Source: a virus. From it: DNA of 64,000 nt. Positions 1 through 64,000 of this stretch are shown here, piece after piece. Numbering within the stretch: the first letter of the stretch is position 1; each line of letters begins with the position of its first letter. The stretch spans positions 62,001 to 126,000 of the IMG/VR virus record IMGVR_UViG_3300042090_001530; one strand, written 5' to 3'. Position numbers and translations under genes: made by a program. The notes below the pieces were generated by a model. The model did no database searches and was not told where the DNA came from. It was given only the letters and a program-made list of their open reading frames with translations.

Positions 1-48
1 TTTTTCCTCCAACTGGTATTGTTGTCAATTATTTTAGTTGGACAGAAC

Positions 49-282
49 GTGCAGGCCGACGCGTCCGACAAGCGGTCCGAATCCACCTACCTCGACGCGG
101 AAGCCATCCTTGACTCCGCGCGGCAGATCGCCGAGCACCTCGGCGCCCAGGACCAGCACCTGCTCACCCAGGACGACCGGCTCGCCGCGCTGGCGGACCG
201 GTCCGACGCGCTCGCCGGCCAGCTGACCGCCCTGGTCATGCGCCTGACGCCTCCCGGCACGGAATCGGGCACGGAGCGTTGA
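49..282 (+). CDS. small coiled-coil-like protein at left window edge
   Basis: About 77 residues from a GTG at 49, mostly charged and helical with leucines spaced as in a short coiled coil and a Leu/Met-rich end. The frame is open to base 1, but bases 1-48 are AT-rich with TTA, ATT and TTG codons unlike the rest of the window, so the GTG is preferred; a 5'-truncated gene is the alternative. The stop overlaps the TTG start of the next gene, so the two are probably coupled. It sits beside holin-like and lysin-like genes. I do not recognise the family. Confidence 0.5.
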   Translation: MQADASDKRSESTYLDAEAILDSARQIAEHLGAQDQHLLTQDDRLAALADRSDALAGQLTALVMRLTPPGTESGTER

Positions 283-494
283 CATCAGCCGAGACGGTGA
301 TCGCCGCAGCGCTCATCAGCTCCCTGCCCGGCTGGGCCGCCGTCTACGTGACCATCGCCAATCGGCGTGCGCTAAGGAGGCAGACCGCCGTGCTCCGGGA
401 GGACACCGTCACGCAGACCGCGCAGATCAAGGCTCATATCGACACCTCGGGCGCCCCCGTGTTCACGGAAGGACAGGGCGAAGCAGGCAAATAA
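279..494 (+). CDS. small single-pass membrane protein (holin-like)
   Basis: A 71-residue protein starting at a TTG that overlaps the upstream stop. Residues ~5-26 are hydrophobic and could form one membrane segment, followed by a basic patch (RRALRRQ) and a polar tail. One-pass proteins of this size next to a lysin candidate are often holins or holin partners, but nothing specific identifies it. The role is inferred from position only. Confidence 0.5.
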   Translation: MTSAETVIAAALISSLPGWAAVYVTIANRRALRRQTAVLREDTVTQTAQIKAHIDTSGAPVFTEGQGEAGK

Positions 495-593
495 GCCCGC
501 AGACCGCGCGGCCTTAAACCCGGAACCGGTCGCCCCAACAGCCAGCCTCGCACACCGCCAGCCCCAGACCTCGGCTGACAAGAGAGGCCACCC

Positions 594-1013
594 GTGGCCG
601 ACGACATGAGTCCAGGCGAAATCCGCCGAACGATCGAGCGCATCGAGCAGGCCCAGAGAGACTCGAACCGGGCGACCGACGACCGGATCAGTGAACTCGC
701 ACGCAAAGCAGTGCCCGCCGAACTGTGGGCCAACGAACAAAGAAACATCACCGAACGCATCGAGCACGCGGAGCACGACCATGCCGAAGCGCTGCTCCGG
801 ATGGAGAACCGCTCCCTGGAACGGTTCACCACGGTTCAGAACGAGTTGGCGGCGATCCGGGGCGACCTGCGCGACCACGAGCAGTCGCACAAAGAGTCGA
901 CCGCGTGGAGCCGCAACCGGGTGTTGACTGCGATCGGGATCACGGTGGGGGCGTTCGCGACGCTCGCCGGTGCGTGGATCGCCGCCGTCATCGCCGCCAG
1001 GGGAGTGCATTAG
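594..1013 (+). CDS. coiled-coil protein with C-terminal membrane anchor
   Basis: 139 residues from GTG 594, preceded by a GAGAGG Shine-Dalgarno. Residues ~5-100 are strongly charged helix (repeated R/E/I, with IERIEQAQRD and ITERIEHAEHD echoing each other). Residues ~109-134 form one hydrophobic membrane helix. Tail-anchored coiled-coil proteins of this type are common in the lysis region of actinophages, where they are annotated as membrane or holin-like proteins. A lysis or membrane-tethering role is inferred from position. Confidence 0.65.
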   Translation: MADDMSPGEIRRTIERIEQAQRDSNRATDDRISELARKAVPAELWANEQRNITERIEHAEHDHAEALLRMENRSLERFTTVQNELAAIRGDLRDHEQSHKESTAWSRNRVLTAIGITVGAFATLAGAWIAAVIAARGVH

Positions 1014-1015
1014 GG

Positions 1016-2008
1016 ATGCCGTTGGTGGAGCGCAGGCGCAGAACCTTGATCGCTGGCAGTGTCGCTTTCGCGATCGCCCTGTTCGGCCTGGTCGTTTTCC
1101 TGATCGTCGTGGTGTCGCACGCGTCCACGCAGATCGCGGACCTGAACGCGGGTCGGGCGACACAGGACGCGCAGATCAACGGTCTCGCCGGGGCGGTGGA
1201 GTCGGCGAGGGCGCAGATCAAAGGGCTGGGTGCGACGCCGGTGGTGCCCGCGCCCTCGGAGATCTTGAAGACGATCACCGTGTCTGGTCCTGCCGGCCCG
1301 GCGGGTTCGCCGGGCGCGGCGGGCGTCGGGGCGACCGGGCCGGCTGGTGCGGTCGGTTTGCCGGGCGAACCCGGCGCCACTGGAGTCGGCGCGACAGGCC
1401 CGGCCGGCGCCAGCGGCGCGGCGGGCAGCCCGGGGGCTGCGGGCAGTCCCGGTGCGGCCGGCAGCCCTGGAGCCCAAGGCGTCCAGGGTGAACAGGGAGT
1501 CGCCGGAAACGCCGGCATGGAAGGCCCGGCGGGTCCCGCAGGGCCAGCGGGACCAAGCGGCGCCCAAGGAGCCCAGGGTTCGCCCGGCAGCGACCCGGCC
1601 GGCTGGTCGTGGACCGACCCGTCGGGCAACGTCTACACCTGCGCCGCGGATGGCCAGACGCCGTCGCCGAACTACGCATGCACGCTCGAGTCGTCCGCAT
1701 CAGCTTCGGCGACGGCGTCCGACAGCGCGAGCCCCAGTCCCGACCCGAGCTCCAGTTCAACGCCCAGCCCGAGCATGAGCCCCAATGCGAGCACGGCCCC
1801 GAGCGCGAGCATGAGCCCCGCACCGACAGCGACCGCATCTGACACCGCGCCCGACGCCCAGGCCGTCGCAGTGGACGCGTCCAGACCCACCGCGACGGCC
1901 GCCACCCCGGCGCCGACCGGCCCGCCCAGCCCGAGCCCCCGTGCCCTACTCCTACTCGCCATCCCGCTACTGCGGCGGGATGACCTTTACGCCATCGGAG
2001 AACACTGA
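1016..2008 (+). CDS. membrane-anchored collagen-like protein
   Basis: 330 residues from ATG 1016. A basic start (ERRRR) leads into a membrane helix at ~11-33. A helical stretch (~38-90) follows, then about 34 Gly-X-Y triplets (~91-192; GPAGPAGSPG, GLPGEPG, GVQGEQG). A short domain with two Cys (~193-225) and a Ser/Pro/Ala/Thr-rich tail complete it. Collagen repeats are known in phage tail and fibre proteins, where they form trimeric stalks. An N-terminal membrane anchor is less usual and suggests a surface or lysis-associated protein. Its TGA overlaps the next ATG (TGATG). Confidence 0.75.
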   Translation: MPLVERRRRTLIAGSVAFAIALFGLVVFLIVVVSHASTQIADLNAGRATQDAQINGLAGAVESARAQIKGLGATPVVPAPSEILKTITVSGPAGPAGSPGAAGVGATGPAGAVGLPGEPGATGVGATGPAGASGAAGSPGAAGSPGAAGSPGAQGVQGEQGVAGNAGMEGPAGPAGPAGPSGAQGAQGSPGSDPAGWSWTDPSGNVYTCAADGQTPSPNYACTLESSASASATASDSASPSPDPSSSSTPSPSMSPNASTAPSASMSPAPTATASDTAPDAQAVAVDASRPTATAATPAPTGPPSPSPRALLLLAIPLLRRDDLYAIGEH

Positions 2009-2823
2009 TGCCACGCACCATGCTCGATGGCGTAAACGCCGGCGAGGTCCCGGCCGGCGCCGCGATCTACGCCGGATACGTGGACGGCAACTGGCAGTCC
2101 CTGACCGCCCTGACCGTCGCGCACCCGGGCGCCCTGCACGTGTCGATCTGTGTCAGTGCGACGGGCGACGCGCGCGTGCTCGACGTGGAGAAAGGCGACG
2201 CGACACCCGAACAGGCACCGGGCTGGACCGAACGGCAGCGTGCTGCAGGCAACGCGTACCCGGTCGTCTACTGCAACGAGAAGCAGAGCTGGCCCGCCGT
2301 GAAGACGGCGTTCACCGCGCAGGGCGTAGAACCGCCGCTCTACTGGGTCGCCGCCTACGTGGACGACCCGACGAAGGTCCCCGCGATCCCGGACGGCGCG
2401 ATCGGGCTGCAGTACTACGACTACGGCGGCTACGACGCCTCGGTGGTCGCCGACTACTGGCCCGGCCTCGACCCCGCACCCGCCCCGCCGGCCGCCGCGG
2501 CGCCGACCGTCACCACGCCCAAGGAACAGGACGACGACATGGCCCAGATCGAACCGCTAGCCGTACACCCCGGCGAGTACGCGTACGCGTTCGCCCCCGA
2601 CAAGACAGAGATGGTGCTCGTCGCCGACGGATACTCCAACCCGGCCGCGTCCGTCCGGATCGCCATGTGGGGCGGCGACGAGCCCAGCGTCCTCGAGTCC
2701 GTCGAGATCGGCGGCATATCCGGGCAGCACACGTGGGGCCATCCGCTGGGCGCCGGCGTGACCGGCGTGACCGTGCGGCGGCTCGACGGGCAGGACTACC
2801 CGATCGGAGTGGCCTTCCAGTAG
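2008..2823 (+). CDS. glycoside-hydrolase-like lysin candidate
   Basis: 271 residues, translationally coupled to the collagen-like gene. The N-terminal ~155 residues look like a GH25-like TIM-barrel relative seen in actinobacterial proteins: IYAGYVDGNW near the start, an acidic strand VLDVEKGDATPEQAPGW, then LYWVAAYVDD and GLQYYDYGGYD. A Pro/Ala linker (~157-172) leads to a C-terminal beta-rich domain of ~95 residues that could bind wall or carbohydrate. Place and architecture fit a phage endolysin. Enzymatic activity is inferred and the exact family is unsure. Confidence 0.6.
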   Translation: MPRTMLDGVNAGEVPAGAAIYAGYVDGNWQSLTALTVAHPGALHVSICVSATGDARVLDVEKGDATPEQAPGWTERQRAAGNAYPVVYCNEKQSWPAVKTAFTAQGVEPPLYWVAAYVDDPTKVPAIPDGAIGLQYYDYGGYDASVVADYWPGLDPAPAPPAAAAPTVTTPKEQDDDMAQIEPLAVHPGEYAYAFAPDKTEMVLVADGYSNPAASVRIAMWGGDEPSVLESVEIGGISGQHTWGHPLGAGVTGVTVRRLDGQDYPIGVAFQ

Positions 2824-2891
2824 GCCGAGGATCCGCAAGACCCCGAACGGCGACTCGCCGGACGGGTAACCGATCATCTGACTATCCGGCC

Positions 2892-2943
2892 TCGCGCCCC
2901 TTTCTCGGTTTTCGAACCGGGGAGGGGGCGCGCTTTCTGCATT
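2892..2943. terminator. bidirectional hairpin terminator between convergent genes
   Basis: The arms GCGCCCC (2894-2900) and GGGGCGC (2935-2941) pair, with further pairing inside (TCGG with CCGG around a TTTTCGAA centre). It lies between the rightward lysin gene (ends 2823) and a leftward gene (ends 2959), where a shared terminator is expected. No long T tract follows, which is usual at high GC. Confidence 0.6.
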
Positions 2944-2958
2944 CCCGGGACTCGCGCC

Positions 2959-3657
2959 TCAAGCTCCGCGGACGCCCTCGCCCCCGCGCCGCCTCGACAG
3001 CGGCAGCACTGCGGCGTCTCGCGGCTCGGACGGCCGCCCGCCAGGGCCCTGCTCGGCCAACTGCTCCAGCCAGCCCTGGTCACTGCGGCACCGCTCGTGC
3101 AGCTGGCACTGAAGGTCGAAAGCCGCCTCGCGCCGTGCCGCGCAGCCCCCAGCCACTGCGCACACCGTACTTGAAACCCCGGCGCTCAGGAGCACGAGCA
3201 ACATGCCGAGGTCCACCACTCGCGGCGTGCCGTAGGCGCCCACTGCGAGTTGCCCGGTGTAAATCGCCGCGAGGGTCCAAGCGACGGCGGCGGACTGCCC
3301 GAGGGTGCGTCGCACCCAGCCGAGGGACCGCCACCGCCTGCGCCCCGGCACAAGCAGCGCGTCCAGCTGTGGGTCACCGAGGTTGAAGCCGCCGGTCATC
3401 GCTCGGCCGATGCGCGGATCCTCGCTGCCGGTCATCGCCAGGGCCATGCCGAGGCATGCAGCGTGCACGAGCCAGCTGATGCACAGGGCGAATGCGAAGC
3501 TGCCGAACGGCGGGTCGGCCAACTGGACAAGGATCAGCACGAGCGCGGCGAGCGCGGCGAGGGCCGAGAGTATGCCGGCGCTGCGGGTCAGCAGCAGTTC
3601 GCGGCGCGGCGCGGGCGCGGGCTGCTCGGATGGTTCACGTGTGGGCCGTTCCGGCAT
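2959..3657 (-). CDS. four-helix integral membrane protein
   Basis: 232 residues on the minus strand. Hydrophobic segments lie at ~26-47, ~52-76, ~122-142 and ~148-170, with a basic stretch (PGRRRWRSLGW) between helices 2 and 3 and a polar, Arg-rich C-terminus. The family is not recognised. It is divergent from another membrane protein across a 237-bp gap and lies between lysis and integrase genes. This is a common site for lysogenic-conversion (moron) genes such as superinfection-exclusion proteins; that role is inference only. Confidence 0.65.
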   Translation of the reverse strand: MPERPTREPSEQPAPAPRRELLLTRSAGILSALAALAALVLILVQLADPPFGSFAFALCISWLVHAACLGMALAMTGSEDPRIGRAMTGGFNLGDPQLDALLVPGRRRWRSLGWVRRTLGQSAAVAWTLAAIYTGQLAVGAYGTPRVVDLGMLLVLLSAGVSSTVCAVAGGCAARREAAFDLQCQLHERCRSDQGWLEQLAEQGPGGRPSEPRDAAVLPLSRRRGGEGVRGA

Positions 3658-3894
3658 AGCACTCTCCCCAGATGTGACCCCCGGGGCCCCGACCGCCGGG
3701 CGCTTCGTGTGGACGATGCATGAGGTGTACGCCGGGGTCCGGGGCGCGCTCCAACGTTTCAGTGTAGGCAGCGCCCTGATGGCGCGCTTTCACCCGATCG
3801 GGTGGTCCGCGTTCGCCCGGCGCTCGCCCGGCGCTAGCCTAACTGCCGTACGCTGCCCTCGCGCCACCCGCCTGGGGCCGAGGGAAGGAATTCA
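3658..3894. promoter_or_regulatory. divergent intergenic region between two membrane-protein genes
   Basis: 237 bp without a convincing gene. It must hold promoters for both flanking genes if they are independently expressed. A perfect tandem copy of GCCCGGCGCT is visible around 3815-3836, just before a TAGCCT that could be a -10 box for the rightward gene. GAAGGAATTC precedes the GTG start at 3895. Confidence 0.4.
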
Positions 3895-4491
3895 GTGCAC
3901 GAGCGGTCGCCTGCCGATGTGCCGCCCCGGGCCCTGATGCTCTCGGGTGCCGCAGCGTTCCTCGTCGCGGCCGGCTTGTGGGCGGCCCAAGCGGTGCCCG
4001 CGCTGCGGATCAACTCCTCACTCCTGTTCTCCGTCATCTGCTGGCTGTTCGCATACTTCTGCTTCGCGTTGAAAACCAGTCAGATCACCCCGAGGTTCAC
4101 CTGGGTTTCGCGGGCGCTGGCCATTACGGTCGCCGCCGGCCAAGCCGCGCAGCCGCCCGCCCGGAACCGCGGCTCCGTGGACCTGGCCAGCAGGCCGGTG
4201 TACCGCAGATGCGGCCAGGTAGCCGCGTTTGCGATCACCGCGATGGCTGCCACCGACGCGCTGCTCGCCTTCGGCGTGATCCGCTTGGCGGGCGTCAACC
4301 TGCTACTCACGACCCTGTTCGTGCTGGGCGCGGCCAGCGAGTGCTTGTTCGTGCGCGTTGTGGGGCCGAAAGCTGAGGCGGCGGAACTGGCGATCCACCA
4401 AGCGCGCGCCGCCGCACGCTACGGCACATCCGGGGACCGCAGGCCGCTGACGCTGCTCGACGGCGCCCCACAGTCCTCGGACGAGACTTAG
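3895..4491 (+). CDS. four-helix integral membrane protein
   Basis: 198 residues from GTG 3895 (GAAGG upstream). Hydrophobic segments lie at ~14-32, ~42-60, ~100-122 and ~126-146, with a polar C-terminal tail of ~50 residues. Not recognised. It converges on the integrase gene with an 11-bp gap and is divergent from the membrane protein at 2959-3657. It is a candidate lysogeny-expressed moron by position only. Confidence 0.65.
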   Translation: MHERSPADVPPRALMLSGAAAFLVAAGLWAAQAVPALRINSSLLFSVICWLFAYFCFALKTSQITPRFTWVSRALAITVAAGQAAQPPARNRGSVDLASRPVYRRCGQVAAFAITAMAATDALLAFGVIRLAGVNLLLTTLFVLGAASECLFVRVVGPKAEAAELAIHQARAAARYGTSGDRRPLTLLDGAPQSSDET

Positions 4492-4502
4492 TGACCACGG
4501 CG

Positions 4503-5891
4503 TTAGGCGGCAAGCGCGACTAGGCCGGCTGCGGCCCACGCCGCGGCGACCGCGTTCGCCTGCCGCTGGTCGAGTTCCGGAAGCAGGTGCCCGTAGGTCT
4601 TGTCGGTGGTGATGACGCTCTCATGCCCGAGCCGCCGGGCGATCGCCGAGAGCGGCACGTTCCCGGCGATCTGCCATGCCACGTGCGTGTGGCGCAGGTC
4701 GTGGATGCGCGGAACCTTGCGCAGGGTGCCCTCGCAGCCGCATGGGCGCAGCCAGTACTGACGCAGATCTCGGCGGATCTGGCGCAGGTGGATGCGCTCC
4801 CCGTCGAGCACCATCCCCTCCTCGCGGTCCTGCACGCGATGCTCCTCGCAGCGCACGGCCCGGTAGACGGTCGGCTGCCACGCCAGGGAGAAGAAGCTGG
4901 AGTGGAACCAGGGTCCGCCCTCGGCCGCCGTGAACAGGAACGCGCCCGGCGCGCAGCCCTCGGCCGCTGCGGCGAACGCGGCGTCGACGTACGGGTCCAG
5001 GGTGATCCGTCGCCGCCCCGCCGTCGACTTCGGCTCCTTGAGCCTGCGCCCGCCCTCGATGGTCTGCCAGGAGCGCTGGACCTGGGTGGCGCCCGGCGCC
5101 CAGTCTCCGGCCTGCTGTGCGGCCATCTCCGAGAACCGCATGCCGGTCCCCGCGAACGCGATCAGGATCGGGCGGTGCTCCGGCTTCGCGGCGGCGAGCA
5201 GCAGCGCGAACTCGACCGGGGTGAGGAACACCATCTCCTCGCCGGTCGCGTCGTCCAGCCGCGGCAGCCTAGTGTCGGCGCACGGGTTGAACCTGCGCAG
5301 CGGGCGCTCGCCGCGGGTGGCGGACTCGGCGATCGAGTACAGCAGGCCGTGCGCGTTGGCGATGGTCTTCGGGGACTTGGGGGTGCGCAGCCAGGCGAGT
5401 TCGTTCTCCGGGTCGCGCACGCCGGCCTCGAGCCAGTTGACCCAGGCTGCGACGTCGCGTTCGCTGAACGTGTCGAGGTCGGCGAGGTCGGCGTCGGCGA
5501 GTTGCGGGAACACGGCGAAGTAGTTGGCGATGAGGCGGTGGTAGTCGGCGCGGGTCTTGGCCTGGATGCCGGTGAGGTGGTTGACGTAGTCGGTGGCGTA
5601 GTCGAGCAGCGGCTTGGGTTCGCCGCGCGAGGTTTCGGCCTGCAGGAGCGCTGCGGTCCTGGTGGCGGTGGCGAACTGTTCGGGGGTGACGTAGCCGTGC
5701 CTAGCGATGTAGTTGGGGGGCCAGTGCTGCCCGTGGAAGTCGACGTCGTTCTTGAAGTGCTCGGCTGCGGCGAGGTCGGTGCCGAAGGGCTCGCGTTCGC
5801 GCTTGCCGCCGCGCCTGCCGCCTTCGATCCACGCGACGCGGTAGGTGGTGGTGGTCTTGTTGACCCGGGTTTCGATGGTCGCCATGTCCAC
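4503..5891 (-). CDS. int: tyrosine site-specific recombinase (phage integrase)
   Basis: 462 residues with the full catalytic set: R252 (GTGMRFSE), H397-x-x-R400-H401 (IHDLRH), H423 (RRLGHES) and nucleophile Y433 (DKTYGHL). The N-terminal ~90 residues form an arm-binding-type domain, ~92-200 a core-binding SAM-like domain, and ~220-440 the catalytic domain. Between motifs I and II is an insertion with C348 and C384-G-C386 that may bind a metal, as in some actinophage integrases. It would catalyse integration and excision at an att site, and the region just upstream (5939-6130) carries repeat arms and a candidate core. Confidence 0.95.
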   Translation of the reverse strand: MDMATIETRVNKTTTTYRVAWIEGGRRGGKREREPFGTDLAAAEHFKNDVDFHGQHWPPNYIARHGYVTPEQFATATRTAALLQAETSRGEPKPLLDYATDYVNHLTGIQAKTRADYHRLIANYFAVFPQLADADLADLDTFSERDVAAWVNWLEAGVRDPENELAWLRTPKSPKTIANAHGLLYSIAESATRGERPLRRFNPCADTRLPRLDDATGEEMVFLTPVEFALLLAAAKPEHRPILIAFAGTGMRFSEMAAQQAGDWAPGATQVQRSWQTIEGGRRLKEPKSTAGRRRITLDPYVDAAFAAAAEGCAPGAFLFTAAEGGPWFHSSFFSLAWQPTVYRAVRCEEHRVQDREEGMVLDGERIHLRQIRRDLRQYWLRPCGCEGTLRKVPRIHDLRHTHVAWQIAGNVPLSAIARRLGHESVITTDKTYGHLLPELDQRQANAVAAAWAAAGLVALAA

Positions 5892-5938
5892 GATCGTGCG
5901 CCTGCGGACGGGTCGGGCGGGGGGCGTTTTGCCGACTT

Positions 5939-5963
5939 GTTACCCCGCGCGTTACCCCGTGCG
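5939..5963. repeat. tandem GTTACCCCG repeat, possible integrase arm site
   Basis: GTTACCCCGCGC at 5939 and GTTACCCCGTGC at 5952, period 13, directly upstream of the integrase start. Short direct repeats flanking an att core are typical of arm-type integrase sites. This is inferred from position. Confidence 0.4.
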
Positions 5964-5974
5964 CTGAACGATCA

Positions 5975-6010
5975 AGGCCCCTGCTGCTTTACGGCAGCTC
6001 AGGGGCCTTG
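5975..6010. terminator. hairpin terminator between repressor and integrase genes
   Basis: A perfect stem pairs AAGGCCCCTG (5975-5984) with CAGGGGCCTT (6001-6010), extended by an inner CTGC/GCAG pairing. It lies downstream of the leftward repressor and upstream of the integrase, so it could stop repressor transcripts and insulate int, or protect int from rightward read-through. Confidence 0.55.
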
Positions 6011-6130
6011 TCGAGAAGAGGTGGAGACGGGATTTGAACTGTGGTACACCCGCACCTCTACCTGCATCTTTGCTGCTGAGACCACTATAGCAGGTGCCAC
6101 CGGTCGCAAAAACTGGCCAGAGGTCGCAAG
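6011..6130. other. candidate phage attachment (att) region
   Basis: The minus strand of ~6023-6040 reads GTTCAAATCCCGTCTCCA, which resembles the T-loop and acceptor 3' strand of a tRNA, the usual identity segment of an attP. The matching T-stem is absent, so it is not a tRNA gene. An inverted repeat (AGAGGTG near 6018 with CACCTCT ending 6060) surrounds it. Two GGTCGCAA copies (6102, 6122; period 20) could be further integrase or Xis arms. It adjoins int. The core cannot be fixed without the host site. Confidence 0.4.
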
Positions 6131-6193
6131 GACCGACCTGCACGTTTCCCCGCAGGACACCCCGTGCCGGGGGCGCCCTTCGCCGACGCCGAG

Positions 6194-6958
6194 TCAAGAA
6201 GCGCGCCCGTTGCGCCCGCGGTCCTCTTCGGCATCCGGGTCGGCCTTGCGGAGCCGGTCGGCCTCTGCGGCCTCCCGCGGGTAGCGGGCCGCGCGCAGCG
6301 CCTCGACCTCGTCCGCGCCGAGGATGCGCGCGGTGAACACCGCCTCCATCGCGGTCGGCGCGGCGGCCCCCGCGATCCACGCGGTGATCGCGGCCTCGGG
6401 GATGGTGCGCTCGCTGCGCGCGGCCACCTCGGCGGGGGTCATCCGCGCGTCGGCGAGTGCCTGCTCGAGGAACGCCGCCCACGGTGAGATGGCACGCCCG
6501 GCCCTGGCGTGCGGTGGCGCTGCGGCGGCGGCCGATCGGCGCGACCGGCCCTGGGCGTCGGCCAGGCGCAGTTCGAAATCGTGAAGGGTCTCGGCCTGCC
6601 GACGCAGGTATGACTGTTCGAGGTCGGCGCGCTGCTCGGCGGTGAGCATGCGGTCGGTGCGGATGCGCAGGAGCATCGGGTCGGTGCCCTGCTCGGTGCG
6701 GACGCTGCGGATCAGGCTGGCGGTGCCGGTCAGGCCGGCGGCGTCGAGGGCGGCGACGGCATCTCTGGCACGGACGGCGTGGGCGACGGCGATGACGGTT
6801 TCGGGGTCGGTGGGGGAGAAGGTGCCGCGGACCCAGCGGCTGATGGTTCCGGAGGGGAATCCGGTGGCGCGTTCGAGGTCGGCCTGGGTCATTTCGGCGT
6901 GGGTGAGGGCGGCGTTGAGCCATGACGCCCAAGTGGTGTTGGCGTCGGCGCGTGGCAT
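6194..6958 (-). CDS. XRE-type HTH repressor (immunity repressor candidate)
   Basis: 254 residues from ATG 6958 (a TTG lies just before). An N-terminal HTH (~20-60: MTQADLERATGFPSGTISRWVRG) is a clear lambda-repressor-like domain. A Gln/Arg/Glu-rich helical linker follows. A second region (~168-215: WAAFLEQALADARMTPAEVAARSE, then ITAWIAG) has the same layout and looks like a diverged duplicate. There is no obvious LexA-type peptidase domain. It is leftward, divergent from early genes, and has one 16-bp operator 31 bp upstream and three more across the gap, the arrangement of a self-regulating lysogeny repressor. Confidence 0.85.
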   Translation of the reverse strand: MPRADANTTWASWLNAALTHAEMTQADLERATGFPSGTISRWVRGTFSPTDPETVIAVAHAVRARDAVAALDAAGLTGTASLIRSVRTEQGTDPMLLRIRTDRMLTAEQRADLEQSYLRRQAETLHDFELRLADAQGRSRRSAAAAAPPHARAGRAISPWAAFLEQALADARMTPAEVAARSERTIPEAAITAWIAGAAAPTAMEAVFTARILGADEVEALRAARYPREAAEADRLRKADPDAEEDRGRNGRAS

Positions 6959-6988
6959 CAATCTTCAGCTTCCGGCGGGTACGGGATG

Positions 6989-7004
6989 GCTTCCTGTGCG
7001 AAGG
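6989..7004. promoter_or_regulatory. operator O1, repressor side
   Basis: GCTTCCTGTGCGAAGG matches the dyad consensus CCTTCNTGTANGAAGG of sites O2-O4 in 12 of the 14 specified positions, and lies inside a longer dyad (GGCTTCCT/AGGAAGCC). It is 31 bp upstream of the repressor start, where binding could autoregulate the repressor. Confidence 0.7.
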
Positions 7005-7131
7005 AAGCCTATCGGTGTTCAGCCTACAGACGCCACCGTATGTCCGCCATAGGTGCCGCCAGACTTTCCGCAGCACTCGCATATGCACGCACGCCCCGGC
7101 AGGCCAGAGCACGTTTCGCCGCACCGGTTGC

Positions 7132-7194
7132 GCTTCCCATGCGAAGGGGGTAGCTTCCTTCATGTACGAAGGAATAGACCTTCTTGTAAGAAGG
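7132..7194. promoter_or_regulatory. operator cluster O2-O3-O4 for the early promoter
   Basis: Three 16-bp dyads in 63 bp: GCTTCCCATGCGAAGG (7132-7147), CCTTCATGTACGAAGG (7157-7172) and CCTTCTTGTAAGAAGG (7179-7194). O4 is a perfect palindrome apart from its centre and O3 nearly so. Start-to-start spacings are 25 and 22 bp, about two helical turns, so dimers would lie on one face. They end 28 bp before the first rightward gene, as expected for repressor/Cro control of the early operon. Confidence 0.75.
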
Positions 7195-7222
7195 ACACCA
7201 CGTCGCCCCACCGGAGACCCCC

Positions 7223-7576
7223 ATGTCAACCCGACAGTCCGGCTGGATCTACCAGCTGCGCAATGCCGAGTTCCCTGACGAGAACGGGAACCTCGGCCGC
7301 GACGCGCTCGCCTGGCTTACCAAGATCAACCCGTCATGGACCAACCCAGACGGATCTCCCTGCATCGAACGCATCGCGCGGTCCGCAGGCGTCAACCCCC
7401 CCACCCTCCAGCGCATCTACCGCCGCACGATGGACCTTAACCTGCAGGTCCTGGCCGCTCTCGTCGGCGTCTCCGGGCGGCCGCGCGACGTGGCCGAAGA
7501 GGCACTCGCCCAGTTCGTCGAACTGGCCCAGGGCTCCGAGCCGCTCGCCGACGAGCGCGAACTGGCGGTTGCATGA
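7223..7576 (+). CDS. HTH regulator, first early gene (Cro-like position)
   Basis: 117 residues with GGAG 7 bp before the ATG. The central ~45-85 region (IERIARSAGVNPPTLQRIYRR then LQVLAALVGVSG) reads as an HTH of the XRE or related class. The N-terminus (WIYQLRNAEFPDENGNLGRDALAWLTK) is not recognised. It is divergent from the repressor across the operator array and overlaps the Xis-like gene by ATGA. A Cro-type antirepressor role is inferred from location. Confidence 0.65.
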   Translation: MSTRQSGWIYQLRNAEFPDENGNLGRDALAWLTKINPSWTNPDGSPCIERIARSAGVNPPTLQRIYRRTMDLNLQVLAALVGVSGRPRDVAEEALAQFVELAQGSEPLADERELAVA

Positions 7577-7833
7577 TGGACGCCTACCTGACCGTCGCAG
7601 AACTCGGCCAACTGCTCAAACTGACGCCGCGCACCGTGCGCAGGCGCGTGAAGAACGAGGGCTGGCCGCACTGGGGCGAAGGGGCCGGGATGCGCTTCTC
7701 GCCCGAACACTGCGCCTCGATCAAGGCGATGGGCGAGCACGTGCCGCAGCCCGCCGCAGAGCCACCGGCCTTCGACCTCGCGCGGGCGGTCGCCGGAATC
7801 AACCGGATGAACCGGCACGCAGCACCCCGCTAG
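7573..7833 (+). CDS. MerR/HTH_17-type excisionase-like protein
   Basis: 86 residues coupled to the preceding regulator. Residues ~4-50 (YLTVAELGQLLKLTPRTVRRR..WPHWGEG.GMRFSPE) form a winged HTH of the kind used by phage Xis and MerR-like binding proteins: helix-turn-helix, a wing containing W, then RF and an acidic residue. Short size and nearness to int and att make excisionase (Xis/RDF) the best guess. A general regulator is possible. Confidence 0.7.
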   Translation: MMDAYLTVAELGQLLKLTPRTVRRRVKNEGWPHWGEGAGMRFSPEHCASIKAMGEHVPQPAAEPPAFDLARAVAGINRMNRHAAPR

Positions 7834-7919
7834 GCAAACAAACGCCGCCCGGCTCGGTCGTGACCCGAGCACAGGGCGGCAGTGACCACCAGAAACCGTC
7901 AAAGGAAGGTGGTGGCCTC

Positions 7920-8333
7920 ATGGTCACAGTACTTCTGCCTGCAGAATCGGGCAACTCAACACTCGATCACGCGATCTCGACGCGCGCCGACCTGGCCGCG
8001 ATCCTGCCGCCCGGCGTCGTCGCACGCCTTGAGCCCGACGTGTGGCACGACCTGTCGTTCATCGCCCCGCTGCGCATCCTCGCCGCCATCGACGACCCGC
8101 GCTGGCACGCCGCGGTGACCCCGATCCACATCGACTGGGCGTCGATCTACGCGTGGTCGCGGGCCCGGGGCGGGTTGCACACGGTGCGCCTGGCGGTGGA
8201 GATCGCAGCATCGATGTGCGGCGACCCGGGCGCCCGGCCGGACATGTGCGGCCTGCTGCGGCGCCTGGATGCGGAGCATGGTGCCGCGGTGCTGGACGCG
8301 CTGCGGCTCGCGGACGAGGGGCTCGCATCGTGA
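7920..8333 (+). CDS. hypothetical early protein
   Basis: 137 residues from ATG 7920 with AAGGAAGG upstream. The sequence is alternating helical (RADLAAILPPGVVARLEPD, WHDLSFIAPLRILAAIDDPRWH) with conserved-looking Trp and His but no domain I recognise. It overlaps the DUF6197-like gene by GTGA, so it belongs to the same early operon. Confidence 0.65.
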   Translation: MVTVLLPAESGNSTLDHAISTRADLAAILPPGVVARLEPDVWHDLSFIAPLRILAAIDDPRWHAAVTPIHIDWASIYAWSRARGGLHTVRLAVEIAASMCGDPGARPDMCGLLRRLDAEHGAAVLDALRLADEGLAS

Positions 8334-8680
8334 CCGACCCGACGGCCGTGCAAGTCCTGCGCAGGGCGAAGGCCCTCCTCGTGGCCAACGGCTGGCTGCA
8401 GCGCGGCCACTACGACGCGCGGCAGCACCGCGCGGGGATGCCGGTCGCGAACTGCCGGCTGTGTATCCGCGGGGCGGTGAATGTCGCGGCGGGCTCTGCG
8501 GATCCGGTGCTCGGCTGCGACGCGTCCCATGCCGCACACGCCGCCGTCTCGCGGACGCTGCTCGCCGCCGGTTTCAAGGGCGGCACGATCCGTTTCAACG
8601 ACGCTCCGGGCCGCACGTTAGCCGACGTGTTCGCGCTGCTGGACCGCGCGATCGAGCTCGCGGGGACGGTGTCGGCATGA
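8330..8680 (+). CDS. DUF6197-like protein
   Basis: 116 residues from GTG 8330. The start (TAVQVLRRAKALLVANGWLQRGHY) and the Cys-containing middle (NCRLCIRGAVNVAAG) match the pattern of the DUF6197 family of actinobacteria and their phages (helix, G-W motif, then C-x-x-x-A-I-x-x-A). Function is unknown. It is coupled to both neighbours by 4-bp overlaps. Confidence 0.65.
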   Translation: MTDPTAVQVLRRAKALLVANGWLQRGHYDARQHRAGMPVANCRLCIRGAVNVAAGSADPVLGCDASHAAHAAVSRTLLAAGFKGGTIRFNDAPGRTLADVFALLDRAIELAGTVSA

Positions 8681-9315
8681 CTGTCACCGAAACCCGCCCC
8701 GCCCCCGTCGTCCCGCTGCACGGCGGACGGCGCCGCGTGCGGGCCACGCCGGTCAGCGACCTGCACGGTCGGCAACTTGCCGCGTCGAATCGACTGCTGG
8801 ACGCTGCGGCGGACCTGGCGGACACGACTGCTGAGGATGTTCTCGGTCGCCTGCTCGGCGGCCTGGTCAATGCGGCGCCGTCGGGCGGCCGTGCGCCGTC
8901 GAAGCATGCCTTGGTGGAGCTCTTGGAGCGGATCGCTGATGGGCTCGGCTGCCCGCCCGCGCCTGTCCCCGTGTGGTCCACGGGCGCGATCACCGTGGAG
9001 CGGTGGCCGTCCGGGAAGTCCGTCGTGACCGGGCTGCTCGCGAATCCAGACGTGGTCGAAGCACTCGCTGAGGCGTTCACCCAGGCGGATGCCGACGGCG
9101 TCGACCTAGTGCGCCTGTTCGCGCAGATAGCCGAGTTCGGGCAGGCGCGGTTGGACATGCCGGTGGGTTCGCTCGAGGATCAGGCGTACGTTGCGGCGTT
9201 CAACGAGGTGACTGAACTCCTCGGTTCGACGCCGGTCCGTTTCGAGCCGCACGATCTGGTTCCGATCGCCGAGGCTGTCGAGGCCGAGAACGACCGCGGG
9301 CTGGTGACCGCGTGA
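8677..9315 (+). CDS. hypothetical protein upstream of recombination genes
   Basis: 212 residues, ATGA-coupled to the DUF6197-like gene and 4-bp overlapped by the RecE-like gene. Mostly helical, with acidic stretches (TTAEDVLGRLLGGL, VEALAEAFTQADADGVD) and no catalytic motif I can name. Position immediately before RecE/RecT suggests a role in the same recombination operon, which is inference. Confidence 0.6.
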   Translation: MTVTETRPAPVVPLHGGRRRVRATPVSDLHGRQLAASNRLLDAAADLADTTAEDVLGRLLGGLVNAAPSGGRAPSKHALVELLERIADGLGCPPAPVPVWSTGAITVERWPSGKSVVTGLLANPDVVEALAEAFTQADADGVDLVRLFAQIAEFGQARLDMPVGSLEDQAYVAAFNEVTELLGSTPVRFEPHDLVPIAEAVEAENDRGLVTA

Positions 9316-10238
9316 CCGTCACCGACGACCGCCCTGCCACGGACTTGGCTGCCGCGACCCTCACCGCGTACGGCGAGCATGCCGTTGAGATCACCGAGCC
9401 GGGGATCTTCGACCATCTGACGCTCGAGCAGTATCACGCAGACATGGTGCCGGGCGGTTCGCTCTCCTCGTCGGGCGCGCGCAAACTGCTGTACCCGTCG
9501 TGCCCAGCCAAGTTCGACTGGGAGCGGCGCCACCCGAAGCCGCCGACCAGCGCGATGGAGTTCGGTTCCGCAGTGCACTCCATCGCACTGGGCAACGGCG
9601 CGGAGGTCGTGCCGGTGGATGCGAAGTCGTGGGTGGGCGGCGCGGCACAGCAGGAGCGCAAGGAGATCCGCGCGTCGGGGCGCATCCCGCTGCTCGACGT
9701 CGAGTTTCAGACGGCGAACGAGATGTGCGCCGCGCTGCGCAGGGATCCGCTGGCCGCGAAGCTGCTCGACCCGTCGTGTGGCAAGGCGGAGCGCAGCCTG
9801 TTTTGGCGGGACGAGAAGACCGGCGTGATGCTGCGCGCCCGCCCGGACTGGCTGCCGGAGCCCGTCGAGGGTGAGCGGCTGATCGTGCCTGACATCAAGA
9901 CGACGACCGAGGTGGACGGGGACTCTATCTCCAAGGCGTTGGAGACGTACTCGTACCCGATGCAGGCCGACTTCTACGAGTCCGGCATCAGGGCGCTCGG
10001 GATCGCGCAGGATGTCGTGTTCCTGTTCATCTTCGTCCGGAAGACCCGGCCGCATCTGATCCGGGTCGTCGGGGTCCCGGAGATCGACCGGACGATCGCG
10101 GCGGCGAAGAACCGGCGCGCCATCGACCTGTACGCGCAGTGCACCGCCTCCGGCGAGTGGCCCGCCTACGAGCCCGGCATCACCTACATCGATATTCCCG
10201 GCTGGGCACAGTCGCGTGATGCGCAGGACTACCTGTGA
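9312..10238 (+). CDS. RecE-like PD-(D/E)XK exonuclease (DUF3799 type)
   Basis: 308 residues. N-terminal GGSLSSSGARKLLYPSCPAKF is the typical opening of RecE-type exonuclease VIII domains of actinophages. The nuclease core follows: H89 in AMEFGSAVHSIALG, E160, RARPDW with D179, then PDIKT with D194 and K196, and the helix Q218-A-D-F-Y. These are the expected RecB-family catalytic positions. It would resect double-stranded DNA 5'-3' to give 3' tails for the annealing protein encoded just downstream. The RecE-RecT pairing strongly supports the call. Confidence 0.85.
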   Translation: MTVTDDRPATDLAAATLTAYGEHAVEITEPGIFDHLTLEQYHADMVPGGSLSSSGARKLLYPSCPAKFDWERRHPKPPTSAMEFGSAVHSIALGNGAEVVPVDAKSWVGGAAQQERKEIRASGRIPLLDVEFQTANEMCAALRRDPLAAKLLDPSCGKAERSLFWRDEKTGVMLRARPDWLPEPVEGERLIVPDIKTTTEVDGDSISKALETYSYPMQADFYESGIRALGIAQDVVFLFIFVRKTRPHLIRVVGVPEIDRTIAAAKNRRAIDLYAQCTASGEWPAYEPGITYIDIPGWAQSRDAQDYL

Positions 10239-10275
10239 CCGCCGCGCCGATCATCACCATTCCTGGAGGGGAACT

Positions 10276-11220
10276 ATGACTGAACTCGCTGTTGTCGAAC
10301 CGCATACGGCGGCGCTCGCCCAGCCTGTGCCGCAGGCTGCGCTGGCCGTGCAGGAGACGAGCCCGCTTGCCCGCTGGGTGGAGGAGGCCGCGCGGGCGGA
10401 GGAGCTCGCGACGCGGCTCGCGAGCACGTCGTTCGTGCCCGCGTCGATGCGCGGCAAGCCGGTCGAGGTCATGGCGGCGATCCTCGCCGGCATCGAGCTC
10501 GGCTTTCAGCCGATGGCGGCGCTGCGCTCCATGGACGTGATCCAGGGGACGCCGGCGCTGCGCGCTCACGCGATGCGCGGCCTGGTGCAGTCGCACGGGC
10601 ACGACGTGGAGCTGGTCGGCGAGGCGACGCCGGAGCGCGTGGTGATGCGCGGCCGCCGCAAGGGCACGGAGAAGTGGCAGCAGACCACCTGGGATATTCC
10701 GCGCGCCGCGAAACTCGGCCTAGTCGGGAAGCCGGAGTGGAAGAGGCAGCCGCAGACGATGCTCATCGCGCGCGCTACTGGCGAGATTTGCAGGCTGGTG
10801 GCGTCCGACGTCATTTACGCGATGCCGTACGCGGCGGAGGAGTTGGACGGCGACACGCTGCCGGACGGCCGTCCGTTCGCAGAGCCGCGGGTGACCGTGG
10901 ACGAGGTCATGAACCAGACGCCTGCGGTCGAGGCGCCGCGCCCGGACTACCTCGCGATGGCGCAGGCCGCCATGTCGATCGAGCAGTGGCGGGAGGTCTG
11001 GGGTCAGGCGTTGTCGGCGGGACATCTCGACGACGAGTTGAAGCAGCAGCTCGTGCAGCGCGGCCAGGAGCTCAAGAATGCCAGTCAGCCTGCGATCGGG
11101 TCGACCGCGGAGCCGTCGCCGTCGGACTCGTGCGGCATCTGCATGCAGCCGGGCCACTTCGAGGACGACTGCCCGCAGCGCGACGACTCCGAGCCCGCGC
11201 CGGATGAGGCAGGCTACTGA
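10276..11220 (+). CDS. RecT-like single-strand annealing protein with CCHC zinc knuckle
   Basis: 314 residues from ATG 10276 (GGAGGGG upstream). Residues ~28-200 match RecT-type annealing proteins: PLARWVEEA, VEVMAAILAGIELGFQPMAALRSMDVIQGTP, TTWDIPRAAKLGL, ARATGEICRL. After a linker, the C-terminus holds C286-x2-C289-x4-H294-x4-C299, an exact retroviral-type zinc knuckle that could bind ssDNA or RNA. It acts with the upstream RecE-like nuclease in homologous recombination. The knuckle is an unusual addition to RecT. ATG of the next gene overlaps its stop. Confidence 0.85.
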   Translation: MTELAVVEPHTAALAQPVPQAALAVQETSPLARWVEEAARAEELATRLASTSFVPASMRGKPVEVMAAILAGIELGFQPMAALRSMDVIQGTPALRAHAMRGLVQSHGHDVELVGEATPERVVMRGRRKGTEKWQQTTWDIPRAAKLGLVGKPEWKRQPQTMLIARATGEICRLVASDVIYAMPYAAEELDGDTLPDGRPFAEPRVTVDEVMNQTPAVEAPRPDYLAMAQAAMSIEQWREVWGQALSAGHLDDELKQQLVQRGQELKNASQPAIGSTAEPSPSDSCGICMQPGHFEDDCPQRDDSEPAPDEAGY

Positions 11221-12155
11221 TGCCTCTCACGCGAGACCAGCTTCGCCGCGAGGCGGAGAGGCTGCTGAGCCGGGCCAGCTTCGTCCGCTCGGAGGCTGAC
11301 CCCACGCCGTCGCTTGACCCGCAGACGACCGCGCTGATGGTTGCCCGCGCCCAGGTGTACGCCACGCTGGCAGCTACCGCAGGCGACGAGATCGTCACGG
11401 CGTACGTCCACGACGACCACGAGGTCGCGTTCGAGTCGACCTGCGCGGCATGCGCAGCCGAGGCCGAGGCTTCAGCCATCGCGCGCTTCAAGGCGATGTG
11501 CCACATCGTCGGCGCCCACATCGCCGAGGGCCTGGACTCGGAGGACCGCCAGTTGCGGGACTTCCTGACCGGCCTCGCCTACGAGTTGGACCGTGCCGGG
11601 CTCGGCGTCACGGATGTGGTGGAGGCGACCGCGCTGAAGTACTGCTACAACCGCCACCGGGTCCGGGTGGACGGCGCGATGTACTCGCTGGACAGCCAGT
11701 GGGTCGACGCGCTGGGCGTCACGTGGGAGTACGTGGGTGAGTGGGACGCGCACCGCGGGCCGATCATGTGCACGCCTGAAGTGTGCCCCGGGCTTCCGCT
11801 CACGCCGCTTCCGCAGCTCGTTTTGAACCGGGGCCCGCTGCGCTGCGGGCAGTCGACGCCTTACCGCTCCTATGACGAGGGCTGGGGTCGTGGCCCGACG
11901 TTCGATCCCGAGACGAAGATCTACGACGGCCGCGGAATCGAGGGGCGGTACGACCTGAGCCTGCCGATCGTGGACAAGGACGGCGCCACGTGGCGGTGGA
12001 CTGGCGAGTTCGATCGCAGCGAGCCGCTAGTCAGGCTGGACGGCGACGACGGCCATGTCACGATCCTCAACGCGATCGAGGTGTTCAACGGGCCGCTGCG
12101 CCAGCTTGAGGCCGAGGACGGCGTCGAAACCCCCGTCGGGGTGCCCGATGTCTGA
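11220..12155 (+). CDS. phiSA1p31-like repeat protein
   Basis: 311 residues. The N-terminal ~120 are helical with two Cys (STCAACAAEAE). The C-terminal half carries repeats with the layout MYSLDSQWVDALGVTWEYVGEWD, then YDLSLPIVDKDGATWRWTGEFD, the strand-DxxG-xxW-x-x-x-G-E pattern of phiSA1p31-related proteins of Streptomyces phages. Function is not known. It overlaps the DnaQ-like gene by 8 bp within the recombination operon. Confidence 0.6.
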   Translation: MPLTRDQLRREAERLLSRASFVRSEADPTPSLDPQTTALMVARAQVYATLAATAGDEIVTAYVHDDHEVAFESTCAACAAEAEASAIARFKAMCHIVGAHIAEGLDSEDRQLRDFLTGLAYELDRAGLGVTDVVEATALKYCYNRHRVRVDGAMYSLDSQWVDALGVTWEYVGEWDAHRGPIMCTPEVCPGLPLTPLPQLVLNRGPLRCGQSTPYRSYDEGWGRGPTFDPETKIYDGRGIEGRYDLSLPIVDKDGATWRWTGEFDRSEPLVRLDGDDGHVTILNAIEVFNGPLRQLEAEDGVETPVGVPDV

Positions 12156-12894
12156 GTCGACGACGGCTGCCTGGTGGCGCGGTTCCGCGCTTGCGTTCGA
12201 CATTGAGTCGACTGGCGTCAACGTGATCGCCGATCGGGTCGTGACGGCGGCGCTCGTGCATCTCGGCGACGGCCCGCCGCGTCCGGAGCGGTTCATGGTC
12301 GATCCGGGTGTCGAGATCCCTGCCGAGGCGACCGCGATTCACGGGATCACGACGGAGGTTGCGAAGGCGACGGGCGTGCAGCCGGCTGGCGCGCTGCGGG
12401 CCATCGCCGACACGTTGGTAGCAGCGCTGAGCGCCGGGGTCCCTGTCTTGGGTACGAATCTCGTCTACGACCTGTCGCTGCTGCATTTCGAGTGCCTGCG
12501 GCATGGTCTGCCGACGCTGACTGAGCGGCTTGGCGGTGAGGTCGCGCCGATCGTGGACGCCCTCGTTGTCGACAGGGCCGTGGACACGTACCGCAAGGGC
12601 AAGCGGAAGCTGCCCAACCTGTGCGCGAATTACGAGGTCAAGCATCACGGCGAGCACGACTCTGCGTATGACGCGCTTGCCGCGGCCGAGGTGATCGCGG
12701 CGATCATGGAGAAGTTCCCGGCACTCCAAGAGATGTCGCTGCCTGAGTTGCATAGAGCACAGGTCGGCTGGGCGCGCGAGCAGCAGGTGGGCTTGCAGCG
12801 GTACTTCGACGAGACGCGGCGCTCTGGCGAGGAGCGCGAGGTCGTCGAGATGGGTTGGCCGCTTTACGACATCACGGCGGCCGGTGCCTCATGA
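12148..12894 (+). CDS. DnaQ-like DEDD 3'-5' exonuclease
   Basis: 248 residues. Exo I motif AFDIESTG (D18, E20), then AIHGIT, Exo II region VLGTNLVYDLSLL, and Exo III region KHHGEHDSAYDALAAAEVI with H and D residues: the DEDDh signature of the epsilon-subunit/RNase T family. It would degrade single-stranded 3' ends. There is no attached polymerase, so proofreading in trans, repair or RNA trimming are all possible. It is ATGA-coupled to a small membrane protein. Confidence 0.85.
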   Translation: MSESTTAAWWRGSALAFDIESTGVNVIADRVVTAALVHLGDGPPRPERFMVDPGVEIPAEATAIHGITTEVAKATGVQPAGALRAIADTLVAALSAGVPVLGTNLVYDLSLLHFECLRHGLPTLTERLGGEVAPIVDALVVDRAVDTYRKGKRKLPNLCANYEVKHHGEHDSAYDALAAAEVIAAIMEKFPALQEMSLPELHRAQVGWAREQQVGLQRYFDETRRSGEEREVVEMGWPLYDITAAGAS

Positions 12895-13091
12895 CCGGCG
12901 TCCTGGAACAACTCGGCTGGCTGGTTCTCGCGGTCGCCGTGATCTTGGGTTTCATCTGGGTCGTCAACTCGGCGGGCCAGTACTACGCGAACCCGGACGA
13001 GGACGAGCCGCTCCTCGGCCGCCACCACGTTCCGCGGCCACCCGAGGACGCCGTGCCCGACGCGCAGCAGCCGAACGGGGGGAGTGCCTGA
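12891..13091 (+). CDS. small single-pass membrane protein
   Basis: 66 residues. One hydrophobic helix at ~7-27 (LGWLVLAVAVILGFIWVVN), then an acidic Pro-rich cytoplasmic-type tail. It is ATGA-coupled to the DnaQ-like gene and overlaps the next gene by one base. Function unknown. Confidence 0.6.
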   Translation: MTGVLEQLGWLVLAVAVILGFIWVVNSAGQYYANPDEDEPLLGRHHVPRPPEDAVPDAQQPNGGSA

Positions 13092-13435
13092 TGGGCATCC
13101 TGATCGGGCTCCTCACGTTCGGTGTCGCCACTCTGGCCGCGTGCGCGTGGATGCGGGTTGAAGGGCGCCGTAACGAGCGCGAGTTCGTCGAGGCGGTACG
13201 CGAGTCTGCCGAGCGACGTGCCGCCGCTGCCGCGGAGTTCGCGTTTCAGCAGCAGTTCGCTGACGTGCTCGGCCAGGCGGACTACTTCTGCCGCTGTTCG
13301 GCGCACGAGCGGGGGCTTCTGCTGCCCGATGACTTGGCCGAGCGCTACCCGTCGATGCCGCAGCGCCCCGGACCGCCCGTGGCGGATCCTGCCGAGCCCT
13401 GGCAACTGAACCTCGAGGCTGGCGCGGATGAGTGA
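13091..13435 (+). CDS. small membrane-anchored protein
   Basis: 114 residues. N-terminal membrane helix (~2-20), then a charged helix (ERRAAAAAEFAFQQQFADVL) and a CRC-containing stretch (YFCRCSAHERG). It forms a pair with the preceding single-pass protein. Family unknown. Confidence 0.6.
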   Translation: MGILIGLLTFGVATLAACAWMRVEGRRNEREFVEAVRESAERRAAAAAEFAFQQQFADVLGQADYFCRCSAHERGLLLPDDLAERYPSMPQRPGPPVADPAEPWQLNLEAGADE

Positions 13436-14408
13436 CGCGCCGCACGCCGAAACCAAGCCCCCGACCCCCGGAGACCCGATGACCATCGTCGACCAGGCCC
13501 AGCGCCACGAACAGCCGCACCAGACACAGCCGGAATGGGGTGCCGAGACCGCGAACCGGGACGCCGCCCGCGAGAACGGCAACCGGACCACGCGCGTCAC
13601 GGACCTCGTCGTGCAGCATCAGACCGAGGCGACGCGTGAACGTAAGGCCCGCACCCGCTACGAGGACGGCCTTCAGGTGCTGCGCTGGCTCAGGAGCGCG
13701 CCGCTGTCCGAGCGCAGCCTGGAAATCGACCGGGTGTTGCACGACGAGCACGGCAGCCTCGTTCCGGAGCGGATCGACGAGTACATCGGGCTGCTGCTTT
13801 CGGGGATCTCGTCGCTGGAGGTTCGGCAGGCGATGCTCGCCCGGCATTCCCGGCACGCGGTGTTGGCTGAGGCGACGCTTCGCGCGGTGGCTGAGGCGCG
13901 GGAGGTCGCGGCGAACTGGCACCGGCTCGCGGAGGAGGCGGCGCCGTGGGCGCACGAGAACGGCAGCGGCCTACGCCCCGCACTGGCCCCGTCGCCGGGT
14001 ATGCCTGAGCGGCTGCCGAGGCGGGAGCCGGGCGCTGCCATGAAGGCGCCGCCGGAGAGGCCGGTCGAGCAGACGGGGCAGATCGCGCGGCGCGCGATCG
14101 ACGAGATGCTCGCGAAGGGCCAGGACGCTACGGCCGCGAAGGCGGCGCTCGCGAGCAGCTACCCCGAGGCCGGTCCGGCTTTCGGTTCGCCGGTGGACCC
14201 GAAGTTCACGGCGTCCGCACTGCCGCAGGTTCGGGCTGGCGACACGCAGACGATGCCCGCGATCGGGGACGAGGAGGTCGAGCCGAGGCTCCCTTTCTCG
14301 AACGCGGCGGACACCGCCGCCGCATCGAGGCCGGCGCGGTCGGCCGCAGAGCCAAAGGGAAAGGCGCGCGCCGCGGCCGGAAGCAAAGGTAACGGCGATG
14401 AGGCCTGA
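13428..14408 (+). CDS. large hypothetical, mostly disordered tail
   Basis: 326 residues from ATG 13428, which overlaps the previous stop. A second start with GGAGACCC before ATG 13479 would give 309 residues and may be the main one. Residues ~50-170 are helical (RKARTRYEDGLQVLRWLR, ATLRAVAEAREVAANW). The rest is Pro/Ala/Lys-rich, ending in a basic tail (KGKARAAAGSKG). No family recognised. Confidence 0.55.
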   Translation: MSDAPHAETKPPTPGDPMTIVDQAQRHEQPHQTQPEWGAETANRDAARENGNRTTRVTDLVVQHQTEATRERKARTRYEDGLQVLRWLRSAPLSERSLEIDRVLHDEHGSLVPERIDEYIGLLLSGISSLEVRQAMLARHSRHAVLAEATLRAVAEAREVAANWHRLAEEAAPWAHENGSGLRPALAPSPGMPERLPRREPGAAMKAPPERPVEQTGQIARRAIDEMLAKGQDATAAKAALASSYPEAGPAFGSPVDPKFTASALPQVRAGDTQTMPAIGDEEVEPRLPFSNAADTAAASRPARSAAEPKGKARAAAGSKGNGDEA

Positions 14409-14481
14409 ATCGACCGCCGCGGGTGCCGGCCTCGGCGCCCTGGGCGCGTACAAGGCGGGCACCGTGCACGCCTGGCCGTAG
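14398..14481 (+). CDS. possible 27-residue peptide
   Basis: An ATG overlapping the end of the previous gene, preceded by AAAGG, opens a 27-codon frame ending TAG: Gly/Ala-rich with a Y and a final W-P. It may be a chance ORF. Confidence 0.2.
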   Translation: MRPESTAAGAGLGALGAYKAGTVHAWP

Positions 14482-14544
14482 CTGAACGTCCGGCTCGCGT
14501 TCCCCTCCGAGCGAGCCGGGTTGCCGCGCTGATCACGCGGCTAG

Positions 14545-14575
14545 GGCCCGACTGTGGTTCGCCCGCAGTCGGGCC
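14545..14575. terminator. hairpin terminator before the DUF5131 gene
   Basis: GGCCCGACTG (14545-14554) and CAGTCGGGCC (14566-14575) pair perfectly across an 11-nt loop. It lies in the ~200-bp gap after the recombination operon, which otherwise shows only the possible 27-residue ORF. There is no T tract. Confidence 0.6.
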
Positions 14576-14616
14576 GGAGGGGACAACAAGGCAACCCAAC
14601 GTTTCGGAGGGGCAGT

Positions 14617-15561
14617 ATGAGCACCAAGACCACCATCGAGTGGACGATCAATCCCGACGGCAGCGCGGGCCGCACGTGGAATCCGGCTAGCGGCTGCTCG
14701 AAGGTCAGCCCCGGCTGCGGGCTGCCGCGGTTCGAGGGCGACAAGACCGGCGGCTGCTATGCGGAGACCATCGCGCGCCGGTTCGCCGGGTCGAAGGCGT
14801 TCCCGAACGGGTTCGCGGTCACGCTGCACCCGGAGCGGCTGACCGACCCGCTGCGCTGGCGCACCCCGACTCGCGTGTTCGTAAATTCGATGAGCGACAT
14901 GTTCCACGACGAGATTCCGGAGCTGTTCATCGCGAAGGTGTTCGCGGTCATGGCGGCGACACCGCAGCACAGTTACATGTTGCTGACCAAGCGGCACGCG
15001 CGCATGCGGTCCCTGCTCAGGTCGCCGGCGTTCGCGGAGCAGTGCGACATCGAGTTCCTCGACCTGACGGTCAACCGGCACCCGAAGCTAGCCCGGAAGC
15101 GCTGGAGTTGGCCGCTCGAGAATGTGATGCTGGGCGTCAGCGCCGAGGACCAGCATTGGGCCGAGATCCGTATCCCGGCACTGCTGGAGACTCCGGCCGC
15201 GACGCGATTCGTTTCGCTGGAGCCGCTGCTCGGGCCGATCGACCTACGAAACCTGAAGACGCGCAGCGTCGTCATGGACGCTCTCGGCGGCGACGTGCGC
15301 ACCGATCGGGGTGAGATCTACGCCTCGACGCCGGCCGTGCTTGATCTCGTGATTTGCGGGGCCGAGTCCGGGCCGGCCAGGAACGCTCGCGACATGGACG
15401 TGGACTGGGTTCGTTCGTTGCGTGACCAGGTCGCGGGCGCGATCGAGGTGTCGTTCTTCTACAAGCAGGACGCGGTCAACGGGAAGAAGATCCCGACGCC
15501 GGTGCTCGACGGCAAGGTGTGGGTCGAGATGCCGCGCATGCCTGAGGCGGTGGCGTCGTGA
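14617..15561 (+). CDS. DUF5131 (phage Gp37/Gp68) family protein
   Basis: 314 residues with CGGAGGGG before the ATG. Family hallmarks are IEWT..WNPASGCSKVSPGC, then GGCYAETIARRF, VFVNSMSDMFH, MLLTKRHARM, NVMLGVSAED and SLEPLLGPIDL, and a C-terminal ICGAESGP..R. The Cys cluster resembles a metal or Fe-S site, and the family has been compared to radical-SAM-like folds. Molecular function is not established. In this copy ~11 residues separate the two Cys blocks, where the family usually reads straight into CYA. Confidence 0.85.
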   Translation: MSTKTTIEWTINPDGSAGRTWNPASGCSKVSPGCGLPRFEGDKTGGCYAETIARRFAGSKAFPNGFAVTLHPERLTDPLRWRTPTRVFVNSMSDMFHDEIPELFIAKVFAVMAATPQHSYMLLTKRHARMRSLLRSPAFAEQCDIEFLDLTVNRHPKLARKRWSWPLENVMLGVSAEDQHWAEIRIPALLETPAATRFVSLEPLLGPIDLRNLKTRSVVMDALGGDVRTDRGEIYASTPAVLDLVICGAESGPARNARDMDVDWVRSLRDQVAGAIEVSFFYKQDAVNGKKIPTPVLDGKVWVEMPRMPEAVAS

Positions 15562-15863
15562 TCCTGTCCGAATACGCGAAGGCGCTCGCCGCACGCCGGG
15601 CGGACCGCCACTCCTCGCCGGCGGTCGAGACCGAGCCGGAGTGGCCGAGGTCGGTCGCCGCCCGCGCCGCAACCGCCCTGGATCCCGAGCCTGACGGTAC
15701 CGGCGCATGGCTGGTGGCCGGGCTCGTCGAACTGTATGACGAGGTGAACGCCGCAGGCCGCTGGCACGCGGTGACCGGCACGAACGTGACCGCGCCGCAC
15801 GGGGGCCAGCTGGGCCGCCTCGCGCTGGTGTACGCCCGCGACGCGGACGGCGGTGCGCGATGA
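15558..15863 (+). CDS. hypothetical protein
   Basis: 101 residues from GTG 15558, GTGA-coupled to DUF5131. Soluble, helical, no Cys. No family recognised. Confidence 0.55.
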   Translation: MILSEYAKALAARRADRHSSPAVETEPEWPRSVAARAATALDPEPDGTGAWLVAGLVELYDEVNAAGRWHAVTGTNVTAPHGGQLGRLALVYARDADGGAR

Positions 15864-16144
15864 CGGTCCTCGATGTCCGTGAAGCACCGCAGGCCGCACC
15901 CCAGTCCACCGGCGACGACACTGTTCACGAAATCTGCTGCGTGGACGACGATCTCGCGATGTGCGGCGAGGACGTGTCCGGCGACGAGTTCGCCGACGGC
16001 GGGGCGCCCCCGAACTGCATAGTGTGCGCGGATTTGATCAAGACGTGGGCGTACTACGCGGACCATTTCGGCGAGGACCCGCACCGGCCGGGCGATGTTC
16101 CCTGTCGCGCATGCCCGAAGCGGCGACGGGAGGCGGACCGGTAA
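15860..16144 (+). CDS. small Cys-rich protein (zinc-binding candidate)
   Basis: 94 residues with CC, MC, CIVC and CRAC motifs (EICCVDDDLAMCG, NCIVCADLIKTW, VPCRACPKRR), suggesting one or two structural zinc sites. ATGA-coupled upstream, single-base overlap downstream. Role unknown. Confidence 0.6.
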   Translation: MTVLDVREAPQAAPQSTGDDTVHEICCVDDDLAMCGEDVSGDEFADGGAPPNCIVCADLIKTWAYYADHFGEDPHRPGDVPCRACPKRRREADR

Positions 16145-16719
16145 TGCCGATCACCCTGCTCCCGCCGCTCACCCGAGGCGGCCCGTTCCACGGCGCCGTA
16201 CGGTCCGAGGCGCTCACGGAAGGCCCGGCGTTCGCGCGTAGCCGTGGCGGTTCACGCTGGCACCGGGTGCGCTCGGCCATCCGGCACTTCATCGACACGG
16301 AGCCGAGCCACACCTCGTACCTGGCCTGGTGCGGGCAGTCGCTCTCCTCAAGCCACTGCCGCGCCGTGGACGAGCCGGATGACGGCGCGCCGGTGTGCGG
16401 CACCTGCGAGGGCCGCGCGCTGGGTCACGACCCGAAGCGGCCCGGCCTGCTGTTCACGCCGGCCACGCTCGCGCCGCCGCGGTTCTGCCCGAACCGGACC
16501 CTGTTCGAGGACGCCGGTTCGAACGTCGGGCGCTGCCTGGCGTGCCAGCAGTTGGCGCCGGTGAAGGTGCACGGCTGGAACGGCTACCCGAAGCTTCAAC
16601 TGCATGTCGCGCTGGAGCTGGTGGCGGGCTGTCCGTTCCACGCCTGGCGGTATCTCGTCGAGGCCGATGGTTCCGCGGCGTGCCGGTGCTCGGTCGAGTC
16701 CGGGCGGGGTGACTCATGA
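16144..16719 (+). CDS. Cys-rich hypothetical protein
   Basis: 191 residues from ATG 16144. Contains CGTC (PVCGTCEGRALG), CLAC (GRCLACQQLAP) and later AACRCS, so zinc-ribbon-like elements are likely. Trp-rich stretches (SRWHRVRSAIRHF, KVHGWNGYPKL) separate them. Not recognised. Confidence 0.55.
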   Translation: MPITLLPPLTRGGPFHGAVRSEALTEGPAFARSRGGSRWHRVRSAIRHFIDTEPSHTSYLAWCGQSLSSSHCRAVDEPDDGAPVCGTCEGRALGHDPKRPGLLFTPATLAPPRFCPNRTLFEDAGSNVGRCLACQQLAPVKVHGWNGYPKLQLHVALELVAGCPFHAWRYLVEADGSAACRCSVESGRGDS

Positions 16720-16883
16720 TCACGCCTGCCGAGATGGATGACGAGCAATTGTCCGCTGCGGTCCGCACCGCCGAAACCGCGGACCTCGACCCGGAGACGG
16801 TTCTCGCGAGCCTGCGGGCCGTGACTACGGCGCACCTCGATGCCGACCGCGACGAGCCCAGCCAGGAGGTGTCCGATGCCTGA
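16716..16883 (+). CDS. small acidic protein (55 residues)
   Basis: ATGA-coupled to the previous gene and ending 5 bases into the next one; begins MITPAEMDDEQL and is acidic and helical throughout. The overlap at both ends argues that it is real. Family unknown. Confidence 0.5.
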   Translation: MITPAEMDDEQLSAAVRTAETADLDPETVLASLRAVTTAHLDADRDEPSQEVSDA

Positions 16884-17124
16884 GCGCTTCAACCCGGCCC
16901 CGGACCCGACGTATGTCGCTGAGCAGCGCGGCCTGTTCGTGGACCTTTGCACGCTGCTCGGTGCGCACAACGCGTACGGCACGACCGAACCGGGCGACTA
17001 CGACGAGGACGGCAACGGCGGGCTACTGCTCCGGCAGTTGCCGACCGTGTGGCGGCCGGTTGAGTCCTGCCGCGACCTGGCCGCGCTCGCCGACGAGGCC
17101 TACCGTACGGAGGCGGACCGGTGA
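16876..17124 (+). CDS. small hypothetical protein
   Basis: 82 residues from ATG 16876 (AGGAGG upstream). Pattern FVDLCTLLGAHNAYG and TVWRPVESCRDLAALADEAYRTEADR. GTGA-coupled to the RusA-like gene. Not recognised. Confidence 0.55.
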   Translation: MPERFNPAPDPTYVAEQRGLFVDLCTLLGAHNAYGTTEPGDYDEDGNGGLLLRQLPTVWRPVESCRDLAALADEAYRTEADR

Positions 17125-17570
17125 CCGCGATCCAGGAACCGTTGCCCGGCGCAGTTAAGGCGCCGGAACCCACTGTCATCGCCCTGGAGTTCCCGGCCGG
17201 CTACTCGCCCTCGTCGTCGCTGACGTTCTTCCAGTGCGGGTCGAACATGCGCAAGAACCGGTGGGCCAAGGCGCGCATCACCAAGCAGATCCGCCAGGAC
17301 GCGGCCCAACTCGCGCGCGCCCAGGGCCTGCCGCAGATCACGCAGCGAGTGGACGTCCTCGGCGTGCAGCATCCCGCTCCGGGCAAGCGCACGATCGACG
17401 CCGAGAACATTGCCCCGCTGGTCAAGGCTTCAATCGATGGTCTACGCGATGCGGGCGTCCTCCGGAACGACTCGTCGAAGTATGTGCGCACCGTGGCATA
17501 CACGACCGGCCCGCGCATCCCGGGCGGCCAACTGGTCCTGCACCTGACGATGCTGGACGGTGCGGCGTGA
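17121..17570 (+). CDS. RusA-like Holliday junction resolvase
   Basis: 149 residues from GTG 17121. The C-terminal half carries the RusA core KRTIDAENIAPLVKASIDGL, where the Asp/Asn and following Lys correspond to the D-x-D-N...K metal site, then AGVLRNDSSKYV. RusA enzymes resolve Holliday junctions as dimers and are common phage recombination proteins. The usual second acidic residue appears as D-A-E-N rather than D-P-D-N. It sits after the RecE/RecT region and is GTGA-coupled to the C5 methyltransferase. Confidence 0.8.
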   Translation: MTAIQEPLPGAVKAPEPTVIALEFPAGYSPSSSLTFFQCGSNMRKNRWAKARITKQIRQDAAQLARAQGLPQITQRVDVLGVQHPAPGKRTIDAENIAPLVKASIDGLRDAGVLRNDSSKYVRTVAYTTGPRIPGGQLVLHLTMLDGAA

Positions 17571-18925
17571 ACGCCCCCATCGACGTGATCGACATCTTCG
17601 CCGGGCCTGGTGGATGGTCGCTGGCCTGCCGCACCCTAGGTCTTCGCGAGGTCGGGATCGAACTCGACCCGTGGGCGTGTGCGACCCGCGCCGCGGCCGG
17701 GCATCTCACCGTCCGCGCCGATGTGGCCGCGTTCCCTGTCCGGCAGCTTGCCCGCCGCGGAGAACGTCCCGCACGGCGGGGACTGATCGGCTCCCCGCCG
17801 TGCGGGACGTTCTCCGCGGCGGGCAAGGGGGAGGGCGTCGGCGACCTGCCGCTGCTACATCAGGCCCTCGACGACCTTGCTGCCGGGCGCGACCCGCGCG
17901 CTGACCTCGCTGCGGCCTGCTCGGACCCGCGGACCCCGCTAGTCGTCGAGCCGCTGCGGTACGCACTGGCGATCCAGCCCGAGTGGATCGCGCTCGAGCA
18001 GGTGCCTGCCGTGCTGCCGCTGTGGGAGCACATCGCCCGGATTCTGCGCGACCGCGGCTACTCGACGTGGACCGGGATCCTCAACGCCGCCGACTACGGG
18101 GTGCCGCAAACCCGGCGGCGCGCGATCCTGATTGCCTCCCGCGTCCGGACGGTCACACCGCCCGAGCCGACTCACGCGAAGGAAGCCGAGATCGAGACGC
18201 TGTTCGGCCCCGGCCGACGGCGATGGGTGTCCATGGCTGAAGCGCTCGGCTGGCTGCCCGCAGGTGTCGTCAACACCCGCGGAGAGCGCAAGACCCCCGG
18301 CGGCAACGAGTTCTCCGCCGACCGGCCGTCTTGGGCGCTGACCGAGAAGGCCAGGTCGTGGACGGTGCGCACGCTTTCCGGCAATGGAGACGCTCACGAC
18401 TACGAGCGGGACCTAGACGAGCCGTCGCCGTCGCTGACTTCGCGATCCGACCGGTGGCGCGTCGATGTAGGCGCAGGAGGGTTCGCCGGGGGCTGGGGAC
18501 GGAACGGAGACGAGCCGTCGCCGACGATTCGACTCCAGTCGCAGTCGTGGGTACTTAGGCACAACGACCGGGCGAACGCGACGGTGCGCCGCATTGATGA
18601 GCCCGCCGGGACTCTCGCCTTCGGCCATGCCCGGAATGAGTACTGCTGGATTCCGGGCATGGCCGAAGGCGAGAGTCCCGGCGGGCATGCCTCCGATACC
18701 CACTCCCGGTCGGAGTCGGTTCACATCACAATCGAGGAGGCTTCGGTCCTTCAGTCGTTCCCGAGCGACTACCCGTGGCAGGGCACAAAGACCCAGAAGT
18801 TCCTTCAGTGCGGCAACGCCTGGAGTCCGCGCGCCGCGATGGCCGTGATAGGTGCCGCGACGGGCATCGACTGGCAGCCGGTCGCGGCGCGCTGCTACGA
18901 CGAGGTTGCGCAGGTGGCCACATGA
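17567..18925 (+). CDS. C5-cytosine DNA methyltransferase
   Basis: 452 residues from GTG 17567. Motif I DIFAGPGGWS (~9-18), motif IV GSPPCGTFSAAGKG with catalytic C79, motif VI-like ALEQVPAVLP (EQV in place of ENV), motif VIII QTRRRAILIA, a long recognition region, and motif X-like LQCGNAWSPRAAMAV. It transfers methyl groups from SAM to C5 of cytosine, probably to evade host restriction. Two perfect long inverted repeats lie inside the gene, one abutting motif IV and one in the recognition region. Both keep the frame open but insert atypical residues, so activity is not certain. Confidence 0.85.
   Translation: MNAPIDVIDIFAGPGGWSLACRTLGLREVGIELDPWACATRAAAGHLTVRADVAAFPVRQLARRGERPARRGLIGSPPCGTFSAAGKGEGVGDLPLLHQALDDLAAGRDPRADLAAACSDPRTPLVVEPLRYALAIQPEWIALEQVPAVLPLWEHIARILRDRGYSTWTGILNAADYGVPQTRRRAILIASRVRTVTPPEPTHAKEAEIETLFGPGRRRWVSMAEALGWLPAGVVNTRGERKTPGGNEFSADRPSWALTEKARSWTVRTLSGNGDAHDYERDLDEPSPSLTSRSDRWRVDVGAGGFAGGWGRNGDEPSPTIRLQSQSWVLRHNDRANATVRRIDEPAGTLAFGHARNEYCWIPGMAEGESPGGHASDTHSRSESVHITIEEASVLQSFPSDYPWQGTKTQKFLQCGNAWSPRAAMAVIGAATGIDWQPVAARCYDEVAQVAT
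17747..17827. repeat. 36-bp perfect inverted repeat inside the methyltransferase
   Basis: Left arm 17747-17782 is the exact reverse complement of right arm 17792-17827, with a 9-nt loop. The right arm encodes motif IV (SPPCGTFSAAG), so the left arm is the likely secondary copy. Left arm plus loop is 45 nt, a whole number of codons. Confidence 0.95.
18601..18686. repeat. 37-bp perfect inverted repeat inside the methyltransferase
   Basis: Left arm 18601-18637 is the exact reverse complement of right arm 18650-18686, loop 12 nt. The left arm encodes EPAGTLAFGHARN, which fits the family; the right arm encodes PGMAEGESPGGH, which looks like antisense read-out of it. Confidence 0.95.
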
Positions 18926-19461
18926 CGCTGTCCCACGCCACGTACTCGCGCCAGGTGAAACTCAACCTCCAAGACCCCGACGACCTGTTCGTCGACGGGA
19001 TCCACGAATACGCCGGCACAATCGCCCCGCCCGTCGACCTTCACGAGCAGAAGGTCCACCTGGTTGACGCTGAAGCGATCCGGCAGGCACTCCTCGGCCT
19101 CCCCAAGGCGCTGACCGCACTGGAACGGGGCGCAGCGCTCGTCGTCTGCGACCAGTGGGGGCTCGATCGGGAGATTGTCGGGCTCGCGCGCGAAAGCCTT
19201 GATCGGGCGATCTCCCGCGCCCGCGAGGCCGCGCCGGAACGGCTGGGGGAGCTGCTGGAGACGGCTGCCGTGGAGTCGGTGCCGCCGCTCGTCGACGCAG
19301 TCAGGGTGCGCGACGCGGGGCTGGTCGAGGAGCTTCTCGTCGACCTGGACGTCCTGCAGCTACGGGCGCTCACGGTCGTCCTCGCGGACATGCTCGCCGC
19401 CGCAGGCGCGCCACGAGATCCCGGCGCCGACGTGGCGCACCTCGACCCCGAAGACCCGTAG
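18922..19461 (+). CDS. hypothetical protein
   Basis: 179 residues from ATG 18922, 4-bp overlap with the methyltransferase. Helical and acidic (ERLGELLETAAVESVPPLVDAV; LQLRALTVVLADMLAAAG). No family recognised. It could be a partner of the methyltransferase by coupling only. Confidence 0.55.
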   Translation: MTLSHATYSRQVKLNLQDPDDLFVDGIHEYAGTIAPPVDLHEQKVHLVDAEAIRQALLGLPKALTALERGAALVVCDQWGLDREIVGLARESLDRAISRAREAAPERLGELLETAAVESVPPLVDAVRVRDAGLVEELLVDLDVLQLRALTVVLADMLAAAGAPRDPGADVAHLDPEDP

Positions 19462-19482
19462 CCAGCAGGAAGTAGCAGTCCC

Positions 19483-19920
19483 ATGCCCGTCACGCTCGCC
19501 GCGCCGCCCGGCGAATCCGAGCCCATCCCGACCGAGACCGCCCGGCCCGCCACCCTGGAGCCGAGCGAGATGCTGCAGCGCGTCATAGCGATCCAGGCCC
19601 GCGATCAGCAACTCGTCGCCGACCGCTACCTGGCACTGTTCGTCGCCGCGCTGACCGCCCGACTGGCCCGCGCCTACCGCCGCGACCGGGACAGGCTGCT
19701 GCGCGCGAACCTCGCACTGCAAGCCGACCTTGACGCGTCCGCAGTCCGCGGCCGGTTCACGGCCGCGCAGATCGACGCGCTCGCCCGGGAGGTCGTCGAG
19801 CTGCAGGCCGGGCGCCGCGACCTGACCGGGAGGAACCAGACGCTCGAGGACGAGAACGCGCGGTTACGGACGCGCCTCGAAGCCGAGACGAAGCCGGCCC
19901 GCGGCCGGTGGCGTCGGTGA
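19483..19920 (+). CDS. coiled-coil protein
   Basis: 145 residues with AGGAAGTAG upstream. Long heptad-rich helices (RLARAYRRDRDRLLRANLAL, then NQTLEDENARLRTRLEAE) end in a basic tail (ARGRWRR). GTGA-coupled to a membrane protein. Function unknown. Confidence 0.6.
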   Translation: MPVTLAAPPGESEPIPTETARPATLEPSEMLQRVIAIQARDQQLVADRYLALFVAALTARLARAYRRDRDRLLRANLALQADLDASAVRGRFTAAQIDALAREVVELQAGRRDLTGRNQTLEDENARLRTRLEAETKPARGRWRR

Positions 19921-20144
19921 ACGCGCGTCTCGCCCGCGCCCTGCGGGCCCTCTCACTGCTCGCCGTGTTCGCCGCCGCGTTCAACCTGGCGCTCGCCGAC
20001 GGCTGGCGCGCGCCGCTCGGCGCGACCGGCCTCGCAGTCGCGCTCGCCACAGTCGCCGACTGGGTGCAGCGGCCCGACCAGGCGCCCGAAGAGCCGGAAG
20101 ACCTCCCTGAACCGGAAGACGCGCAACCCGCGCGCCAGCCCTAA
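19917..20144 (+). CDS. small two-helix membrane protein
   Basis: 75 residues from GTG 19917. Hydrophobic segments at ~9-27 and ~34-50, then an acidic Pro/Glu-rich tail (APEEPEDLPEPEDAQP). Coupled to the preceding coiled-coil protein, so the two may form a membrane complex. Confidence 0.6.
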   Translation: MNARLARALRALSLLAVFAAAFNLALADGWRAPLGATGLAVALATVADWVQRPDQAPEEPEDLPEPEDAQPARQP

Positions 20145-20165
20145 CCAGAAACGGACACCCTCGCC

Positions 20166-20612
20166 ATGACCACGAACGACGTACTCCTCCCGACCGCCGA
20201 CCCGGCCAAGGCGCTCCTCGCCGAACTCACCGGGCCCGCCACAATCGAGCAGTTGCTCGGGCGGGCCGAGCGCAACGGCACCAAGCGGGCCCGGCTCGTC
20301 GCTGCAAGGATCCGGCACGACGCCGATCTCCTCGAGCAGCTGCTCGCGCAGCATGGCGAAGAGGCCGTGGCGCGCCGGAAGGTCGACCGGCTGCGCGCCC
20401 AGCTCAAGGCGGCCGAAGCCGAACTGCGCGCGAAGACCGACCCGGAGCGCAACATCGCCCGACTCGCCGGCCCCAACCAGCCGGCACCGGCCGCGACCAC
20501 CAAGGTCATGCGCGCCTGGCTGATCGAGCAGGGGCACGAAGTCTCGGACCGCCGGCGCCTGACCGCCGCACAGATCGGGCAGTACGAGGCCGCGCACCGG
20601 GGCGCCGAATGA
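20166..20612 (+). CDS. coiled-coil protein with Lsr2-type DNA-binding tail
   Basis: 148 residues. Residues ~50-95 are coiled coil. The C-terminal ~35 (TKVMRAWLIEQGHEVSDRRRLTA....QYEAAH) follow the Lsr2 C-terminal pattern: R-A-W, G-x-x-V-S-x-R-G/R-R, and a closing A-Y/E-x-A-H helix that binds the minor groove of AT-rich DNA. Lsr2 is the actinobacterial xenogeneic silencer, so a phage copy could compete with host Lsr2 or coat phage DNA. The Gly of the RGR hook is Arg here (DRRRL), which might change affinity. Confidence 0.7.
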   Translation: MTTNDVLLPTADPAKALLAELTGPATIEQLLGRAERNGTKRARLVAARIRHDADLLEQLLAQHGEEAVARRKVDRLRAQLKAAEAELRAKTDPERNIARLAGPNQPAPAATTKVMRAWLIEQGHEVSDRRRLTAAQIGQYEAAHRGAE

Positions 20613-21184
20613 CCACCACCTTCGATCCCGGCGACGGCCGCGACTACCTCGCCGAGATGAGCGCGCTCATCGATGGCGCGCTGCCCGACGGCGAATACAT
20701 CGCGCCCCTCGTCGCGCACGACCTGATCGAGAAGCTCAGGGCCAACGACGGCGAGCTCCTCGCCGGATGGCTCAACATGCGGGCCGAGGTCACTATGACC
20801 GCCTACATCTCGGATCGGATCAAGAACCGTCGCCAGTCGAGTCGGGAGTCTGCCGCCCGGTCCACGTTCGGCGAGGCTGCTGAGCGGTTCGCGGTGGGCG
20901 GCGACGGTGCCACGATGCGCGCCGCAGTACTGACGCGGCCGTTCGATGCCGAGTACGTCGTGAACTGTGAACTGCTGCGACGCAGGGTTGCGGAGATGAC
21001 TGGAGCCGACCACATCTTCGTCGCCAAGGAGTACGCCGAGACGAAGCAGACGGCGAGGCTCCTGGAGTCCTTCCATCGCGCGGTCGCCAAGAAAGTCGGC
21101 GACCAGAAGACGAAGGACGTTTTCACCGAGGGCCAGTACGTCGAGATGTACCGGTCGATCACCCGCCGCGAGTTGGCGGTCTAA
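20609..21184 (+). CDS. hypothetical protein
   Basis: 191 residues, ATGA-coupled to the Lsr2-tail protein. Helical, with a basic middle (SDRIKNRRQSSRESAARSTF) and C-terminal basic/aromatic stretches (FHRAVAKKVGDQKTKDVF). Possibly nucleic-acid-associated. Last gene before the repeat array. Not recognised. Confidence 0.55.
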   Translation: MTTTFDPGDGRDYLAEMSALIDGALPDGEYIAPLVAHDLIEKLRANDGELLAGWLNMRAEVTMTAYISDRIKNRRQSSRESAARSTFGEAAERFAVGGDGATMRAAVLTRPFDAEYVVNCELLRRRVAEMTGADHIFVAKEYAETKQTARLLESFHRAVAKKVGDQKTKDVFTEGQYVEMYRSITRRELAV

Positions 21185-21216
21185 GCGCGCATGACAACCC
21201 TCACCGAATCACTTCA

Positions 21217-21749
21217 GCGCGCCGACTACCCGAGCCATCTCCTTGCCAACGCTGTCCTTCCCTTGCCGACGACCCATTTCTACGCAGTGCAGCCCCACGC
21301 AGTGCCATCCGACCCCCGTCGACGAGTCGCCCCTGGCCGACATGTCTCCGCCCAGCGCTGCCCCTACCGACTGCCCAGCGCATCGCGTCCCGTGCCATTT
21401 CGGCTCGTCCTGCTCCTGCCCCGCGCGCACCGACTTCCCAGCCCCGCGCGCCTCGTCGCACTCCAGCCCGCATCGACCACCCGGCCCACCTCACCGTGTC
21501 GCGCCCTGCCCCCTTCCATTCCCTGCCGACAACCCAACTCCCATCGCGCATGCCGTCCCGCCGCCTACCGACTACTCAGCCCACCGAGGCTCACGTCACC
21601 CCTCTTCGACTACACAAGCCCGCACCGCACTCCCCGAACCCTCGCGACTACCCATCCCGGCCCCGAACGTGCCTTCGCACCCCCACCTGGCCCTCGCTGA
21701 CTACCCAGCCCCCGACAGGCCGACAACTCCACATCCCTCACCACGTGAC
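21217..21749 (+). repeat. pyrimidine-rich array of ~13 degenerate 15-bp motifs
   Basis: About 530 bp, very poor in G on this strand. Units near CCGACTACCCAGCCC start at about 21220, 21265, 21309, 21338, 21367, 21430, 21472, 21526, 21568, 21606, 21645, 21697 and 21720. The steps are 23-63 bp (mean ~42), with unrelated pyrimidine-rich sequence between. Best copies are 21367, 21430, 21568, 21645 and 21697. Two frames (from ATG 21191 and ATG 21243) stay open across it, which the scarcity of stop-forming bases explains. It ends just before the RAMP-like gene. An RNA element, an iteron-type origin or a Pro-rich coding relic are the options. Confidence 0.6.
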
Positions 21750-21767
21750 GAACCGAAAGGCTCTGAC

Positions 21768-22442
21768 ATGACCTCCGTCTTCGCCAAGCACATCCCCCAG
21801 GCGTGGCCCCACCGCTACAGCGGCACGCTGCACATCGTCACCCTCGCGGGCGGCACTCCCAGCGACCCCAATGTCGCCGAAGGCTGGCTCCGCACGAAGC
21901 TCGCCGACAAGAACGACCTCATCCGCGACGCTGTCGCCGAGGTCATGGTTGAGCGCGGCATCACCGCAGAGGAAGCCGCGAAGGAACTCGACCGGCTCAA
22001 GCACTTGAACGGCTTCAAGAAGGACCCTGAGCGTGGCGGAGAGCTCTACATCGAAGGCCGGCAACTCAAAGCCGGAATTAAGGAGGCGGCGTCCGTCGCG
22101 CGCGCGGTTGGGAAGCTCCCGGACCGCTGGGGCCTGACGAAGAAGGGCATCGTCAACTTCGTTGCCGAGCACATCCAGGTCGTTGAAGACCGGCTGCACC
22201 TCGGAGTCACCGAACCCAGCGACGTGCTTCAGTCCTTCCCAAAGAACGCGCGCACCGGGCAAACCGGAATCCAATACACCGAGATCATCCTGGACGCGAA
22301 GCTCGACTTCACGATCATCAGCGACTACAAGTTCAGCGACGACGAGTGGGCGATGCTCTGGCTCACGGCTGAGCAGCAGGGCATCGGCGCGTCCCGCTCG
22401 CAGGGCTTCGGTCGATACGAGGTCGTCAGGTGGGATTCGTGA
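21768..22442 (+). CDS. RAMP/Cas7-like orphan protein
   Basis: 224 residues from ATG 21768 (GAAAGG upstream). Residues 94-108 (LYIEGRQLKAGIKEAA after E93) recall the (I)PGSSLKG-x-x-R helix entry of Cas7/Csm3-type RAMP proteins. Residues 205-215 (GIGASRSQGFG) match the RAMP glycine loop GhGxxxxxGhG with a basic residue, followed by a terminal strand RYEVV. The stretch 170-203 has the alternating strand-helix layout expected before that loop. There is no other cas gene and no standard CRISPR. It lies directly after the repeat array. An RNA-binding role is inferred; the fold should be checked by structure prediction. GTGA overlap with the next gene. Confidence 0.5.
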   Translation: MTSVFAKHIPQAWPHRYSGTLHIVTLAGGTPSDPNVAEGWLRTKLADKNDLIRDAVAEVMVERGITAEEAAKELDRLKHLNGFKKDPERGGELYIEGRQLKAGIKEAASVARAVGKLPDRWGLTKKGIVNFVAEHIQVVEDRLHLGVTEPSDVLQSFPKNARTGQTGIQYTEIILDAKLDFTIISDYKFSDDEWAMLWLTAEQQGIGASRSQGFGRYEVVRWDS

Positions 22443-22948
22443 CCACCCCGCAGGGCGCGGAGAGGCGCCCGGGGGGCCTAGGCGTCCCCGCCCGCGTCCG
22501 CCTCTCGCGCACCAAAGGCTTCCGGCTCCAGCAGTACGCGCCCGGCGCCATCGTCGTGCGTCGCCCCACGCGTTGGGGCAACCCGTTCACGGTTGCCGAC
22601 GCGCTCGCCGACGACCCGGCACTCACGGCGGCCCAGGCGCGGCAACGCTGCGCCGAGTTCTTCGACTTGTGGCTCGACGGGGAGATCGAACTCAGCGACC
22701 CGGCACTGGCCGAGCGCCGAGCCTGGATCCTCGAGCACATCCAGGAACTCGAAGGTCACCCGCTCGCCTGCACATGCCCCGAGGCCGTGCCAGGCGAGCC
22801 TGACTGGTGCCATGCCGTCAGCCTGATCCGCCGAAGCAACCCGCCGCAGCCGGTCGGCGAGTGCGGTGACGGCCTGTTCGCGGCCCCCGTCCGGCTGCGG
22901 CACGTCGTGCCCGTGAAGCTGCGGCGGGACGGGGCGGCGCGCCTATGA
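22439..22948 (+). CDS. DUF4326 family protein
   Basis: 169 residues from GTG 22439. Matches DUF4326: RVRLSRTKGFRL, VVRRPTRWGNPF, C-terminal ERRAWILEHIQELEGHPLACTCP...CHA. The family is widespread in phages and actinobacteria; a nucleotide-processing role has been suggested by context but is unproven. Coupled to the RAMP-like gene and to a small Zn protein. Confidence 0.8.
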   Translation: MTTPQGAERRPGGLGVPARVRLSRTKGFRLQQYAPGAIVVRRPTRWGNPFTVADALADDPALTAAQARQRCAEFFDLWLDGEIELSDPALAERRAWILEHIQELEGHPLACTCPEAVPGEPDWCHAVSLIRRSNPPQPVGECGDGLFAAPVRLRHVVPVKLRRDGAARL

Positions 22949-23145
22949 CCACCACGAAATGCCGCGACTGCCATCGCCCGATCACGGATCCGGCCTCAAG
23001 GGAACGCGGGCGGGGATCCCAGTGCTGGCAGGACCACCTCGCCACGCTCGGGACCGTGCCAGTCAAGACGCTCGGGCGCGGACGCCGCGATTGGGCCGCG
23101 GTCATGCCCGGCCAGGAGGAGCTTCAGCTCGAGGTGGCGCCGTGA
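22945..23145 (+). CDS. small zinc-finger protein
   Basis: 66 residues. CRDCHRPI followed by SRERGRGSQCW is the common actinobacterial short zinc-finger layout (C-x2-C ... G-x-G-x-x-C). ATGA-coupled upstream, GTGA downstream. Probably binds a partner or nucleic acid; unknown. Confidence 0.6.
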   Translation: MTTTKCRDCHRPITDPASRERGRGSQCWQDHLATLGTVPVKTLGRGRRDWAAVMPGQEELQLEVAP

Positions 23146-23375
23146 GCATCTGCGATCACTCGGGGCTAGATGAGACCTTTTGCGATCACTGCCGGAATGC
23201 GGGCAAGCCCCGCCAGTCCGTCATGACCGCGCGCATCCCCGGACGGATCGAGGCCCGCTATCGAGGGGTCTGCAGAGGATGCGGACTGCCGTTTACCCCG
23301 GGGACTTTGCTCACGCCCTCGGACACGGACGGCTGGATCGCGGAGTGCTGCGCGCCTGAGGATGGCGACTGCTGA
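23142..23375 (+). CDS. small zinc-finger protein
   Basis: 77 residues from GTG 23142 with ICDHSG, FCDHCRNAG, GVCRGCGLPF and AECCAPEDGDC: probably two zinc sites. The segment ARYRGVCRGCGLPFTPG matches a widely seen actinobacterial zinc motif. Coupled at both ends. Confidence 0.6.
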   Translation: MSICDHSGLDETFCDHCRNAGKPRQSVMTARIPGRIEARYRGVCRGCGLPFTPGTLLTPSDTDGWIAECCAPEDGDC

Positions 23376-23572
23376 TGCCCCACGCCGCCCTCACCCTGCG
23401 CGACCGCTGCCCGAAATGCGGCGGCCTGCTCGCCGTGGCCCCGCGCGGATGCAGCGCCGACGACGACCACGTGCAGTGCGAATACAAGTGCCCCGATCCG
23501 GACTGCCAGCACGAGTGGATCGTCCGATGGGGACTCGGCGTACTCGACCACGGGCTGGACGGTGCCGCGTGA
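23375..23572 (+). CDS. small zinc-ribbon protein
   Basis: 65 residues, CPKCGG ... CEYKCPDPDCQHEW: a zinc ribbon with two C-x2-4-C knuckles. TGATG-coupled to the preceding gene. Ends before a strong hairpin. Confidence 0.6.
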   Translation: MPHAALTLRDRCPKCGGLLAVAPRGCSADDDHVQCEYKCPDPDCQHEWIVRWGLGVLDHGLDGAA

Positions 23573-23594
23573 ACGGGATCACGACACGCGGAAG

Positions 23595-23627
23595 CCGCCC
23601 GCGCGGCGTGGGGGGCAGCGCGGGCGG
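23595..23627. terminator. bidirectional hairpin terminator
   Basis: CCGCCCGCGC (23595-23604) pairs perfectly with GCGCGGGCGG (23618-23627) over a 13-nt loop. It lies between the convergent zinc-ribbon and Phd-like genes, so it can end both transcripts. Confidence 0.65.
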
Positions 23628-23640
23628 CAGGGGAGCGCGG

Positions 23641-23832
23641 TCAGGCGTCGGGCGCAGTGGAGCGTTCGGCGAGCATTTGCTCGGCCCACTCGGCGGGCAC
23701 GAGCGCGATGACGCGCTTGCCGTTGCGAGTGACGAAGACCGGCTCATCCCTGTGGATCGTGCGACCCACATAGTCGGACAGCCGGGCCTTAAGTTCCCGG
23801 ATGCCCGGTTCCTGCGGGATGTCGTCTGCCAT
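23641..23832 (-). CDS. Phd/YefM-like antitoxin
   Basis: 63 residues from ATG 23832. IRELKARLSDYVGRTIHRDEPVFVTRNGKRVIALVPAEWAEQM is the classic Phd/YefM DNA-binding fold (L-K-x-x-L-S-x-Y...V-T-x-x-G-K/R-x-x-A-x-L-V). An upstream ATG would add ~21 residues. No Doc/YoeB toxin is adjacent; the divergent neighbour is a GIY-YIG protein across a promoter with palindromes. It may regulate its own promoter, protect against a host toxin, or pair with the GIY-YIG gene. Confidence 0.75.
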   Translation of the reverse strand: MADDIPQEPGIRELKARLSDYVGRTIHRDEPVFVTRNGKRVIALVPAEWAEQMLAERSTAPDA

Positions 23833-23887
23833 GGTCACAGGGTACGCAGTGACCTCGGAAGTGTCACGTCTGCGGTCAATCAAGGCT

Positions 23888-23922
23888 GTAGTCATGTGGA
23901 CTATTATAGTCACGGTGACTAC
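23888..23922. promoter_or_regulatory. divergent promoter with TAGTC palindromes
   Basis: TAGTC-ATGTG-GACTA (23889-23903) and TAGTCAC-G-GTGACTA (23907-23921) lie side by side. The minus strand has TATAAT at 23908-23903, and the plus strand TATAGT at 23905-23910, as -10 candidates for the Phd-like and GIY-YIG genes. The dyads cover both -10 boxes, as expected for antitoxin autorepression. Confidence 0.6.
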
Positions 23923-23931
23923 ACTGAGGCC

Positions 23932-24432
23932 ATGCCCGAAGCGAAGCATCGGACGATGCACCCCGTCATGCCCAACCTGCCGCTCAGCAGGTGGATTACG
24001 CCCGTGGTCGACGAGATGGGCGGATGGGCCGCCTTCGACGAGGCGCCCGTCGGAAATCACTTCCAGACGGCTGACGTGTCGGCCCTGTACCGGTTCTTCG
24101 GCGATGGCGAAGACCTGCTCTATGTAGGTGTCACTACGAACCCGACCAACCGGTGGCGAAGCCATGCGCACGCCGTTTGGTGGCCGCTGGCCCGGTTCGT
24201 CTCCATCGAGGCCGTGCCACCTGCACAGCGACTACTGATCGAGCACGAAGCGATCGCGAGCGAGCGGCCGCGCTTCAACCGGCTCGGCTTGACGCGCCAT
24301 GCCTCAACTGTCATCGCGCTGGCCGAAGGCCCGCAGCACGTCATCGCGCAGTTCCGGCGCCGACTAGTGCCCGAGGATTTCGCGGCCCTCGTTGCCGCTT
24401 TCCACTCCATCGATCTGAAGGACCCCACATGA
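23932..24432 (+). CDS. GIY-YIG nuclease-like protein
   Basis: 166 residues from ATG 23932. The core ALYRFFG..EDLLYVGVTTNPTNRWRSHAHAVWW has the two strand motifs (YRF / LYVG) and the following Arg of the GIY-YIG fold. RLLIEHEAIASERPRFN supplies the helix with the catalytic Glu. Small GIY-YIG proteins cut or nick DNA in repair, mobility or defence. It is divergent from a Phd-like antitoxin and similar to the leftward protein at 41751-42101. Confidence 0.75.
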   Translation: MPEAKHRTMHPVMPNLPLSRWITPVVDEMGGWAAFDEAPVGNHFQTADVSALYRFFGDGEDLLYVGVTTNPTNRWRSHAHAVWWPLARFVSIEAVPPAQRLLIEHEAIASERPRFNRLGLTRHASTVIALAEGPQHVIAQFRRRLVPEDFAALVAAFHSIDLKDPT

Positions 24433-25019
24433 CCAACACGACCCCGCAGTACGTCCCCGACCCTGCGCTTGTCCGCGAGTGCGCCACCCGCATCATCGAG
24501 GGCCAGATCGAGGAGCTCCGCGACCTCGGCCAGATGGACATCGGCGAGATGTGCGCGGAAGAGATCGTCGCGATTCAGGAACCGCTCGGCGGATGGGACG
24601 CCCCCGGCGCCGACGAGGCGGCGGACGCCCTGATCAACGCGGTCCGCGCAGACATCAAGGCCGCCGTCATCACCCACGCGTGGCCCGGCTCGACCCCAGC
24701 CGCGACCGTGGAGGCGCCGATCGTCCGTCTGTTCACCGTCGCGGAACTCGAGGACTACTGCCTGCCGTGCGAGAACGTGATCTATGACGAGGAAATCGGC
24801 GAGCGCCGCAAGACCATCACACACCGCGCCGTGTTCCTCGCCGACGACGACTGCCACTACGCGGTTGAGTGGGACGAGCCGAAGAGCGAGGCCCAGGAGG
24901 GCATCAAGCCGTTCGACCGTCAGGGCGAGACGGTCGAGGCCGTCCGCGTCGAGGTGCGGCAGCGGGCCGTCGTCGTTGACGAATGGCTGCCCGTTGAGGC
25001 CGAGGGGGCGGACCGGTGA
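24429..25019 (+). CDS. hypothetical acidic protein
   Basis: 196 residues, ATGA-coupled to the GIY-YIG gene, with which it may share a transcript. Acidic, with a Cys pair (YCLPCENVIYDEE) and C-terminal strands (VEVRQRAVVVDEWLP). No family recognised. Confidence 0.55.
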   Translation: MTNTTPQYVPDPALVRECATRIIEGQIEELRDLGQMDIGEMCAEEIVAIQEPLGGWDAPGADEAADALINAVRADIKAAVITHAWPGSTPAATVEAPIVRLFTVAELEDYCLPCENVIYDEEIGERRKTITHRAVFLADDDCHYAVEWDEPKSEAQEGIKPFDRQGETVEAVRVEVRQRAVVVDEWLPVEAEGADR

Positions 25020-25582
25020 GCGAGACGACCCGCATCCTTCACCCGACCGTCGCCCGACAGATCATCAGCGACCTCGTCAGCGAGCACGCCCTCGAGAAGA
25101 TCACCGAGCACCTATCCGAGTACTGTCACGACGCGCTCGCCGACGAGGACATCGACATGCTCGGTCCGGCCGCGTGGGACCAGGCGCTCGGCGAGATCCG
25201 CGAAGAGATCGCCACCATGGGCCTCGACTGCACGTGGGGCGACCAGAGTACCCGCGTGGACCCGACGATCGTCGCGGTCCGCAAGTCCCTGATCGACGAG
25301 TCCTACGCCTTGTTCGATCGGCGCAAGGCCTTCTATAAGACCATTGAGACCCCGGCCGTGGGGACCACCGAGTTCGACACGTACGAGGCGATGGCCACGG
25401 CCGGCGCGTACGCGTACCTGTTGGCCGCGATCCTGCGTGTGGCAAGCAGTCAGATGGGCGAGGGCGCCGCGCGCGACTTGGCGACGCTGGTGGACGCGGT
25501 CATGGAGGACGGGACCGAGGCGATCCAGGACGCGAACGACGACCTCGACGAGCGGGCGCACGCCACGGCGGTGGACCAGTGA
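25016..25582 (+). CDS. hypothetical helical protein
   Basis: 188 residues from GTG 25016. All-helical, acidic (ALEKITEHLSEYCHDAL; TYEAMATAGAYAYLLAAILRVA). First of a run of GTGA-coupled genes to 28 kb. Not recognised. Confidence 0.55.
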   Translation: MSETTRILHPTVARQIISDLVSEHALEKITEHLSEYCHDALADEDIDMLGPAAWDQALGEIREEIATMGLDCTWGDQSTRVDPTIVAVRKSLIDESYALFDRRKAFYKTIETPAVGTTEFDTYEAMATAGAYAYLLAAILRVASSQMGEGAARDLATLVDAVMEDGTEAIQDANDDLDERAHATAVDQ

Positions 25583-25797
25583 ACACCACCCAGTCCGCGA
25601 GTTACGAGGACATCGCCGCCTACGAGGCGAAGCGTCAGGCGATCCGCGCCCACTACACACCGCTGCTGAAGTCGATGTCCACGAGCGACCCCGGATACGG
25701 GCGCCTGTGGGATGAGCGGGCCGAGAAGCTGCGGGCGCTCGCCGACGAGTACGTGCTGCCGGCCGGTGTCGAAGAGCAGCCGGCGGTGACCCGATGA
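25579..25797 (+). CDS. small hypothetical protein
   Basis: 72 residues from GTG 25579, overlapping both neighbours by 4 bp. Helical and charged. No family recognised. Confidence 0.5.
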   Translation: MNTTQSASYEDIAAYEAKRQAIRAHYTPLLKSMSTSDPGYGRLWDERAEKLRALADEYVLPAGVEEQPAVTR

Positions 25798-26111
25798 CCA
25801 CGGTCGAGCGCTACACCCCCGACGACCTCGCTTGGTACGCCGAGACCTACGGCGACACCGAGTGGATGGTCCACGTGACCGGCATGGACGACTGCCACCT
25901 GCGCGTCAATCCGGAGCTCGGCGACGACGATCCGGCGAACCCGCTGCTGACCGAGGAGTCGGCGGCGAAGCTCGCGGAGGACTTCAACGGCTTCGACGCG
26001 TACTACGCCCAGAAGTTCCCGGGCGAGGAGACGCCGGGGATCCACGCGACGGTCTTCCACCACGGCGTGCCGGTGGACGTCGCGACCGCCGAGGCGGTGT
26101 CCGGTGAGTGA
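25794..26111 (+). CDS. small acidic hypothetical protein
   Basis: 105 residues, ATGA-coupled. Starts MTTVERYTPDDLAWYAETYGD. Acidic throughout, so a DNA-mimic or protein-binding role is conceivable, but nothing identifies it. Overlaps the next gene by 8 bp. Confidence 0.5.
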   Translation: MTTVERYTPDDLAWYAETYGDTEWMVHVTGMDDCHLRVNPELGDDDPANPLLTEESAAKLAEDFNGFDAYYAQKFPGEETPGIHATVFHHGVPVDVATAEAVSGE

Positions 26112-26733
26112 GCCCCTGACCTCCGAGCGCCGCGAGGAGATCCGCGCCGCCCTCGAACCGCTGCCGCCCTACCCGTGGCGCTGGGGTTCCGCCTGGAAGC
26201 TGGAGGCCGGCGGCACGCGTCCGCGCCCGGTGCTCACGACCGGCATCACGTCCGACGCCCCCGAGTTCCTGTTCCTGGCCTTCGAGGAGTCCGGCGACGA
26301 CGAGGGCTGGTACCTGCGCTCCGCCGAGGAGATCGCCGAACTGGGCCGCACCAATCCCGTCGCCGACTGGATCGAGAACGGCGCCCAGTACGCCGAGGAG
26401 CTGCTGCTCGCGGTCGACCGGCTCACCCGCGAACTCAAGACCGCGCACGCCGTACGGATCCCCACCGACACCCTGCGACCGCTGATCGACCCCAACAGGC
26501 ACACCCGGGAGCGCGCCGCGGCCTACCTCGAGGCCAACGGGTTCAAGCCGACCGAGGCCGTCGACATCTGGGAGCGCAAGGACACCTGCGACCTGATGCT
26601 GCTGCCCGGCCCCGACATCGACTGGGCCGACTCGGTGCCCTATTTCGTGCGGAACATGGCCGACGCGCTCGGCACGGGTGAACTCGGCGTGCTCGCCGGG
26701 ATCGCGGCCAGCGGAATGGATGGTGCCCGGTGA
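26104..26733 (+). CDS. hypothetical protein (common phage type)
   Basis: 209 residues from GTG 26104. The opening (ERREEIRAALEPLPPYPWRW then a dispersed middle and YAEELLLAVDRLTRELKTA) resembles the 'short helix, P-W, strands, helix' proteins found in many copies in actinophage genomes, as also at 50134-50565. Function unknown. Confidence 0.55.
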   Translation: MSEPLTSERREEIRAALEPLPPYPWRWGSAWKLEAGGTRPRPVLTTGITSDAPEFLFLAFEESGDDEGWYLRSAEEIAELGRTNPVADWIENGAQYAEELLLAVDRLTRELKTAHAVRIPTDTLRPLIDPNRHTRERAAAYLEANGFKPTEAVDIWERKDTCDLMLLPGPDIDWADSVPYFVRNMADALGTGELGVLAGIAASGMDGAR

Positions 26734-26996
26734 GTACGACGCGCATCACGATCAGCGGCGACGGCGGCCAGATCACGGACATCGTCGCGATCGACGGCCC
26801 TGGCCCCACCTGGACGTACAGCGATGTCGACGGAGACGGCGCGGCCATGTACACCGCCGTGATTCCCGAGGTCGGCGCAGGCGTCTACCTGCGTACTGCG
26901 GCGCGCGGTTGTTCGATCGCCGCCGCTGATGTCGAGGACTTCATCGCCGCGATCCGCGCGACCGTCGCAGCCGCATCTGAGGCGGTGGCAGAGTGA
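26730..26996 (+). CDS. small beta-rich hypothetical protein
   Basis: 88 residues from GTG 26730. Predicted strands (TTRITISGDGGQITDIVAID; AAMYTAVIPEV) then one helix. Coupled at both ends. Not recognised. Confidence 0.5.
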   Translation: MSTTRITISGDGGQITDIVAIDGPGPTWTYSDVDGDGAAMYTAVIPEVGAGVYLRTAARGCSIAAADVEDFIAAIRATVAAASEAVAE

Positions 26997-27415
26997 CCAC
27001 GCTGACGCCCTGCCCGCACCTGGACGTCCTTGCCGACGTGGACGATATCCGCGCGAACTGCGAGATCTTCCATGGCGTCCCGCTCGCCGCGACCGGCGAC
27101 GACGGCGAGGAAGGACTGATGGCCCTCGGCCACCACGAGCCGCGCCGGATCCTCGCGGCGCTGCTCGCCTACTGCCGTGATCGTGGCATGGACCTGTCCG
27201 ACATCGGCGTGTCGAACCCGGCCGCACCGCAAGCCCGGCTGCTCGTCGAGCGAGCGCAGCGGTGGACGGTGTTCTACCAGCACGCCGACGCCGAAACCGC
27301 CGACGAGGACTGGCGCGAGGACGGCTGGTGCTCGTGCGAGGACTACCTGTGGTGGCCGCTCGACGTGCGCCAGGGCGCCCCGAATGCTGTCGCGACGATG
27401 TTCTGGAGGTTCTGA
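26993..27415 (+). CDS. hypothetical protein
   Basis: 140 residues from GTG 26993. Trp/Cys-rich C-terminal part (WREDGWCSCEDYLWWPLDV). No family recognised. Single-base overlap (TGATG) with the next gene. Confidence 0.5.
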   Translation: MTTLTPCPHLDVLADVDDIRANCEIFHGVPLAATGDDGEEGLMALGHHEPRRILAALLAYCRDRGMDLSDIGVSNPAAPQARLLVERAQRWTVFYQHADAETADEDWREDGWCSCEDYLWWPLDVRQGAPNAVATMFWRF

Positions 27416-27774
27416 TGATCACAGGCCTGTTGAACGCGGAGACGCCCGCCGACTGGCTGGTCTTCTCGCACGAGCACTCCGCCTGGTGGAAGCCCGCACG
27501 CCGCGGCTACACGGACCGCACCTCGCAGGCAGGCCTGTACGCGGAGGCCGAGGCGCGGGAGATCTGCGAGAACGCCGCCTGGCGCTGGCATCGCGGCGCC
27601 GGTGGCCCGAAGGCCCTGCCGCCAGAGGTGATGGTGCGCGCGGATGCCGACGACAAGTACGCCGCGATCCTCGAAGCCACGCGGATTGCGATCGAAGGCC
27701 GGAGCACGGTCGCCACGACGCCCGAAGCGCCGATCCGGCTCGAGGTCACGCTGCGGAAGGCGGAGGGCCGATGA
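27415..27774 (+). CDS. hypothetical protein
   Basis: 119 residues from ATG 27415. FSHEHSAWWKPARRGYTDRT and EAEAREICENAAWRWH form a motif set (HSAWWKP.R.GYT...AG.Y..EEA..I) found in other actinophage small proteins; function unknown. ATGA-coupled onward. Confidence 0.5.
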   Translation: MITGLLNAETPADWLVFSHEHSAWWKPARRGYTDRTSQAGLYAEAEAREICENAAWRWHRGAGGPKALPPEVMVRADADDKYAAILEATRIAIEGRSTVATTPEAPIRLEVTLRKAEGR

Positions 27775-28043
27775 GCAACACCACCACCCGCGAAGGCGTC
27801 TGCGCCAAATGCAGCCAACACCGTCCCCTGTTCAAAATCGCTTTCGATCCGTCCCCGCGCAACGAGGAAGGCGCCGCGCTGGTGTGCGCCCGCTGCTACT
27901 CCGAAGGAGAGCAGCTGAAGGAGACGGTGCCGCAGGAGATGTGCTTCTGGCTGCCGCCGCGTCCCCACGGCTGGAGTCCGTGGATCCCGAAGCAGCTCGA
28001 CCACCACCGCGAGCGACCGACCGTCGAGGAAGGTGCCCGATGA
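27771..28043 (+). CDS. small zinc-finger protein
   Basis: 90 residues, GVCAKCSQHRPLF and VCARCYSEG provide two C-x2-C pairs for one zinc ribbon. ATGA-coupled with the following methyltransferase remnant. Confidence 0.55.
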   Translation: MSNTTTREGVCAKCSQHRPLFKIAFDPSPRNEEGAALVCARCYSEGEQLKETVPQEMCFWLPPRPHGWSPWIPKQLDHHRERPTVEEGAR

Positions 28044-28663
28044 CCCCCGATGCTTTCGCCGCGCTCGGCGCCCGCCTGCTGCTCGTCCAGCGCTTCCACT
28101 TCCCGATGCAGGCCGTGGTGGCGCTGTCGGACGAGGATGCGATCACCGTTGCTTCCGCCTGGTCGGCGGCGGTGAGCGCCGCCGACCAGGCGGCCGACTG
28201 CCTCGCTGGGGGTGCGCCCTGCCGCACGGAAGTCCACGACGGCGCCTACGCGCGCAACGCATCCGGCGACCGAGGCCACGCCGACAACCGCGACCGGCAG
28301 ATGGGGTTCCAGCAAACCGCCGGGCACACAAGCGATCTCGGGCGCTGGCCGACCAACGTGATACTCAGCCACGGCGAACAGTGTACGGACGCGTGCGCGC
28401 CGAGCTGCCCAGTCGCCGAACTGGATCGCCAGTCCGGCATGCTCGCCTCGGGCGCGAACCCGACCCGACGCGGTTCGGACAAATTCCAGGCAACCTACGG
28501 CGAGTTCGAGGGCGACCGCGAATGCACCCCGGCGCGCGGTGCCGACTCGGGTGGCGCGAGCAGGTTCTTTCCGACGTTCCGCTACGAAGCGAAGGCGTCG
28601 TCGTCCGAACGCCCCAGGCTCGCCGACGGCACACAGTGGCCCACGGTTAAGCCGATCGAGCTC

Positions 28664-28700
28664 TTGACCTCCTCCACCCGCCTGAAGGCGGGGGATTCCT
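28664..28700 (-). repeat. right-end hairpin of the TnpB element (omega-RNA region)
   Basis: Reads AGGAATC, then the hairpin CCCGCCTTCAGGCGGG, then a purine run ending GTCAA on the minus strand. In characterised TnpB systems the guide (omega) RNA spans the tnpB 3' end to this boundary. A guide RNA here is inferred. Confidence 0.65.
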
Positions 28701-29893
28701 CACTTCGCAGCGAGGGTTTCCTGCTTCAGCGCCGACTGCCCGCCGGGACGAGTCCCTTGAGGTCTTACATCGGCTCCACAGGCGTCCACCGCGAGCCCCG
28801 CGGCGGTCAGAAGGTTCCGTGCGGCGTTGACGTCGCGGTCGTGGACCGCACCGCACGCGCAGACCCATTCGCGGACGTGCAGCGGCATCTTCTCGGCAAG
28901 CGCCCCGCAGCCCGAGCACATCTTGCTCGACGGGAACCAGCGGTCGATCACGACCAGGCCCCGGCCGTGCCAGGCGCACTTGTACTCCAGCATGCGGCGC
29001 AGCTCGGACCAGGACGCATCCGAGATCGCGCGGGCGAGACTGTGGTTCTTGACCATGTTGGACACGGCCAGGTCCTCGATCACGATCGCTTGGTTCTCGC
29101 GAACGAGCCGAGTCGTCAACTGGTGCAGGTGGTCGCGGCGCCGGTCGCCGATCCGGGCGTGCACGCGCGCGACCTTCACCCTGGCCTTGTCTCGGTTCGC
29201 CGAGCCGGGCTGCTTGCGCGCCAGGTTCCGCTGGGCCTTGGCCAGCTTCTCCCGGTCGCGCTTCTCGTGCTTGGAGTTGCCGATCTTCTCGCCGTTGGAC
29301 AGCGTGGCCAGCGACGTCAGGCCTACGTCGATGCCGACCGCGCGGTTCGCCGCGGCGGGCAGCGCCTCGATCACGTCGTCGCACAGCATCGACACGAACC
29401 AGCGGCCCGCACTGTCGCGCGACACGGTCACGGTCGTCGGCTCCACGCCCGCAGGCAGCGGACGCGACCAGACGATGTCCAGCGGCTCGCGCATCTTCGC
29501 GAGCGTCAACTGCCCGTCCCGGTACCGGAACCCGGATCGGGTGTACTCGGCCGAGAGCTTCGACTTCTTCCGCGATTTGAACTTCGGGTGCCGGGCGCGT
29601 TTGGCGAAGAAGTTCGAGTACGCCGTGTCCAGGTGCCGCAGGGCCTGCTGCAGCGGGACGCACGAGACCTCGGCGAGGAACGCGGTCTCGTCGGTGCGCT
29701 TCCACTCCGTCAGGCGTCCGGAGCAGGCCGCGTAGCCCAGGCGCGTCCCGTCGAGCTTCCATGCTTCGGAGCGCTCGTGCAGGGCCTTGTTGTACACGAA
29801 CCGGACGCAGCCGAAGGTGCGGCTCAACTCCTGAGCCTGCTCTCCGGTGGGGTAGAAGCGGAACTTGAATGCCCGCTTGACCTGCTGCGACAT
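28700..29893 (-). CDS. tnpB: TnpB RNA-guided nuclease-type protein
   Basis: 397 residues. N-terminal OrfB HTH (FKFRFYPTGEQAQELSRTFG...VYNKAL), then the split RuvC core with D189 (GIDVGLTSL), E273 (VIEDLAVSNM) and D354 (HDRDVNAA), and a zinc ribbon C326-x2-C329 ... C345-x-C347. All catalytic residues are present, so it may be active as a guide-RNA-directed nuclease that keeps the element at its site. Divergent in sequence from the TnpB at 39304-40536. Confidence 0.9.
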   Translation of the reverse strand: MSQQVKRAFKFRFYPTGEQAQELSRTFGCVRFVYNKALHERSEAWKLDGTRLGYAACSGRLTEWKRTDETAFLAEVSCVPLQQALRHLDTAYSNFFAKRARHPKFKSRKKSKLSAEYTRSGFRYRDGQLTLAKMREPLDIVWSRPLPAGVEPTTVTVSRDSAGRWFVSMLCDDVIEALPAAANRAVGIDVGLTSLATLSNGEKIGNSKHEKRDREKLAKAQRNLARKQPGSANRDKARVKVARVHARIGDRRRDHLHQLTTRLVRENQAIVIEDLAVSNMVKNHSLARAISDASWSELRRMLEYKCAWHGRGLVVIDRWFPSSKMCSGCGALAEKMPLHVREWVCACGAVHDRDVNAARNLLTAAGLAVDACGADVRPQGTRPGGQSALKQETLAAK

Positions 29894-30183
29894 GCTTCAC
29901 ATTCTATCAGATCACTTATGTTCGAGGGGGGAGCGGCGTTTCCTCCCCCGCGTGAACGCGAGGGTATCCACGCCGCGAATCCGATGAGATGGCTACTGCG
30001 CCTCGTCACGCCCCCAGGCGGAACGATCTTGGATCCCTTCTGCGGAACGGGCACTACGGGCGAAGCCGCGATCTTGGAAGGGTTCCGCTGCATCCTGATC
30101 GAGAAGGATCCCGTGGCGGCCGATCTCGCCGTGACGCGCCTGTCCAAGCCGCTACAGCCGTCGCTGTTCGGGGACGTGGCCTG

Positions 30184-30585
30184 ATGAGCCTCGACTCGAA
30201 CATCGACCTCTCCGCCGCAGTCGACGCGCTCGTCATCGAAGCCGTCACCGACGACGAACGCGGACTCGCCACCACCGCCGTCCTCAAGATCGCGGCACGC
30301 GACCGGCCCGACCTCACCGAGAAGCACGACATCGAACAGCACGCGCTGCCCATGCTCGCCGCCCTCGGCCTCATTGACCCGCTCGCACCGATCCCCGGAC
30401 TGCCCGACGCCGTCACACACCTGACCGCAGGCAAGCACGTCAAACAGTCCGGCGCCACCACGCACGGCACCGAAGCCGGATACCGGTGGCACGTCCAACG
30501 GCGGTCGCGGTTGTGCTCGCCATGCCAGGCGTGGGGACGCGACAACCAGGCCGACACCGCACACGCAATCCAGAAAGAGGCCTGA
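30184..30585 (+). CDS. hypothetical protein with Cys pair
   Basis: 133 residues; its ATG overlaps the end of the methyltransferase remnant. The C-terminal THGTEAGYRWHVQRR.. RLCSPCQAWGRDNQA is a short motif (H-G-T-x-A-G-Y-x-x-H...C-x-x-C) seen in many actinobacterial and phage proteins. Function unknown. Confidence 0.55.
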   Translation: MSLDSNIDLSAAVDALVIEAVTDDERGLATTAVLKIAARDRPDLTEKHDIEQHALPMLAALGLIDPLAPIPGLPDAVTHLTAGKHVKQSGATTHGTEAGYRWHVQRRSRLCSPCQAWGRDNQADTAHAIQKEA

Positions 30586-30586
30586 C

Positions 30587-30862
30587 ATGGACAAGAAGCC
30601 CGTCGCCCACCTACAAATCGGCGGCGAACTCCCGTGGGCCGTCGTCGGCACACGCCGACAGTTCGAAGACTCCGAAGTCGAAGTCGTCCACACCTACGGC
30701 CCCGTGCCTACCGAGGAAGACGCCGAAGCGCTCAAAGAAGCGCTCACCGACATGGGGCTCGGCGACGACCAGAAGCTGCACGTCGTCCCCGCCTACGTCA
30801 TACGGCCAGTCCTCGTCACCGAACTGCCAGTCGAGATCGACCTCGACAACGGAGCCGCCTGA
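30587..30862 (+). CDS. small hypothetical protein
   Basis: 91 residues from ATG 30587. Predicted alpha/beta (PWAVVGTRRQFEDSEVEVVH; PTEEDAEALKEALTDMGL; LHVVPAYVI). Not recognised. An 88-bp gap follows with no gene. Confidence 0.5.
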   Translation: MDKKPVAHLQIGGELPWAVVGTRRQFEDSEVEVVHTYGPVPTEEDAEALKEALTDMGLGDDQKLHVVPAYVIRPVLVTELPVEIDLDNGAA

Positions 30863-30950
30863 TGCAGAGGTCTCGAGATACACGACCGGCGTCAGCGCCG
30901 GCACGAGACCCAACTTCCAGTCCAGATCCAGCTTGAACAGGACAACCGCC

Positions 30951-31532
30951 TTGGCAACTCCCACGACGACCACACGCCGCAAGCCGCAGCAGCGCGGCTG
31001 GCTCGTCCGTGTAGATCCGGACCTCTGGATCGACCGCCGCTTCGCGCGGTTCTGCGACCGCGAAGCGCGCTTCGGCTACATCAACAGCCTCTTCGTCCTG
31101 GCCGTGACCGACGGACCTATGGGCATCTACCCGCACGTCGCCCTTGAGGCTGAGTTCGACGCCAGTGCCGAGCACGTTGCGGCGCAGCTTACCGATTTCG
31201 GCCTCTGGACGCCCAGCGGCGTCGGGTACCGCGTCACGCCGCACCGCTGCTGCTACATCGTCGCCGACGGCCGCCAGCCGCTCCCGAAGTGGCTCCGCGC
31301 CGCAGTCATGGAGCGTGACGGCTACCGGTGCGTGAAGTGCAGTGCCGCGGGACCGCTCGCTATTGATCACATCTTTCCGTGGTCCAGGGGTGGCGAGGAC
31401 ACGCTCGACAACCTGCAGGTGCTCTGCAAGCCCTGCAACAGCAAGAAGAGCGCGACGGTCCCGTCGCACCTCATCCAGGTTCCGCGTAACGCCGTTACTA
31501 ACGCCGCGACTAACAAGACGGGTGGTGCGTGA
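30951..31532 (+). CDS. HNH endonuclease in the replication block
   Basis: About 193 residues; start at TTG 30951 (a TTG at 30933 is an alternative). The N-terminal ~110 (WLVRVDPDLWIDRRFARFCDREARFG...) looks like a replication-organizer-type wHTH. The C-terminal HNH is clear: LRAAVMERDGYRCVKCS, AIDHIFPWSRGG, DNLQVLCKPCNSKKSA, with both Cys pairs for zinc. HNH fusions of this type occur next to replication genes in actinophages. A 3x repeat of ACTAACGCCG lies in its 3' end. Confidence 0.8.
   Translation: MATPTTTTRRKPQQRGWLVRVDPDLWIDRRFARFCDREARFGYINSLFVLAVTDGPMGIYPHVALEAEFDASAEHVAAQLTDFGLWTPSGVGYRVTPHRCCYIVADGRQPLPKWLRAAVMERDGYRCVKCSAAGPLAIDHIFPWSRGGEDTLDNLQVLCKPCNSKKSATVPSHLIQVPRNAVTNAATNKTGGA
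31486..31513. repeat. palindrome and ACTAACGCCG repeats, possible origin element A
   Basis: GTAACGCCGTTAC (31486-31498) is a perfect palindrome around its central base. It runs into TAACGCCGCGACTAAC, so TAACGCCG recurs with an 11-bp step. A sister palindrome lies 488 bp downstream inside the next gene. Confidence 0.45.
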
Positions 31533-32638
31533 TGCCTTTCTTCCACGTGGATGACGGCTTCCACGGCCACAAGAAGCTCGCGCGACTCGGAATCGAGGAC
31601 TTCCACGCCATCGCGCTCTGGACGGTCGCGGGGAGCTGGAGCTCCGACAACTTGGAAGACGGGTTCGTCCCCGACTACATCGCCGCGCGCATGCACCCGG
31701 ACTACAAGGAGTTCGCCAACGCGCTCGTCCGGGTCGGCCTCTGGGAAGTCGCCGAGAAGGGCGGCGAAGCCGGCTGGCAGTTCCACGACTGGACCGGCCC
31801 CGGCCGGAACCCCAGTGCCGAGCAGGTACACAAGGAGCGTGCGGCCAATGCCGAGCGTCAGCGGGAGTTCCGTTCGCGAGTAAAGGGCACGAAGCCGAAG
31901 GGTGAGGAGCCGCCGGAGCCGCCAGAACCCCAGGGCTGGGCGCCGCCGGATCCTCCGATGAATGACGGTGGCAGTAACGGCGTTACTGAGCCGTTAGTCA
32001 CGGACGGAGTGCGCGACCCCGTTCCGTTCCGTTCCGTTCCGTTCCGCTCCAACGAAGAAAACCCTTTTTCGTCGCCAACGGCTTCGCCGCCAGACGACGC
32101 CAACCTCGCAGCGGTCATTCCGCTCTTCCCCATGGACGAGCCCGCCGAGCCTGCGGCGGAACAGCCGACCGAGAAGAAGGCCAAGCCGAAGGCTGGCCGC
32201 AAGAAGATCTCTGACGCGCCGCGTCCGGACGTCGATGCTCTCTGCAACCGTCTCGTCGAACTCATGATCGCCAACGAGTGCAAGCCGCCCACGATCACCC
32301 AGGCCTGGCGAGACGAGACGCGCCGCATGCTCGACATCGACGGCCGCGACTTCAACAAGGCCATGGGCCTCCTCGAGTGGTCCCAGAAGCACTGGTTCTG
32401 GAAGCCCAACATCCACTCGATGAAGAAGTTCCGCGAAAAGTACGACCAGATGCGCCAGCAGGCAAACGCGGAATGGGAACGCGGCACGATCCCAGGCCAG
32501 CGCGCCAATTCGGATCTCGGGGGCGCCGCGCACATGGAGCGTTTCCGCACCCGGCAGGCCGAGCTTGCCGACGCTGGCACGACCGACCCCACCCAGCAGC
32601 CCGCCTTGGAGGTGTTCCCGTGGGACCGAACGAGCTAG
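31532..32638 (+). CDS. replisome organizer / initiator-like protein
   Basis: 368 residues from ATG 31532 (TGATG overlap). The N-terminal MPFFHVDDGFHGHKKLARL..AIALWTVAGSW..DGFVPDYIA matches the N-terminal wHTH domain common in phage replication proteins. A low-complexity linker (~120-220, including VPFRSVPFRS) follows. The C-terminal part (PTITQAWRDETRRMLDIDGRD....LEWSQKHWFWKPNIHSMKKFREKYDQM) is the DnaD/helicase-loader-type conserved tail. It probably opens the phage origin and recruits the helicase encoded two genes on. Confidence 0.8.
   Translation: MPFFHVDDGFHGHKKLARLGIEDFHAIALWTVAGSWSSDNLEDGFVPDYIAARMHPDYKEFANALVRVGLWEVAEKGGEAGWQFHDWTGPGRNPSAEQVHKERAANAERQREFRSRVKGTKPKGEEPPEPPEPQGWAPPDPPMNDGGSNGVTEPLVTDGVRDPVPFRSVPFRSNEENPFSSPTASPPDDANLAAVIPLFPMDEPAEPAAEQPTEKKAKPKAGRKKISDAPRPDVDALCNRLVELMIANECKPPTITQAWRDETRRMLDIDGRDFNKAMGLLEWSQKHWFWKPNIHSMKKFREKYDQMRQQANAEWERGTIPGQRANSDLGGAAHMERFRTRQAELADAGTTDPTQQPALEVFPWDRTS
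31974..31986. repeat. palindrome GTAACGGCGTTAC, possible origin element B
   Basis: Perfect palindrome around its central base, differing from the copy at 31486 only at that base. It is followed by TGAGCCGTTAGTCACGG, which again contains a TTAGT half-site. Embedded in the initiator gene, as the origin is in lambda O. Confidence 0.45.
32021..32045. repeat. pentanucleotide repeat (GTTCC)5
   Basis: Five perfect GTTCC units encode the PFRSVPFRS linker of the initiator. Slippage by one unit would shift the frame. Confidence 0.9.
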
Positions 32639-33036
32639 AGCAGATCACGCAAGGCATCAAGTCCCTGTGCCCGGCGCAGAAGTGGGACGAGTACACGCCC
32701 GACCTGTGGCTTCAAGTGCTGCGGAACGTGTCGTTCAAGGACGCGGCACTCGCTTTGGAGCGGCTCGGCGCCCGGCAGCCGTGGATCGGCGCATCGGACA
32801 TCGCGAACGAAGTGAAAGCGATCCGGCGGGCCCGGGCCGAGCGGTTCACGCCGATGCCGAACGACATCGAAGGCGTCGCGTTCGAAGACGAGTACCGGGT
32901 GCTGCGCGAAGCGGTCGCAGACGGCCGCATGACGCAGGCCGATGTCGCCGCGTACAACCGGTGGGGCGGCTCGCTGTTCCTCGAGCGGCAGCGGCACACG
33001 CTCGCCGCCGCACCTGTGCGGGGTGAGATCGCGTGA
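32620..33036 (+). CDS. helicase-loader-like small protein
   Basis: 138 residues from GTG 32620 (GGAGGTG upstream), overlapping the initiator gene by 19 bp and the DnaB gene by 4 bp. Helical: NELEQITQGIKSLCPAQKWDEYTPDLWLQVL, then WIGASDIANEVKAIRRARAERF. Small helical proteins between organizer and DnaB genes in actinophages are candidate loaders; the call rests on position and layout. Confidence 0.6.
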   Translation: MGPNELEQITQGIKSLCPAQKWDEYTPDLWLQVLRNVSFKDAALALERLGARQPWIGASDIANEVKAIRRARAERFTPMPNDIEGVAFEDEYRVLREAVADGRMTQADVAAYNRWGGSLFLERQRHTLAAAPVRGEIA

Positions 33037-34382
33037 ACGACTACGAGCGCGTCCCCCCGCAGGACGCGGCCGCGGAGATGGCGGTCCTCGGCGGCGTGCT
33101 GCTCTCGCGGACAGCACTCGAGGAGGTCACGGAGATCCTCGACGACGGCACGGACTTCTACCAGCCGAAGCACCAGCACGTGTACGACGCGGCCCTCGCC
33201 GTCTACGCCCGCGGCGAACCCGCCGACGCAGTCACGGTCTCGCGCGAACTCGAGCGGCGCGGAGAGATTACGCGCGCCGGCGGCCCGGTCTACTTGCACG
33301 ATCTCATGGAGTCGGTGCCGACCGCGGCCAACGCCGGGTACTACGCGGAGATCGTGCACGAGAAGGCCACGTTGCGCCGGGTCATCCAGGCCGGCACCCG
33401 CGTCACACAGATGGGCTACGAAACAGACGCCGACGACATCGGCGAGATCGTCGACCGCGCCCAGGCTGAAGTGTTCGCGCTCTCCCGGGACCGCGACAAG
33501 CAACTGGAATCGTCGAACAGCGACGAACTGGACGCGATGCTCGAGGAGATCGAGCACCCGACCGGGGAAGGCGTCCTGACGGGCCTCGCAGACCTCGACA
33601 CGCTCACCCACGGCCTACACCCCGGCCAGATGATCGTCGTCGCGGCTCGACCCGCCCTCGGGAAATCCACGCTGGCAACAGACTGGCACCGCCAGACGTC
33701 GATCAGACGCGGCGAGCACTCCGTCCTGTTCTCCCTCGAGATGGGCAAACGGGAGATGCTCAAGCGGATCCTGTCGGCCGAAGCCCGCATCCCCCTGCAC
33801 CATCTGAGCGGCGGCCAGATGGCAGACCGCGACTGGGACCGGGTCGCCGAACATCGGGGGCGGATCGGGTCTGCGCCACTGCACATCATCGACGACGAGT
33901 ACACGCTCAACGGCATCCGCACGAGGGCGCGCAGCATCGCCCGCAAGCACCCCGTGAAGCTGATCACCATCGACTACCTCCAGTTGATCAGTGGCGCGAG
34001 CAAGCGCAACGGCACGCGGCAGGAGGAAGTCTCCGAGATCTCCCGCAGTCTGAAGCTCCTCGCGAAGGAACTCGGCGTGCCGATCGTCGCGATCGCCCAG
34101 CTCAACCGTGGCCCGGAGCAGCGCACCGACAAGAAGCCGGTCATGTCCGACCTGCGCGAGTCCGGTTCGTTGGAGCAGGACGCCGATGTCGTCATCCTGA
34201 TCCACCGCGAGGACGCGTACGAGAAGGAAGGCCCGCGTAGCGGCGAGGCCGACTTGATCGTTGCGAAGCATCGCAACGGGCCGACCGCGATCGTGACTGC
34301 CGCGTTCCAAGGCCACTACAGCCGTTTCGTCGACATGGCCAAGCAGTGGTCACCCCACGACGCCGCTGGAGGCACCCGATGA
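33033..34382 (+). CDS. dnaB: replicative DNA helicase, DnaB family
   Basis: 449 residues from GTG 33033. DnaB N-terminal helical domain at ~5-105 (QDAAAEMAVLGGVLL..YQPKHQHVYDAALAVY). RecA-type motor with Walker A AARPALGKST (~204-213), Walker B ITIDYLQLISG (~311-321), QLNRGPEQR, LRESGSLEQDAD and the closing KHRNGPT with the arginine finger. It is a full-length hexameric 5'-3' helicase. GTGA-coupled to the loader-like gene. Confidence 0.95.
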   Translation: MNDYERVPPQDAAAEMAVLGGVLLSRTALEEVTEILDDGTDFYQPKHQHVYDAALAVYARGEPADAVTVSRELERRGEITRAGGPVYLHDLMESVPTAANAGYYAEIVHEKATLRRVIQAGTRVTQMGYETDADDIGEIVDRAQAEVFALSRDRDKQLESSNSDELDAMLEEIEHPTGEGVLTGLADLDTLTHGLHPGQMIVVAARPALGKSTLATDWHRQTSIRRGEHSVLFSLEMGKREMLKRILSAEARIPLHHLSGGQMADRDWDRVAEHRGRIGSAPLHIIDDEYTLNGIRTRARSIARKHPVKLITIDYLQLISGASKRNGTRQEEVSEISRSLKLLAKELGVPIVAIAQLNRGPEQRTDKKPVMSDLRESGSLEQDADVVILIHREDAYEKEGPRSGEADLIVAKHRNGPTAIVTAAFQGHYSRFVDMAKQWSPHDAAGGTR

Positions 34383-34459
34383 CCCCCGCCGCAGACCTGC
34401 GCCGCATCGCTGCCAGCGTCGCGGAACTCGACGAGTTCTACGGCGGGGAGCCGGCGTGA
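34379..34459 (+). CDS. possible 26-residue peptide
   Basis: ATGA-coupled to dnaB, giving MTPAADLRRIAASVAELDEF... and a stop. The overlap supports translation, but length alone does not. Confidence 0.3.
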   Translation: MTPAADLRRIAASVAELDEFYGGEPA

Positions 34460-34460
34460 A

Positions 34461-34527
34461 TGGTCTTGTGACCAGACCGAGCGCTCGCTCACCTCGCATA
34501 CCACACCGAAGTCCACAGCCTGTGGAC
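34461..34527. promoter_or_regulatory. palindrome cluster before the triple LuxR-like genes
   Basis: TGGTC-TTGT-GACCA (34461-34474), then GAGCGCTC near 34480, then GTCCACAG-C-CTGTGGAC (34511-34527) in the 98-bp gap. The last is a perfect 17-bp dyad, likely an operator. The gene start at 34558 has AAGGAG 7 bp upstream. Confidence 0.5.
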
Positions 34528-34557
34528 GACCGCCCGATAACCACCAAGGAGTAGCGA

Positions 34558-35478
34558 ATGCCTGATCAGACCGATACCACGCCCGACGCTGTCGAAGGAT
34601 CACGGTTTTCGGGTGGCTGTGGTGGCGCCGGATTCGGTGCCGGCGGACTTTGGCGGGGGTGCCGAGTGAGCGCCTCCGTATGGGCCGAGCCGCGCAGCGG
34701 CCCGCTGGGCCCCGTTGGCGCCCTCGGTGACTGCGGGGGAGCGGGAAGCGCCCTGAAGCCCGTGGCGCCCCTCGTGGTGCCCGCCGCGGCCACGCCCGGG
34801 TCCGACTCGCCGGAAGCCCCGTGGGCCGCCCTGGCGCCCGCGGCCGCCTTGTCCGGCCCCGGAGGCCACGGGCCCGCTACGGACGCCCAGGCGCCGCCCC
34901 GTGGCCCCCGCACGGCGTCTTCCCGCCCCGTCGACCGGCCCGCGACTCGCCCCCTGCGTCCCGCCGACGCCGCCCCGAACCTGACCCAGCGTGAGTGCGC
35001 CGTCCTGGACCTCGTGTCGTACGGCCTGGTCAACGCCGAGATCGGCGGGGAACTGTCGCTGTCGGAGGAACTGGTGCGGCGCGTGCTCGCCGACGTGCTC
35101 TCGAAGTTCGGGGTGGCGAGCCGCGCGGCCCTGGTCGGCGCCGGTTTCCGGCATGGGCCGCTGCGCCCGCGCGCGGCGTCGCCTGGCGCGGTGGGGCGTG
35201 CGGCGGGGTTGAGCCCGAGCCTGGCGGTGCTGGCCCCGTTGGTCGCGGAGGGTTTGACGGACGGGCAGATCGCGGCGCGGCTCTCCTCGGAGCCGGGTGT
35301 GCGGGTGACTGCGCGTGCGGCCCATTCGCGGATGCAGATCCTGCGGACGCGCCTGGGTGCGAGGTCCCGGGAGCATCTGGTCCGGCTGGCCGTGGAGTCC
35401 GGGCTGCTGGTGGTTTCGCCGGACGGTGCGCGGCTGGTGCTGGCCGCGGCGGCGCCAGGCTTCGGCGGTGCGCGATGA
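34558..35478 (+). CDS. double LuxR-type HTH protein, copy 1
   Basis: 306 residues. A Gly/Pro/Ala-rich N-terminus (~1-137) is followed by two LuxR-like HTH units: ~139-195 (LTQRECAVLDLVSYGLVNAEIGGEL..ELVRRVLADVLSKFGVASRAALV) and ~220-285 (LAPLVAEGLTDGQIAARL..RMQILRTRLGARSREHLV). LuxR/GerE domains bind DNA as dimers; two in one chain suggests a built-in dimer. No receiver or sensor domain. It is the first of three paralogues with 4-bp overlaps. Confidence 0.8.
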   Translation: MPDQTDTTPDAVEGSRFSGGCGGAGFGAGGLWRGCRVSASVWAEPRSGPLGPVGALGDCGGAGSALKPVAPLVVPAAATPGSDSPEAPWAALAPAAALSGPGGHGPATDAQAPPRGPRTASSRPVDRPATRPLRPADAAPNLTQRECAVLDLVSYGLVNAEIGGELSLSEELVRRVLADVLSKFGVASRAALVGAGFRHGPLRPRAASPGAVGRAAGLSPSLAVLAPLVAEGLTDGQIAARLSSEPGVRVTARAAHSRMQILRTRLGARSREHLVRLAVESGLLVVSPDGARLVLAAAAPGFGGAR

Positions 35479-36005
35479 CCACGGTCACGGTCACCGCTCG
35501 GCCCCGCAGGTCCGATCCGGGGTTCGCGGCCTTGGCGGTCAAGCCTCCGAGCGCCCGCGAGTCGCAGGTTCTGCGACTGATGTCGTACGGCCTGGGGAAT
35601 CGGCAGATTGCACGGACGCTGCGCGTTTCGGACCACACGGTCAAGACGTTTGTGTCGCGGATGCTGGCGAAGTTCGAGGCCGCCAACCGTGCCGCGTTGA
35701 TCGCGAACGGTTTCGCGCGGGGTGTGCTGGCGCCGCGCCCGCTGCACCCGGGCGTGATCGCGCCGCCGATCGACGGGCACCTCGCGGTCGTGCTGCTGCG
35801 GATCGCCCAAGGCAAGACGAACCGTGAGATCGCGGCCGAGCTCGGGATCGAGGAGCACCGGGCCGTGCGGGGTCTGCTCGGGTTCCTCGGGGTCACCGGG
35901 CGCGACGGCGCGGTGCGCATCGGGGTCGAGGCCGGGTACCTCGCGCCGTCGCCGGACGGGTCGCGCCTCGTGCTTGCACCCCCGGTAGCCGGGGGTGCGC
36001 TGTGA
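35475..36005 (+). CDS. double LuxR-type HTH protein, copy 2
   Basis: 176 residues. HTH 1 at ~26-80 (SARESQVLRLMSYGLGNRQIARTL..HTVKTFVSRMLAKFEAANRAALI) is the most canonical. HTH 2 at ~105-160 (VLLRIAQGKTNREIAAELG...FLGVTGRDGAVRIGVEAGYL) is shorter. Ends LAPSPDGSRLVLAPP, matching the LVVSPDGARLVLAAA end of copy 1, so the genes are duplicates. Confidence 0.8.
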   Translation: MTTVTVTARPRRSDPGFAALAVKPPSARESQVLRLMSYGLGNRQIARTLRVSDHTVKTFVSRMLAKFEAANRAALIANGFARGVLAPRPLHPGVIAPPIDGHLAVVLLRIAQGKTNREIAAELGIEEHRAVRGLLGFLGVTGRDGAVRIGVEAGYLAPSPDGSRLVLAPPVAGGAL

Positions 36006-36499
36006 CGGGCGCCTTGGAGGGCACCGCCGTACCCGCGGATGCGGATTCGCGCCTCGCGCGCCTGGCCGGCCGGCCGCTGACGGCCCGCGAGGTGCAGGTG
36101 CTGGATCGGGTGTCGCGCGGCTGGCCGCCGGCCCGGATCGCCCGGGAGTTGCGGATTTCGCCGTTCACCGTGGAGAGGCATGTGGAGCGGTTGCGCGCGA
36201 AGCTGGGTGTGTCGAATCGTGCCGGGCTGGTGGGTGAGGGTTTCCGCCTGGGGTTGCTGTCGCCGCAGCCGACGCGGCCGTTGGATCCGGCTTTGGCGGA
36301 GACCCTGCCGTTGATCGCTGCAGGTTTGAGTGACGGGGAGATAGCGGTCCTGGTTTTCCGTTCGTTGCACACGGTGCGTTCGAGGGTGCACCGTCTACTG
36401 CTTCTCTTGGGTGCTTCGAGCCGTCATGAGGCTGTTCGCGTGGCGGTTGAGGCCGGGTATCTGCGGCTTTCCCCGAATCGCGAGTGGGTGGTGTTGTGA
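36002..36499 (+). CDS. double LuxR-type HTH protein, copy 3
   Basis: 165 residues from GTG 36002. HTH 1 at ~26-80 (LTAREVQVLDRVSRGWPPARIARELRIS..ERHVERLRAKLGVSNRAGLV) and HTH 2 at ~103-155 (LPLIAAGLSDGEIAVLVF...LLLLGASSRHEAVRVAVEAGYL). Ends LRLSPNREWVVL, parallel to the other copies. GTGA-coupled to the next gene. Confidence 0.8.
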   Translation: MTGALEGTAVPADADSRLARLAGRPLTAREVQVLDRVSRGWPPARIARELRISPFTVERHVERLRAKLGVSNRAGLVGEGFRLGLLSPQPTRPLDPALAETLPLIAAGLSDGEIAVLVFRSLHTVRSRVHRLLLLLGASSRHEAVRVAVEAGYLRLSPNREWVVL

Positions 36500-36894
36500 C
36501 CGCGCCGCTCGAGCTGCGTGCGCCCGCCGACCGGCTGACTCTCGCGGGGCGCCTGCGTCGCCTTGCCGGGCACGCGCAGGCGGTGGCGGACGCGGGCGGC
36601 GCGGCGGAGTCCGGGTTCGCGGCGGCCGTGTTGGGCCAGCTCACTCCGGCCGTGGAGGACGCGGAGGTTCAGGCGCTCGATGTCGAGATGTTGCGCGCTC
36701 AGGCCGCTGACCGTGAGCGTGCGCGCGGCGGTCTGCAGGCGGTACGGCACGATCTCCGATTCCTGCTCGATCTGGTCGACGGCTTGGATTCGGAGACGGT
36801 CCGGAAACCGTGGCTGGTTGAGCGTTTGGCGGCCACGATCGGGCGCCTCGATGAATCTATGAATACGAAAGGAAAGAAGGCGACTGATGAATGA
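36496..36894 (+). CDS. helical hypothetical protein
   Basis: 132 residues from GTG 36496. Continuous helix (LAGRLRRLAGHAQAVADAGG; LGQLTPAVEDAEVQALDVEMLRAQ) with a basic end. Overlaps the next gene by 8 bp. Not recognised; co-transcription with the LuxR-like set suggests a partner. Confidence 0.55.
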   Translation: MTAPLELRAPADRLTLAGRLRRLAGHAQAVADAGGAAESGFAAAVLGQLTPAVEDAEVQALDVEMLRAQAADRERARGGLQAVRHDLRFLLDLVDGLDSETVRKPWLVERLAATIGRLDESMNTKGKKATDE

Positions 36895-37144
36895 TCCGAT
36901 TCGCGACCGGGCCGGGCGTGTGCTCGGGGGCCGGGCCCTGGCGGCCCGCGCCCGGCTGCTCGAGACGCTGTTCTACCTGTATTTCGAGGAGCTCGAGGAC
37001 GCGCTGGTCGTATTGGCGTCTCGCACTGCTGATGCGGGCGGCGAGTTCTCGGAGCATATGCAGGCGATTCTCGATCTGCTCACGATCGAGGGTTGGAAAC
37101 TTCCCGAGTTCCCTACTGAAACCGAGGAGGCTGTTGATGCCTGA
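36887..37144 (+). CDS. small hypothetical protein
   Basis: 85 residues from ATG 36887 (AAGGAAAGAAGG upstream). Helical and acidic with Phe/Tyr (LLETLFYLYFEELEDALVVLAS). Overlaps the next by 8 bp. Unknown. Confidence 0.5.
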   Translation: MNDPIRDRAGRVLGGRALAARARLLETLFYLYFEELEDALVVLASRTADAGGEFSEHMQAILDLLTIEGWKLPEFPTETEEAVDA

Positions 37145-37844
37145 CGAGGCGACCACGGCCCGGCCTGCGCGCCGGGTGACGTTGGTGCAGACCGGCTACC
37201 TGACGGCGCGCACCGGCGGCTGGTACGACTTCCACGCCCGGGCGGACGGCGGCGAGACGTGGTCGGTCCCGGAGTTCGCGGTGGACGAGGCGTCGGTGTG
37301 CGACGCCCCGCCGGAGACGTTGACGGCGGACGACTGGTCGGAGATCTGCGGGACACTCGCCGCATGCTTGGGGAAGGAGCGGATGCGGGCGCTGGTCGCC
37401 AGGTTCGAGACGGCGGTCGAGGAGGAGCAGCGTCCCGTGGCCACTGAGGCGACGGCCACGGCGCCGCCGGACCGCGAGCGCGACAACGTGTTCGCGCATC
37501 TGCTCGGCGAGTTGGAGAACGCGAAAGCGCGGCTGAGCATTGCCCGCGACGTCCTGGTCAAGGACGGCTATTTCACGGCCGACGAGGTGGGCGACGACAT
37601 CGCGCCGCGCTTGGGCGAGTGGCTTTCGCACCATCGCGCCCGCACGGAGTCCGCCGAGGCTCTCGTCGCACGGGTGCGTGAGGTCGCCGGCTCGTGGGAC
37701 GCCTACCGGTATGTCGCGATGGAGCGCGGGCTCGATGCGGACCCGGCGCACGCGGTCCGCAAGGCGGCGTTCCGGGAGGCGCGTGACGCGCTGACCGTGG
37801 TGCTGGGCGGCGCGACGACCGGCGGCACGGCGGTCGAACGGTGA
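37137..37844 (+). CDS. hypothetical protein
   Basis: 235 residues from ATG 37137 (GAGGAGG upstream). An N-terminal strand-rich part (RVTLVQTGYLTARTGGWYDFHARADGGETW) and a C-terminal helical part (LENAKARLSIARDVLVKDGYFTADEV). Not recognised. Confidence 0.55.
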   Translation: MPDEATTARPARRVTLVQTGYLTARTGGWYDFHARADGGETWSVPEFAVDEASVCDAPPETLTADDWSEICGTLAACLGKERMRALVARFETAVEEEQRPVATEATATAPPDRERDNVFAHLLGELENAKARLSIARDVLVKDGYFTADEVGDDIAPRLGEWLSHHRARTESAEALVARVREVAGSWDAYRYVAMERGLDADPAHAVRKAAFREARDALTVVLGGATTGGTAVER

Positions 37845-38227
37845 TGCCACGTGCCCTTCCGCTGTTCCTCGACACTGCGGCCGTGGGCCTGACCGTCGAG
37901 TATGCCGCCCGTTTCCATCGGCACGCCGCGGCCGTGAACCTCGCGCTGGCGTCGCTCGTGCTTGTCGTCTTCGTCGCCGCGATCCTCGCGCACTACGCCG
38001 AGCGGTGCGTACGCAACTTCGAGGCCTCGCACCCGGACGTGACCGGCGGGCTGCGCGCAGAGCCGCCGGAGCTTGACGGCGACGAACTCTGGTGCCGGAT
38101 CCTCGAGCGCTCCGCGACTGTCCCGGACATGCCGCGCGACGAGTTGATCCCGTGGCTCGTCGAGCACTCCGACACTCGGGTCGCCTTTCCCCACGACTTC
38201 GACCCAAGGACCCCGGCAGATGAATGA
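37841..38227 (+). CDS. membrane protein with cytoplasmic tail
   Basis: 128 residues from GTG 37841 (ATG 37844 is an alternative). One strong membrane helix at ~32-52 (VNLALASLVLVVFVAAILAHY) and an acidic C-terminal domain. Overlaps the next gene by 8 bp. Unknown. Confidence 0.55.
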   Translation: MMPRALPLFLDTAAVGLTVEYAARFHRHAAAVNLALASLVLVVFVAAILAHYAERCVRNFEASHPDVTGGLRAEPPELDGDELWCRILERSATVPDMPRDELIPWLVEHSDTRVAFPHDFDPRTPADE

Positions 38228-38555
38228 CGACCTGCGCGCCCGGATTCTCGAGGCGCTCGTTACAGCACCTTGCGCGGAAGGCCGCGACATTCCGGGAGAC
38301 GCCGCACGGTACGCGTCCAAGCCGCATCTGCGGCACGACCGGCACCACTTCCATGCGTTCTGCGCGCTGTGCAGCGGCGAGGCCGACACGCTCGCCGACG
38401 CGGTCATGGCCGTGCTCGACCAGTACGCGCGCCTGGTTCCGACATGTTCCGAATGCGGCGGCCGACCGAAGCGCGGCCTGGTCCAGTCCGAGGACGACCA
38501 GACGTGGCAGTGCGAAGGCTGCTATCGCGACCTCGCCGACGGTGGCGCCCGATGA
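38220..38555 (+). CDS. zinc-binding hypothetical protein
   Basis: 111 residues. FHAFCALCSGE and VPTCSECGGRPKRG..WQCEGCYRDL give three C-x2-C pairs, typical of phage zinc-ribbon proteins. ATGA-coupled to the next gene. Confidence 0.55.
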   Translation: MNDDLRARILEALVTAPCAEGRDIPGDAARYASKPHLRHDRHHFHAFCALCSGEADTLADAVMAVLDQYARLVPTCSECGGRPKRGLVQSEDDQTWQCEGCYRDLADGGAR

Positions 38556-38794
38556 CCATCGCCCACCTGTACGGCCTGTCCGGCACCTGCCTGCTCGGCA
38601 CCATCACCGTTCCCGGCGGCTGGCTGTGCGGTATCGACCGATGCCACGACTGCACGGACTGCCTCCACTGCCAGGCCGGCGACGAGTGTCCCGCAGGCGA
38701 CCATCGCAGGGTCGTGCACGGCTTCCAGCTCGAGCAGTTCCTCGCTGACCACAGCGGGGCCGCAGTCCTACTTCGAGCCGGGGCGGCCCAGTGA
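38552..38794 (+). CDS. small Cys-rich protein
   Basis: 80 residues with DRCHDCTDCLHCQAGDECPAGDH: six Cys and two His in ~25 residues, enough for two zinc ions. GTGA overlap with the interrupted gene that follows. Confidence 0.55.
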   Translation: MTIAHLYGLSGTCLLGTITVPGGWLCGIDRCHDCTDCLHCQAGDECPAGDHRRVVHGFQLEQFLADHSGAAVLLRAGAAQ

Positions 38795-38865
38795 CCGCGA
38801 AACGCTTCAGCCACCTGATGCCGCGCGGGTGCTCCGTCCTTCAGGGCGGGGGTGAAGCGCGACGC

Positions 38866-39282
38866 TTAAACGGGCCTGTTCTGCTGCTCGATGTACTGGC
38901 GCAGCACACTGATCGGCGCACCGCCGACGGACCCGGCGAAGTACGAGCCGGACCACAGCCGCTGCGCCCGCCAGTAGTGCCGAACGAGGTCGGGAAACTC
39001 CTGGCGCATCCGCCGCGAGGAGACGCCCTTGAGCGAGTTCACGAGTTTGGAGATCGCGACCTTCGGCGGGAAGTCGACCAGCAGGTGGACGTGGTTGTCC
39101 TCGCCGTTGAACTCGACCAGTTCGCACTCGAAGTCGGCGCACACGTCCCGCATGATCTCCTCCATGCGCCGCAGGTGCCGGTCCTGGAACACGGAATGCC
39201 GATACTTGGTCACGAAAACCAAGTGTGCGTGCAGCGCGAAAACACAGTGCCTGCCAGTGCGGATCTCGTCATACGAAGCCAT
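38866..39282 (-). CDS. tnpA: IS200-like Y1 transposase TnpA
   Basis: 138 residues. HUH motif H64-V-H66 (EDNHVHLLVDFPP) and catalytic tyrosine Y130 (VLRQYIEQQ), with the usual N-terminal HLVFVTKYRHSVF. It catalyses single-strand peel-and-paste transposition at the replication fork. Complete length for the family. Confidence 0.93.
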   Translation of the reverse strand: MASYDEIRTGRHCVFALHAHLVFVTKYRHSVFQDRHLRRMEEIMRDVCADFECELVEFNGEDNHVHLLVDFPPKVAISKLVNSLKGVSSRRMRQEFPDLVRHYWRAQRLWSGSYFAGSVGGAPISVLRQYIEQQNRPV

Positions 39283-39303
39283 GAAACCAAGTATGATGGA
39301 AGA

Positions 39304-40536
39304 GTGCAGCTTCGGTACAACTTCCGCCTCGACCCGACACCCGGTCAGCGCATCGCGCTCGCCAAGGCATTCGGGTGCGCGCGGGTCGTATGGAACGACG
39401 CGCTCGCGCTGCGCAGGACCGCGCACGAGGCCGGGCAGCCCTGGCCGAAGACCGGCGATCTGTCCAAGACGCTGATCACCGAAGCGAAGCGCACCCCGGA
39501 GCGCGCATGGCTCGCAGACGCGCCGACCGGGGTTCTTCAGCAGTCGCTGCGCGACTTGGATGCGGCGTACCGGAGCTTCTTCGACTCGCTGTCCGGCAAG
39601 CGCAAGGGCCCGAAGGTCCGCGAGCCTAGGTTCAAGTCCCGCAAGGACAGTCGGCAGGCCGTCAGGTACACGGTCTCGGACCGGTTCGCGGTGCGGCCGA
39701 ATGGACGCCTGCGCCTGCCGAAGGTCGGCGAGGTGGCGGTGCGCTGGTCGCGCGAGTTGCCGTCCGTCCCTTCGTCCGTGACGATCATCAGGGATCCGTC
39801 GGGTCGCTACTTCGCGAGTTTCGTCATTGTCACCGACGAGGCTGTGGATTTGGGGCGCTTCCCGGCCGGTGACGACTACGCCGAGACCGGCATCGATCTC
39901 GGCCTGACGCACTTCGCGGTTCTGTCGGACGGCAAGAAGGTCGATGCGCCGAGGTTCCTGCGGCGGGCGGAGAAGAAGCTCAAGAAGCTGCAGCAGTCCC
40001 TCGCGCGCAAGGAGAAGGGCTCGAACAACCGCAGGAAGGCCGCCCTCAAGGTCGCCAAGCAGCATGCTCACGTCGCGGATGCGCGCCGGGATTTCCACCA
40101 CAAGTTGTCGACGACGTTGATCCGCGAGAACCAAGCGGTGTACGTCGAAGATCTGTGCGTGGCCGGTCTCGGACGCACCCGGTTGGCGAAGTCGGTGCAC
40201 GACGCGGGCTGGTCGTCGTTCGTCGGGATGCTGGAGTACAAGGCCGCGCGATACGGGCGGCACTTCGGGAAAATCGGCCGGTTCGAGCCGTCGTCGCAGA
40301 CGTGCACCGCATGCTGGGCGATCGACGGCAAGAAGCCGCTCTCGGTCCGCGAGTGGACGTGCTCCGGCTGCGGTGCCGTGCACGACAGGGACGTGAACGC
40401 GGCAAAGTACATACTGGCCGCGGGACGCGCGGACAGGGTAAACGCCTGCGGAGACCAGGTAAGACCGGGACTAGTCCCGGCACAGGTCGACGAAGCAGGA
40501 ACCCGCCGAAGCGAGCTCGCCGGGGCGACCCGGTGA
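39304..40536 (+). CDS. tnpB: TnpB RNA-guided nuclease-type protein
   Basis: 410 residues from GTG 39304 (the longer open frame upstream is antisense of tnpA). RuvC residues D198 (GIDLGLTHF), E282 (YVEDLCVAGL) and D363 (HDRDVNAAKY); zinc ribbon C334-x2-C337 ... C353-x2-C356. Intact. Only distantly similar to the TnpB at 28.7 kb although the right ends match, so the two elements are not recent copies. Confidence 0.92.
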   Translation: MQLRYNFRLDPTPGQRIALAKAFGCARVVWNDALALRRTAHEAGQPWPKTGDLSKTLITEAKRTPERAWLADAPTGVLQQSLRDLDAAYRSFFDSLSGKRKGPKVREPRFKSRKDSRQAVRYTVSDRFAVRPNGRLRLPKVGEVAVRWSRELPSVPSSVTIIRDPSGRYFASFVIVTDEAVDLGRFPAGDDYAETGIDLGLTHFAVLSDGKKVDAPRFLRRAEKKLKKLQQSLARKEKGSNNRRKAALKVAKQHAHVADARRDFHHKLSTTLIRENQAVYVEDLCVAGLGRTRLAKSVHDAGWSSFVGMLEYKAARYGRHFGKIGRFEPSSQTCTACWAIDGKKPLSVREWTCSGCGAVHDRDVNAAKYILAAGRADRVNACGDQVRPGLVPAQVDEAGTRRSELAGATR

Positions 40537-40544
40537 GCCGCAGC

Positions 40545-40580
40545 AGGAATCTCCCGCCTTCAGGCAGGAGAGGACGTCAA
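40545..40580 (+). repeat. right-end hairpin of the IS605-type element
   Basis: AGGAATC, a hairpin TCCCGCCTTCAGGCAGGA, then GAGGACGTCAA. It shares AGGAATC, the CCCGCCTTCAGGC core and GTCAA with the right end at 28664-28700. Confidence 0.7.
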
Positions 40581-41236
40581 AAGCCTGCGGCCCCCGAGGC
40601 GCCGTGCCCGAACCAGGCCGCGCACACCGGCGATCCCCTCGGCTACGGCGGCGTGGTCCGCATGTCCCGAACCCACGAGCAGCACCAGTGCCCCGGCTGC
40701 GGGATCTGGGTGATCTGGACGCCCCTGCCGGCCGGGTCGCTCGTTGCCTGTTGGCATTGCAGTGAACGCAACGTCGACCCGGCCGTGCTCGGCGAGGACG
40801 ACGGCATCCCCGACGAGCCGCTGTGCGCGGGATGCCGCGCTGCCGTAGCCGCGAAGATTGAGGCCGACCGACGCGCGGCTACCGAGAGACGGCAGCGTTC
40901 CTCGGAGGCGGCGGGCCGCCGCAACTCGAAACCCGCGCCCGATCCCGGACTCGAGCTCGCGCGCGAAGTGGAACGCGCCCTCGTCGCGGCCGACCTCGTC
41001 CCCTCATTCCCGTACTGGACTGACGGGCGCGAGCAGCGCACCCCCGGCTGGATCATCTACATCCTCGACGGCGAGACGGTGCGCGTGCGCTGGCATGCGG
41101 AGCACAACCGTGCCTACCGGATGCGGAAACTCGGCATGTCGGCTGGCGTGCTCGAAGCCGCGGGTCTGCTCGTGGCGCGCCTCGACGACGAAGACGAGAG
41201 CCCGGCGCGGCTCGTCGTCAGCCGGAGGCGGACGCG

Positions 41237-41623
41237 ATGAGCCGACTGACACCCGAAGATCGCCCCGCCGACACGCCGCCCGCACTCGGCGCCCTGCCGC
41301 GACTCGCCAAAGCCCAACGCGAGGCTCGGGGCCTGTCGCTCCGACCCGCAGCCGAGGAGATCGGCATGTCGGCTAACTCGCTTAGCCGGTTCGAACGCGG
41401 CGAACTGCCCGACGTCACCGCGCTACTCGCGATCCTCCGCTGGCTCGGGTTCCCGCTCGAATGGCTCGACGACGATCCGGGCTACGTCCCGGTCGGCGAG
41501 CGTTGGGCCTATTGGCGGGCGTGGCACGACTGTGCCGAAGCCCACCGCGCGGCCGTGAACCGGCTCGCCCCGGCCGTGCCGACCCGGGCCAACGCCGAGC
41601 AGCCGCGGGAGGTCATCTCGTGA
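41237..41623 (+). CDS. XRE-family HTH protein
   Basis: 128 residues. HTH at ~20-70 (LPRLAKAQREARGLSLRPAAEEIGMSANSLSRFERGELPDVTALLAILRWLG) is textbook XRE. ~55 C-terminal residues carry Trp-rich sequence (WAYWRAWHD). Embedded in a polycistronic run, so perhaps a middle-gene regulator. Confidence 0.75.
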   Translation: MSRLTPEDRPADTPPALGALPRLAKAQREARGLSLRPAAEEIGMSANSLSRFERGELPDVTALLAILRWLGFPLEWLDDDPGYVPVGERWAYWRAWHDCAEAHRAAVNRLAPAVPTRANAEQPREVIS

Positions 41624-41748
41624 GCCGCCGCCGCGCCTCGCTCGGCCTGCGCTGCCTGCAAGGCATCGCCGCGCCCGCCGCGCTGGTCGCTGTCGCGTTC
41701 GCGGTCGACGGCGGGTGGCATTTGCTTGAGTGGCTGGTGGCGCGGTGA
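41620..41748 (+). CDS. small single-pass membrane peptide
   Basis: 42 residues from GTG 41620, overlapping the previous stop by 4 bp. One hydrophobic helix (LQGIAAPAALVAVAFAV) and a Trp pair. It ends 2 bp before the convergent GIY-YIG gene. Confidence 0.45.
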   Translation: MSRRRASLGLRCLQGIAAPAALVAVAFAVDGGWHLLEWLVAR

Positions 41749-41750
41749 GG

Positions 41751-42101
41751 CTAAGCCCGTCTGCTGGCCATGTACCCGCGCCACCCATTCGTGTGGCCGA
41801 CGGCAATCAGCGGGAGGTCCTTCCGGATCTTGATGACGCCATCCTCACCCGTGACCTGGATGTTGTAGAGCGGGCTTTCGTCGCGTATCGCAACTGCTTC
41901 GGCGCCCAGCGCCAGCGCGCGGTTGTCGAACCATTCCTCAGTGGTGCGAGACACCTCCGCCCACCACTTCTTGAACTGCTGGTGGAACTTCATTCGTTCG
42001 GCCGGGTTCCTGGCGACGCCGACGTAGAGGAGTGCACCCTTGGAGTTGTAGAGGCGGTAGACGGCGGTCCGGGCCGCGTGTGTTGCAGCGGTGGTTGCCA
42101 C
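41751..42101 (-). CDS. GIY-YIG nuclease-like protein
   Basis: 116 residues on the minus strand. TAVYRLYNSKGALLYVGVARNPAERMKFHQQFKKWWAEV carries the GIY and YIG strands and Arg; ALGAEAVAIRDESPLYNI supplies the Glu helix. This is the standard ~100-residue actinobacterial GIY-YIG protein, related to 23932-24432. It is transcribed with the small HTH gene upstream (3-bp gap), against the surrounding genes. Confidence 0.78.
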   Translation of the reverse strand: MATTAATHAARTAVYRLYNSKGALLYVGVARNPAERMKFHQQFKKWWAEVSRTTEEWFDNRALALGAEAVAIRDESPLYNIQVTGEDGVIKIRKDLPLIAVGHTNGWRGYMASRRA

Positions 42102-42104
42102 AGG

Positions 42105-42335
42105 TCAGTCCTCGATCCCGCGTCGCTTCTTTTCCGCCGCGATGAGCTTGGCCACCCATTCGCGGGTAAAGCCCGTGACCCGCGCGATTTCGGACGGCCC
42201 CGAGCCTTGCTCGTCGGCGTCGAAGATCAGCGAGTTGAGGTCGCCGCGCGCCCTCTCGTACTCGGCCTTCTTGCGCTTGAAGAATGCGGCGCTGGTCTTC
42301 ATGCGTGCTGCGAGGTCATCTTCCACGTTCGTCAT
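42105..42335 (-). CDS. small HTH protein paired with the GIY-YIG gene
   Basis: 76 residues. The N-terminal helix (FFKRKKAEYERARGDLNSLI) precedes an HTH (PSEIARVTGFTREWVAKLIAAEKKRRG). Probably regulates its own divergent promoter at 42359-42430. With the GIY-YIG gene it looks like a two-gene regulatory or addiction-like cassette; that is inferred. Confidence 0.65.
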   Translation of the reverse strand: MTNVEDDLAARMKTSAAFFKRKKAEYERARGDLNSLIFDADEQGSGPSEIARVTGFTREWVAKLIAAEKKRRGIED

Positions 42336-42358
42336 GATCGCACCTCCCGTTCGCGTCT

Positions 42359-42431
42359 GCTAGTAGCGACTAGCCTGTGCGAACAGCATATGCGAATAGT
42401 ATTGACAGGAACAGGGGTCGCGAATAGTGTT
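42359..42431 (+). promoter_or_regulatory. promoter with GCGAATAGT repeats and palindrome
   Basis: TTGACA (42402-42407), a 17-bp spacer and TAGTGT (42425-42430) form the best sigma-70-type promoter seen in the window, reading rightward into 42471. GCGAATAGTATT (42392) and GCGAATAGTGTT (42420) repeat 28 bp apart, with a variant GCGAACAGCATA at 42379. GCTAGT-AGCG-ACTAGC (42359-42374) is a perfect palindrome. Repressor binding by the divergent HTH protein is likely. Confidence 0.75.
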
Positions 42432-42470
42432 CTCAGTGCAGGCAGTACCGCTGAGACCGAGGAGCCGAAG

Positions 42471-42860
42471 ATGACCATCCACACCCCCGCCACCGCCGCC
42501 TACACCCCGACCAGCCGGCGCGCCAACCGGGCCCGGATCGGCTCCTCCAAGTCCGTGAGCCGCCGCCACGCCGTGCTGACCGCGTACGTCAACCGGCACA
42601 ACGTGGGCATCGTCACCGCGGGCCAGTACCTCAAGGCCATCACAGGCGACGACGAGTTCGCCGCCGCGTACGACTCCCCGTTCGGCAAGGCGATCAAGAA
42701 GGCGTACAAGGCGCTCCACGGCGAGGACCCCGCGAAGATCCGCCTGGTCACCGAGCACCGCCGCCTGCACCGCGCGATCGGCTACCTCCTCGGTGAGCCC
42801 GCGCTTCAGATCGCAATCCGCACCTACCCCCGCACCGCCGCCCTGATCGGAGCCTCCTGA
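42471..42860 (+). CDS. basic hypothetical protein under a strong promoter
   Basis: 129 residues from ATG 42471 (GAGGAG upstream). Basic and helical (SSKSVSRRHAVLTAYVNRH; GKAIKKAYKALHGEDP; HRRLHRAIGYLLG). Probably nucleic-acid-binding. First gene after the consensus-like promoter. Family not recognised. Confidence 0.6.
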   Translation: MTIHTPATAAYTPTSRRANRARIGSSKSVSRRHAVLTAYVNRHNVGIVTAGQYLKAITGDDEFAAAYDSPFGKAIKKAYKALHGEDPAKIRLVTEHRRLHRAIGYLLGEPALQIAIRTYPRTAALIGAS

Positions 42861-42864
42861 GACC

Positions 42865-43326
42865 ATGGCCAACGCCACCGTGCCCGCGTCCGTGAAGGAC
42901 ACCGCCGCCGCGATCCGCGCCGACCTGAAGGCCGCATTCCCGGGCGTGAAGTTCTCCGTCCGCAAGGGCGCAGGCACTGCCGCATCGTGGATCGACATCT
43001 CCTGGACGGACGGCCCGAACGACGACATGGTCCGCAACATCTGCGACCCGTACACCGCCGGGTTCGATTCCCCGGTCGAGGGCGTGTGCCGCGAGCGCAC
43101 CATCTCCTTCCCGGTGCGGGTCGCCGCGCAGGACCGGATCCGCGAGGTGCTGCCCGACTTCCAGGTGTACGACGCCGACGAGCACTGGGCGCCGTCGGAT
43201 GGCAATCGGGTTGAGGTTTTCCACCTGGAGGGGTGGGGGTTCGGTGGCGGAAGCGCGTACAGCGCGCTGATCGAGGTCGCCGACCTGCTGATCCTCAACC
43301 CGCGCCCGATCGGAGCCCGGCCGTGA
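42865..43326 (+). CDS. LPD29-like domain protein
   Basis: 153 residues. SVKDTAAAIRADLKAAFPGVKFSVRKGAGTAASWIDISWTDGPNDDMVRNICDPY has the pattern of the polyvalent-protein-associated LPD29 domain (LK-x-x-FPG-x-KFSV ... V-x-W-x-DGP ... F-D). Such domains travel in phage and conjugative polyvalent proteins. Function unknown. GTGA-coupled onward. Confidence 0.65.
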   Translation: MANATVPASVKDTAAAIRADLKAAFPGVKFSVRKGAGTAASWIDISWTDGPNDDMVRNICDPYTAGFDSPVEGVCRERTISFPVRVAAQDRIREVLPDFQVYDADEHWAPSDGNRVEVFHLEGWGFGGGSAYSALIEVADLLILNPRPIGARP

Positions 43327-43640
43327 CCGGCATCACTCGCACGGTCGTCGAGGCCGCGCTGGACTCGTCCTCGGCCTTCGGCTGGGTGCCGGAGGGTGCG
43401 AAGCGCGACCGCAGGTTCGTGGTCACCAAGGACTCCGTCCCGTTCGGCAGGGCAATCCGCGTCATCGGCGTCGGGGTGACCGCCTACGACTTCGACGGCG
43501 CCCAGGTCGGGCCGATCGTCGGCTCGCTCTACCAGGCTGGCCAAGCCCTTGAGGCCGAGCTTCGCGGCAGGTGGGCCGCAGGGCAGGCCGACGAGATCAC
43601 CACGCAGATCGCGGCGCTCGCCGCAGGGATCGAGGACTGA
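43323..43640 (+). CDS. hypothetical protein
   Basis: 105 residues from GTG 43323; GAAFGW-type start (SSSAFGWVPEGAKRDRRFVVTK) then a helix. Coupled to the LPD29-like gene. Unknown. Confidence 0.5.
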   Translation: MTGITRTVVEAALDSSSAFGWVPEGAKRDRRFVVTKDSVPFGRAIRVIGVGVTAYDFDGAQVGPIVGSLYQAGQALEAELRGRWAAGQADEITTQIAALAAGIED

Positions 43641-43641
43641 G

Positions 43642-44040
43642 ATGAACGCCCGAAGCGTGGCCGTCCGCAAGCGCATCGAGATCTTCTGTGAGATGTCCAC
43701 GCTCGCCGGCCTTATGAGCGGGCTCCGTCGCGAGTACGGCAGCAACTCCCCGCAACTTCAGGACGCGGCCCGGGAGATGAACCACCTTCGCGGCGAACTC
43801 TGCCGCGCGCAGGGCGTAGCCGAGCGGGACATCAGCGCGGACGGCTACGACATCTCGCAGCGCTCCTACGAGCGCGTGCGCGACCGCTGGATCGAGGAGC
43901 TCTCCGCGCCGTGGGCCACCGGCTGGTACTTGAACGCGGCCCGCAAGGCTCACGCCCGGTGGGTCGAGTTGCGCCCCGACCTTGCTAAGGACGACTGGTT
44001 CGCCGGTGCCGCGAACCTCGACCTGGATTCGGAGGCCTGA
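43642..44040 (+). CDS. hypothetical helical protein
   Basis: 132 residues from ATG 43642. Charged helices (VRKRIEIFCEMSTLAGLMSGL; SQRSYERVRDRWIEEL). Unknown family. Confidence 0.5.
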   Translation: MNARSVAVRKRIEIFCEMSTLAGLMSGLRREYGSNSPQLQDAAREMNHLRGELCRAQGVAERDISADGYDISQRSYERVRDRWIEELSAPWATGWYLNAARKAHARWVELRPDLAKDDWFAGAANLDLDSEA

Positions 44041-44042
44041 CG

Positions 44043-44726
44043 ATGCCCAATCCCGACTACACGATCTCCCCGTACGGCCGGGCTACGCGCCCGGCGCCCG
44101 CCGCCGCCTCGCAGAAGTGGCTGCTGACGGCCGTCGGCGAGTCGATGACCCACACGGGCCCGTTCCACGAGGCCGCGGAACTCGCCGAGCGCTCGTGGAT
44201 CGCCGCGAACGGCACCGATGAGGGCGCACTCGTGTGGTCCCGCGAACCGGACGGCTCGTGGTCGCTGCTGCACCAGCAGGATGACGGGGGCTTGATGCCC
44301 ACCCAGATCAAGGTGCGGGCCTTCGCCGCCAAGGACAGCGCTGCCCCTCCCGCTGACGCGCCGCTCGCGGTGATGCTCGACGAGGTGCACCGCATCGCGG
44401 TCGCGCGGCTCATGCCGGGCCAGATCCTTACCGTGACCGCGCCGCCGTGCACTGCCGACGTGACTGGCAAGCCCGGCTACGGGTGGACGCTGATCAGTTT
44501 TGACGATTTCGGCGTGCGTCCCCGGTTCACTCACGGACGCGAGTTCCTTGCCGCCACCCATGCCGGGACCGGTGACCTGTACCGGGCGATCGAAGACAGC
44601 ACGCTCGCGATCGAGGCCGGGGAGGCGCAGGTCGCCAGGGTCGTGTTCGAGCCGCGCGGCACGAAGCGCAAGCCGATCTGGCACGCGACCGGGCACGAGC
44701 TCATCAACCAGAACGTGGAGGCGTGA
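44043..44726 (+). CDS. hypothetical protein with a repeated phage domain
   Basis: 227 residues. Begins PDYTISPYGRA, shared with the next gene (ADYSISPHGRA). Its middle (HRIAVARLMPGQILTVTAPP...GYGWTLI..DD) parallels 45088-45465 (HPMAIAHLLPGDVLVAECPQ...FGWVTVYCDD), so these neighbours arose by domain duplication and shuffling. Function unknown. Confidence 0.55.
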   Translation: MPNPDYTISPYGRATRPAPAAASQKWLLTAVGESMTHTGPFHEAAELAERSWIAANGTDEGALVWSREPDGSWSLLHQQDDGGLMPTQIKVRAFAAKDSAAPPADAPLAVMLDEVHRIAVARLMPGQILTVTAPPCTADVTGKPGYGWTLISFDDFGVRPRFTHGREFLAATHAGTGDLYRAIEDSTLAIEAGEAQVARVVFEPRGTKRKPIWHATGHELINQNVEA

Positions 44727-45091
44727 CCGTGGCTAAAGCCGACTACTCCATCTCCCCGCACGGCCGGGCGGTCTGCCCGGTGTGCGGCGGCGAGTACAGC
44801 CTGACGAAGAAGGGTGTGCTGCGGCATCACGACGATAAGCGGTCGCGTACGAACCTGCCGTTCCACCCGCGCTGCGCTGGAGCTGGCAAAGCGCCCGGGC
44901 ATGCGTCCGTGGCCCCCGCTTCGGCTCCAGTCGCTGCAGTTGCCGCGTCGCCGATCGAGGAGCGTCGCCGCCGTTTGACGGCGGACATCTCGGACGCGCG
45001 TACGGCCCTGAACCGTGCGCAGCAGCACTTCGACAAGCTCTGCGACGAACTCGGGGCGCTTGCCCGCGAAGAGCGCCAGGCCAAGCGATGA
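44723..45091 (+). CDS. zinc-finger protein with coiled coil
   Basis: 122 residues from GTG 44723. N-terminal ISPHGRAVCPVCGGEYSLTKKGVLRHHDD is a C2H2-like zinc finger (CPVC...HH). Residues ~78-120 form a coiled coil (ARTALNRAQQHFDKLCDELG). ATGA-coupled. Confidence 0.55.
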   Translation: MTVAKADYSISPHGRAVCPVCGGEYSLTKKGVLRHHDDKRSRTNLPFHPRCAGAGKAPGHASVAPASAPVAAVAASPIEERRRRLTADISDARTALNRAQQHFDKLCDELGALAREERQAKR

Positions 45092-45465
45092 CCACCTATC
45101 GCTGCACCCTCGACGGCGTCCGCCACCCAATGGCGATCGCGCACCTGCTGCCCGGGGACGTCCTGGTCGCGGAGTGTCCGCAGGGCACGATGACCATGGA
45201 GTCCGACCCGTCCGGCGACTTCGGCTGGGTCACGGTGTACTGCGACGACCCGTGTCCGCGCACTGGTCGCTACTTCAACGCGCTGCGGCTCGCGCAGAAC
45301 ACGCCGCTGCGGATGCGCCGCGTCATCACCCTGGCCACGCGCGCTCTCCGTGACGGGGGCGCTGCGGTCATCGAGTACGGCGAGCTGCAGACCTATCCCG
45401 AGCGGACCGAGCCGGGGCCGATCGCGTTCCGGCTCGTCGAGATCCACGAAACGAAGGAGGCATGA
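45088..45465 (+). CDS. hypothetical protein, domain shared with 44043 gene
   Basis: 125 residues. The strand-rich core (MAIAHLLPGDVLVAECPQGT; GWVTVYCDDPCPRTGRYFNAL) aligns by eye with the C-terminal half of the 44043 protein. Coupled at both ends. Confidence 0.5.
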   Translation: MTTYRCTLDGVRHPMAIAHLLPGDVLVAECPQGTMTMESDPSGDFGWVTVYCDDPCPRTGRYFNALRLAQNTPLRMRRVITLATRALRDGGAAVIEYGELQTYPERTEPGPIAFRLVEIHETKEA

Positions 45466-45896
45466 CCGTGGCCGGCTGGAAGATCCGCAAGAACGACTGG
45501 TACATCCTCGACCCGCGCGAAGCCGACGATGGCGGCGAGGGCATCCTGCGCCAGGAGACCTCGATCCGGCGCGCCGAGGCGTGGATGGCCGGGCTGCACG
45601 GGCTGACGCTCACCAGGAAGGAGAAGACCGGGGGACGCGAGTACGCGTACACGTACGGGCCCGGCGGGGACGGCACGACCGACACGTTCCAGGTCGTGCT
45701 CGGCGCCTGGCTCCGGGACCTCATGTACTGGCGCCGCGAACTGCGGGTGCGCGCGAAGTACCCGTACGCGTGGCACGGCGGCGCGTACAAGACGGACCGG
45801 TTCATCAACCGCGAGCCCCTGCTGCGCGACTCCGTTGGCGAGATCGTGCTCCGCGCGCAGCTCGAAGCGCTCGCGCCCGAACAGAGCGAGAACTGA
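45462..45896 (+). CDS. hypothetical protein
   Basis: 144 residues. WKIRKNDWYILDPREADDG then YAYTYGPGGDG and KYPYAWHGGAYKTDRF; rich in Tyr/Trp. No family recognised. Ends beside GAGGAGG for the next gene. Confidence 0.5.
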   Translation: MTVAGWKIRKNDWYILDPREADDGGEGILRQETSIRRAEAWMAGLHGLTLTRKEKTGGREYAYTYGPGGDGTTDTFQVVLGAWLRDLMYWRRELRVRAKYPYAWHGGAYKTDRFINREPLLRDSVGEIVLRAQLEALAPEQSEN

Positions 45897-45907
45897 GGAG
45901 GTTGACC

Positions 45908-46351
45908 GTGGACGCGCTCGGAACAGATGCGCCGAAGTATGCGGGCACCGACGACGAACTGGACGCGCTCGTAGAGGAAGCCTGGATCAGCGGTTCGCCG
46001 TCTGGCGTGCTCGACCTGAGCCAGGTGTTCGCCTGGCGTGACGCCGCTGTGGCCCGGTTCCTCGCAGAGGCTGGCGCGGTCCACCCGGCCGTGCACACGC
46101 CAGCCCGCGTCATGCAGTGGCTGGAGCAGCACGGCTGGGAACGCTACAACGTCTCCGACATCGCGGTCGCATGGCGGCACCAGTTGAGCAACGGCTCCTT
46201 CATGAACGTCTACATGCCGACGAACCCTGACGCGATCGACTACGCCCGGCGCGTCCACAACGTGCTGCAGGACGGCACCTTGTACGACGGCACGCCGCTG
46301 TCGCAAGTGCTGGCCGAGGTGGCCGTGCTGCCTGACGAGTGGGCGTGGTGA
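45908..46351 (+). CDS. hypothetical protein
   Basis: 147 residues from GTG 45908, preceded by GAGGAGG at 6 bp (a TTG at 45902 is nearer and less likely). Contains ARVMQWLEQHGWERYNVSDIAVAWRH. Not recognised. Confidence 0.5.
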   Translation: MDALGTDAPKYAGTDDELDALVEEAWISGSPSGVLDLSQVFAWRDAAVARFLAEAGAVHPAVHTPARVMQWLEQHGWERYNVSDIAVAWRHQLSNGSFMNVYMPTNPDAIDYARRVHNVLQDGTLYDGTPLSQVLAEVAVLPDEWAW

Positions 46352-46353
46352 CG

Positions 46354-46629
46354 ATGCCGAAGCTGACACCCAAACAGGCCAAGGTCCTTAAGGCCGCCAG
46401 CGAGCGGCGCGTGTTCCAGCCGCTCGGCCGCAGCGCGCTGAACGTGTACGCGTGGCGAATCGACGGCGGCGAGGCCGTGACATCGACGGTCGCGAGCTTG
46501 CTACGCCAGCGGCTCGTGCGGTTCCACATCACATCCGCGCCGCTCGGGCAGCGGGCCGTGCTTACCGACGCGGGCCGTGCCCTGCTCGACACCCTCACCA
46601 ACTACCCGAATGGAAACAACCATGTCTGA
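46354..46629 (+). CDS. small winged-helix-like protein
   Basis: 91 residues from ATG 46354. Pattern LTPKQAKVLKAASERRVF, NVYAWRIDGGEAVTSTVASLLRQRLVRF, GQRAVLTDAGRALLDTL resembles a winged helix with a C-terminal wing. Possible DNA-binding regulator. Overlaps the WhiB-like gene by 8 bp. Confidence 0.55.
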   Translation: MPKLTPKQAKVLKAASERRVFQPLGRSALNVYAWRIDGGEAVTSTVASLLRQRLVRFHITSAPLGQRAVLTDAGRALLDTLTNYPNGNNHV

Positions 46630-46876
46630 CTGGCGACACCGCGCGGCTTGCCGCGACGAAGACCCGGAGCTGTTCTTCCCGATCGGGAATACGGGTCCTG
46701 CTTTACTCCAGATCGAGGACGCGAAGGCCGTGTGCCGACGCTGCGACTCGGTTGACGCTTGCCTTACCTGGGCCCTGGAGTCCGGCCAAGACGCAGGGGT
46801 ATGGGGAATGACCTCGGAGGATGAGCGCCGCGCTATCAAGCGCCGTGCTGCTCGGGCACGTTCGAGGATGGCGTAA
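46622..46876 (+). CDS. WhiB-family protein
   Basis: 84 residues. Four cysteines C10, C38, C41, C47 (C-x27-C-x2-C-x5-C) to hold a [4Fe-4S] cluster, the turn GVWGM, and a basic C-terminal helix (SEDERRAIKRRAARARSR) for DNA. WhiB proteins regulate transcription with SigA in actinobacteria only. Phage WhiB copies can block host WhiB function and cause superinfection immunity. Usual GVWGG is GVWGM here. Confidence 0.85.
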   Translation: MSDWRHRAACRDEDPELFFPIGNTGPALLQIEDAKAVCRRCDSVDACLTWALESGQDAGVWGMTSEDERRAIKRRAARARSRMA

Positions 46877-47193
46877 TGGTGGCCCCGACTCTCTGCCGCC
46901 CGTCCGCGATCAACGTGCGCAAGATCCTGGACTGCCCGACGTGCAGGCGGCGGCGTCGGTTCGCCGGGTTCGATACGCCGCCTTGGTACGGGATCACGCT
47001 GACGTGCTGTGCGTGCGGCGACACGTGGACCGACGGAGAGCGTGCCGAGCGTCCGTTCGCGCGGGGCTGGCGCGTGAAGTCCGCCAAGAAGGCGAAGGCC
47101 ACGTGGGCAGCGGCTGTCCGCTACGGCTCGCCCGAGCACCGGGCGTTCGTGCACGCGCAGATCGCCGCCTCCACTAACCCGAAGGAGAACTGA
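46876..47193 (+). CDS. zinc-ribbon hypothetical protein
   Basis: 105 residues. LDCPTCRRRRRF and LTCCACGDTWTDGERAERPF form a zinc ribbon; the C-terminus is basic (VKSAKKAKATWAAAVR). ATG overlaps the WhiB stop. Possibly nucleic-acid-binding. Confidence 0.6.
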   Translation: MVAPTLCRPSAINVRKILDCPTCRRRRRFAGFDTPPWYGITLTCCACGDTWTDGERAERPFARGWRVKSAKKAKATWAAAVRYGSPEHRAFVHAQIAASTNPKEN

Positions 47194-47195
47194 CG

Positions 47196-47393
47196 ATGGA
47201 CCGCGCTGCCCCTGAGGCTGTGCAGAACACGGATGCGGCGCGACTTCTGCGAGCCGCCCGCGAGCAACTCGACCGCATTGCCGTGAACGTCAACACTGAC
47301 TCGCTGGCTACCAATCCGACTGTGGCCCGGATGTCGTTCGTTCTGGAGTTCCTTTACGAAGCAGTTCTCGAACTTGCGCCGAAGGCGGCCTGA
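47196..47393 (+). CDS. small helical protein
   Basis: 65 residues from ATG 47196 (GAAGGAG upstream). Helical (ARLLRAAREQLDRIAVNV; SFVLEFLYEAVLELA). Unknown. Confidence 0.5.
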   Translation: MDRAAPEAVQNTDAARLLRAAREQLDRIAVNVNTDSLATNPTVARMSFVLEFLYEAVLELAPKAA

Positions 47394-47394
47394 G

Positions 47395-47670
47395 ATGCCC
47401 GAGGCGATGACCGAGCCGGTCCTGATAGATCCGCTGGTTGCGCGGCTCATGGAAGCGTCGCTGGCGCAGACCCATGCGGTGACCAACAGTGTGATCGACG
47501 ACCTGACGTACCGCGCCAAGCGCGCCGAGACGGAACTGCAGCTCGTTCGCGACACGGTCAGCGCGCTGCTCGACGGCCCGTGGATGCCGATGCCGGACGC
47601 GATCCGTCGCGCCCTGTGGCCGGGCCGCGAGGCCGTGGACGCGATCCTCGGCGAGACGGAAGACGACTGA
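47395..47670 (+). CDS. small helical protein
   Basis: 91 residues from ATG 47395. A helix of coiled-coil type (DDLTYRAKRAETELQLVRD) and Trp/Pro-rich end. TGATG-coupled to the next gene. Unknown. Confidence 0.5.
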   Translation: MPEAMTEPVLIDPLVARLMEASLAQTHAVTNSVIDDLTYRAKRAETELQLVRDTVSALLDGPWMPMPDAIRRALWPGREAVDAILGETEDD

Positions 47671-48104
47671 TGGCCGACACTGCGAAGTGGGTGCGGGTCA
47701 GGCTCGCCGCCCCGAAGAACCCAGGGCCCGGGGGCCGCGCGTTGGCCGAGGGCGAACTCGTCCTACGCGCGGACCGGGTCACGGCCGGGGCCGAGCACGT
47801 CGTGTTCCACGTCGGCGATGAGGAAGTGTTCTGCCTCGACCGCCGCTACTACCGGACCCACGCGTGGTTTGTGGACCGGCCGACGTTCGCCGAGTGGCTG
47901 CGCTCGCGGCGCGCCCAATACCCGAACCAGCATCGGCCGTGGTCCGAGGACGAGGCCTGGCAGTTACGCAAGGAGATCACGGACAACGCCGCTTGGGAGC
48001 AGGTCGCCAAGTGGCATGGCCGGACGGTAGCTGCCGTCCGCCGTAAGGCCGTGGCCGTCGAGAAGTCGCTCGCCGAGCTGCCGTCGAATCGAGAGGAGGT
48101 CTAG
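47670..48104 (+). CDS. hypothetical with SANT/Myb-like C-terminus
   Basis: 144 residues. N-terminal beta-rich part (KWVRVRLAAPKNPG..VVFHVGDEEVFCLD). The C-terminal HRPWSEDEAWQLRKEITDNAAWEQVAKWHGRTVAAVRRKA has the W...W...V-x-x-R spacing of SANT/Myb-like helices, suggesting DNA binding. Confidence 0.55.
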   Translation: MADTAKWVRVRLAAPKNPGPGGRALAEGELVLRADRVTAGAEHVVFHVGDEEVFCLDRRYYRTHAWFVDRPTFAEWLRSRRAQYPNQHRPWSEDEAWQLRKEITDNAAWEQVAKWHGRTVAAVRRKAVAVEKSLAELPSNREEV

Positions 48105-48106
48105 CC

Positions 48107-48451
48107 ATGCAGAACCCCACTACCATGCCCGAGCGCCCGTTCGACCCGAATGTCGCGGCCCGACTCCAGGCGCGCACCGACAATCGTGACCTCTGGGGTA
48201 TCGAAGCCGACGTGCGCGAACTCCTACGCCAGTTCGCCTACGCGAAGAAGTCGCGCGACGTGCTCGCCGAGGACTGCGCGGCCTGGCGCGGCAAGTACGA
48301 GGAGGAGCACGCCAAACTCGAGGCGGCGCTGGCCGCGTTCGAGCAGTTGACCGCCAAGACGGCCAGACCCAAGCCGGCGCACAAGGTCAAGCGCGAGTAC
48401 CGGTTCCCCGGGGATGCGATGACCGGGCCGCACGACGAGCCGCAACTGTGA
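48107..48451 (+). CDS. hypothetical coiled-coil protein
   Basis: 114 residues. DVRELLRQFAYAKKSRDVLAEDC then a Glu/Lys-rich helix and a basic tail (KPAHKVKREYRF). GTGA-coupled onward. Similar layout to the next gene (REL..AKS..LAED / RELDDAKSAAELWED). Confidence 0.5.
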   Translation: MQNPTTMPERPFDPNVAARLQARTDNRDLWGIEADVRELLRQFAYAKKSRDVLAEDCAAWRGKYEEEHAKLEAALAAFEQLTAKTARPKPAHKVKREYRFPGDAMTGPHDEPQL

Positions 48452-48840
48452 ACGCGCAGCAGCACGGCAGCGGGGCAGCGGTACGACGCGTCCATGACGG
48501 CATCGCATACGCCAGCGCCGACCCGTCCGGCCCGGACTCGCGCACCGCCCTCATCGAGGCGATCCACCATGGCAAGTTCACCGTCGCCGACCTGCACGAA
48601 GTGCTGCGGGAACTCGACGACGCGAAGAGCGCGGCCGAACTCTGGGAGGACACCGCGATGAAGCTGAAGAACCGCATCGTGGGCGACAGTATCCACACCG
48701 AGCGATGGCACGTCATCGCCGCCGAACTGCGTAACCTCACAGCGCGAGTCGAGGGTTACGAAGCCACCGGATCGCTGCGGCACGACGAGGACACGGAACC
48801 TGACTTGTCGAACGAGCCGCTGGGGGAGATCGATGTCTAA
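48448..48840 (+). CDS. hypothetical coiled-coil protein
   Basis: 130 residues from GTG 48448. Helical middle (VADLHEVLRELDDAKSAAELWEDTAMKLKNRI) like the preceding protein. Overlaps the wHTH gene by 8 bp. Unknown. Confidence 0.5.
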   Translation: MNAQQHGSGAAVRRVHDGIAYASADPSGPDSRTALIEAIHHGKFTVADLHEVLRELDDAKSAAELWEDTAMKLKNRIVGDSIHTERWHVIAAELRNLTARVEGYEATGSLRHDEDTEPDLSNEPLGEIDV

Positions 48841-49072
48841 GCGTCCCAGCCTGCGTTCCCGCCGCCGGCGCGCCGCGGTCCTCGGTGTCCTTGCCGAACA
48901 CGGGCCGGCCCGGCTTGCCGCGATCTGTTCGCGGATCGGCTGGCACGGCTCGGTCTGGCCGACGCTCGAACGGTTGCATGCGGACGGTCTTGTGACGCGC
49001 ACGCACGTCGAACAGGACGGGACGCTGCACGTCCGCTGGGGGCTCACCAACCACGACACCGCGAAGGACTAA
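48833..49072 (+). CDS. small winged-helix protein, copy A
   Basis: 79 residues. RRRAAVLGVLAEHGPARLAAICSRIGWHGSVWPTLERLHADGLVTRTH is a PadR/MarR-type winged helix with a basic start (KRPSLRSRRRR). A paralogue lies at 49764-50000. Probable transcription regulator. Confidence 0.65.
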   Translation: MSKRPSLRSRRRRAAVLGVLAEHGPARLAAICSRIGWHGSVWPTLERLHADGLVTRTHVEQDGTLHVRWGLTNHDTAKD

Positions 49073-49074
49073 CT

Positions 49075-49350
49075 GTGACCGACTTCTTCACTCCCGACAT
49101 CACCTATATCCGCAACGAGCCGTTCAAGGCGCCCGAACTCCTCGGCCTGTTCAAGTGCGTCGCCGTCACCACGCATCCGGCGAGCGGTGGCCTGCGGGCG
49201 TTCGGTTTCGAGGCCACGGCGTACCCGGGCGACAACTGGTCCTCGGCCTCGTATCGCGTCGAGGAGTGGGAGGACGGGTGGCTGGCTGCGGACCGGGTTG
49301 ACGGGCGATGGATGCCTCGAACCGGAACCTGGGGGGCACCCGATGCCTGA
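49075..49350 (+). CDS. hypothetical protein
   Basis: 91 residues from GTG 49075. Strand-rich with Trp (AYPGDNWSSASYRVEEWEDGWLAADRV). Between the two wHTH paralogues. Overlaps the next by 8 bp. Confidence 0.5.
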   Translation: MTDFFTPDITYIRNEPFKAPELLGLFKCVAVTTHPASGGLRAFGFEATAYPGDNWSSASYRVEEWEDGWLAADRVDGRWMPRTGTWGAPDA

Positions 49351-49771
49351 CCTGGACCTGAATGCGCTCGCCGCGTCCCTCGCCGAGACAGCGGCCAGCA
49401 TCGAGGCGCACATTGAGCGCCGCGCCGAGGAGATCGCCGAACCGCAGGTCACGGCCGCTCAGATCGTGGCAACGAACCAGATCGAGAAGCAGCGGCGCGA
49501 ACAGCAGTCCGAGAACCAGCGGAAGGACGACCTGGTCCGGGAACTGCGGCGGCAGCTCGATGCGGCCGTTCGCTCCGTTGACCGCCTTCATGTCGAGGTC
49601 AAGGAGACCCGCGCTGCGATCCGCCGGGTCGAGGCGCTGCACGTCTGGACCAACGAGGACGGCAAGAAGTTCGTGTTCGCCGAGGAACTCTGGGCTGCGC
49701 TCGCCGAAGTGAGCAGCTATGGCCCCGCCGCGCTGCTTAAGGTCAGCCCGAAGGCGGCCACTGATGCGTAG
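49343..49771 (+). CDS. coiled-coil protein
   Basis: 142 residues from ATG 49343. Long helix (~15-90; QIEKQRREQQSENQRKDDLV) of Gln/Glu/Arg composition. Overlaps the wHTH paralogue by 8 bp. Unknown. Confidence 0.55.
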   Translation: MPDLDLNALAASLAETAASIEAHIERRAEEIAEPQVTAAQIVATNQIEKQRREQQSENQRKDDLVRELRRQLDAAVRSVDRLHVEVKETRAAIRRVEALHVWTNEDGKKFVFAEELWAALAEVSSYGPAALLKVSPKAATDA

Positions 49772-50000
49772 ACCCAGCCTGTTTGCCCGTCGCCGTCGTG
49801 CTGCGATCCTCAGTGTCCTCGCCGAGCACGGGCAGCTGTCCGCGTACGAGATCACCCTGCGGACTGGGCGGTGGAGCAGCGTGTACGTCGATCTCGGGGC
49901 GCTCGAGGAGGCCGGCCTGGTCGCCTCGGAGGTCCAGGAGGCGCTCAACGGCAGCCGTATCCAGTACTGGCGGCTCGCCGAGCGGCAGGCCGGCCGGTGA
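49764..50000 (+). CDS. small winged-helix protein, copy B
   Basis: 78 residues: RRPSLFARRRRAAILSVLAEHGQ..AYEITLRTGRWSSVYVDLGALEEAGLVASEV, clearly paralogous to 48833-49072. PadR-like. GTGA-coupled to a 44-residue ORF. Confidence 0.65.
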   Translation: MRRPSLFARRRRAAILSVLAEHGQLSAYEITLRTGRWSSVYVDLGALEEAGLVASEVQEALNGSRIQYWRLAERQAGR

Positions 50001-50131
50001 CCGCCGAAGAGCGGCGGATCCTCGCCGCGCTCACCACCAACCACGCCGCCGCGGTGACGCTGCTCAACCGGCGGATCATCCGGCGCGAGCGGCACACCGT
50101 AACCGACACCACCGACAACGAAGGGAACTGA
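49997..50131 (+). CDS. small basic peptide (44 residues)
   Basis: GTG 49997 overlaps the preceding stop. AEERRILAALTTNHAAAVTLLNRRIIRRERH is a basic amphipathic helix. Its coding nature rests on the overlap. Confidence 0.4.
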   Translation: MTAEERRILAALTTNHAAAVTLLNRRIIRRERHTVTDTTDNEGN

Positions 50132-50133
50132 CC

Positions 50134-50565
50134 ATGGCCGAGCCGATGACCGTCGAACGCCTCGCCGAGATCGAGGCCCGCGCCAACGCGGCCGAGAACG
50201 GCTGGAGCATCGTCGCCGACACCGACGACCCGTACCGCTACGAGATCCACGGCGACGGTCCGACCCGCGTCGCCGTGTTCGGCGGCGACCCCGACGACTC
50301 GATGGCGTCCTACCCGACCGAGGAGAACGCGCGCTTCGCAGCCCACGCCCGCAGCGATGTGCCCGTACTGCTCGCCGAGGTGAAGCGCCTCAACGAGCGG
50401 CTGGCCGAGTACGTCGGCTGGGAGCCGACCGTCAAGGAAGAATACGACCACGCATGCGGCCAGCTTGGCCTCGTCAAGGAGATCGTCAGGCGCTTCGACG
50501 CCGCCCCGAAGCTCGAGGTGAACGCGTTCGTCGCGAGCCTCAAGCACGCGCTGGAGATGCCCTGA
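50134..50565 (+). CDS. hypothetical protein (common actinophage type)
   Basis: 143 residues. Starts MTVERLAEIEARANAAENGW and continues to ENARFAAHARSDVPVLLAEVKRLNERL, a layout (LAEIEARxxAATPGPW ... FIAxARxDVPxLLAEVxRL) repeated across many actinophage proteins. Function unknown. TGATG-coupled onward. Confidence 0.6.
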   Translation: MAEPMTVERLAEIEARANAAENGWSIVADTDDPYRYEIHGDGPTRVAVFGGDPDDSMASYPTEENARFAAHARSDVPVLLAEVKRLNERLAEYVGWEPTVKEEYDHACGQLGLVKEIVRRFDAAPKLEVNAFVASLKHALEMP

Positions 50566-50978
50566 TGGACGTCGAACTCCCGCGCGAGCTGTGGGCCGTG
50601 GACGTCACACTGATGTCCCGACAGTTCTTCGAGCAGGTGGACGGCGCGCCCGTGAACGCGGAACTGCCGTTGCTTGCCGCGTCCTGGGTGCAGACCACTT
50701 CCGGCTGGCAGTTGGGCGGACTGCTCAAGTCGCGGGCTGACCTGTCCCGCGCCGAGAAGGTCAACGTCTGCTACCCGGATCGCAGCGTCGAGACCCTGAC
50801 GCTGTCGGAGCCGCCCGCCAGGCACGCTCGGACGGGTGATCCGCGCGGCGTGTTCACGACGTTCCACATCGCTGGCGAGCCGTCCTGGCCGGGCGCCGCG
50901 GCCCAGCATGAGGCGATGCTCCAGGAGATGCGCGAAGAGGGCTTCGTGTTCGAAGGCGACGACGAGGACGGCAACTGA
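50565..50978 (+). CDS. hypothetical protein
   Basis: 137 residues. Beta-rich with Trp (ELWAVDVTLMSRQFFEQV; TSGWQLGGLLKS) and an acidic end. Unknown. Confidence 0.5.
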   Translation: MDVELPRELWAVDVTLMSRQFFEQVDGAPVNAELPLLAASWVQTTSGWQLGGLLKSRADLSRAEKVNVCYPDRSVETLTLSEPPARHARTGDPRGVFTTFHIAGEPSWPGAAAQHEAMLQEMREEGFVFEGDDEDGN

Positions 50979-51262
50979 TGGCCGGGAAGAAGACCGCGCT
51001 CGAGCGCCTGGACCAACTCGTCGCCGAACACCCCCACTCGCCAGCCGGTACGCGCGTGTCGGTGACGGTCGGCGAACTGCGGGACCTCGATGCGCGGATC
51101 GACTGGCTGTCCGACATGGTCGTGTCCGCAGCGGCGCTGCACACGGGCAGGCTCTCCAGCCAGGAGAGCGAGTACGTCGAGGAGGAACTGCTGTTGGTCG
51201 CGGCCGACCTGGAGAAGTCTGGGCCGCGGCATATCCCGGTTTCCGAAGGTGGTCGCCGATGA
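50978..51262 (+). CDS. hypothetical protein
   Basis: 94 residues, TGATG-coupled. Helical (LDQLVAEH; ARIDWLSDMVVSAAALHTGRL). ATGA overlap onward. Unknown. Confidence 0.5.
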   Translation: MAGKKTALERLDQLVAEHPHSPAGTRVSVTVGELRDLDARIDWLSDMVVSAAALHTGRLSSQESEYVEEELLLVAADLEKSGPRHIPVSEGGRR

Positions 51263-51483
51263 GCGTCGATCCGAAGCGCGTCGCCGAGACGCTGCTGGCC
51301 AGCCATTTGATCGACACGCAGGGCGAGATCCACCCGAACGTGATCCGCGCGTACGTCGAGGCCCGCGCCTACGAGGGCATGGTCGCGCCGGGCGAGGTCG
51401 ACGGGCTCTGCGACGCGATCGACGAGTTGATGACCGACGCGGCCCAGGAAGGCCGCATCACCGTCACGATCGAGGAGGACTGA
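51259..51483 (+). CDS. small acidic helical protein
   Basis: 74 residues: RVAETLLASHLIDTQGEIHPNVIRAY...LCDAIDELMTDAAQEGRI. Single-base overlap onward. Unknown. Confidence 0.5.
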   Translation: MSVDPKRVAETLLASHLIDTQGEIHPNVIRAYVEARAYEGMVAPGEVDGLCDAIDELMTDAAQEGRITVTIEED

Positions 51484-51932
51484 TGGCCGACCCGGACGCA
51501 CTGGCTGCCGATCTCGCTGCCGACCTCATGACAGTTGCAGACCCCACCGCCGAGGCGCGGATGCGCCGGCTGGTCGCCGATGCGGCCGCCGAACTGCGGG
51601 CCGCAGGGCATGTCCCGGTCGAGGTCAATCAGTACGGCAGCTACACGAGCCCCGGCTACAAGTGCGAGGCCTCGGGCGACATGGACACAGTCCGGATCGA
51701 GTACAAGCTGCCCGAAGACGACCTGACCGACCCCGACCGGATGAGCCGCAACGAGAAGTACGAAGCCCGGCTCGCCGCGCGCGACGCCTACGCGGCGACA
51801 CTCAGGGCGTCTGGCTGGGTCGTCGAGGAGCGCACCGTGCACGGCAACCGGCCGATCCTGCTCACCGTTTCCGAGGCCGAGGAGACGGGCGGAAACCCGG
51901 AAATTGCGCCCCCGACGTGCGAAAATAGGTAG
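51483..51932 (+). CDS. hypothetical protein
   Basis: 149 residues. Helical start (MRRLVADAAAELRAAGHVPV) then DTVRIEYKLPEDD and ARDAYAATLRASGWVVEERTV. Last of the coupled run before the polysaccharide module. Unknown. Confidence 0.5.
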   Translation: MADPDALAADLAADLMTVADPTAEARMRRLVADAAAELRAAGHVPVEVNQYGSYTSPGYKCEASGDMDTVRIEYKLPEDDLTDPDRMSRNEKYEARLAARDAYAATLRASGWVVEERTVHGNRPILLTVSEAEETGGNPEIAPPTCENR

Positions 51933-51939
51933 CAGGGTA

Positions 51940-52167
51940 ATGACTTCCCGAAACGCTGCGGCGCGCCCGCTCATCACCTGGGCGCGCAGCCTCGGCTGTG
52001 AGGTGACGTACTCCCGCGGCCACCAACTGACTCACCAACCACCTTGGGGGACCTCGTGCACACTGCACGAGCACGACTTCGATCGGCACCCTGGCCGCTG
52101 CTGGGGGTGCTCGCGGTGCAGGCCGCATTCAGTCTCCGGCTCATCTGGACGCGCACCGCGTTCATAG
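51940..52167 (+). CDS. doubtful small ORF overlapping the glycosyltransferase start
   Basis: 75 codons from ATG 51940 (AGCAGGG upstream). ITWARSLGCEVTYSRGHQLTHQPPW loosely resembles the strand-loop of HicA-like proteins. It overlaps the next gene by 112 bp in another frame, which is unusual here. Confidence 0.3.
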   Translation: MTSRNAAARPLITWARSLGCEVTYSRGHQLTHQPPWGTSCTLHEHDFDRHPGRCWGCSRCRPHSVSGSSGRAPRS

Positions 52168-53588
52168 ACGAGGCCACATACATCTACGCAGGCCACGAGA
52201 TGATCGCGCACTGGCTGCACGGCATCCCGGTCCCGCCGTACCCGACGTGGCTTTCCGGTTCGCCTGCGCTGTACCCGCCGCTCGGCGCACTGGCCGACTC
52301 GCTCGGCGGCCTGGCCGGCGCCCGGCTGTTGGGCCTGGCGTTCATGCTCTCGGCCACGGTGCTGCTGTACTTCGCGGCCAAGCGCCTGTTCGACGGGCGC
52401 GCCGCACTGTTCTCAGCGATCCTGTTCGCCTCCCTCGCGGGCACGCAGTTCCTCGGCGCGTTCGCCACGTACGACCCGATGGCCCTGTTCCTGCTCGCGC
52501 TCTCAGCGTTCCTCGTGGTCCGGCACGGCGGCGGGAGCGGCCTGCGGGACGTGATCCTCTCCTGCCTCGTCGCGCCGGTCGTACTGGCGGTCGCGGACGC
52601 CACGAAGTACGCCACCGCCCTGTGGAACCCGGCCGTGATCGGCCTCGCCTTCATCGTCCCGATCACCGCAGGCGCGTCGAAGCGCGAGGCCGCCGGCCGG
52701 GCCGCAAGGTTCGCCGGGGTACTGGTCGCGGTGATCTGCGGGGCACTTTTCGGGATCGGGCACGGCGAGTACCTGCAGGGCATCGCCTACACGACGCTGG
52801 ACCGCAACGCGTCGGTCGGCGGCATGGGCCAGTCCCCGACCTCGGTACTCAAGAGCGCGTGGGAGTGGATCGGGATCGTCGTCGTGCTCGCCGCAGCCGG
52901 GATCGCCGTGCTGTGCGCCACGGACCGGCGCCGCTGGCGTTCGCCGCTGCTCGTGCTCGGCCTGCTGCTGTTCGCCGCCACCCTGGCCGCGCCGCTCGAA
53001 CAGGCCCGCATCGGCACGCTCGTGTCCCTGCAGAAGCACGTCGTGTACGGCGCCTGGTTCGGCTGCATCCCCGCCGGGTTCGCGCTCGCCCGGGTCCTGC
53101 GCTGGCGGCCCGCGTTCGCGGCCGGCGCCACCGCGGCGCTCGCACTGCTGCCGCTCGCGCTCGCCGCGCAGGCGTCCTCGTTCTACTCGTGGGGCCAGGA
53201 GAACCTCGCCTTCACGGCCGCGCTCAAGCCGCTCGTGCACCCGGGAACCGGCCGGTATCTGGTCGAGGGCTTCGACGACATCACCGCCTACTACGTCGGG
53301 GACGTCTACTCGATCCAGTGGAAGGAAGCCGGCACGGGCGATTTCCAGTACACCGACCCCGCCACCGGTAGGCGGCTGCCGAAGAACGGCGCGTCCCTGG
53401 CCGCCGCGGTGCGAGCCAAGTACTTCACGCTGATCATCCTGAATTTCGCCGAGCCCAACGACGCGCTCATCGCCGCCGACATCGCCAAGTACGGCGGGTA
53501 CCGGGTCGTCGCGACCCTGCCGCCGTCTGCGGTCGGCTCCAAGTCCGCCTACACGGTGTGGGCCGCTACAGGAAGCGCCGTCGTCTGA
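52056..53588 (+). CDS. GT39-like (GT-C) membrane glycosyltransferase
   Basis: 510 residues from GTG 52056 (GGGGGACC upstream; TTG 52044 is an alternative). About ten hydrophobic segments. FIDEATYIYAGHEMI after TM1 carries the acidic pair typical of the first loop of PMT/ArnT-type GT-C enzymes, and PYPTWLSGSPALYPPLGALADSLGG resembles the family's juxtamembrane loop. It would move a sugar from a polyprenyl-phosphate carrier on the outer face of the membrane. It starts a four-gene overlapping cassette with GT2 and GH26 genes. Confidence 0.75.
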   Translation: MHTARARLRSAPWPLLGVLAVQAAFSLRLIWTRTAFIDEATYIYAGHEMIAHWLHGIPVPPYPTWLSGSPALYPPLGALADSLGGLAGARLLGLAFMLSATVLLYFAAKRLFDGRAALFSAILFASLAGTQFLGAFATYDPMALFLLALSAFLVVRHGGGSGLRDVILSCLVAPVVLAVADATKYATALWNPAVIGLAFIVPITAGASKREAAGRAARFAGVLVAVICGALFGIGHGEYLQGIAYTTLDRNASVGGMGQSPTSVLKSAWEWIGIVVVLAAAGIAVLCATDRRRWRSPLLVLGLLLFAATLAAPLEQARIGTLVSLQKHVVYGAWFGCIPAGFALARVLRWRPAFAAGATAALALLPLALAAQASSFYSWGQENLAFTAALKPLVHPGTGRYLVEGFDDITAYYVGDVYSIQWKEAGTGDFQYTDPATGRRLPKNGASLAAAVRAKYFTLIILNFAEPNDALIAADIAKYGGYRVVATLPPSAVGSKSAYTVWAATGSAVV

Positions 53589-53701
53589 TGTTCTCTCGCT
53601 ATGACCTGATCTTGTTCGCCGCGCCCGCGCTGGGCTCGCTGCTGTCCATGTTCGCGGTGCGCGCCCTCTACCGCCGCGGCAAGGCGCTGGGGGACGTGTG
53701 A
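53588..53701 (+). CDS. 37-residue single-pass membrane peptide
   Basis: TGATG-coupled to the GT39-like gene and overlapping the GT2 start by one base. MFSRYDLILFAAPALGSLLS..FAVRALYRRG: a membrane helix with a basic end. Probably an accessory subunit of the glycosyltransferases. Confidence 0.55.
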   Translation: MFSRYDLILFAAPALGSLLSMFAVRALYRRGKALGDV

Positions 53702-55662
53702 TGGACCACCACCATGACATCCCCACCGTCCGCCTGCGCTCGAGCGGCCGGATCGCGCTCGCTTCGATCGCCATGACGTCCCTGCTCGGCTGGGCCCTGT
53801 ACCGCGTGTTCTCCGCCAACTCGGCGCTGCACGGCCGCGACAACAACGTCCTGCTCTGGTCGGCGTTGTTCCTCGCCGCCGGGCATCAGGTGCTGCTCGC
53901 CTGGCGCGACAAGCCGTTCACCGTCACCGACGCCCAGCAGGCCGAACTCGACAAGCTGCACCTGACGGTGAACGTCCCGCTGTACAACGAGTCCCCGGAG
54001 ATCGTCGACCGGGTCATGTACGCCCTGTTCCACCAGTCGCGGCTGCCGCAGCGCATCGACGTCGTCGACGACGGATCCCGCGCCGAGTACCGGGCCGCAT
54101 ACGAGGAGATCCGCGCGTACTGGGCGGACCGGTTCGCCGAGACCGGCGCCGTGTTCACGTGGACGCGGCAGGCCAACGCGGGCAAGCGGCATGCGCAGGC
54201 CGTCACGTTCCGGGACGCCCCGGACGGCATCGTCGTCACCCTCGACTCTGATACGGCGCTCGAGCGCGGCGCCCTGGTCGAGGTGCTCAAGCCGTTCGCC
54301 GACCCGCGGGTGTTCTCGGTCGCGGGTGTTGAGATCGCGTTCAACGCCCGGCGCAACCTGCTGACCCGGATAGGTGCGCTGCGGCAGATCACCTGGCAGC
54401 TCGTCCAATGCTCCGCACTGAACCGGCGCGGGCAGATGCTGGTCAACCGCGGCACCTTCGCCGCCTATCGCACCGTCGTCGTGCAGGAGCGGCTGGCCGC
54501 CTACCTGGGCGAGACGTTCGCGGGCAAGCCCGTGAAGTACTCGGACGACTCGCTGCTCACCCTCTACGCCCTCTCGTACGGGCGCGCCGTGCAGCAGCTC
54601 ACCGCATTCCAGCTGCCTGAATACCCCGAGTACGTCAGCCATGCCCTCCGTCAATGGGCGAGATGGATGCGCGGCTCGACCATCAGGTCCCTGTGGCGCG
54701 CCAAGTACCTGCCAGTCCGATCCTACGGCTGGTTCATGAACACCCTCTCGTGGTGGCAGTTCGTCACCGCGACCATGGCCTACCTGTACGTGTGGGCGTA
54801 CCTGCCCGCCGAGGGACGGTTCGGGCTCGCGTCGGTCGCGATCGCCGTGGCGTGCACGTACCTGATGCCGCTTCGGTCGCTGCTGATAGACCGTTCCGAC
54901 GAGACGAGCGTGCAGCAGTTGGACACGTTCCTGCTCGCCCCCCTGTCCTGGGCGTGGTCGCTGCTGGTCCTGCGCCCGCTGCGCCTGTACGGTGCGCTCA
55001 CGTGCGCGAACAACGGGTGGGGTACGCGCTCGGCCGTGGAGGTCGGGTTCGCGCGCGACCATGGAACCATGGCACTCGATCCGCTGGCTGAGACCGCCGT
55101 CATCGCTACCACCTCGGACACCCTCACCCTCCCGCCGGTCGGCCGTCCGGCCCGGCACAGACGCCGCCGGGGATGGTTGCATCCGGTGCACCTGACCGCG
55201 TTCGGCGCGGTGACCGCCGCGGCGGCATGCGGCGCGGTGGTGGTGCTCGCCGGGACCTCGCCGAGCCCCGACCGGTTCGCGCCGGGCCCGCGCGCCGTAG
55301 TGTCGGCCAGGGCGGCGGCCACGATCACCATCCCCGCGATCACTGCGCCCGCTGCCGCGCCTACGCCAGGCGTAGGGGGGCAGGTGCCCGCGGCTGCGGT
55401 AAGCGTCCTTGGGCCGCCTTCCTCGACTCCGGCAGCCATCCCGCCGCCGACCGTGCCGGGGCCCGGCACGGTCGCAGCCTCAAGCGGCACGACCGCCGCC
55501 GTGCCGCCGGCTCCGATGCCAACGAAGACTCCAACGGCCTCGCCGTCCGCATCCGTGACGCCGACCGCGAGCGCGGCCCCAAGCGTCTCCTCAAGTCCGT
55601 CGGCGTCCGCGAGCATCTCGCCGAGCGCCACGATCACTACGCCGACCGGGAGCCCGGAATGA
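53701..55662 (+). CDS. hyaluronan-synthase-like processive glycosyltransferase (GT2)
   Basis: 653 residues from ATG 53701. Two N-terminal TM helices (~18-36, ~50-66), then the GT2 domain with NVPLYNES, VVDDGS (121-126), DSD (182-184), SDDSLLT (281-287), QWARWMRG (318-325) and WGTR (440-443). These are the hallmarks of HAS/NodC-type synthases that polymerise and export a polysaccharide. Further TM helices lie at ~352-425. Unusually it continues with an extra TM helix (~487-508) and a ~140-residue Ser/Pro/Thr tail. The product polysaccharide is unknown. Confidence 0.85.
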   Translation: MDHHHDIPTVRLRSSGRIALASIAMTSLLGWALYRVFSANSALHGRDNNVLLWSALFLAAGHQVLLAWRDKPFTVTDAQQAELDKLHLTVNVPLYNESPEIVDRVMYALFHQSRLPQRIDVVDDGSRAEYRAAYEEIRAYWADRFAETGAVFTWTRQANAGKRHAQAVTFRDAPDGIVVTLDSDTALERGALVEVLKPFADPRVFSVAGVEIAFNARRNLLTRIGALRQITWQLVQCSALNRRGQMLVNRGTFAAYRTVVVQERLAAYLGETFAGKPVKYSDDSLLTLYALSYGRAVQQLTAFQLPEYPEYVSHALRQWARWMRGSTIRSLWRAKYLPVRSYGWFMNTLSWWQFVTATMAYLYVWAYLPAEGRFGLASVAIAVACTYLMPLRSLLIDRSDETSVQQLDTFLLAPLSWAWSLLVLRPLRLYGALTCANNGWGTRSAVEVGFARDHGTMALDPLAETAVIATTSDTLTLPPVGRPARHRRRRGWLHPVHLTAFGAVTAAAACGAVVVLAGTSPSPDRFAPGPRAVVSARAAATITIPAITAPAAAPTPGVGGQVPAAAVSVLGPPSSTPAAIPPPTVPGPGTVAASSGTTAAVPPAPMPTKTPTASPSASVTPTASAAPSVSSSPSASASISPSATITTPTGSPE

Positions 55663-56705
55663 GCAGGCGCATCTGGATCCTCGCGGCGGCCGTCGTGCTC
55701 GCGTGCGCAGCCGGGGGAGCGGGCCTGGCTGCCGACGGGCACGGGCCTGCGGCCCGCACGGTGGCCGCGGCGGGCGCGGCACGCACCAGTGCGGCCTCGA
55801 ACCCGGCGAGACCCTCAGCGTCCGCCGCGGCGCCCGCAGTGCCCGTGAACGCCGCGCCGTACACCGACCCGGCGGGCAAGTACCTGGGTGTCGCGCTCCC
55901 GGCCGGCACTGCGGGTCTCGCCGGGTTCGCCGCCTCGACCGGTGTCCACCCGGACTTGTGGGAGACGTATGCCGGCTGGGGCGAGGCGTTCCCGACGTCG
56001 GATGCCACCTCGGCGTGGTCGCAGGGCGCGATGACCCTTGTGGCGTGGCAGACGGACTCCACGAGCCTCACGTCGATCGCGGACGGCGGTAGCGACGCCT
56101 ACCTTGAGCGGTTCGCCGCCGCGGTCCACGTTTTCGCGCACCCGGTGATGATCGGCATCGACCACGAGATGAACGGCGACTGGTACCCGTGGGGCACGCA
56201 AGCCGTCACCCCGGCCCGGTTCGTCGCGGCCTGGCGGCACATCCACGACATCTTCGTGGCCGCCGGGGACGACAACGTCCTGTGGGTGTGGGCGCCCAAC
56301 GTCGTCAACCCTGTGCCCAACGTCGCCCTTCAGCCGTACTACCCGGGCAACGCGTACGTGGACATCGTCGGGATCACGGGCTACTACACGGGCGAGATCG
56401 GCGAGGACTCGTATGCGGGATTGTTCGGCCGCACCGAAACAATCGTCGAACAATTCTCTGACCGGCCGTTTCTCGCATCCGAGACAGGCGTCGAGCAAGG
56501 TGCAGACAAGGCCGCGTGGGTCAGCAACCTGATCGACGGAGTGAAGGCGGACCCGCAGATGCTCGGGTTCGTGTACTTCGACTTCGGCGCCGCCCAGGGC
56601 AAACGCGCGGACTGGACGCTGCAAGACGACCCGGCCGCGCTCACCGCCTACCGGACCGACGCGGCCACGATCACTGAAGCCGCCATCTCGAACGGAGCGC
56701 GCTGA
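55659..56705 (+). CDS. secreted GH26-like glycoside hydrolase
   Basis: 348 residues, ATGA-coupled to the GT2 gene. Signal peptide at ~1-25 (RRIWILAAAVVLACAAGG), an Ala/Pro linker, then a (beta/alpha)8 domain with IDHEMNGDWYPWG (acid/base E170), VLWVWAPN and FLASETGVEQ (nucleophile E275), the GH26 pattern. GH26 enzymes cut beta-mannan or related glycans. Beside a polysaccharide synthase it may trim or release the product, as hydrolases do in exopolysaccharide operons. Confidence 0.82.
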   Translation: MSRRIWILAAAVVLACAAGGAGLAADGHGPAARTVAAAGAARTSAASNPARPSASAAAPAVPVNAAPYTDPAGKYLGVALPAGTAGLAGFAASTGVHPDLWETYAGWGEAFPTSDATSAWSQGAMTLVAWQTDSTSLTSIADGGSDAYLERFAAAVHVFAHPVMIGIDHEMNGDWYPWGTQAVTPARFVAAWRHIHDIFVAAGDDNVLWVWAPNVVNPVPNVALQPYYPGNAYVDIVGITGYYTGEIGEDSYAGLFGRTETIVEQFSDRPFLASETGVEQGADKAAWVSNLIDGVKADPQMLGFVYFDFGAAQGKRADWTLQDDPAALTAYRTDAATITEAAISNGAR

Positions 56706-58513
56706 TGGTGCAGACCACGCCCGCATTCATGATCGACGGCCCGAGTACGGTCGACCGCGACGACGCGATCCGCCTCGAGGAGAACCCGGACGGCACCCGC
56801 ACGCTCATCGTGTACGTCGCCGACCTGACGGCCGCGCTCGACACTGATCCGGGCCTACTAGGCGTGGCGCTCGACCGCGGCGCGTCGCAGTACCGGCGAC
56901 AGGTGGCGGTGGAGACGATGCTGCCGGACGACGTCCAGGCAGCGTGCACTCTCGCCGAGGACACTGCCCGGCCGGTCCTGGAGATACGGCTGCCACTCGA
57001 CCCCGCGGGCGTCGTAGGCGACGCGGTATTGGGGCGCAGCGTGCTGTCTGGCGCAGTTGCCTTGTCGCACGAGCAGGCCGCGTTCGCGGTCGCGGACCGG
57101 CGCCATCCGCACCACAAGCCGCTGACGGCGCTGCGAGAGGTCGCCGAGGCGCTCTTTCGTGCCCGCTACGGCGCGTCTTCGGCGTTCTACGACTTCACGC
57201 GAGGCGTCTTCGTGGACGAGGACGGCGCGCTAGTGAAGGTGAAGGCCGCGCACGTCGTCGGGCACCTGATCGTCCAAGAGGCGATGATCGCGGCGAACCG
57301 GGCGGTCGCAGAGTGGGCGATCCGCGAGGACGTCCCGATCATGTTCCGTAACCACGCGGCCGCAGTCTCGGCCCCGCCTGCTGCCGTGCACCTCGAAGAC
57401 TTGTCGGCCGCGCTGCGCAGCGACGACCCCGCAGAACTGGCGACGTGGTTGGCGCGGGCCGAACTCACCGGACGCCGGGCCCGGTACGACGCGTACCCGC
57501 GTGAGCATCACGGGCTCGGCATCCCCGCCTACTGCCACAGTACGAGCCCGCTGCGCCGGGCCGCGGACCTGATCACGCAGCGTTCGATCGTCGCCCGCTT
57601 GGACGGGCGGGCGGCGCCGTTCACGGTGGAGGATGTCGCCGGGTTCTCCGAGCGGCTCACGGTCGTGATCGCGGAGGCGAAGTCGGCGAGCAGCACGGCC
57701 AGTCGGGAACGCGCGCACGAGCAGGCGCGGCAGATCCTGGACCAGGGCGCCGACTATTCGAGGATGAGCGCGGCCCGGTTCTTCGCGCTCGTCAAGCGCG
57801 CGACGAAGGAAGGCATCGCGTCGCCCGGGTTCCTGACCGAGGTCACCCGCCGCGCCGACACTGACATGTTCGAACTGCGCGACCTCTACCACCTGATCCT
57901 GCTGCCGACCGGCACCGAGTGGCTGGCAGCGAAGTCGGCGTGCCTCGCTCAGGTGTCGCGGCATCCGGAGCACGCGGTGAGCCTCGTGGCGATGTGGGCT
58001 CAGACCAGAGGCGTCGAACAGCCCGCGTACTCGCATTCGGCGGCCGGCCCGTCGCATCGACCGGCGTTCACCGCGAGCGGTGCCGTGGCCGGCCGTGACG
58101 GGGTGCAGGTCTCGGGTGCGGCCCGGACCGCGGCCTCGAAGGGGTCCGCGCAAGCCCAAGCAGCGCTCAGTCTGCTCGCCGCACTCGCTGGCGTCCCTGA
58201 CTGCTCGACGGATGCAGCCATCCCGATCGAACCGGCATCCGAGCCGAAGCAGCCGACGCTCACGGGCGATCCGCTCCGGGCGTTGAATCACGCGCGCAAT
58301 ACCGGGCTGCTCTCGCGTGTGGAGTGGGTGGTCCAGCAAGGTGCAGCGGCGGACGGCCAGCCGCTGTTCGACGCACACCTCACCGCGCAGCGCCGCCCAG
58401 GCGCGGCGGTCGAGGGCCGGGGCCGCGCGGCAACGAAGAAGGCGGCGAAGGCTGCCGCTGCGGCCGACCTCGTGGACCGCCTGAAGACGACCGCCTCGAA
58501 TGGAGCGAACTGA
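56705..58513 (+). CDS. RNase II/R-type nuclease with C-terminal dsRNA-binding domain
   Basis: 602 residues, one-base overlap with the GH26 gene. RNB catalytic elements: D11 and VDRDDAI (D17, D19, D20) near the start, VYVAD, YDFT...VDEDGALVKVKAAHVVGHLIVQEAMIAANRAVAE, IMFRNHAA and YCHSTSPLRRAADLITQRS. It lacks the cold-shock and S1 domains of full RNase R. The last ~80 residues (LRALNHARNTGLLSRVEWVV...GQPLFDAHL...GRAATKKAAKAAAAADLV) match a dsRBD. It would degrade RNA 3'-5', perhaps guided to double-stranded RNA. Confidence 0.82.
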   Translation: MVQTTPAFMIDGPSTVDRDDAIRLEENPDGTRTLIVYVADLTAALDTDPGLLGVALDRGASQYRRQVAVETMLPDDVQAACTLAEDTARPVLEIRLPLDPAGVVGDAVLGRSVLSGAVALSHEQAAFAVADRRHPHHKPLTALREVAEALFRARYGASSAFYDFTRGVFVDEDGALVKVKAAHVVGHLIVQEAMIAANRAVAEWAIREDVPIMFRNHAAAVSAPPAAVHLEDLSAALRSDDPAELATWLARAELTGRRARYDAYPREHHGLGIPAYCHSTSPLRRAADLITQRSIVARLDGRAAPFTVEDVAGFSERLTVVIAEAKSASSTASRERAHEQARQILDQGADYSRMSAARFFALVKRATKEGIASPGFLTEVTRRADTDMFELRDLYHLILLPTGTEWLAAKSACLAQVSRHPEHAVSLVAMWAQTRGVEQPAYSHSAAGPSHRPAFTASGAVAGRDGVQVSGAARTAASKGSAQAQAALSLLAALAGVPDCSTDAAIPIEPASEPKQPTLTGDPLRALNHARNTGLLSRVEWVVQQGAAADGQPLFDAHLTAQRRPGAAVEGRGRAATKKAAKAAAAADLVDRLKTTASNGAN

Positions 58514-59016
58514 TGCCCGAGACCACGATCACTACCGCCGTGGAGGCCGTGTCCGAGCGGCTTCGCACGGAGATCACCGCCGCATTGACTGCTGTCCTCG
58601 CGCAGTGGGACGAGCGGGAGGTGGACGCGACGAAACGCGCCGGATTCCTGCTCGGCGACTTCACCGAAGCAATGCTCGACGTGTTCGAGTCCAAGACGGC
58701 CGAGCAGTACGGCGTGGACATCGCCGGGCAGACCAGGCTGCGGGAACTCGCGTACCGCGACGGCACGCTCCATATGGAGCTCGACGCGGCCCACGAGATC
58801 ATGATCGCGCTTGTCGCAGCAGCGCGCACGATTCTCGGCGACGCTCAGAACTACGTGGAGATGGAGTTGAAGTCCGCGGAGTCGCTGGACCGGTTCGTAC
58901 TGACGATTCAGCGGGCCGGGAAGTTGACGCCGCATGAGGCGCGGTTGAAGGCGGAGGCCGAGCGTGACGCGCTGCGGGCTGAACTCGATGCGCTGAAGGC
59001 GGCGAGCAATGCTTGA
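58513..59016 (+). CDS. helical hypothetical protein
   Basis: 167 residues, TGATG-coupled to the RNase. Helical with a C-terminal coiled coil (EARLKAEAERDALRAELDAL). May work with the nuclease by coupling; unknown. Confidence 0.5.
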   Translation: MPETTITTAVEAVSERLRTEITAALTAVLAQWDEREVDATKRAGFLLGDFTEAMLDVFESKTAEQYGVDIAGQTRLRELAYRDGTLHMELDAAHEIMIALVAAARTILGDAQNYVEMELKSAESLDRFVLTIQRAGKLTPHEARLKAEAERDALRAELDALKAASNA

Positions 59017-59404
59017 GCAGCCCGGCACGCTCGGCCCGTCCGACGAGCCCCAACGCTCCGGCGCCATCGTCGCCGTCAACTATGGCGACTACCGCTCCCA
59101 GCAGCTATTCGTCCGCAGTGGCGCGAACATCGGGAATTGGTACTGCCTCGGTGGCGAGTTCGGACGCCCGAAGCCGTGGGACGACCCGCGCACCGATATG
59201 GAGAAGGTGCTCCACCGCCGGGACGTTCCCGCGCCTGCTCCGGGGCCGGGCGAGATAGTGCGCCACCCGACATGGCGGGACGTGCTCGCGCGTGGCCCGG
59301 TGACGTTGCTGTCGGCGGGCGAGCAGGACACGTACGCGACTGGGTGGGCGAACGGGCGGCGACGCATGCTCGAGCAGATGGAGGAGTTGAGCGACGATGC
59401 CTGA
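59009..59404 (+). CDS. hypothetical protein
   Basis: 131 residues. NYGDYRSQQLFVRSGANIGNWYCLGGEFGRP then a helical end (YATGWANGRRRMLEQMEEL). The end matches a recurrent phage motif (YxxGWxxGRxxxLxxxxEL). 8-bp overlaps with both neighbours. Confidence 0.5.
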   Translation: MLEQPGTLGPSDEPQRSGAIVAVNYGDYRSQQLFVRSGANIGNWYCLGGEFGRPKPWDDPRTDMEKVLHRRDVPAPAPGPGEIVRHPTWRDVLARGPVTLLSAGEQDTYATGWANGRRRMLEQMEELSDDA

Positions 59405-59759
59405 GCCGCTGATCCGCAAGCGCACACACGCCGAGATCCTCGCGCACATGGCCGAGCGGCTTCGCGAGCAGCCTGACGCTACGGCGCTACTAGCGCACAG
59501 CCTCACGCTCGACATGCTGGCGCAGGAGCTCGCGGCCGAGTCCGAGCCGCCGCGGATCGAGTGGGCGAACAGGTCGTGCCGGTTTGAACGCGATGGCCAG
59601 CCCGAGATCGCGTCAGCCGGTCCACTAGCGGAAGGCGGCGGTGAGCCGCTCGCCCGGCGCCGCATGGAGTTCCCGTGGTTCACGGCGGTGTTGCAGCGCA
59701 CGGTCACGTTCGGGCCGTGGGTTGAGGCGCCGCACGGGACGGGGGCGAACGATGTCTGA
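59397..59759 (+). CDS. hypothetical protein
   Basis: 120 residues. Helical N-terminus (THAEILAHMAERLREQPDATALLAHSLTL...QELA). Unknown. 8-bp overlap with the next gene. Confidence 0.5.
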   Translation: MPEPLIRKRTHAEILAHMAERLREQPDATALLAHSLTLDMLAQELAAESEPPRIEWANRSCRFERDGQPEIASAGPLAEGGGEPLARRRMEFPWFTAVLQRTVTFGPWVEAPHGTGANDV

Positions 59760-59976
59760 CCGGAATCTGATCACGACTTGCCCGGCGTGCGGTCACCACA
59801 CGAGCGCTGCGATTGCGGGACGCTGCACAGCCATCGTCCCCGGGCCGACGGACGGGCCGATGATCCAGGTCTGCGGGTGTAACTGCTACAAGGCGCTGAC
59901 CGGTAAGGACATGCACGAGGAGTTCGCGGAACTCATGTGGGGCAAGCCCAGCGCGACGGAGGACTCCGATGCTTGA
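59752..59976 (+). CDS. small zinc-binding protein
   Basis: 74 residues with CPACGHH and CGCNCY: probable zinc ribbon. 8-bp overlap with the DUF1643-like gene. Confidence 0.55.
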   Translation: MSDRNLITTCPACGHHTSAAIAGRCTAIVPGPTDGPMIQVCGCNCYKALTGKDMHEEFAELMWGKPSATEDSDA

Positions 59977-60493
59977 GCAACTCACGCTGGACCCGGACCC
60001 GGACCCGGACGCGTTCGCCCCGACCCGATCCGCAGTCATCTCCGAGGACGGCCTGTACCGCTACCGCCTGGACCGGCGGTGGGCTGACAGTCCGTCGATC
60101 GTGTGGCTGATGCTGAACCCGTCAACCGCTGACGCGGAGGCGGAAGACGCCACCAGCAGGCGTGTGCAGGCGTTCTCTCGCGCTTGGGGTTTCGGCGCGC
60201 TGACGATCGTCAACCTCTACGCATACCGCGCCACAGATCCGCACGCGCTCTGGCTCGCAGCCGATCCGGTCGGGCAGGAGAACGACGCCTACCTGGCCGA
60301 GGCCTGCGCCCAGTCCGATGTGATCGCGGCGTGGGGTGCGAACGCCCGGCCGGACCGGATCGCTGAGGTGCTCGCGCTGCCCGGCATGGCCCGTGTGCAG
60401 GCGCTAGAGGTGACGAAGGCCGGTCAGCCGCGGCATCCGCTGTACCTGCGCGGCGACCTGACCCCGCAACCATGGGAGAACCCGAATGTCTGA
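59969..60493 (+). CDS. DUF1643 family protein
   Basis: 174 residues. YRYRLDRRW....SIVWLMLNPSTADAEAEDATSRRVQAFSRAWGFGALTIVNLYAYRATDP and HPLYLRGDLTPQPW are the full DUF1643 signature. Found in bacteria and phages; function unestablished. The N-terminus has a (DP)4 run. Confidence 0.88.
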   Translation: MLEQLTLDPDPDPDAFAPTRSAVISEDGLYRYRLDRRWADSPSIVWLMLNPSTADAEAEDATSRRVQAFSRAWGFGALTIVNLYAYRATDPHALWLAADPVGQENDAYLAEACAQSDVIAAWGANARPDRIAEVLALPGMARVQALEVTKAGQPRHPLYLRGDLTPQPWENPNV

Positions 60494-60782
60494 CGACCTG
60501 CCCAGCCCGTCACTGGGCGAACTACGGGCGGCGGGCGCGAACCTGATGGCTGCGCATCTCGCCGCGAGCATGGTCCCGAACGCACTCAAAGCCGCAGTCG
60601 AGCGCGACGACTACTTCTGCCGCGCCCACACTCTCGGCTTCGGCCGGGCCGCCGCTGAGCGCATCCTCGCGCCGATCGTCGAGGACCGGCTGGCCAAGGG
60701 CCTGTCGCACTACGGTCCGGTTGTGTATCGCCTGGCGATGGACCGGATCTACGCTGAGATCTCGGGGGTCGGCGATGCGTAG
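60486..60782 (+). CDS. hypothetical helical protein
   Basis: 98 residues, overlaps its neighbours by 8 bp each. Helical (LGELRAAGANLMAAHLAASM; AAAERILAPIVEDRLAKGL). Unknown. Confidence 0.5.
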   Translation: MSDDLPSPSLGELRAAGANLMAAHLAASMVPNALKAAVERDDYFCRAHTLGFGRAAAERILAPIVEDRLAKGLSHYGPVVYRLAMDRIYAEISGVGDA

Positions 60783-60984
60783 CCGGTTCGTTCGGTCCGC
60801 GACTCGCAGCGGCTGGCGGGGTGTCGCCTTGCTGGGACTGCTGCCTATGTCGCTCGCGGCGTTCTTCATCGCACTGTGCGCTCACGGCGTGGTGCAGTCT
60901 GTCGCGGGCGACGCGTATTGCGTCGTGGCAGGGCTGATTCTCCTACTGGCGTTCCAGATCTCGTTTGGGCGCCGGAATGGCTGA
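60775..60984 (+). CDS. small two-helix membrane protein
   Basis: 69 residues. TM helices at ~16-38 and ~44-62, basic start. Unknown. Confidence 0.5.
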   Translation: MRSRFVRSATRSGWRGVALLGLLPMSLAAFFIALCAHGVVQSVAGDAYCVVAGLILLLAFQISFGRRNG

Positions 60985-61327
60985 GCCCCGTGATGAGTGC
61001 CGCGAGGTGACGCTGCCGTCCGGCGAGCCGGTCCGGTACCGCGGCTCCGGCGAGTTGAGCCCGGAGGCTGTCGCAGCGCTGGGCGAGCTCGTGGACGCGG
61101 CCCGCGCCTGGCATGCGGCCGAGCATCCCGAGGATCCCGCCGCCACGGCCCTGTGGCGGCGCCTGCGGGCCGTAGCCGACGCGCGCGGCCTGCTGATGCG
61201 GGAGGTCGCCCACGAGTGCGGCGTGCGGCCGTCGGTGGTGACGCGGATCGCGCAGGGCTACATGCCCGACGGGCACAACCTAGCGGCGATCGAACGCTGG
61301 CTCACTTCCGGAGGCACTGATGCTTGA
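60977..61327 (+). CDS. HTH protein
   Basis: 116 residues. The C-terminal half (LWRRLRAVADARGLLMREVAHECGVRPSVVTRIAQGYMPDGHNLAAIERWL) is an XRE-like HTH. Probable late-early regulator. Confidence 0.65.
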   Translation: MAEPRDECREVTLPSGEPVRYRGSGELSPEAVAALGELVDAARAWHAAEHPEDPAATALWRRLRAVADARGLLMREVAHECGVRPSVVTRIAQGYMPDGHNLAAIERWLTSGGTDA

Positions 61328-61490
61328 CCGCCTGCTGCGCCGCGGGTTCTGGGTCCGCTGCCAGCATCACTCGCAACGCTGGCCGCACTGGCGGTCCTGC
61401 CTGCGCGGGCAGTCGTACGACCACTTCTGCTTGGACCACAACGGCAGTTGCTTCAACGGCAGTTGCCACTATCCGAAGGGGGCTCGCTAA
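61320..61490 (+). CDS. small Cys/His/Trp-rich protein (56 residues)
   Basis: ATGA-type overlap with the HTH gene and TAATG overlap with the HNH gene. Contains VRCQHHSQRWPHWRSC and HFCLDHNGSCFNGSC: four Cys and several His, suggesting metal binding. Confidence 0.5.
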   Translation: MLDRLLRRGFWVRCQHHSQRWPHWRSCLRGQSYDHFCLDHNGSCFNGSCHYPKGAR

Positions 61491-62332
61491 TGCCTGCACG
61501 TCGGACGCTCTTCGTCGATCCCGGCCAGAAGTTCGGACGCGGAACCGTTATCGACCCCGAGGTCAAGGTGGGGCCATCAGGGCAGCAGCGCGGCGCGCGG
61601 CTCGAATGCGAGTGTGGCAATGAGTACTCGGCAAGCCTCAAGTACCTGCTCAACGGCAATACGCAGTCCTGCGGCTGCTTGAGGCGAGGAGTTGTGCAGC
61701 CGGAACTCGACATGGGCGCCCGGCACGGCAGCCTCACCTTCACTGGCGGAACCCGCTACGAGAAGCGGTTCTGGATCCTGGAGTGCACGTGTGACTGCGG
61801 AAACCAGGCTGATGTCCGCTTCGATCGCTGGGGCAAAAACGGCTATTGCACCGAGTGTGCCGCCGTGGCCCGCGGGGCGGCACGCACGGATCACGGACTC
61901 TCGAGGACTGGGGCCTACTCGTCGTGGTGCGCCATGATCGACCGATGCACTCGCCCGAACGCCACGGGCTGGGAGTACTACGGCGGGCGCGGCATCACCG
62001 TGTGCCAGCGGTGGCTTGAGGACGTTCGGAACTTCGTTGCCGATATGGGCGAGCGCCCCGAGGGCACGTCGATCGATCGCATCGACGTCAACGGAAATTA
62101 TGAGCCGGGGAACTGTCGGTGGGCGACCGTGCTCGAGCAGAACAACAACAAGCGGCCGCCGCGGCGCGCGAGGACGTGCCGGCGGGGGTTGCACCCTCGG
62201 ACGCCGGAGAACCTGTACCGCAACCGGACCACTGGCACGTATACGTGCAAGCCGTGCGCCAAGAAGCGGGCGGCGGACAGTTACCTGCGGCTGAAGGCTG
62301 AGCCGCAGCTCGACGCGCCCGCGAAGAAGTAG
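61490..62332 (+). CDS. HNH-type phage/homing endonuclease-like protein
   Basis: 280 residues. The N-terminal Cys-rich repeats (LECECGNEYSASLKYLLNGNTQSCGCL; LECTCDCGNQADVRFDRW) resemble those before AP2/HNH homing proteins. The C-terminal core WCAMIDRCTRPNATGWEYYGG, RGITVCQRWL, GTSIDRIDVNGNYEPGNCRWAT and EQNNNKRPPR is the common phage HNH-like motif. It may be a mobile-gene nuclease, though it interrupts no visible gene. Confidence 0.75.
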   Translation: MPARRTLFVDPGQKFGRGTVIDPEVKVGPSGQQRGARLECECGNEYSASLKYLLNGNTQSCGCLRRGVVQPELDMGARHGSLTFTGGTRYEKRFWILECTCDCGNQADVRFDRWGKNGYCTECAAVARGAARTDHGLSRTGAYSSWCAMIDRCTRPNATGWEYYGGRGITVCQRWLEDVRNFVADMGERPEGTSIDRIDVNGNYEPGNCRWATVLEQNNNKRPPRRARTCRRGLHPRTPENLYRNRTTGTYTCKPCAKKRAADSYLRLKAEPQLDAPAKK

Positions 62333-62371
62333 CTGCTTCACCCATCCTCGCCGTCAATCAAGGAGAACTTT

Positions 62372-62611
62372 ATGCGCCACCACTGCCCGACCTGCGGCCA
62401 TCGCCTGACGGGCTTCGGCTACCGCTGCGGCTGCGGCCACGTCTGGACCGAGGAGCGCTTCGACGACTTCGGTTTCGACGTCACGGACGGTGATTTCGTC
62501 GAGAACCTCGGGGGCGGGATCGGCTTCGACGTGCGGACCGGTCAACTCGAGGAGGAGATCGCGCCGGGGATCGACGTGCCGTTGGGTGACATGTTCGGCG
62601 GCGGCTGGTAA
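62372..62611 (+). CDS. small zinc-ribbon protein
   Basis: 79 residues. HHCPTCGHRL and YRCGCGHVW form one zinc ribbon; the rest is acidic and Gly-rich (FGFDVTDGDFVENLGGG). AAGGAG upstream. Confidence 0.6.
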   Translation: MRHHCPTCGHRLTGFGYRCGCGHVWTEERFDDFGFDVTDGDFVENLGGGIGFDVRTGQLEEEIAPGIDVPLGDMFGGGW

Positions 62612-62662
62612 GGGTCGAGCGCGGCGCCGCCCCGACGCGGGCAGCGATCGGGGCGGCGGATC

Positions 62663-62676
62663 CGTTGTCGACAACG
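62663..62676. promoter_or_regulatory. 14-bp perfect palindrome
   Basis: CGTTGTCGACAACG in the 179-bp gap between 62612 and 62790, which holds no other feature I can support. Candidate operator for the gene at 62791. Confidence 0.4.
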
Positions 62677-62790
62677 GGCTGCGGCTGGCCGGCAGGGGGG
62701 AGTGCCGGACCAGCGATTCCAGCGTACCTCTGGGCAACGATTCGCGCCGGTTTTCCGTCACGGCCGCCCCCGGTGGGGTACAACGTATGG

Positions 62791-62994
62791 GTGGAAACTG
62801 TGCTGTCGCCTGAGCTTGCGTCAGACCTGGTTGCCGCCTGTGCTGCGCGAAACGTGATCCACTTCGACATCTGTACCGTCTACGACGCGGAGAACCCGGA
62901 GTTCGGGTGCTCGTGCGGGATCCCGCGGCTGCTCGCCGAGTTGAAGGCCGCGCTCCTCGGCGACCTCGAGCCGGTGCCGGCGCGTCGGGCTTGA
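62791..62994 (+). CDS. small hypothetical protein
   Basis: About 67 residues from GTG 62791 (GTG 62773 is an alternative). VIHFDICTVYDAENPEFGCSCGIPRLLAELKAALL; one Cys pair. Unknown. Confidence 0.45.
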   Translation: METVLSPELASDLVAACAARNVIHFDICTVYDAENPEFGCSCGIPRLLAELKAALLGDLEPVPARRA

Positions 62995-63073
62995 ACGGCG
63001 AACAATTGGCGCACAACGTCTGTCCGCGACGGCGCGTGGCCGTTCTAGGCCTATCCTGGTCTCGGGTACGAGC

Positions 63074-63088
63074 GGACCGCTGCGGTCC
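63074..63088. terminator. small hairpin in the 63.0-63.2 kb gap
   Basis: GGACCG-CTG-CGGTCC forms a perfect 6-bp stem in the ~190-bp gap. It may be a weak terminator or operator; TATCCT at ~63053 could be a -10. Nothing else is visible there. Confidence 0.35.
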
Positions 63089-63186
63089 CGTCGGCTGGCG
63101 GGGCCGCTGCTATGCCAGGTGGCCTAGTTACGGGTCGGCTGGGCGAACGCCGTGTAGTGCGACCGGCGCTGCGGGACACTGGCGAC

Positions 63187-63933
63187 ATGTCGTTGAAGCA
63201 GGCGCTCGCCGCGAATCGTTGGATTCCTCGGCTGCTGGCGGTCGTGACGGTGTCGGCGTTGAACTTTGCGTGGGTGGTCGTGGCGCATGAGCCACGGAGC
63301 GTGGGGCTGCCGCCGTCGCTGGGCCTGGACGGTTTGGGCGCGTGGTGCGTCGTGATGTCGGTGCGTACGGGGCTGGCTCAGGCCGGCGTGCGATTGGCGG
63401 CTGAGGCTACGGAGTCTGTCGAGTTGCGCACCCCGCGTGTCCCGGACGCCGGCCCGGATCAGTGCCCGGTATGCGGCGGCTTCGGCCTAGACGCGCTCGC
63501 TGCCGACGACCAGTTCATGGAGCGTGGCCCGGACCGGGCGAAGGTCGTGACGTACGGGCCACGGCGGGCGCACTGGGACTGCGCCGAAGTCGTGCCGTAT
63601 AAGCCGGTCACTGCGGTCGAGTTGCGGGCCGAGGCCCACAGGGCCGAACATGTCGGCCAATTCCACCCCGACTGCTTCGAGTGTCTGCATAGCGAAGAAC
63701 CTTGGCGCCAGGCCGCAGCGCGGGAACACGCAGTGTCGCAGGCCCAGGCTCGCGAACGGGCGCGCGAGCGGCGGCGCCAATCGGATGCGGCGTTCGCCGC
63801 TTCAGTGCGGCCCCCAGCGACGAGCGAGCACTCTCTTGACGAGATGGAGTTGCGCGCCGCCGCGAACGCCGCGTGGTGCGAGGAGCAGTCAGCGCGGATG
63901 GTCGAGGAGACGCGGCGGAGGTGGACGTCCTGA
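63187..63933 (+). CDS. membrane-anchored zinc protein
   Basis: 248 residues from ATG 63187. Two hydrophobic segments (~14-34 and ~47-66), then DQCPVCGGFGLDAL, HWDCAEV and a HxDCFECL motif for zinc. The C-terminal helix is rich in Ala/Arg/Gln. Unknown. Confidence 0.6.
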   Translation: MSLKQALAANRWIPRLLAVVTVSALNFAWVVVAHEPRSVGLPPSLGLDGLGAWCVVMSVRTGLAQAGVRLAAEATESVELRTPRVPDAGPDQCPVCGGFGLDALAADDQFMERGPDRAKVVTYGPRRAHWDCAEVVPYKPVTAVELRAEAHRAEHVGQFHPDCFECLHSEEPWRQAAAREHAVSQAQARERARERRRQSDAAFAASVRPPATSEHSLDEMELRAAANAAWCEEQSARMVEETRRRWTS

Positions 63934-64000
63934 AGTCTCTCCTGCCTCGCGGCACGTGCAGCGGCTGCCGTGAGATCGTCGAGTACCTGCCCGACGGGCT
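63921..64000 (+). CDS. partial gene at right window edge
   Basis: GTG 63921 overlaps the previous gene by 13 bp and opens VDVLKSLLPRGTCSGCREIVEYLPDG without a stop before the window ends. One C-x2-C pair suggests a zinc-ribbon protein. Confidence 0.4.
   Translation, partial: MDVLKSLLPRGTCSGCREIVEYLPDG

Follow-up and report, generated by a model that had tools for sequence, protein, structure and literature searches.

Two long perfect inverted repeats lie within a single predicted C5-cytosine DNA methyltransferase gene of a phage, and both are very probably scars of fold-back template switching in DNA replication, with analogous independent events in related genes. The DNA analyzed (the window) is 64 kb of a 202,490-base IMG/VR virus record, a metagenomic-type contig. 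An earlier note on this DNA pointed out one of the repeats (IR1) and named a fold-back switch as one of three possible origins; this option is now well supported by the identity of the new arm, the short stems at the palindrome ends, the recurrence in relatives, and the reading frames that are kept. The second repeat (IR2), 800 bases downstream from IR1 in the same gene and with longer arms, had been overlooked. Comparison with relatives shows that one arm of each (left in IR1, right in IR2) is an antisense copy of a neighboring conserved stretch that overwrote a variable linker.

The methyltransferase gene occupies positions 17,567–18,925 (+ strand) and encodes 452 aa in an intact frame. It starts with GTG and overlaps by 4 bases the stop of the upstream gene, which encodes a RusA-like Holliday junction resolvase (17,121–17,570, + strand; phrog_34, E = 2.3e-16). 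The product is a predicted C5-cytosine DNA methyltransferase, as indicated by its motifs and its match to the PF00145 profile (E = 1.9e-27, 97 bits versus a curated cut-off of 22); it also matches phrog_116 (E = 1.9e-52). In the alignment with relatives, FAGPGG (motif I), the PC of motif IV, motif VI, QTRxR (motif VIII), and GNA (motif X) fall in invariant columns. There are some variants, specifically PCG for the usual PCQ, EQVP at motif VI, and GNAWSP at motif X. The first two also occur in close relatives, and the GNAW variant occurs in the related gene L058. Motif X (18,812–18,860) reads GNAWSPRAAMAV rather than the usual GNAVPPLLA, and its counterpart in L058, GNAWCPRAAAAV, is nearly identical, so the motif X of the window gene appears to have been exchanged as a module and not to have decayed. 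The target-recognition (variable) region, delimited by motif borders and alignment, lies between the SMAEAL and LQSF blocks (codons 229–384; 18,251–18,718, + strand) and makes up 30% of the gene. Relatives were found in virus contigs, plasmids, and actinobacterial chromosomes.

IR1 has 36-nt arms at 17,747–17,782 and 17,792–17,827 (+ strand, as for all the features below) that on recomputation are exact reverse complements separated by a 9-nt loop, just as first described. The right arm encodes motif IV, SPPCGTFSAAGK, with the Cys codon at 17,801–17,803, and it is the original arm, kept in all close relatives. The earlier note was correct that this arm encodes the catalytic block, although motif IV lies inside the arm and does not merely abut the repeat. 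The loop (17,783–17,791, CTGATCGGC) encodes LIG and is ancestral. Where the left arm encodes LARRGERPARRG in 12 codons, all close relatives have 7 (MAGKIRG or similar). Because the relatives have those 7 codons at the left-arm site and conserve the right arm, the left arm is the new antisense copy, and it is the extra one when the gene is aligned with homologous C5 methyltransferases. The proposal of an antisense copy thus stands, but that of a 45-nt insertion of arm plus loop is ruled out by the alignment: the change from 7 to 12 codons gained only 5 (net +15 nt), and the loop was there already. No relative has the IR1 palindrome. A structure model places the left arm (residues 61–72) as a loop between a helix (58–61) and a strand (72–75), and this loop before the motif IV strand is likely a place tolerant of changes in length.

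In IR2, the original arm is the left one (18,601–18,637, 37 nt), which encodes EPAGTLAFGHARN, a variable-region module that is conserved. It is followed by a 12-nt loop (18,638–18,649, GAGTACTGCTGG, encoding EYCW) and by the 37-nt right arm (18,650–18,686), whose peptide, IPGMAEGESPGGH, has no counterpart in any aligned relative. Given that the left-arm module is conserved and the right-arm peptide lacks a counterpart, the right arm is the new antisense copy. At the same site, the related genes L013 and L065 have palindromes that differ in sequence, loop, and extent, and L012 has none; IR2 and these two are three different palindromes, all starting in the same kind of module. The structure model has low confidence in the variable region, including IR2 (pLDDT mostly <50).

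Under fold-back template switching, the growing strand would pair with itself via a pre-existing short stem (CGGGGA/TCCCCG at IR1), copy its own ∼24 intervening bases backwards, and rejoin the true template through another short match (CTTGCC/GGCAAG), so that a quasi-palindrome would be extended to a perfect palindrome. At IR1, the proposed inner seed CGGGGA (17,777–17,782) pairs with TCCCCG at 17,792–17,797, and the proposed outer return point CTTGCC (17,747–17,752) pairs with GGCAAG at 17,822–17,827; the sequences are seen, and the roles are putative. L012, which is without IR1, has the inner stem with 5 pairs (CGGGG/CCCCG). An inner stem and an outer match, with the inner stem present in L012, are the layout expected of fold-back copying. 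The outer match was not seen in the relatives, nor was an inverted seed at IR2. We found no near-identical palindrome-free sequence, and the states before and after the switch are deduced from relatives with 55%–74% protein identity. The new codons in both palindromes are reverse complements of the old ones, and reverse-complemented codons seldom give a stop in G+C-rich DNA. The changes would have survived because they preserved the frame and because the changed sequence lies, at IR1, in a surface loop that precedes the motif IV strand and, at IR2, in the variable target-recognition region. It is well established that template switching can convert imperfect inverted repeats into more perfect ones (PMC6357072, PMC8604942).

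Beyond IR1 and IR2, the 202,490-base record contains no perfect short-loop repeat with arms >17 nt. The longest short-loop arms in 100 versions of the 64-kb window simulated with a first-order Markov model were 10–15 nt, versus 37 in the real sequence, and the score of codon-shuffled methyltransferase genes was never >18. Across genes, arms of at least 20 nt were found 6 times in 329 kb of ∼269 distinct related genes, whereas 1.50 Mb of other coding DNA, identified by a simple G+C rule, yielded none. Were the six distributed by length alone, all of them would land in methyltransferase genes rather than in the other coding DNA with a probability of ∼3e-5; leaving out the window, which was picked for its palindrome, the excess is 4 versus 0 and the probability ∼1e-3. 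Six such repeats were also found in 471 kb of other DNA (i.e., not called coding), where terminators and repeats are expected.

Among the ∼269 genes, the palindromes with arms of at least 19 nt comprise the two of the window gene (36 and 37 nt) and those of L027/L046/L348 (31 nt), L013 (30 nt), L065 (24 nt), L328 (23 nt), and L014 (19 nt). Each has its own sequence, with none common between them, and in all seven the arms are 100% identical and the reading frame is kept. L046 comes from an isolate genome, that of Actinokineospora enzanensis DSM 44649. Five of the 8 genes in the clade around the window gene (support 99) carry their own palindrome of at least 16 nt. Most of the palindromes are in the variable region: six of the seven with at least 19 nt (p = 0.004) and 11 of the 12 with at least 16 nt (p = 2e-5), the latter count leaving out the naturally self-complementary LVDQPLVHQA site. 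The variable region has 1.4–1.7 times the density of short inverted seeds (6–8 nt) found in the N-terminal part, a difference too small alone to explain the six of seven, but one that may contribute. The same process thus appears to have hit relatives independently, making fold-back copying a repeated contributor to the variation among these genes. The recurrence may reflect more frequent switching, greater tolerance, or selection for new specificity.

Some other inverted repeats require separate mention. The 14- to 17-nt palindrome at LVDQPLVHQA in Streptomyces chromosomal copies (L233, L215, L189, L170, L171, and L190; methyltransferase codons ∼78–93) was set aside because the peptide is conserved in the family and is encoded by naturally self-complementary codons. 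Palindromes of 16–17 nt in L012 (3671–3707), L057 (4651–4685), and L144/L076 (3913–3947 in L144) share one site, PAGVxNTRG, and their outer bases differ yet still pair; they could be either independent events or one palindrome maintained by repeated switching. In a Streptomyces genome, three alternating 35-nt perfect inverted copies (L193, 4134–4259) lie ∼0.7 kb upstream of a related methyltransferase, probably in intergenic DNA, and adjoin a masked run of Ns.

The arms are identical although the methyltransferases themselves diverge by at least a quarter of their protein sequence. A mismatch-tolerant scan found no decayed long palindromes; at 63%–86% identity, scores were about those of codon-shuffled genes. 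Identical arms and the lack of decayed long palindromes suggest that the events are recent, that further switching homogenizes the arms, or that palindromes are soon lost. If perfect arms do mean recent events, the process may be ongoing and measurable. Among 299 Actinokineospora-family genomes, we found no near-identical copy of the palindrome-bearing gene L027, none being closer than ∼59%–68%.

Could the palindromes have arisen in library preparation, amplification, or assembly rather than in the phage? DNA amplification is known to produce fold-back chimeras, the contig is of metagenomic type, and an exact search of virus contigs for each loop junction found no second contig carrying either. 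However, two palindromes fall in one gene when none >17 nt occurs elsewhere in 202 kb, the frame is kept in all seven family palindromes of at least 19 nt, and the new arm takes the place of a linker instead of being added at random. Analogous palindromes are moreover present in independent assemblies and in the A. enzanensis isolate genome. We therefore consider the artifact raised as an option in the earlier note to be very unlikely. The other option raised there, a functional hairpin, would have the palindromes selected as, for example, a translational pause, an RNase III site, or a DNA structure controlling the methyltransferase. The arms are perfectly identical, and the predicted RNA folds are strong (about −92 kcal/mol each, z-scores −12.6 and −15.5), but any perfect hairpin of such size would have a comparable folding energy. 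Conservation is where this option finds no support: IR1 is in no relative, and the IR2 site has unrelated palindromes (L013, L065) or none (L012). Neither palindrome thus recurs with its own sequence at its position in the relatives compared, and for neither did we find a hairpin maintained in place by compensatory changes. The palindromes at the common PAGVxNTRG site, with their different outer bases, are what selection for a hairpin might leave, but the conserved peptide, with codons that are near self-complementary, explains them in part. Overall, selected hairpins seem very unlikely.

Insertion of a palindromic mobile element is the least credible explanation, and we regard it as extremely improbable. 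In-frame palindromes inside coding genes are known in Rickettsia (cited in PMC6649704), but each palindrome here is built from the adjacent sequence of its own gene, and the same unit was not found at several unrelated places, all palindrome sequences being different. A further possibility concerns what provokes the switching. C5 methyltransferases form covalent complexes with DNA that could stall replication forks and so promote template switching, and in E. coli 5-azacytidine requires the cytosine methylase Dcm to raise template switching (PMC6357072). The complexes in that work are drug-trapped, however, and such an effect should act across the phage genome, yet the palindromes are only in the methyltransferase gene, so that local action or tolerance would also be needed. 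Provocation by the enzyme is therefore highly improbable as the explanation, and a role for methyltransferase–DNA complexes in the window palindromes is speculation.

Fold-back template switching, the preferred reading, has precedents. Within coding genes, inverted repeats are known to undergo template switching (PMC8604942), and palindromes in coding sequence are on record as well (PMC6649704). As in the quasi-palindrome mutations of bacteria and yeast (PMC6357072, PMC7202029, PMC3820800), in which one arm is copied from the other and the repeats become more perfect, one arm here is a reverse-complement copy where the ancestral state was different (left in IR1, right in IR2). What differs is the long copied tract (36- to 37-nt arms), the insertion or replacement of several codons, and the recurrence in one gene family. 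In Saccharomyces cerevisiae, template switching likewise homogenizes arms in coding genes, changes several neighboring amino acids, and recurs (PMC8604942), but with up to five neighboring replacements, as against ∼12 new codons per event in these phage/prophage methyltransferases. The known long perfect inverted repeats in functional coding genes are similar, and template switching has been proposed for them too; in those, however, both arms encode conserved residues and the sites are common between species, whereas the palindromes described here have one arm of new variable sequence and differ in site or in sequence. Rickettsia palindromic elements are also in-frame palindromic insertions in protein genes, but they are a mobile repeat family and not copies of adjacent sequence. 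Finally, target-recognition parts are likewise altered by within-gene rearrangement when sequence moves between positions in Type I specificity subunits of restriction-modification systems (PMC3077401); in our case the copy is antisense and local. Among the open papers found, none mentions in its title or abstract that fold-back copies recur in the recognition domains of methyltransferases.

Template switching is usually viewed as a source of small clustered changes. Here it appears to write stretches of about a dozen codons, repeatedly and predominantly where the enzymes are expected to recognize their DNA target, and fold-back accidents may be one way in which such methyltransferases change. 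If the enzymes are active with altered specificity, this would be a simple, testable route to a new recognition sequence that requires no recombination with another gene. A much more tentative idea, which we think rather unlikely as it stands, is that fold-back switching is a regular, adaptive source of new target-recognition sequence in the mobile C5 methyltransferases of actinobacterial phages, aiding changes of methylation target and escape from host restriction, with the enzymes' own covalent DNA complexes perhaps raising the rate.

The genomic setting of the gene offers some additional observations. RusA enzymes have four-way junctions as their substrates, and a RusA-like resolvase gene adjoining the palindromes is a curious neighborhood; L049 and L053 encode proteins immediately upstream that, by eye, resemble its product. 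A RecT-like single-strand annealing protein is encoded at 10,216–11,220 (phrog_4171), and its presence suggests that the phage has its own annealing function. Two frames, at 28,700–29,893 (− strand) and about 39,200–40,530 (+ strand), resemble TnpB-type transposon nucleases by eye, and the latter adjoins an antisense frame that, also by eye, resembles a Y1 transposase.
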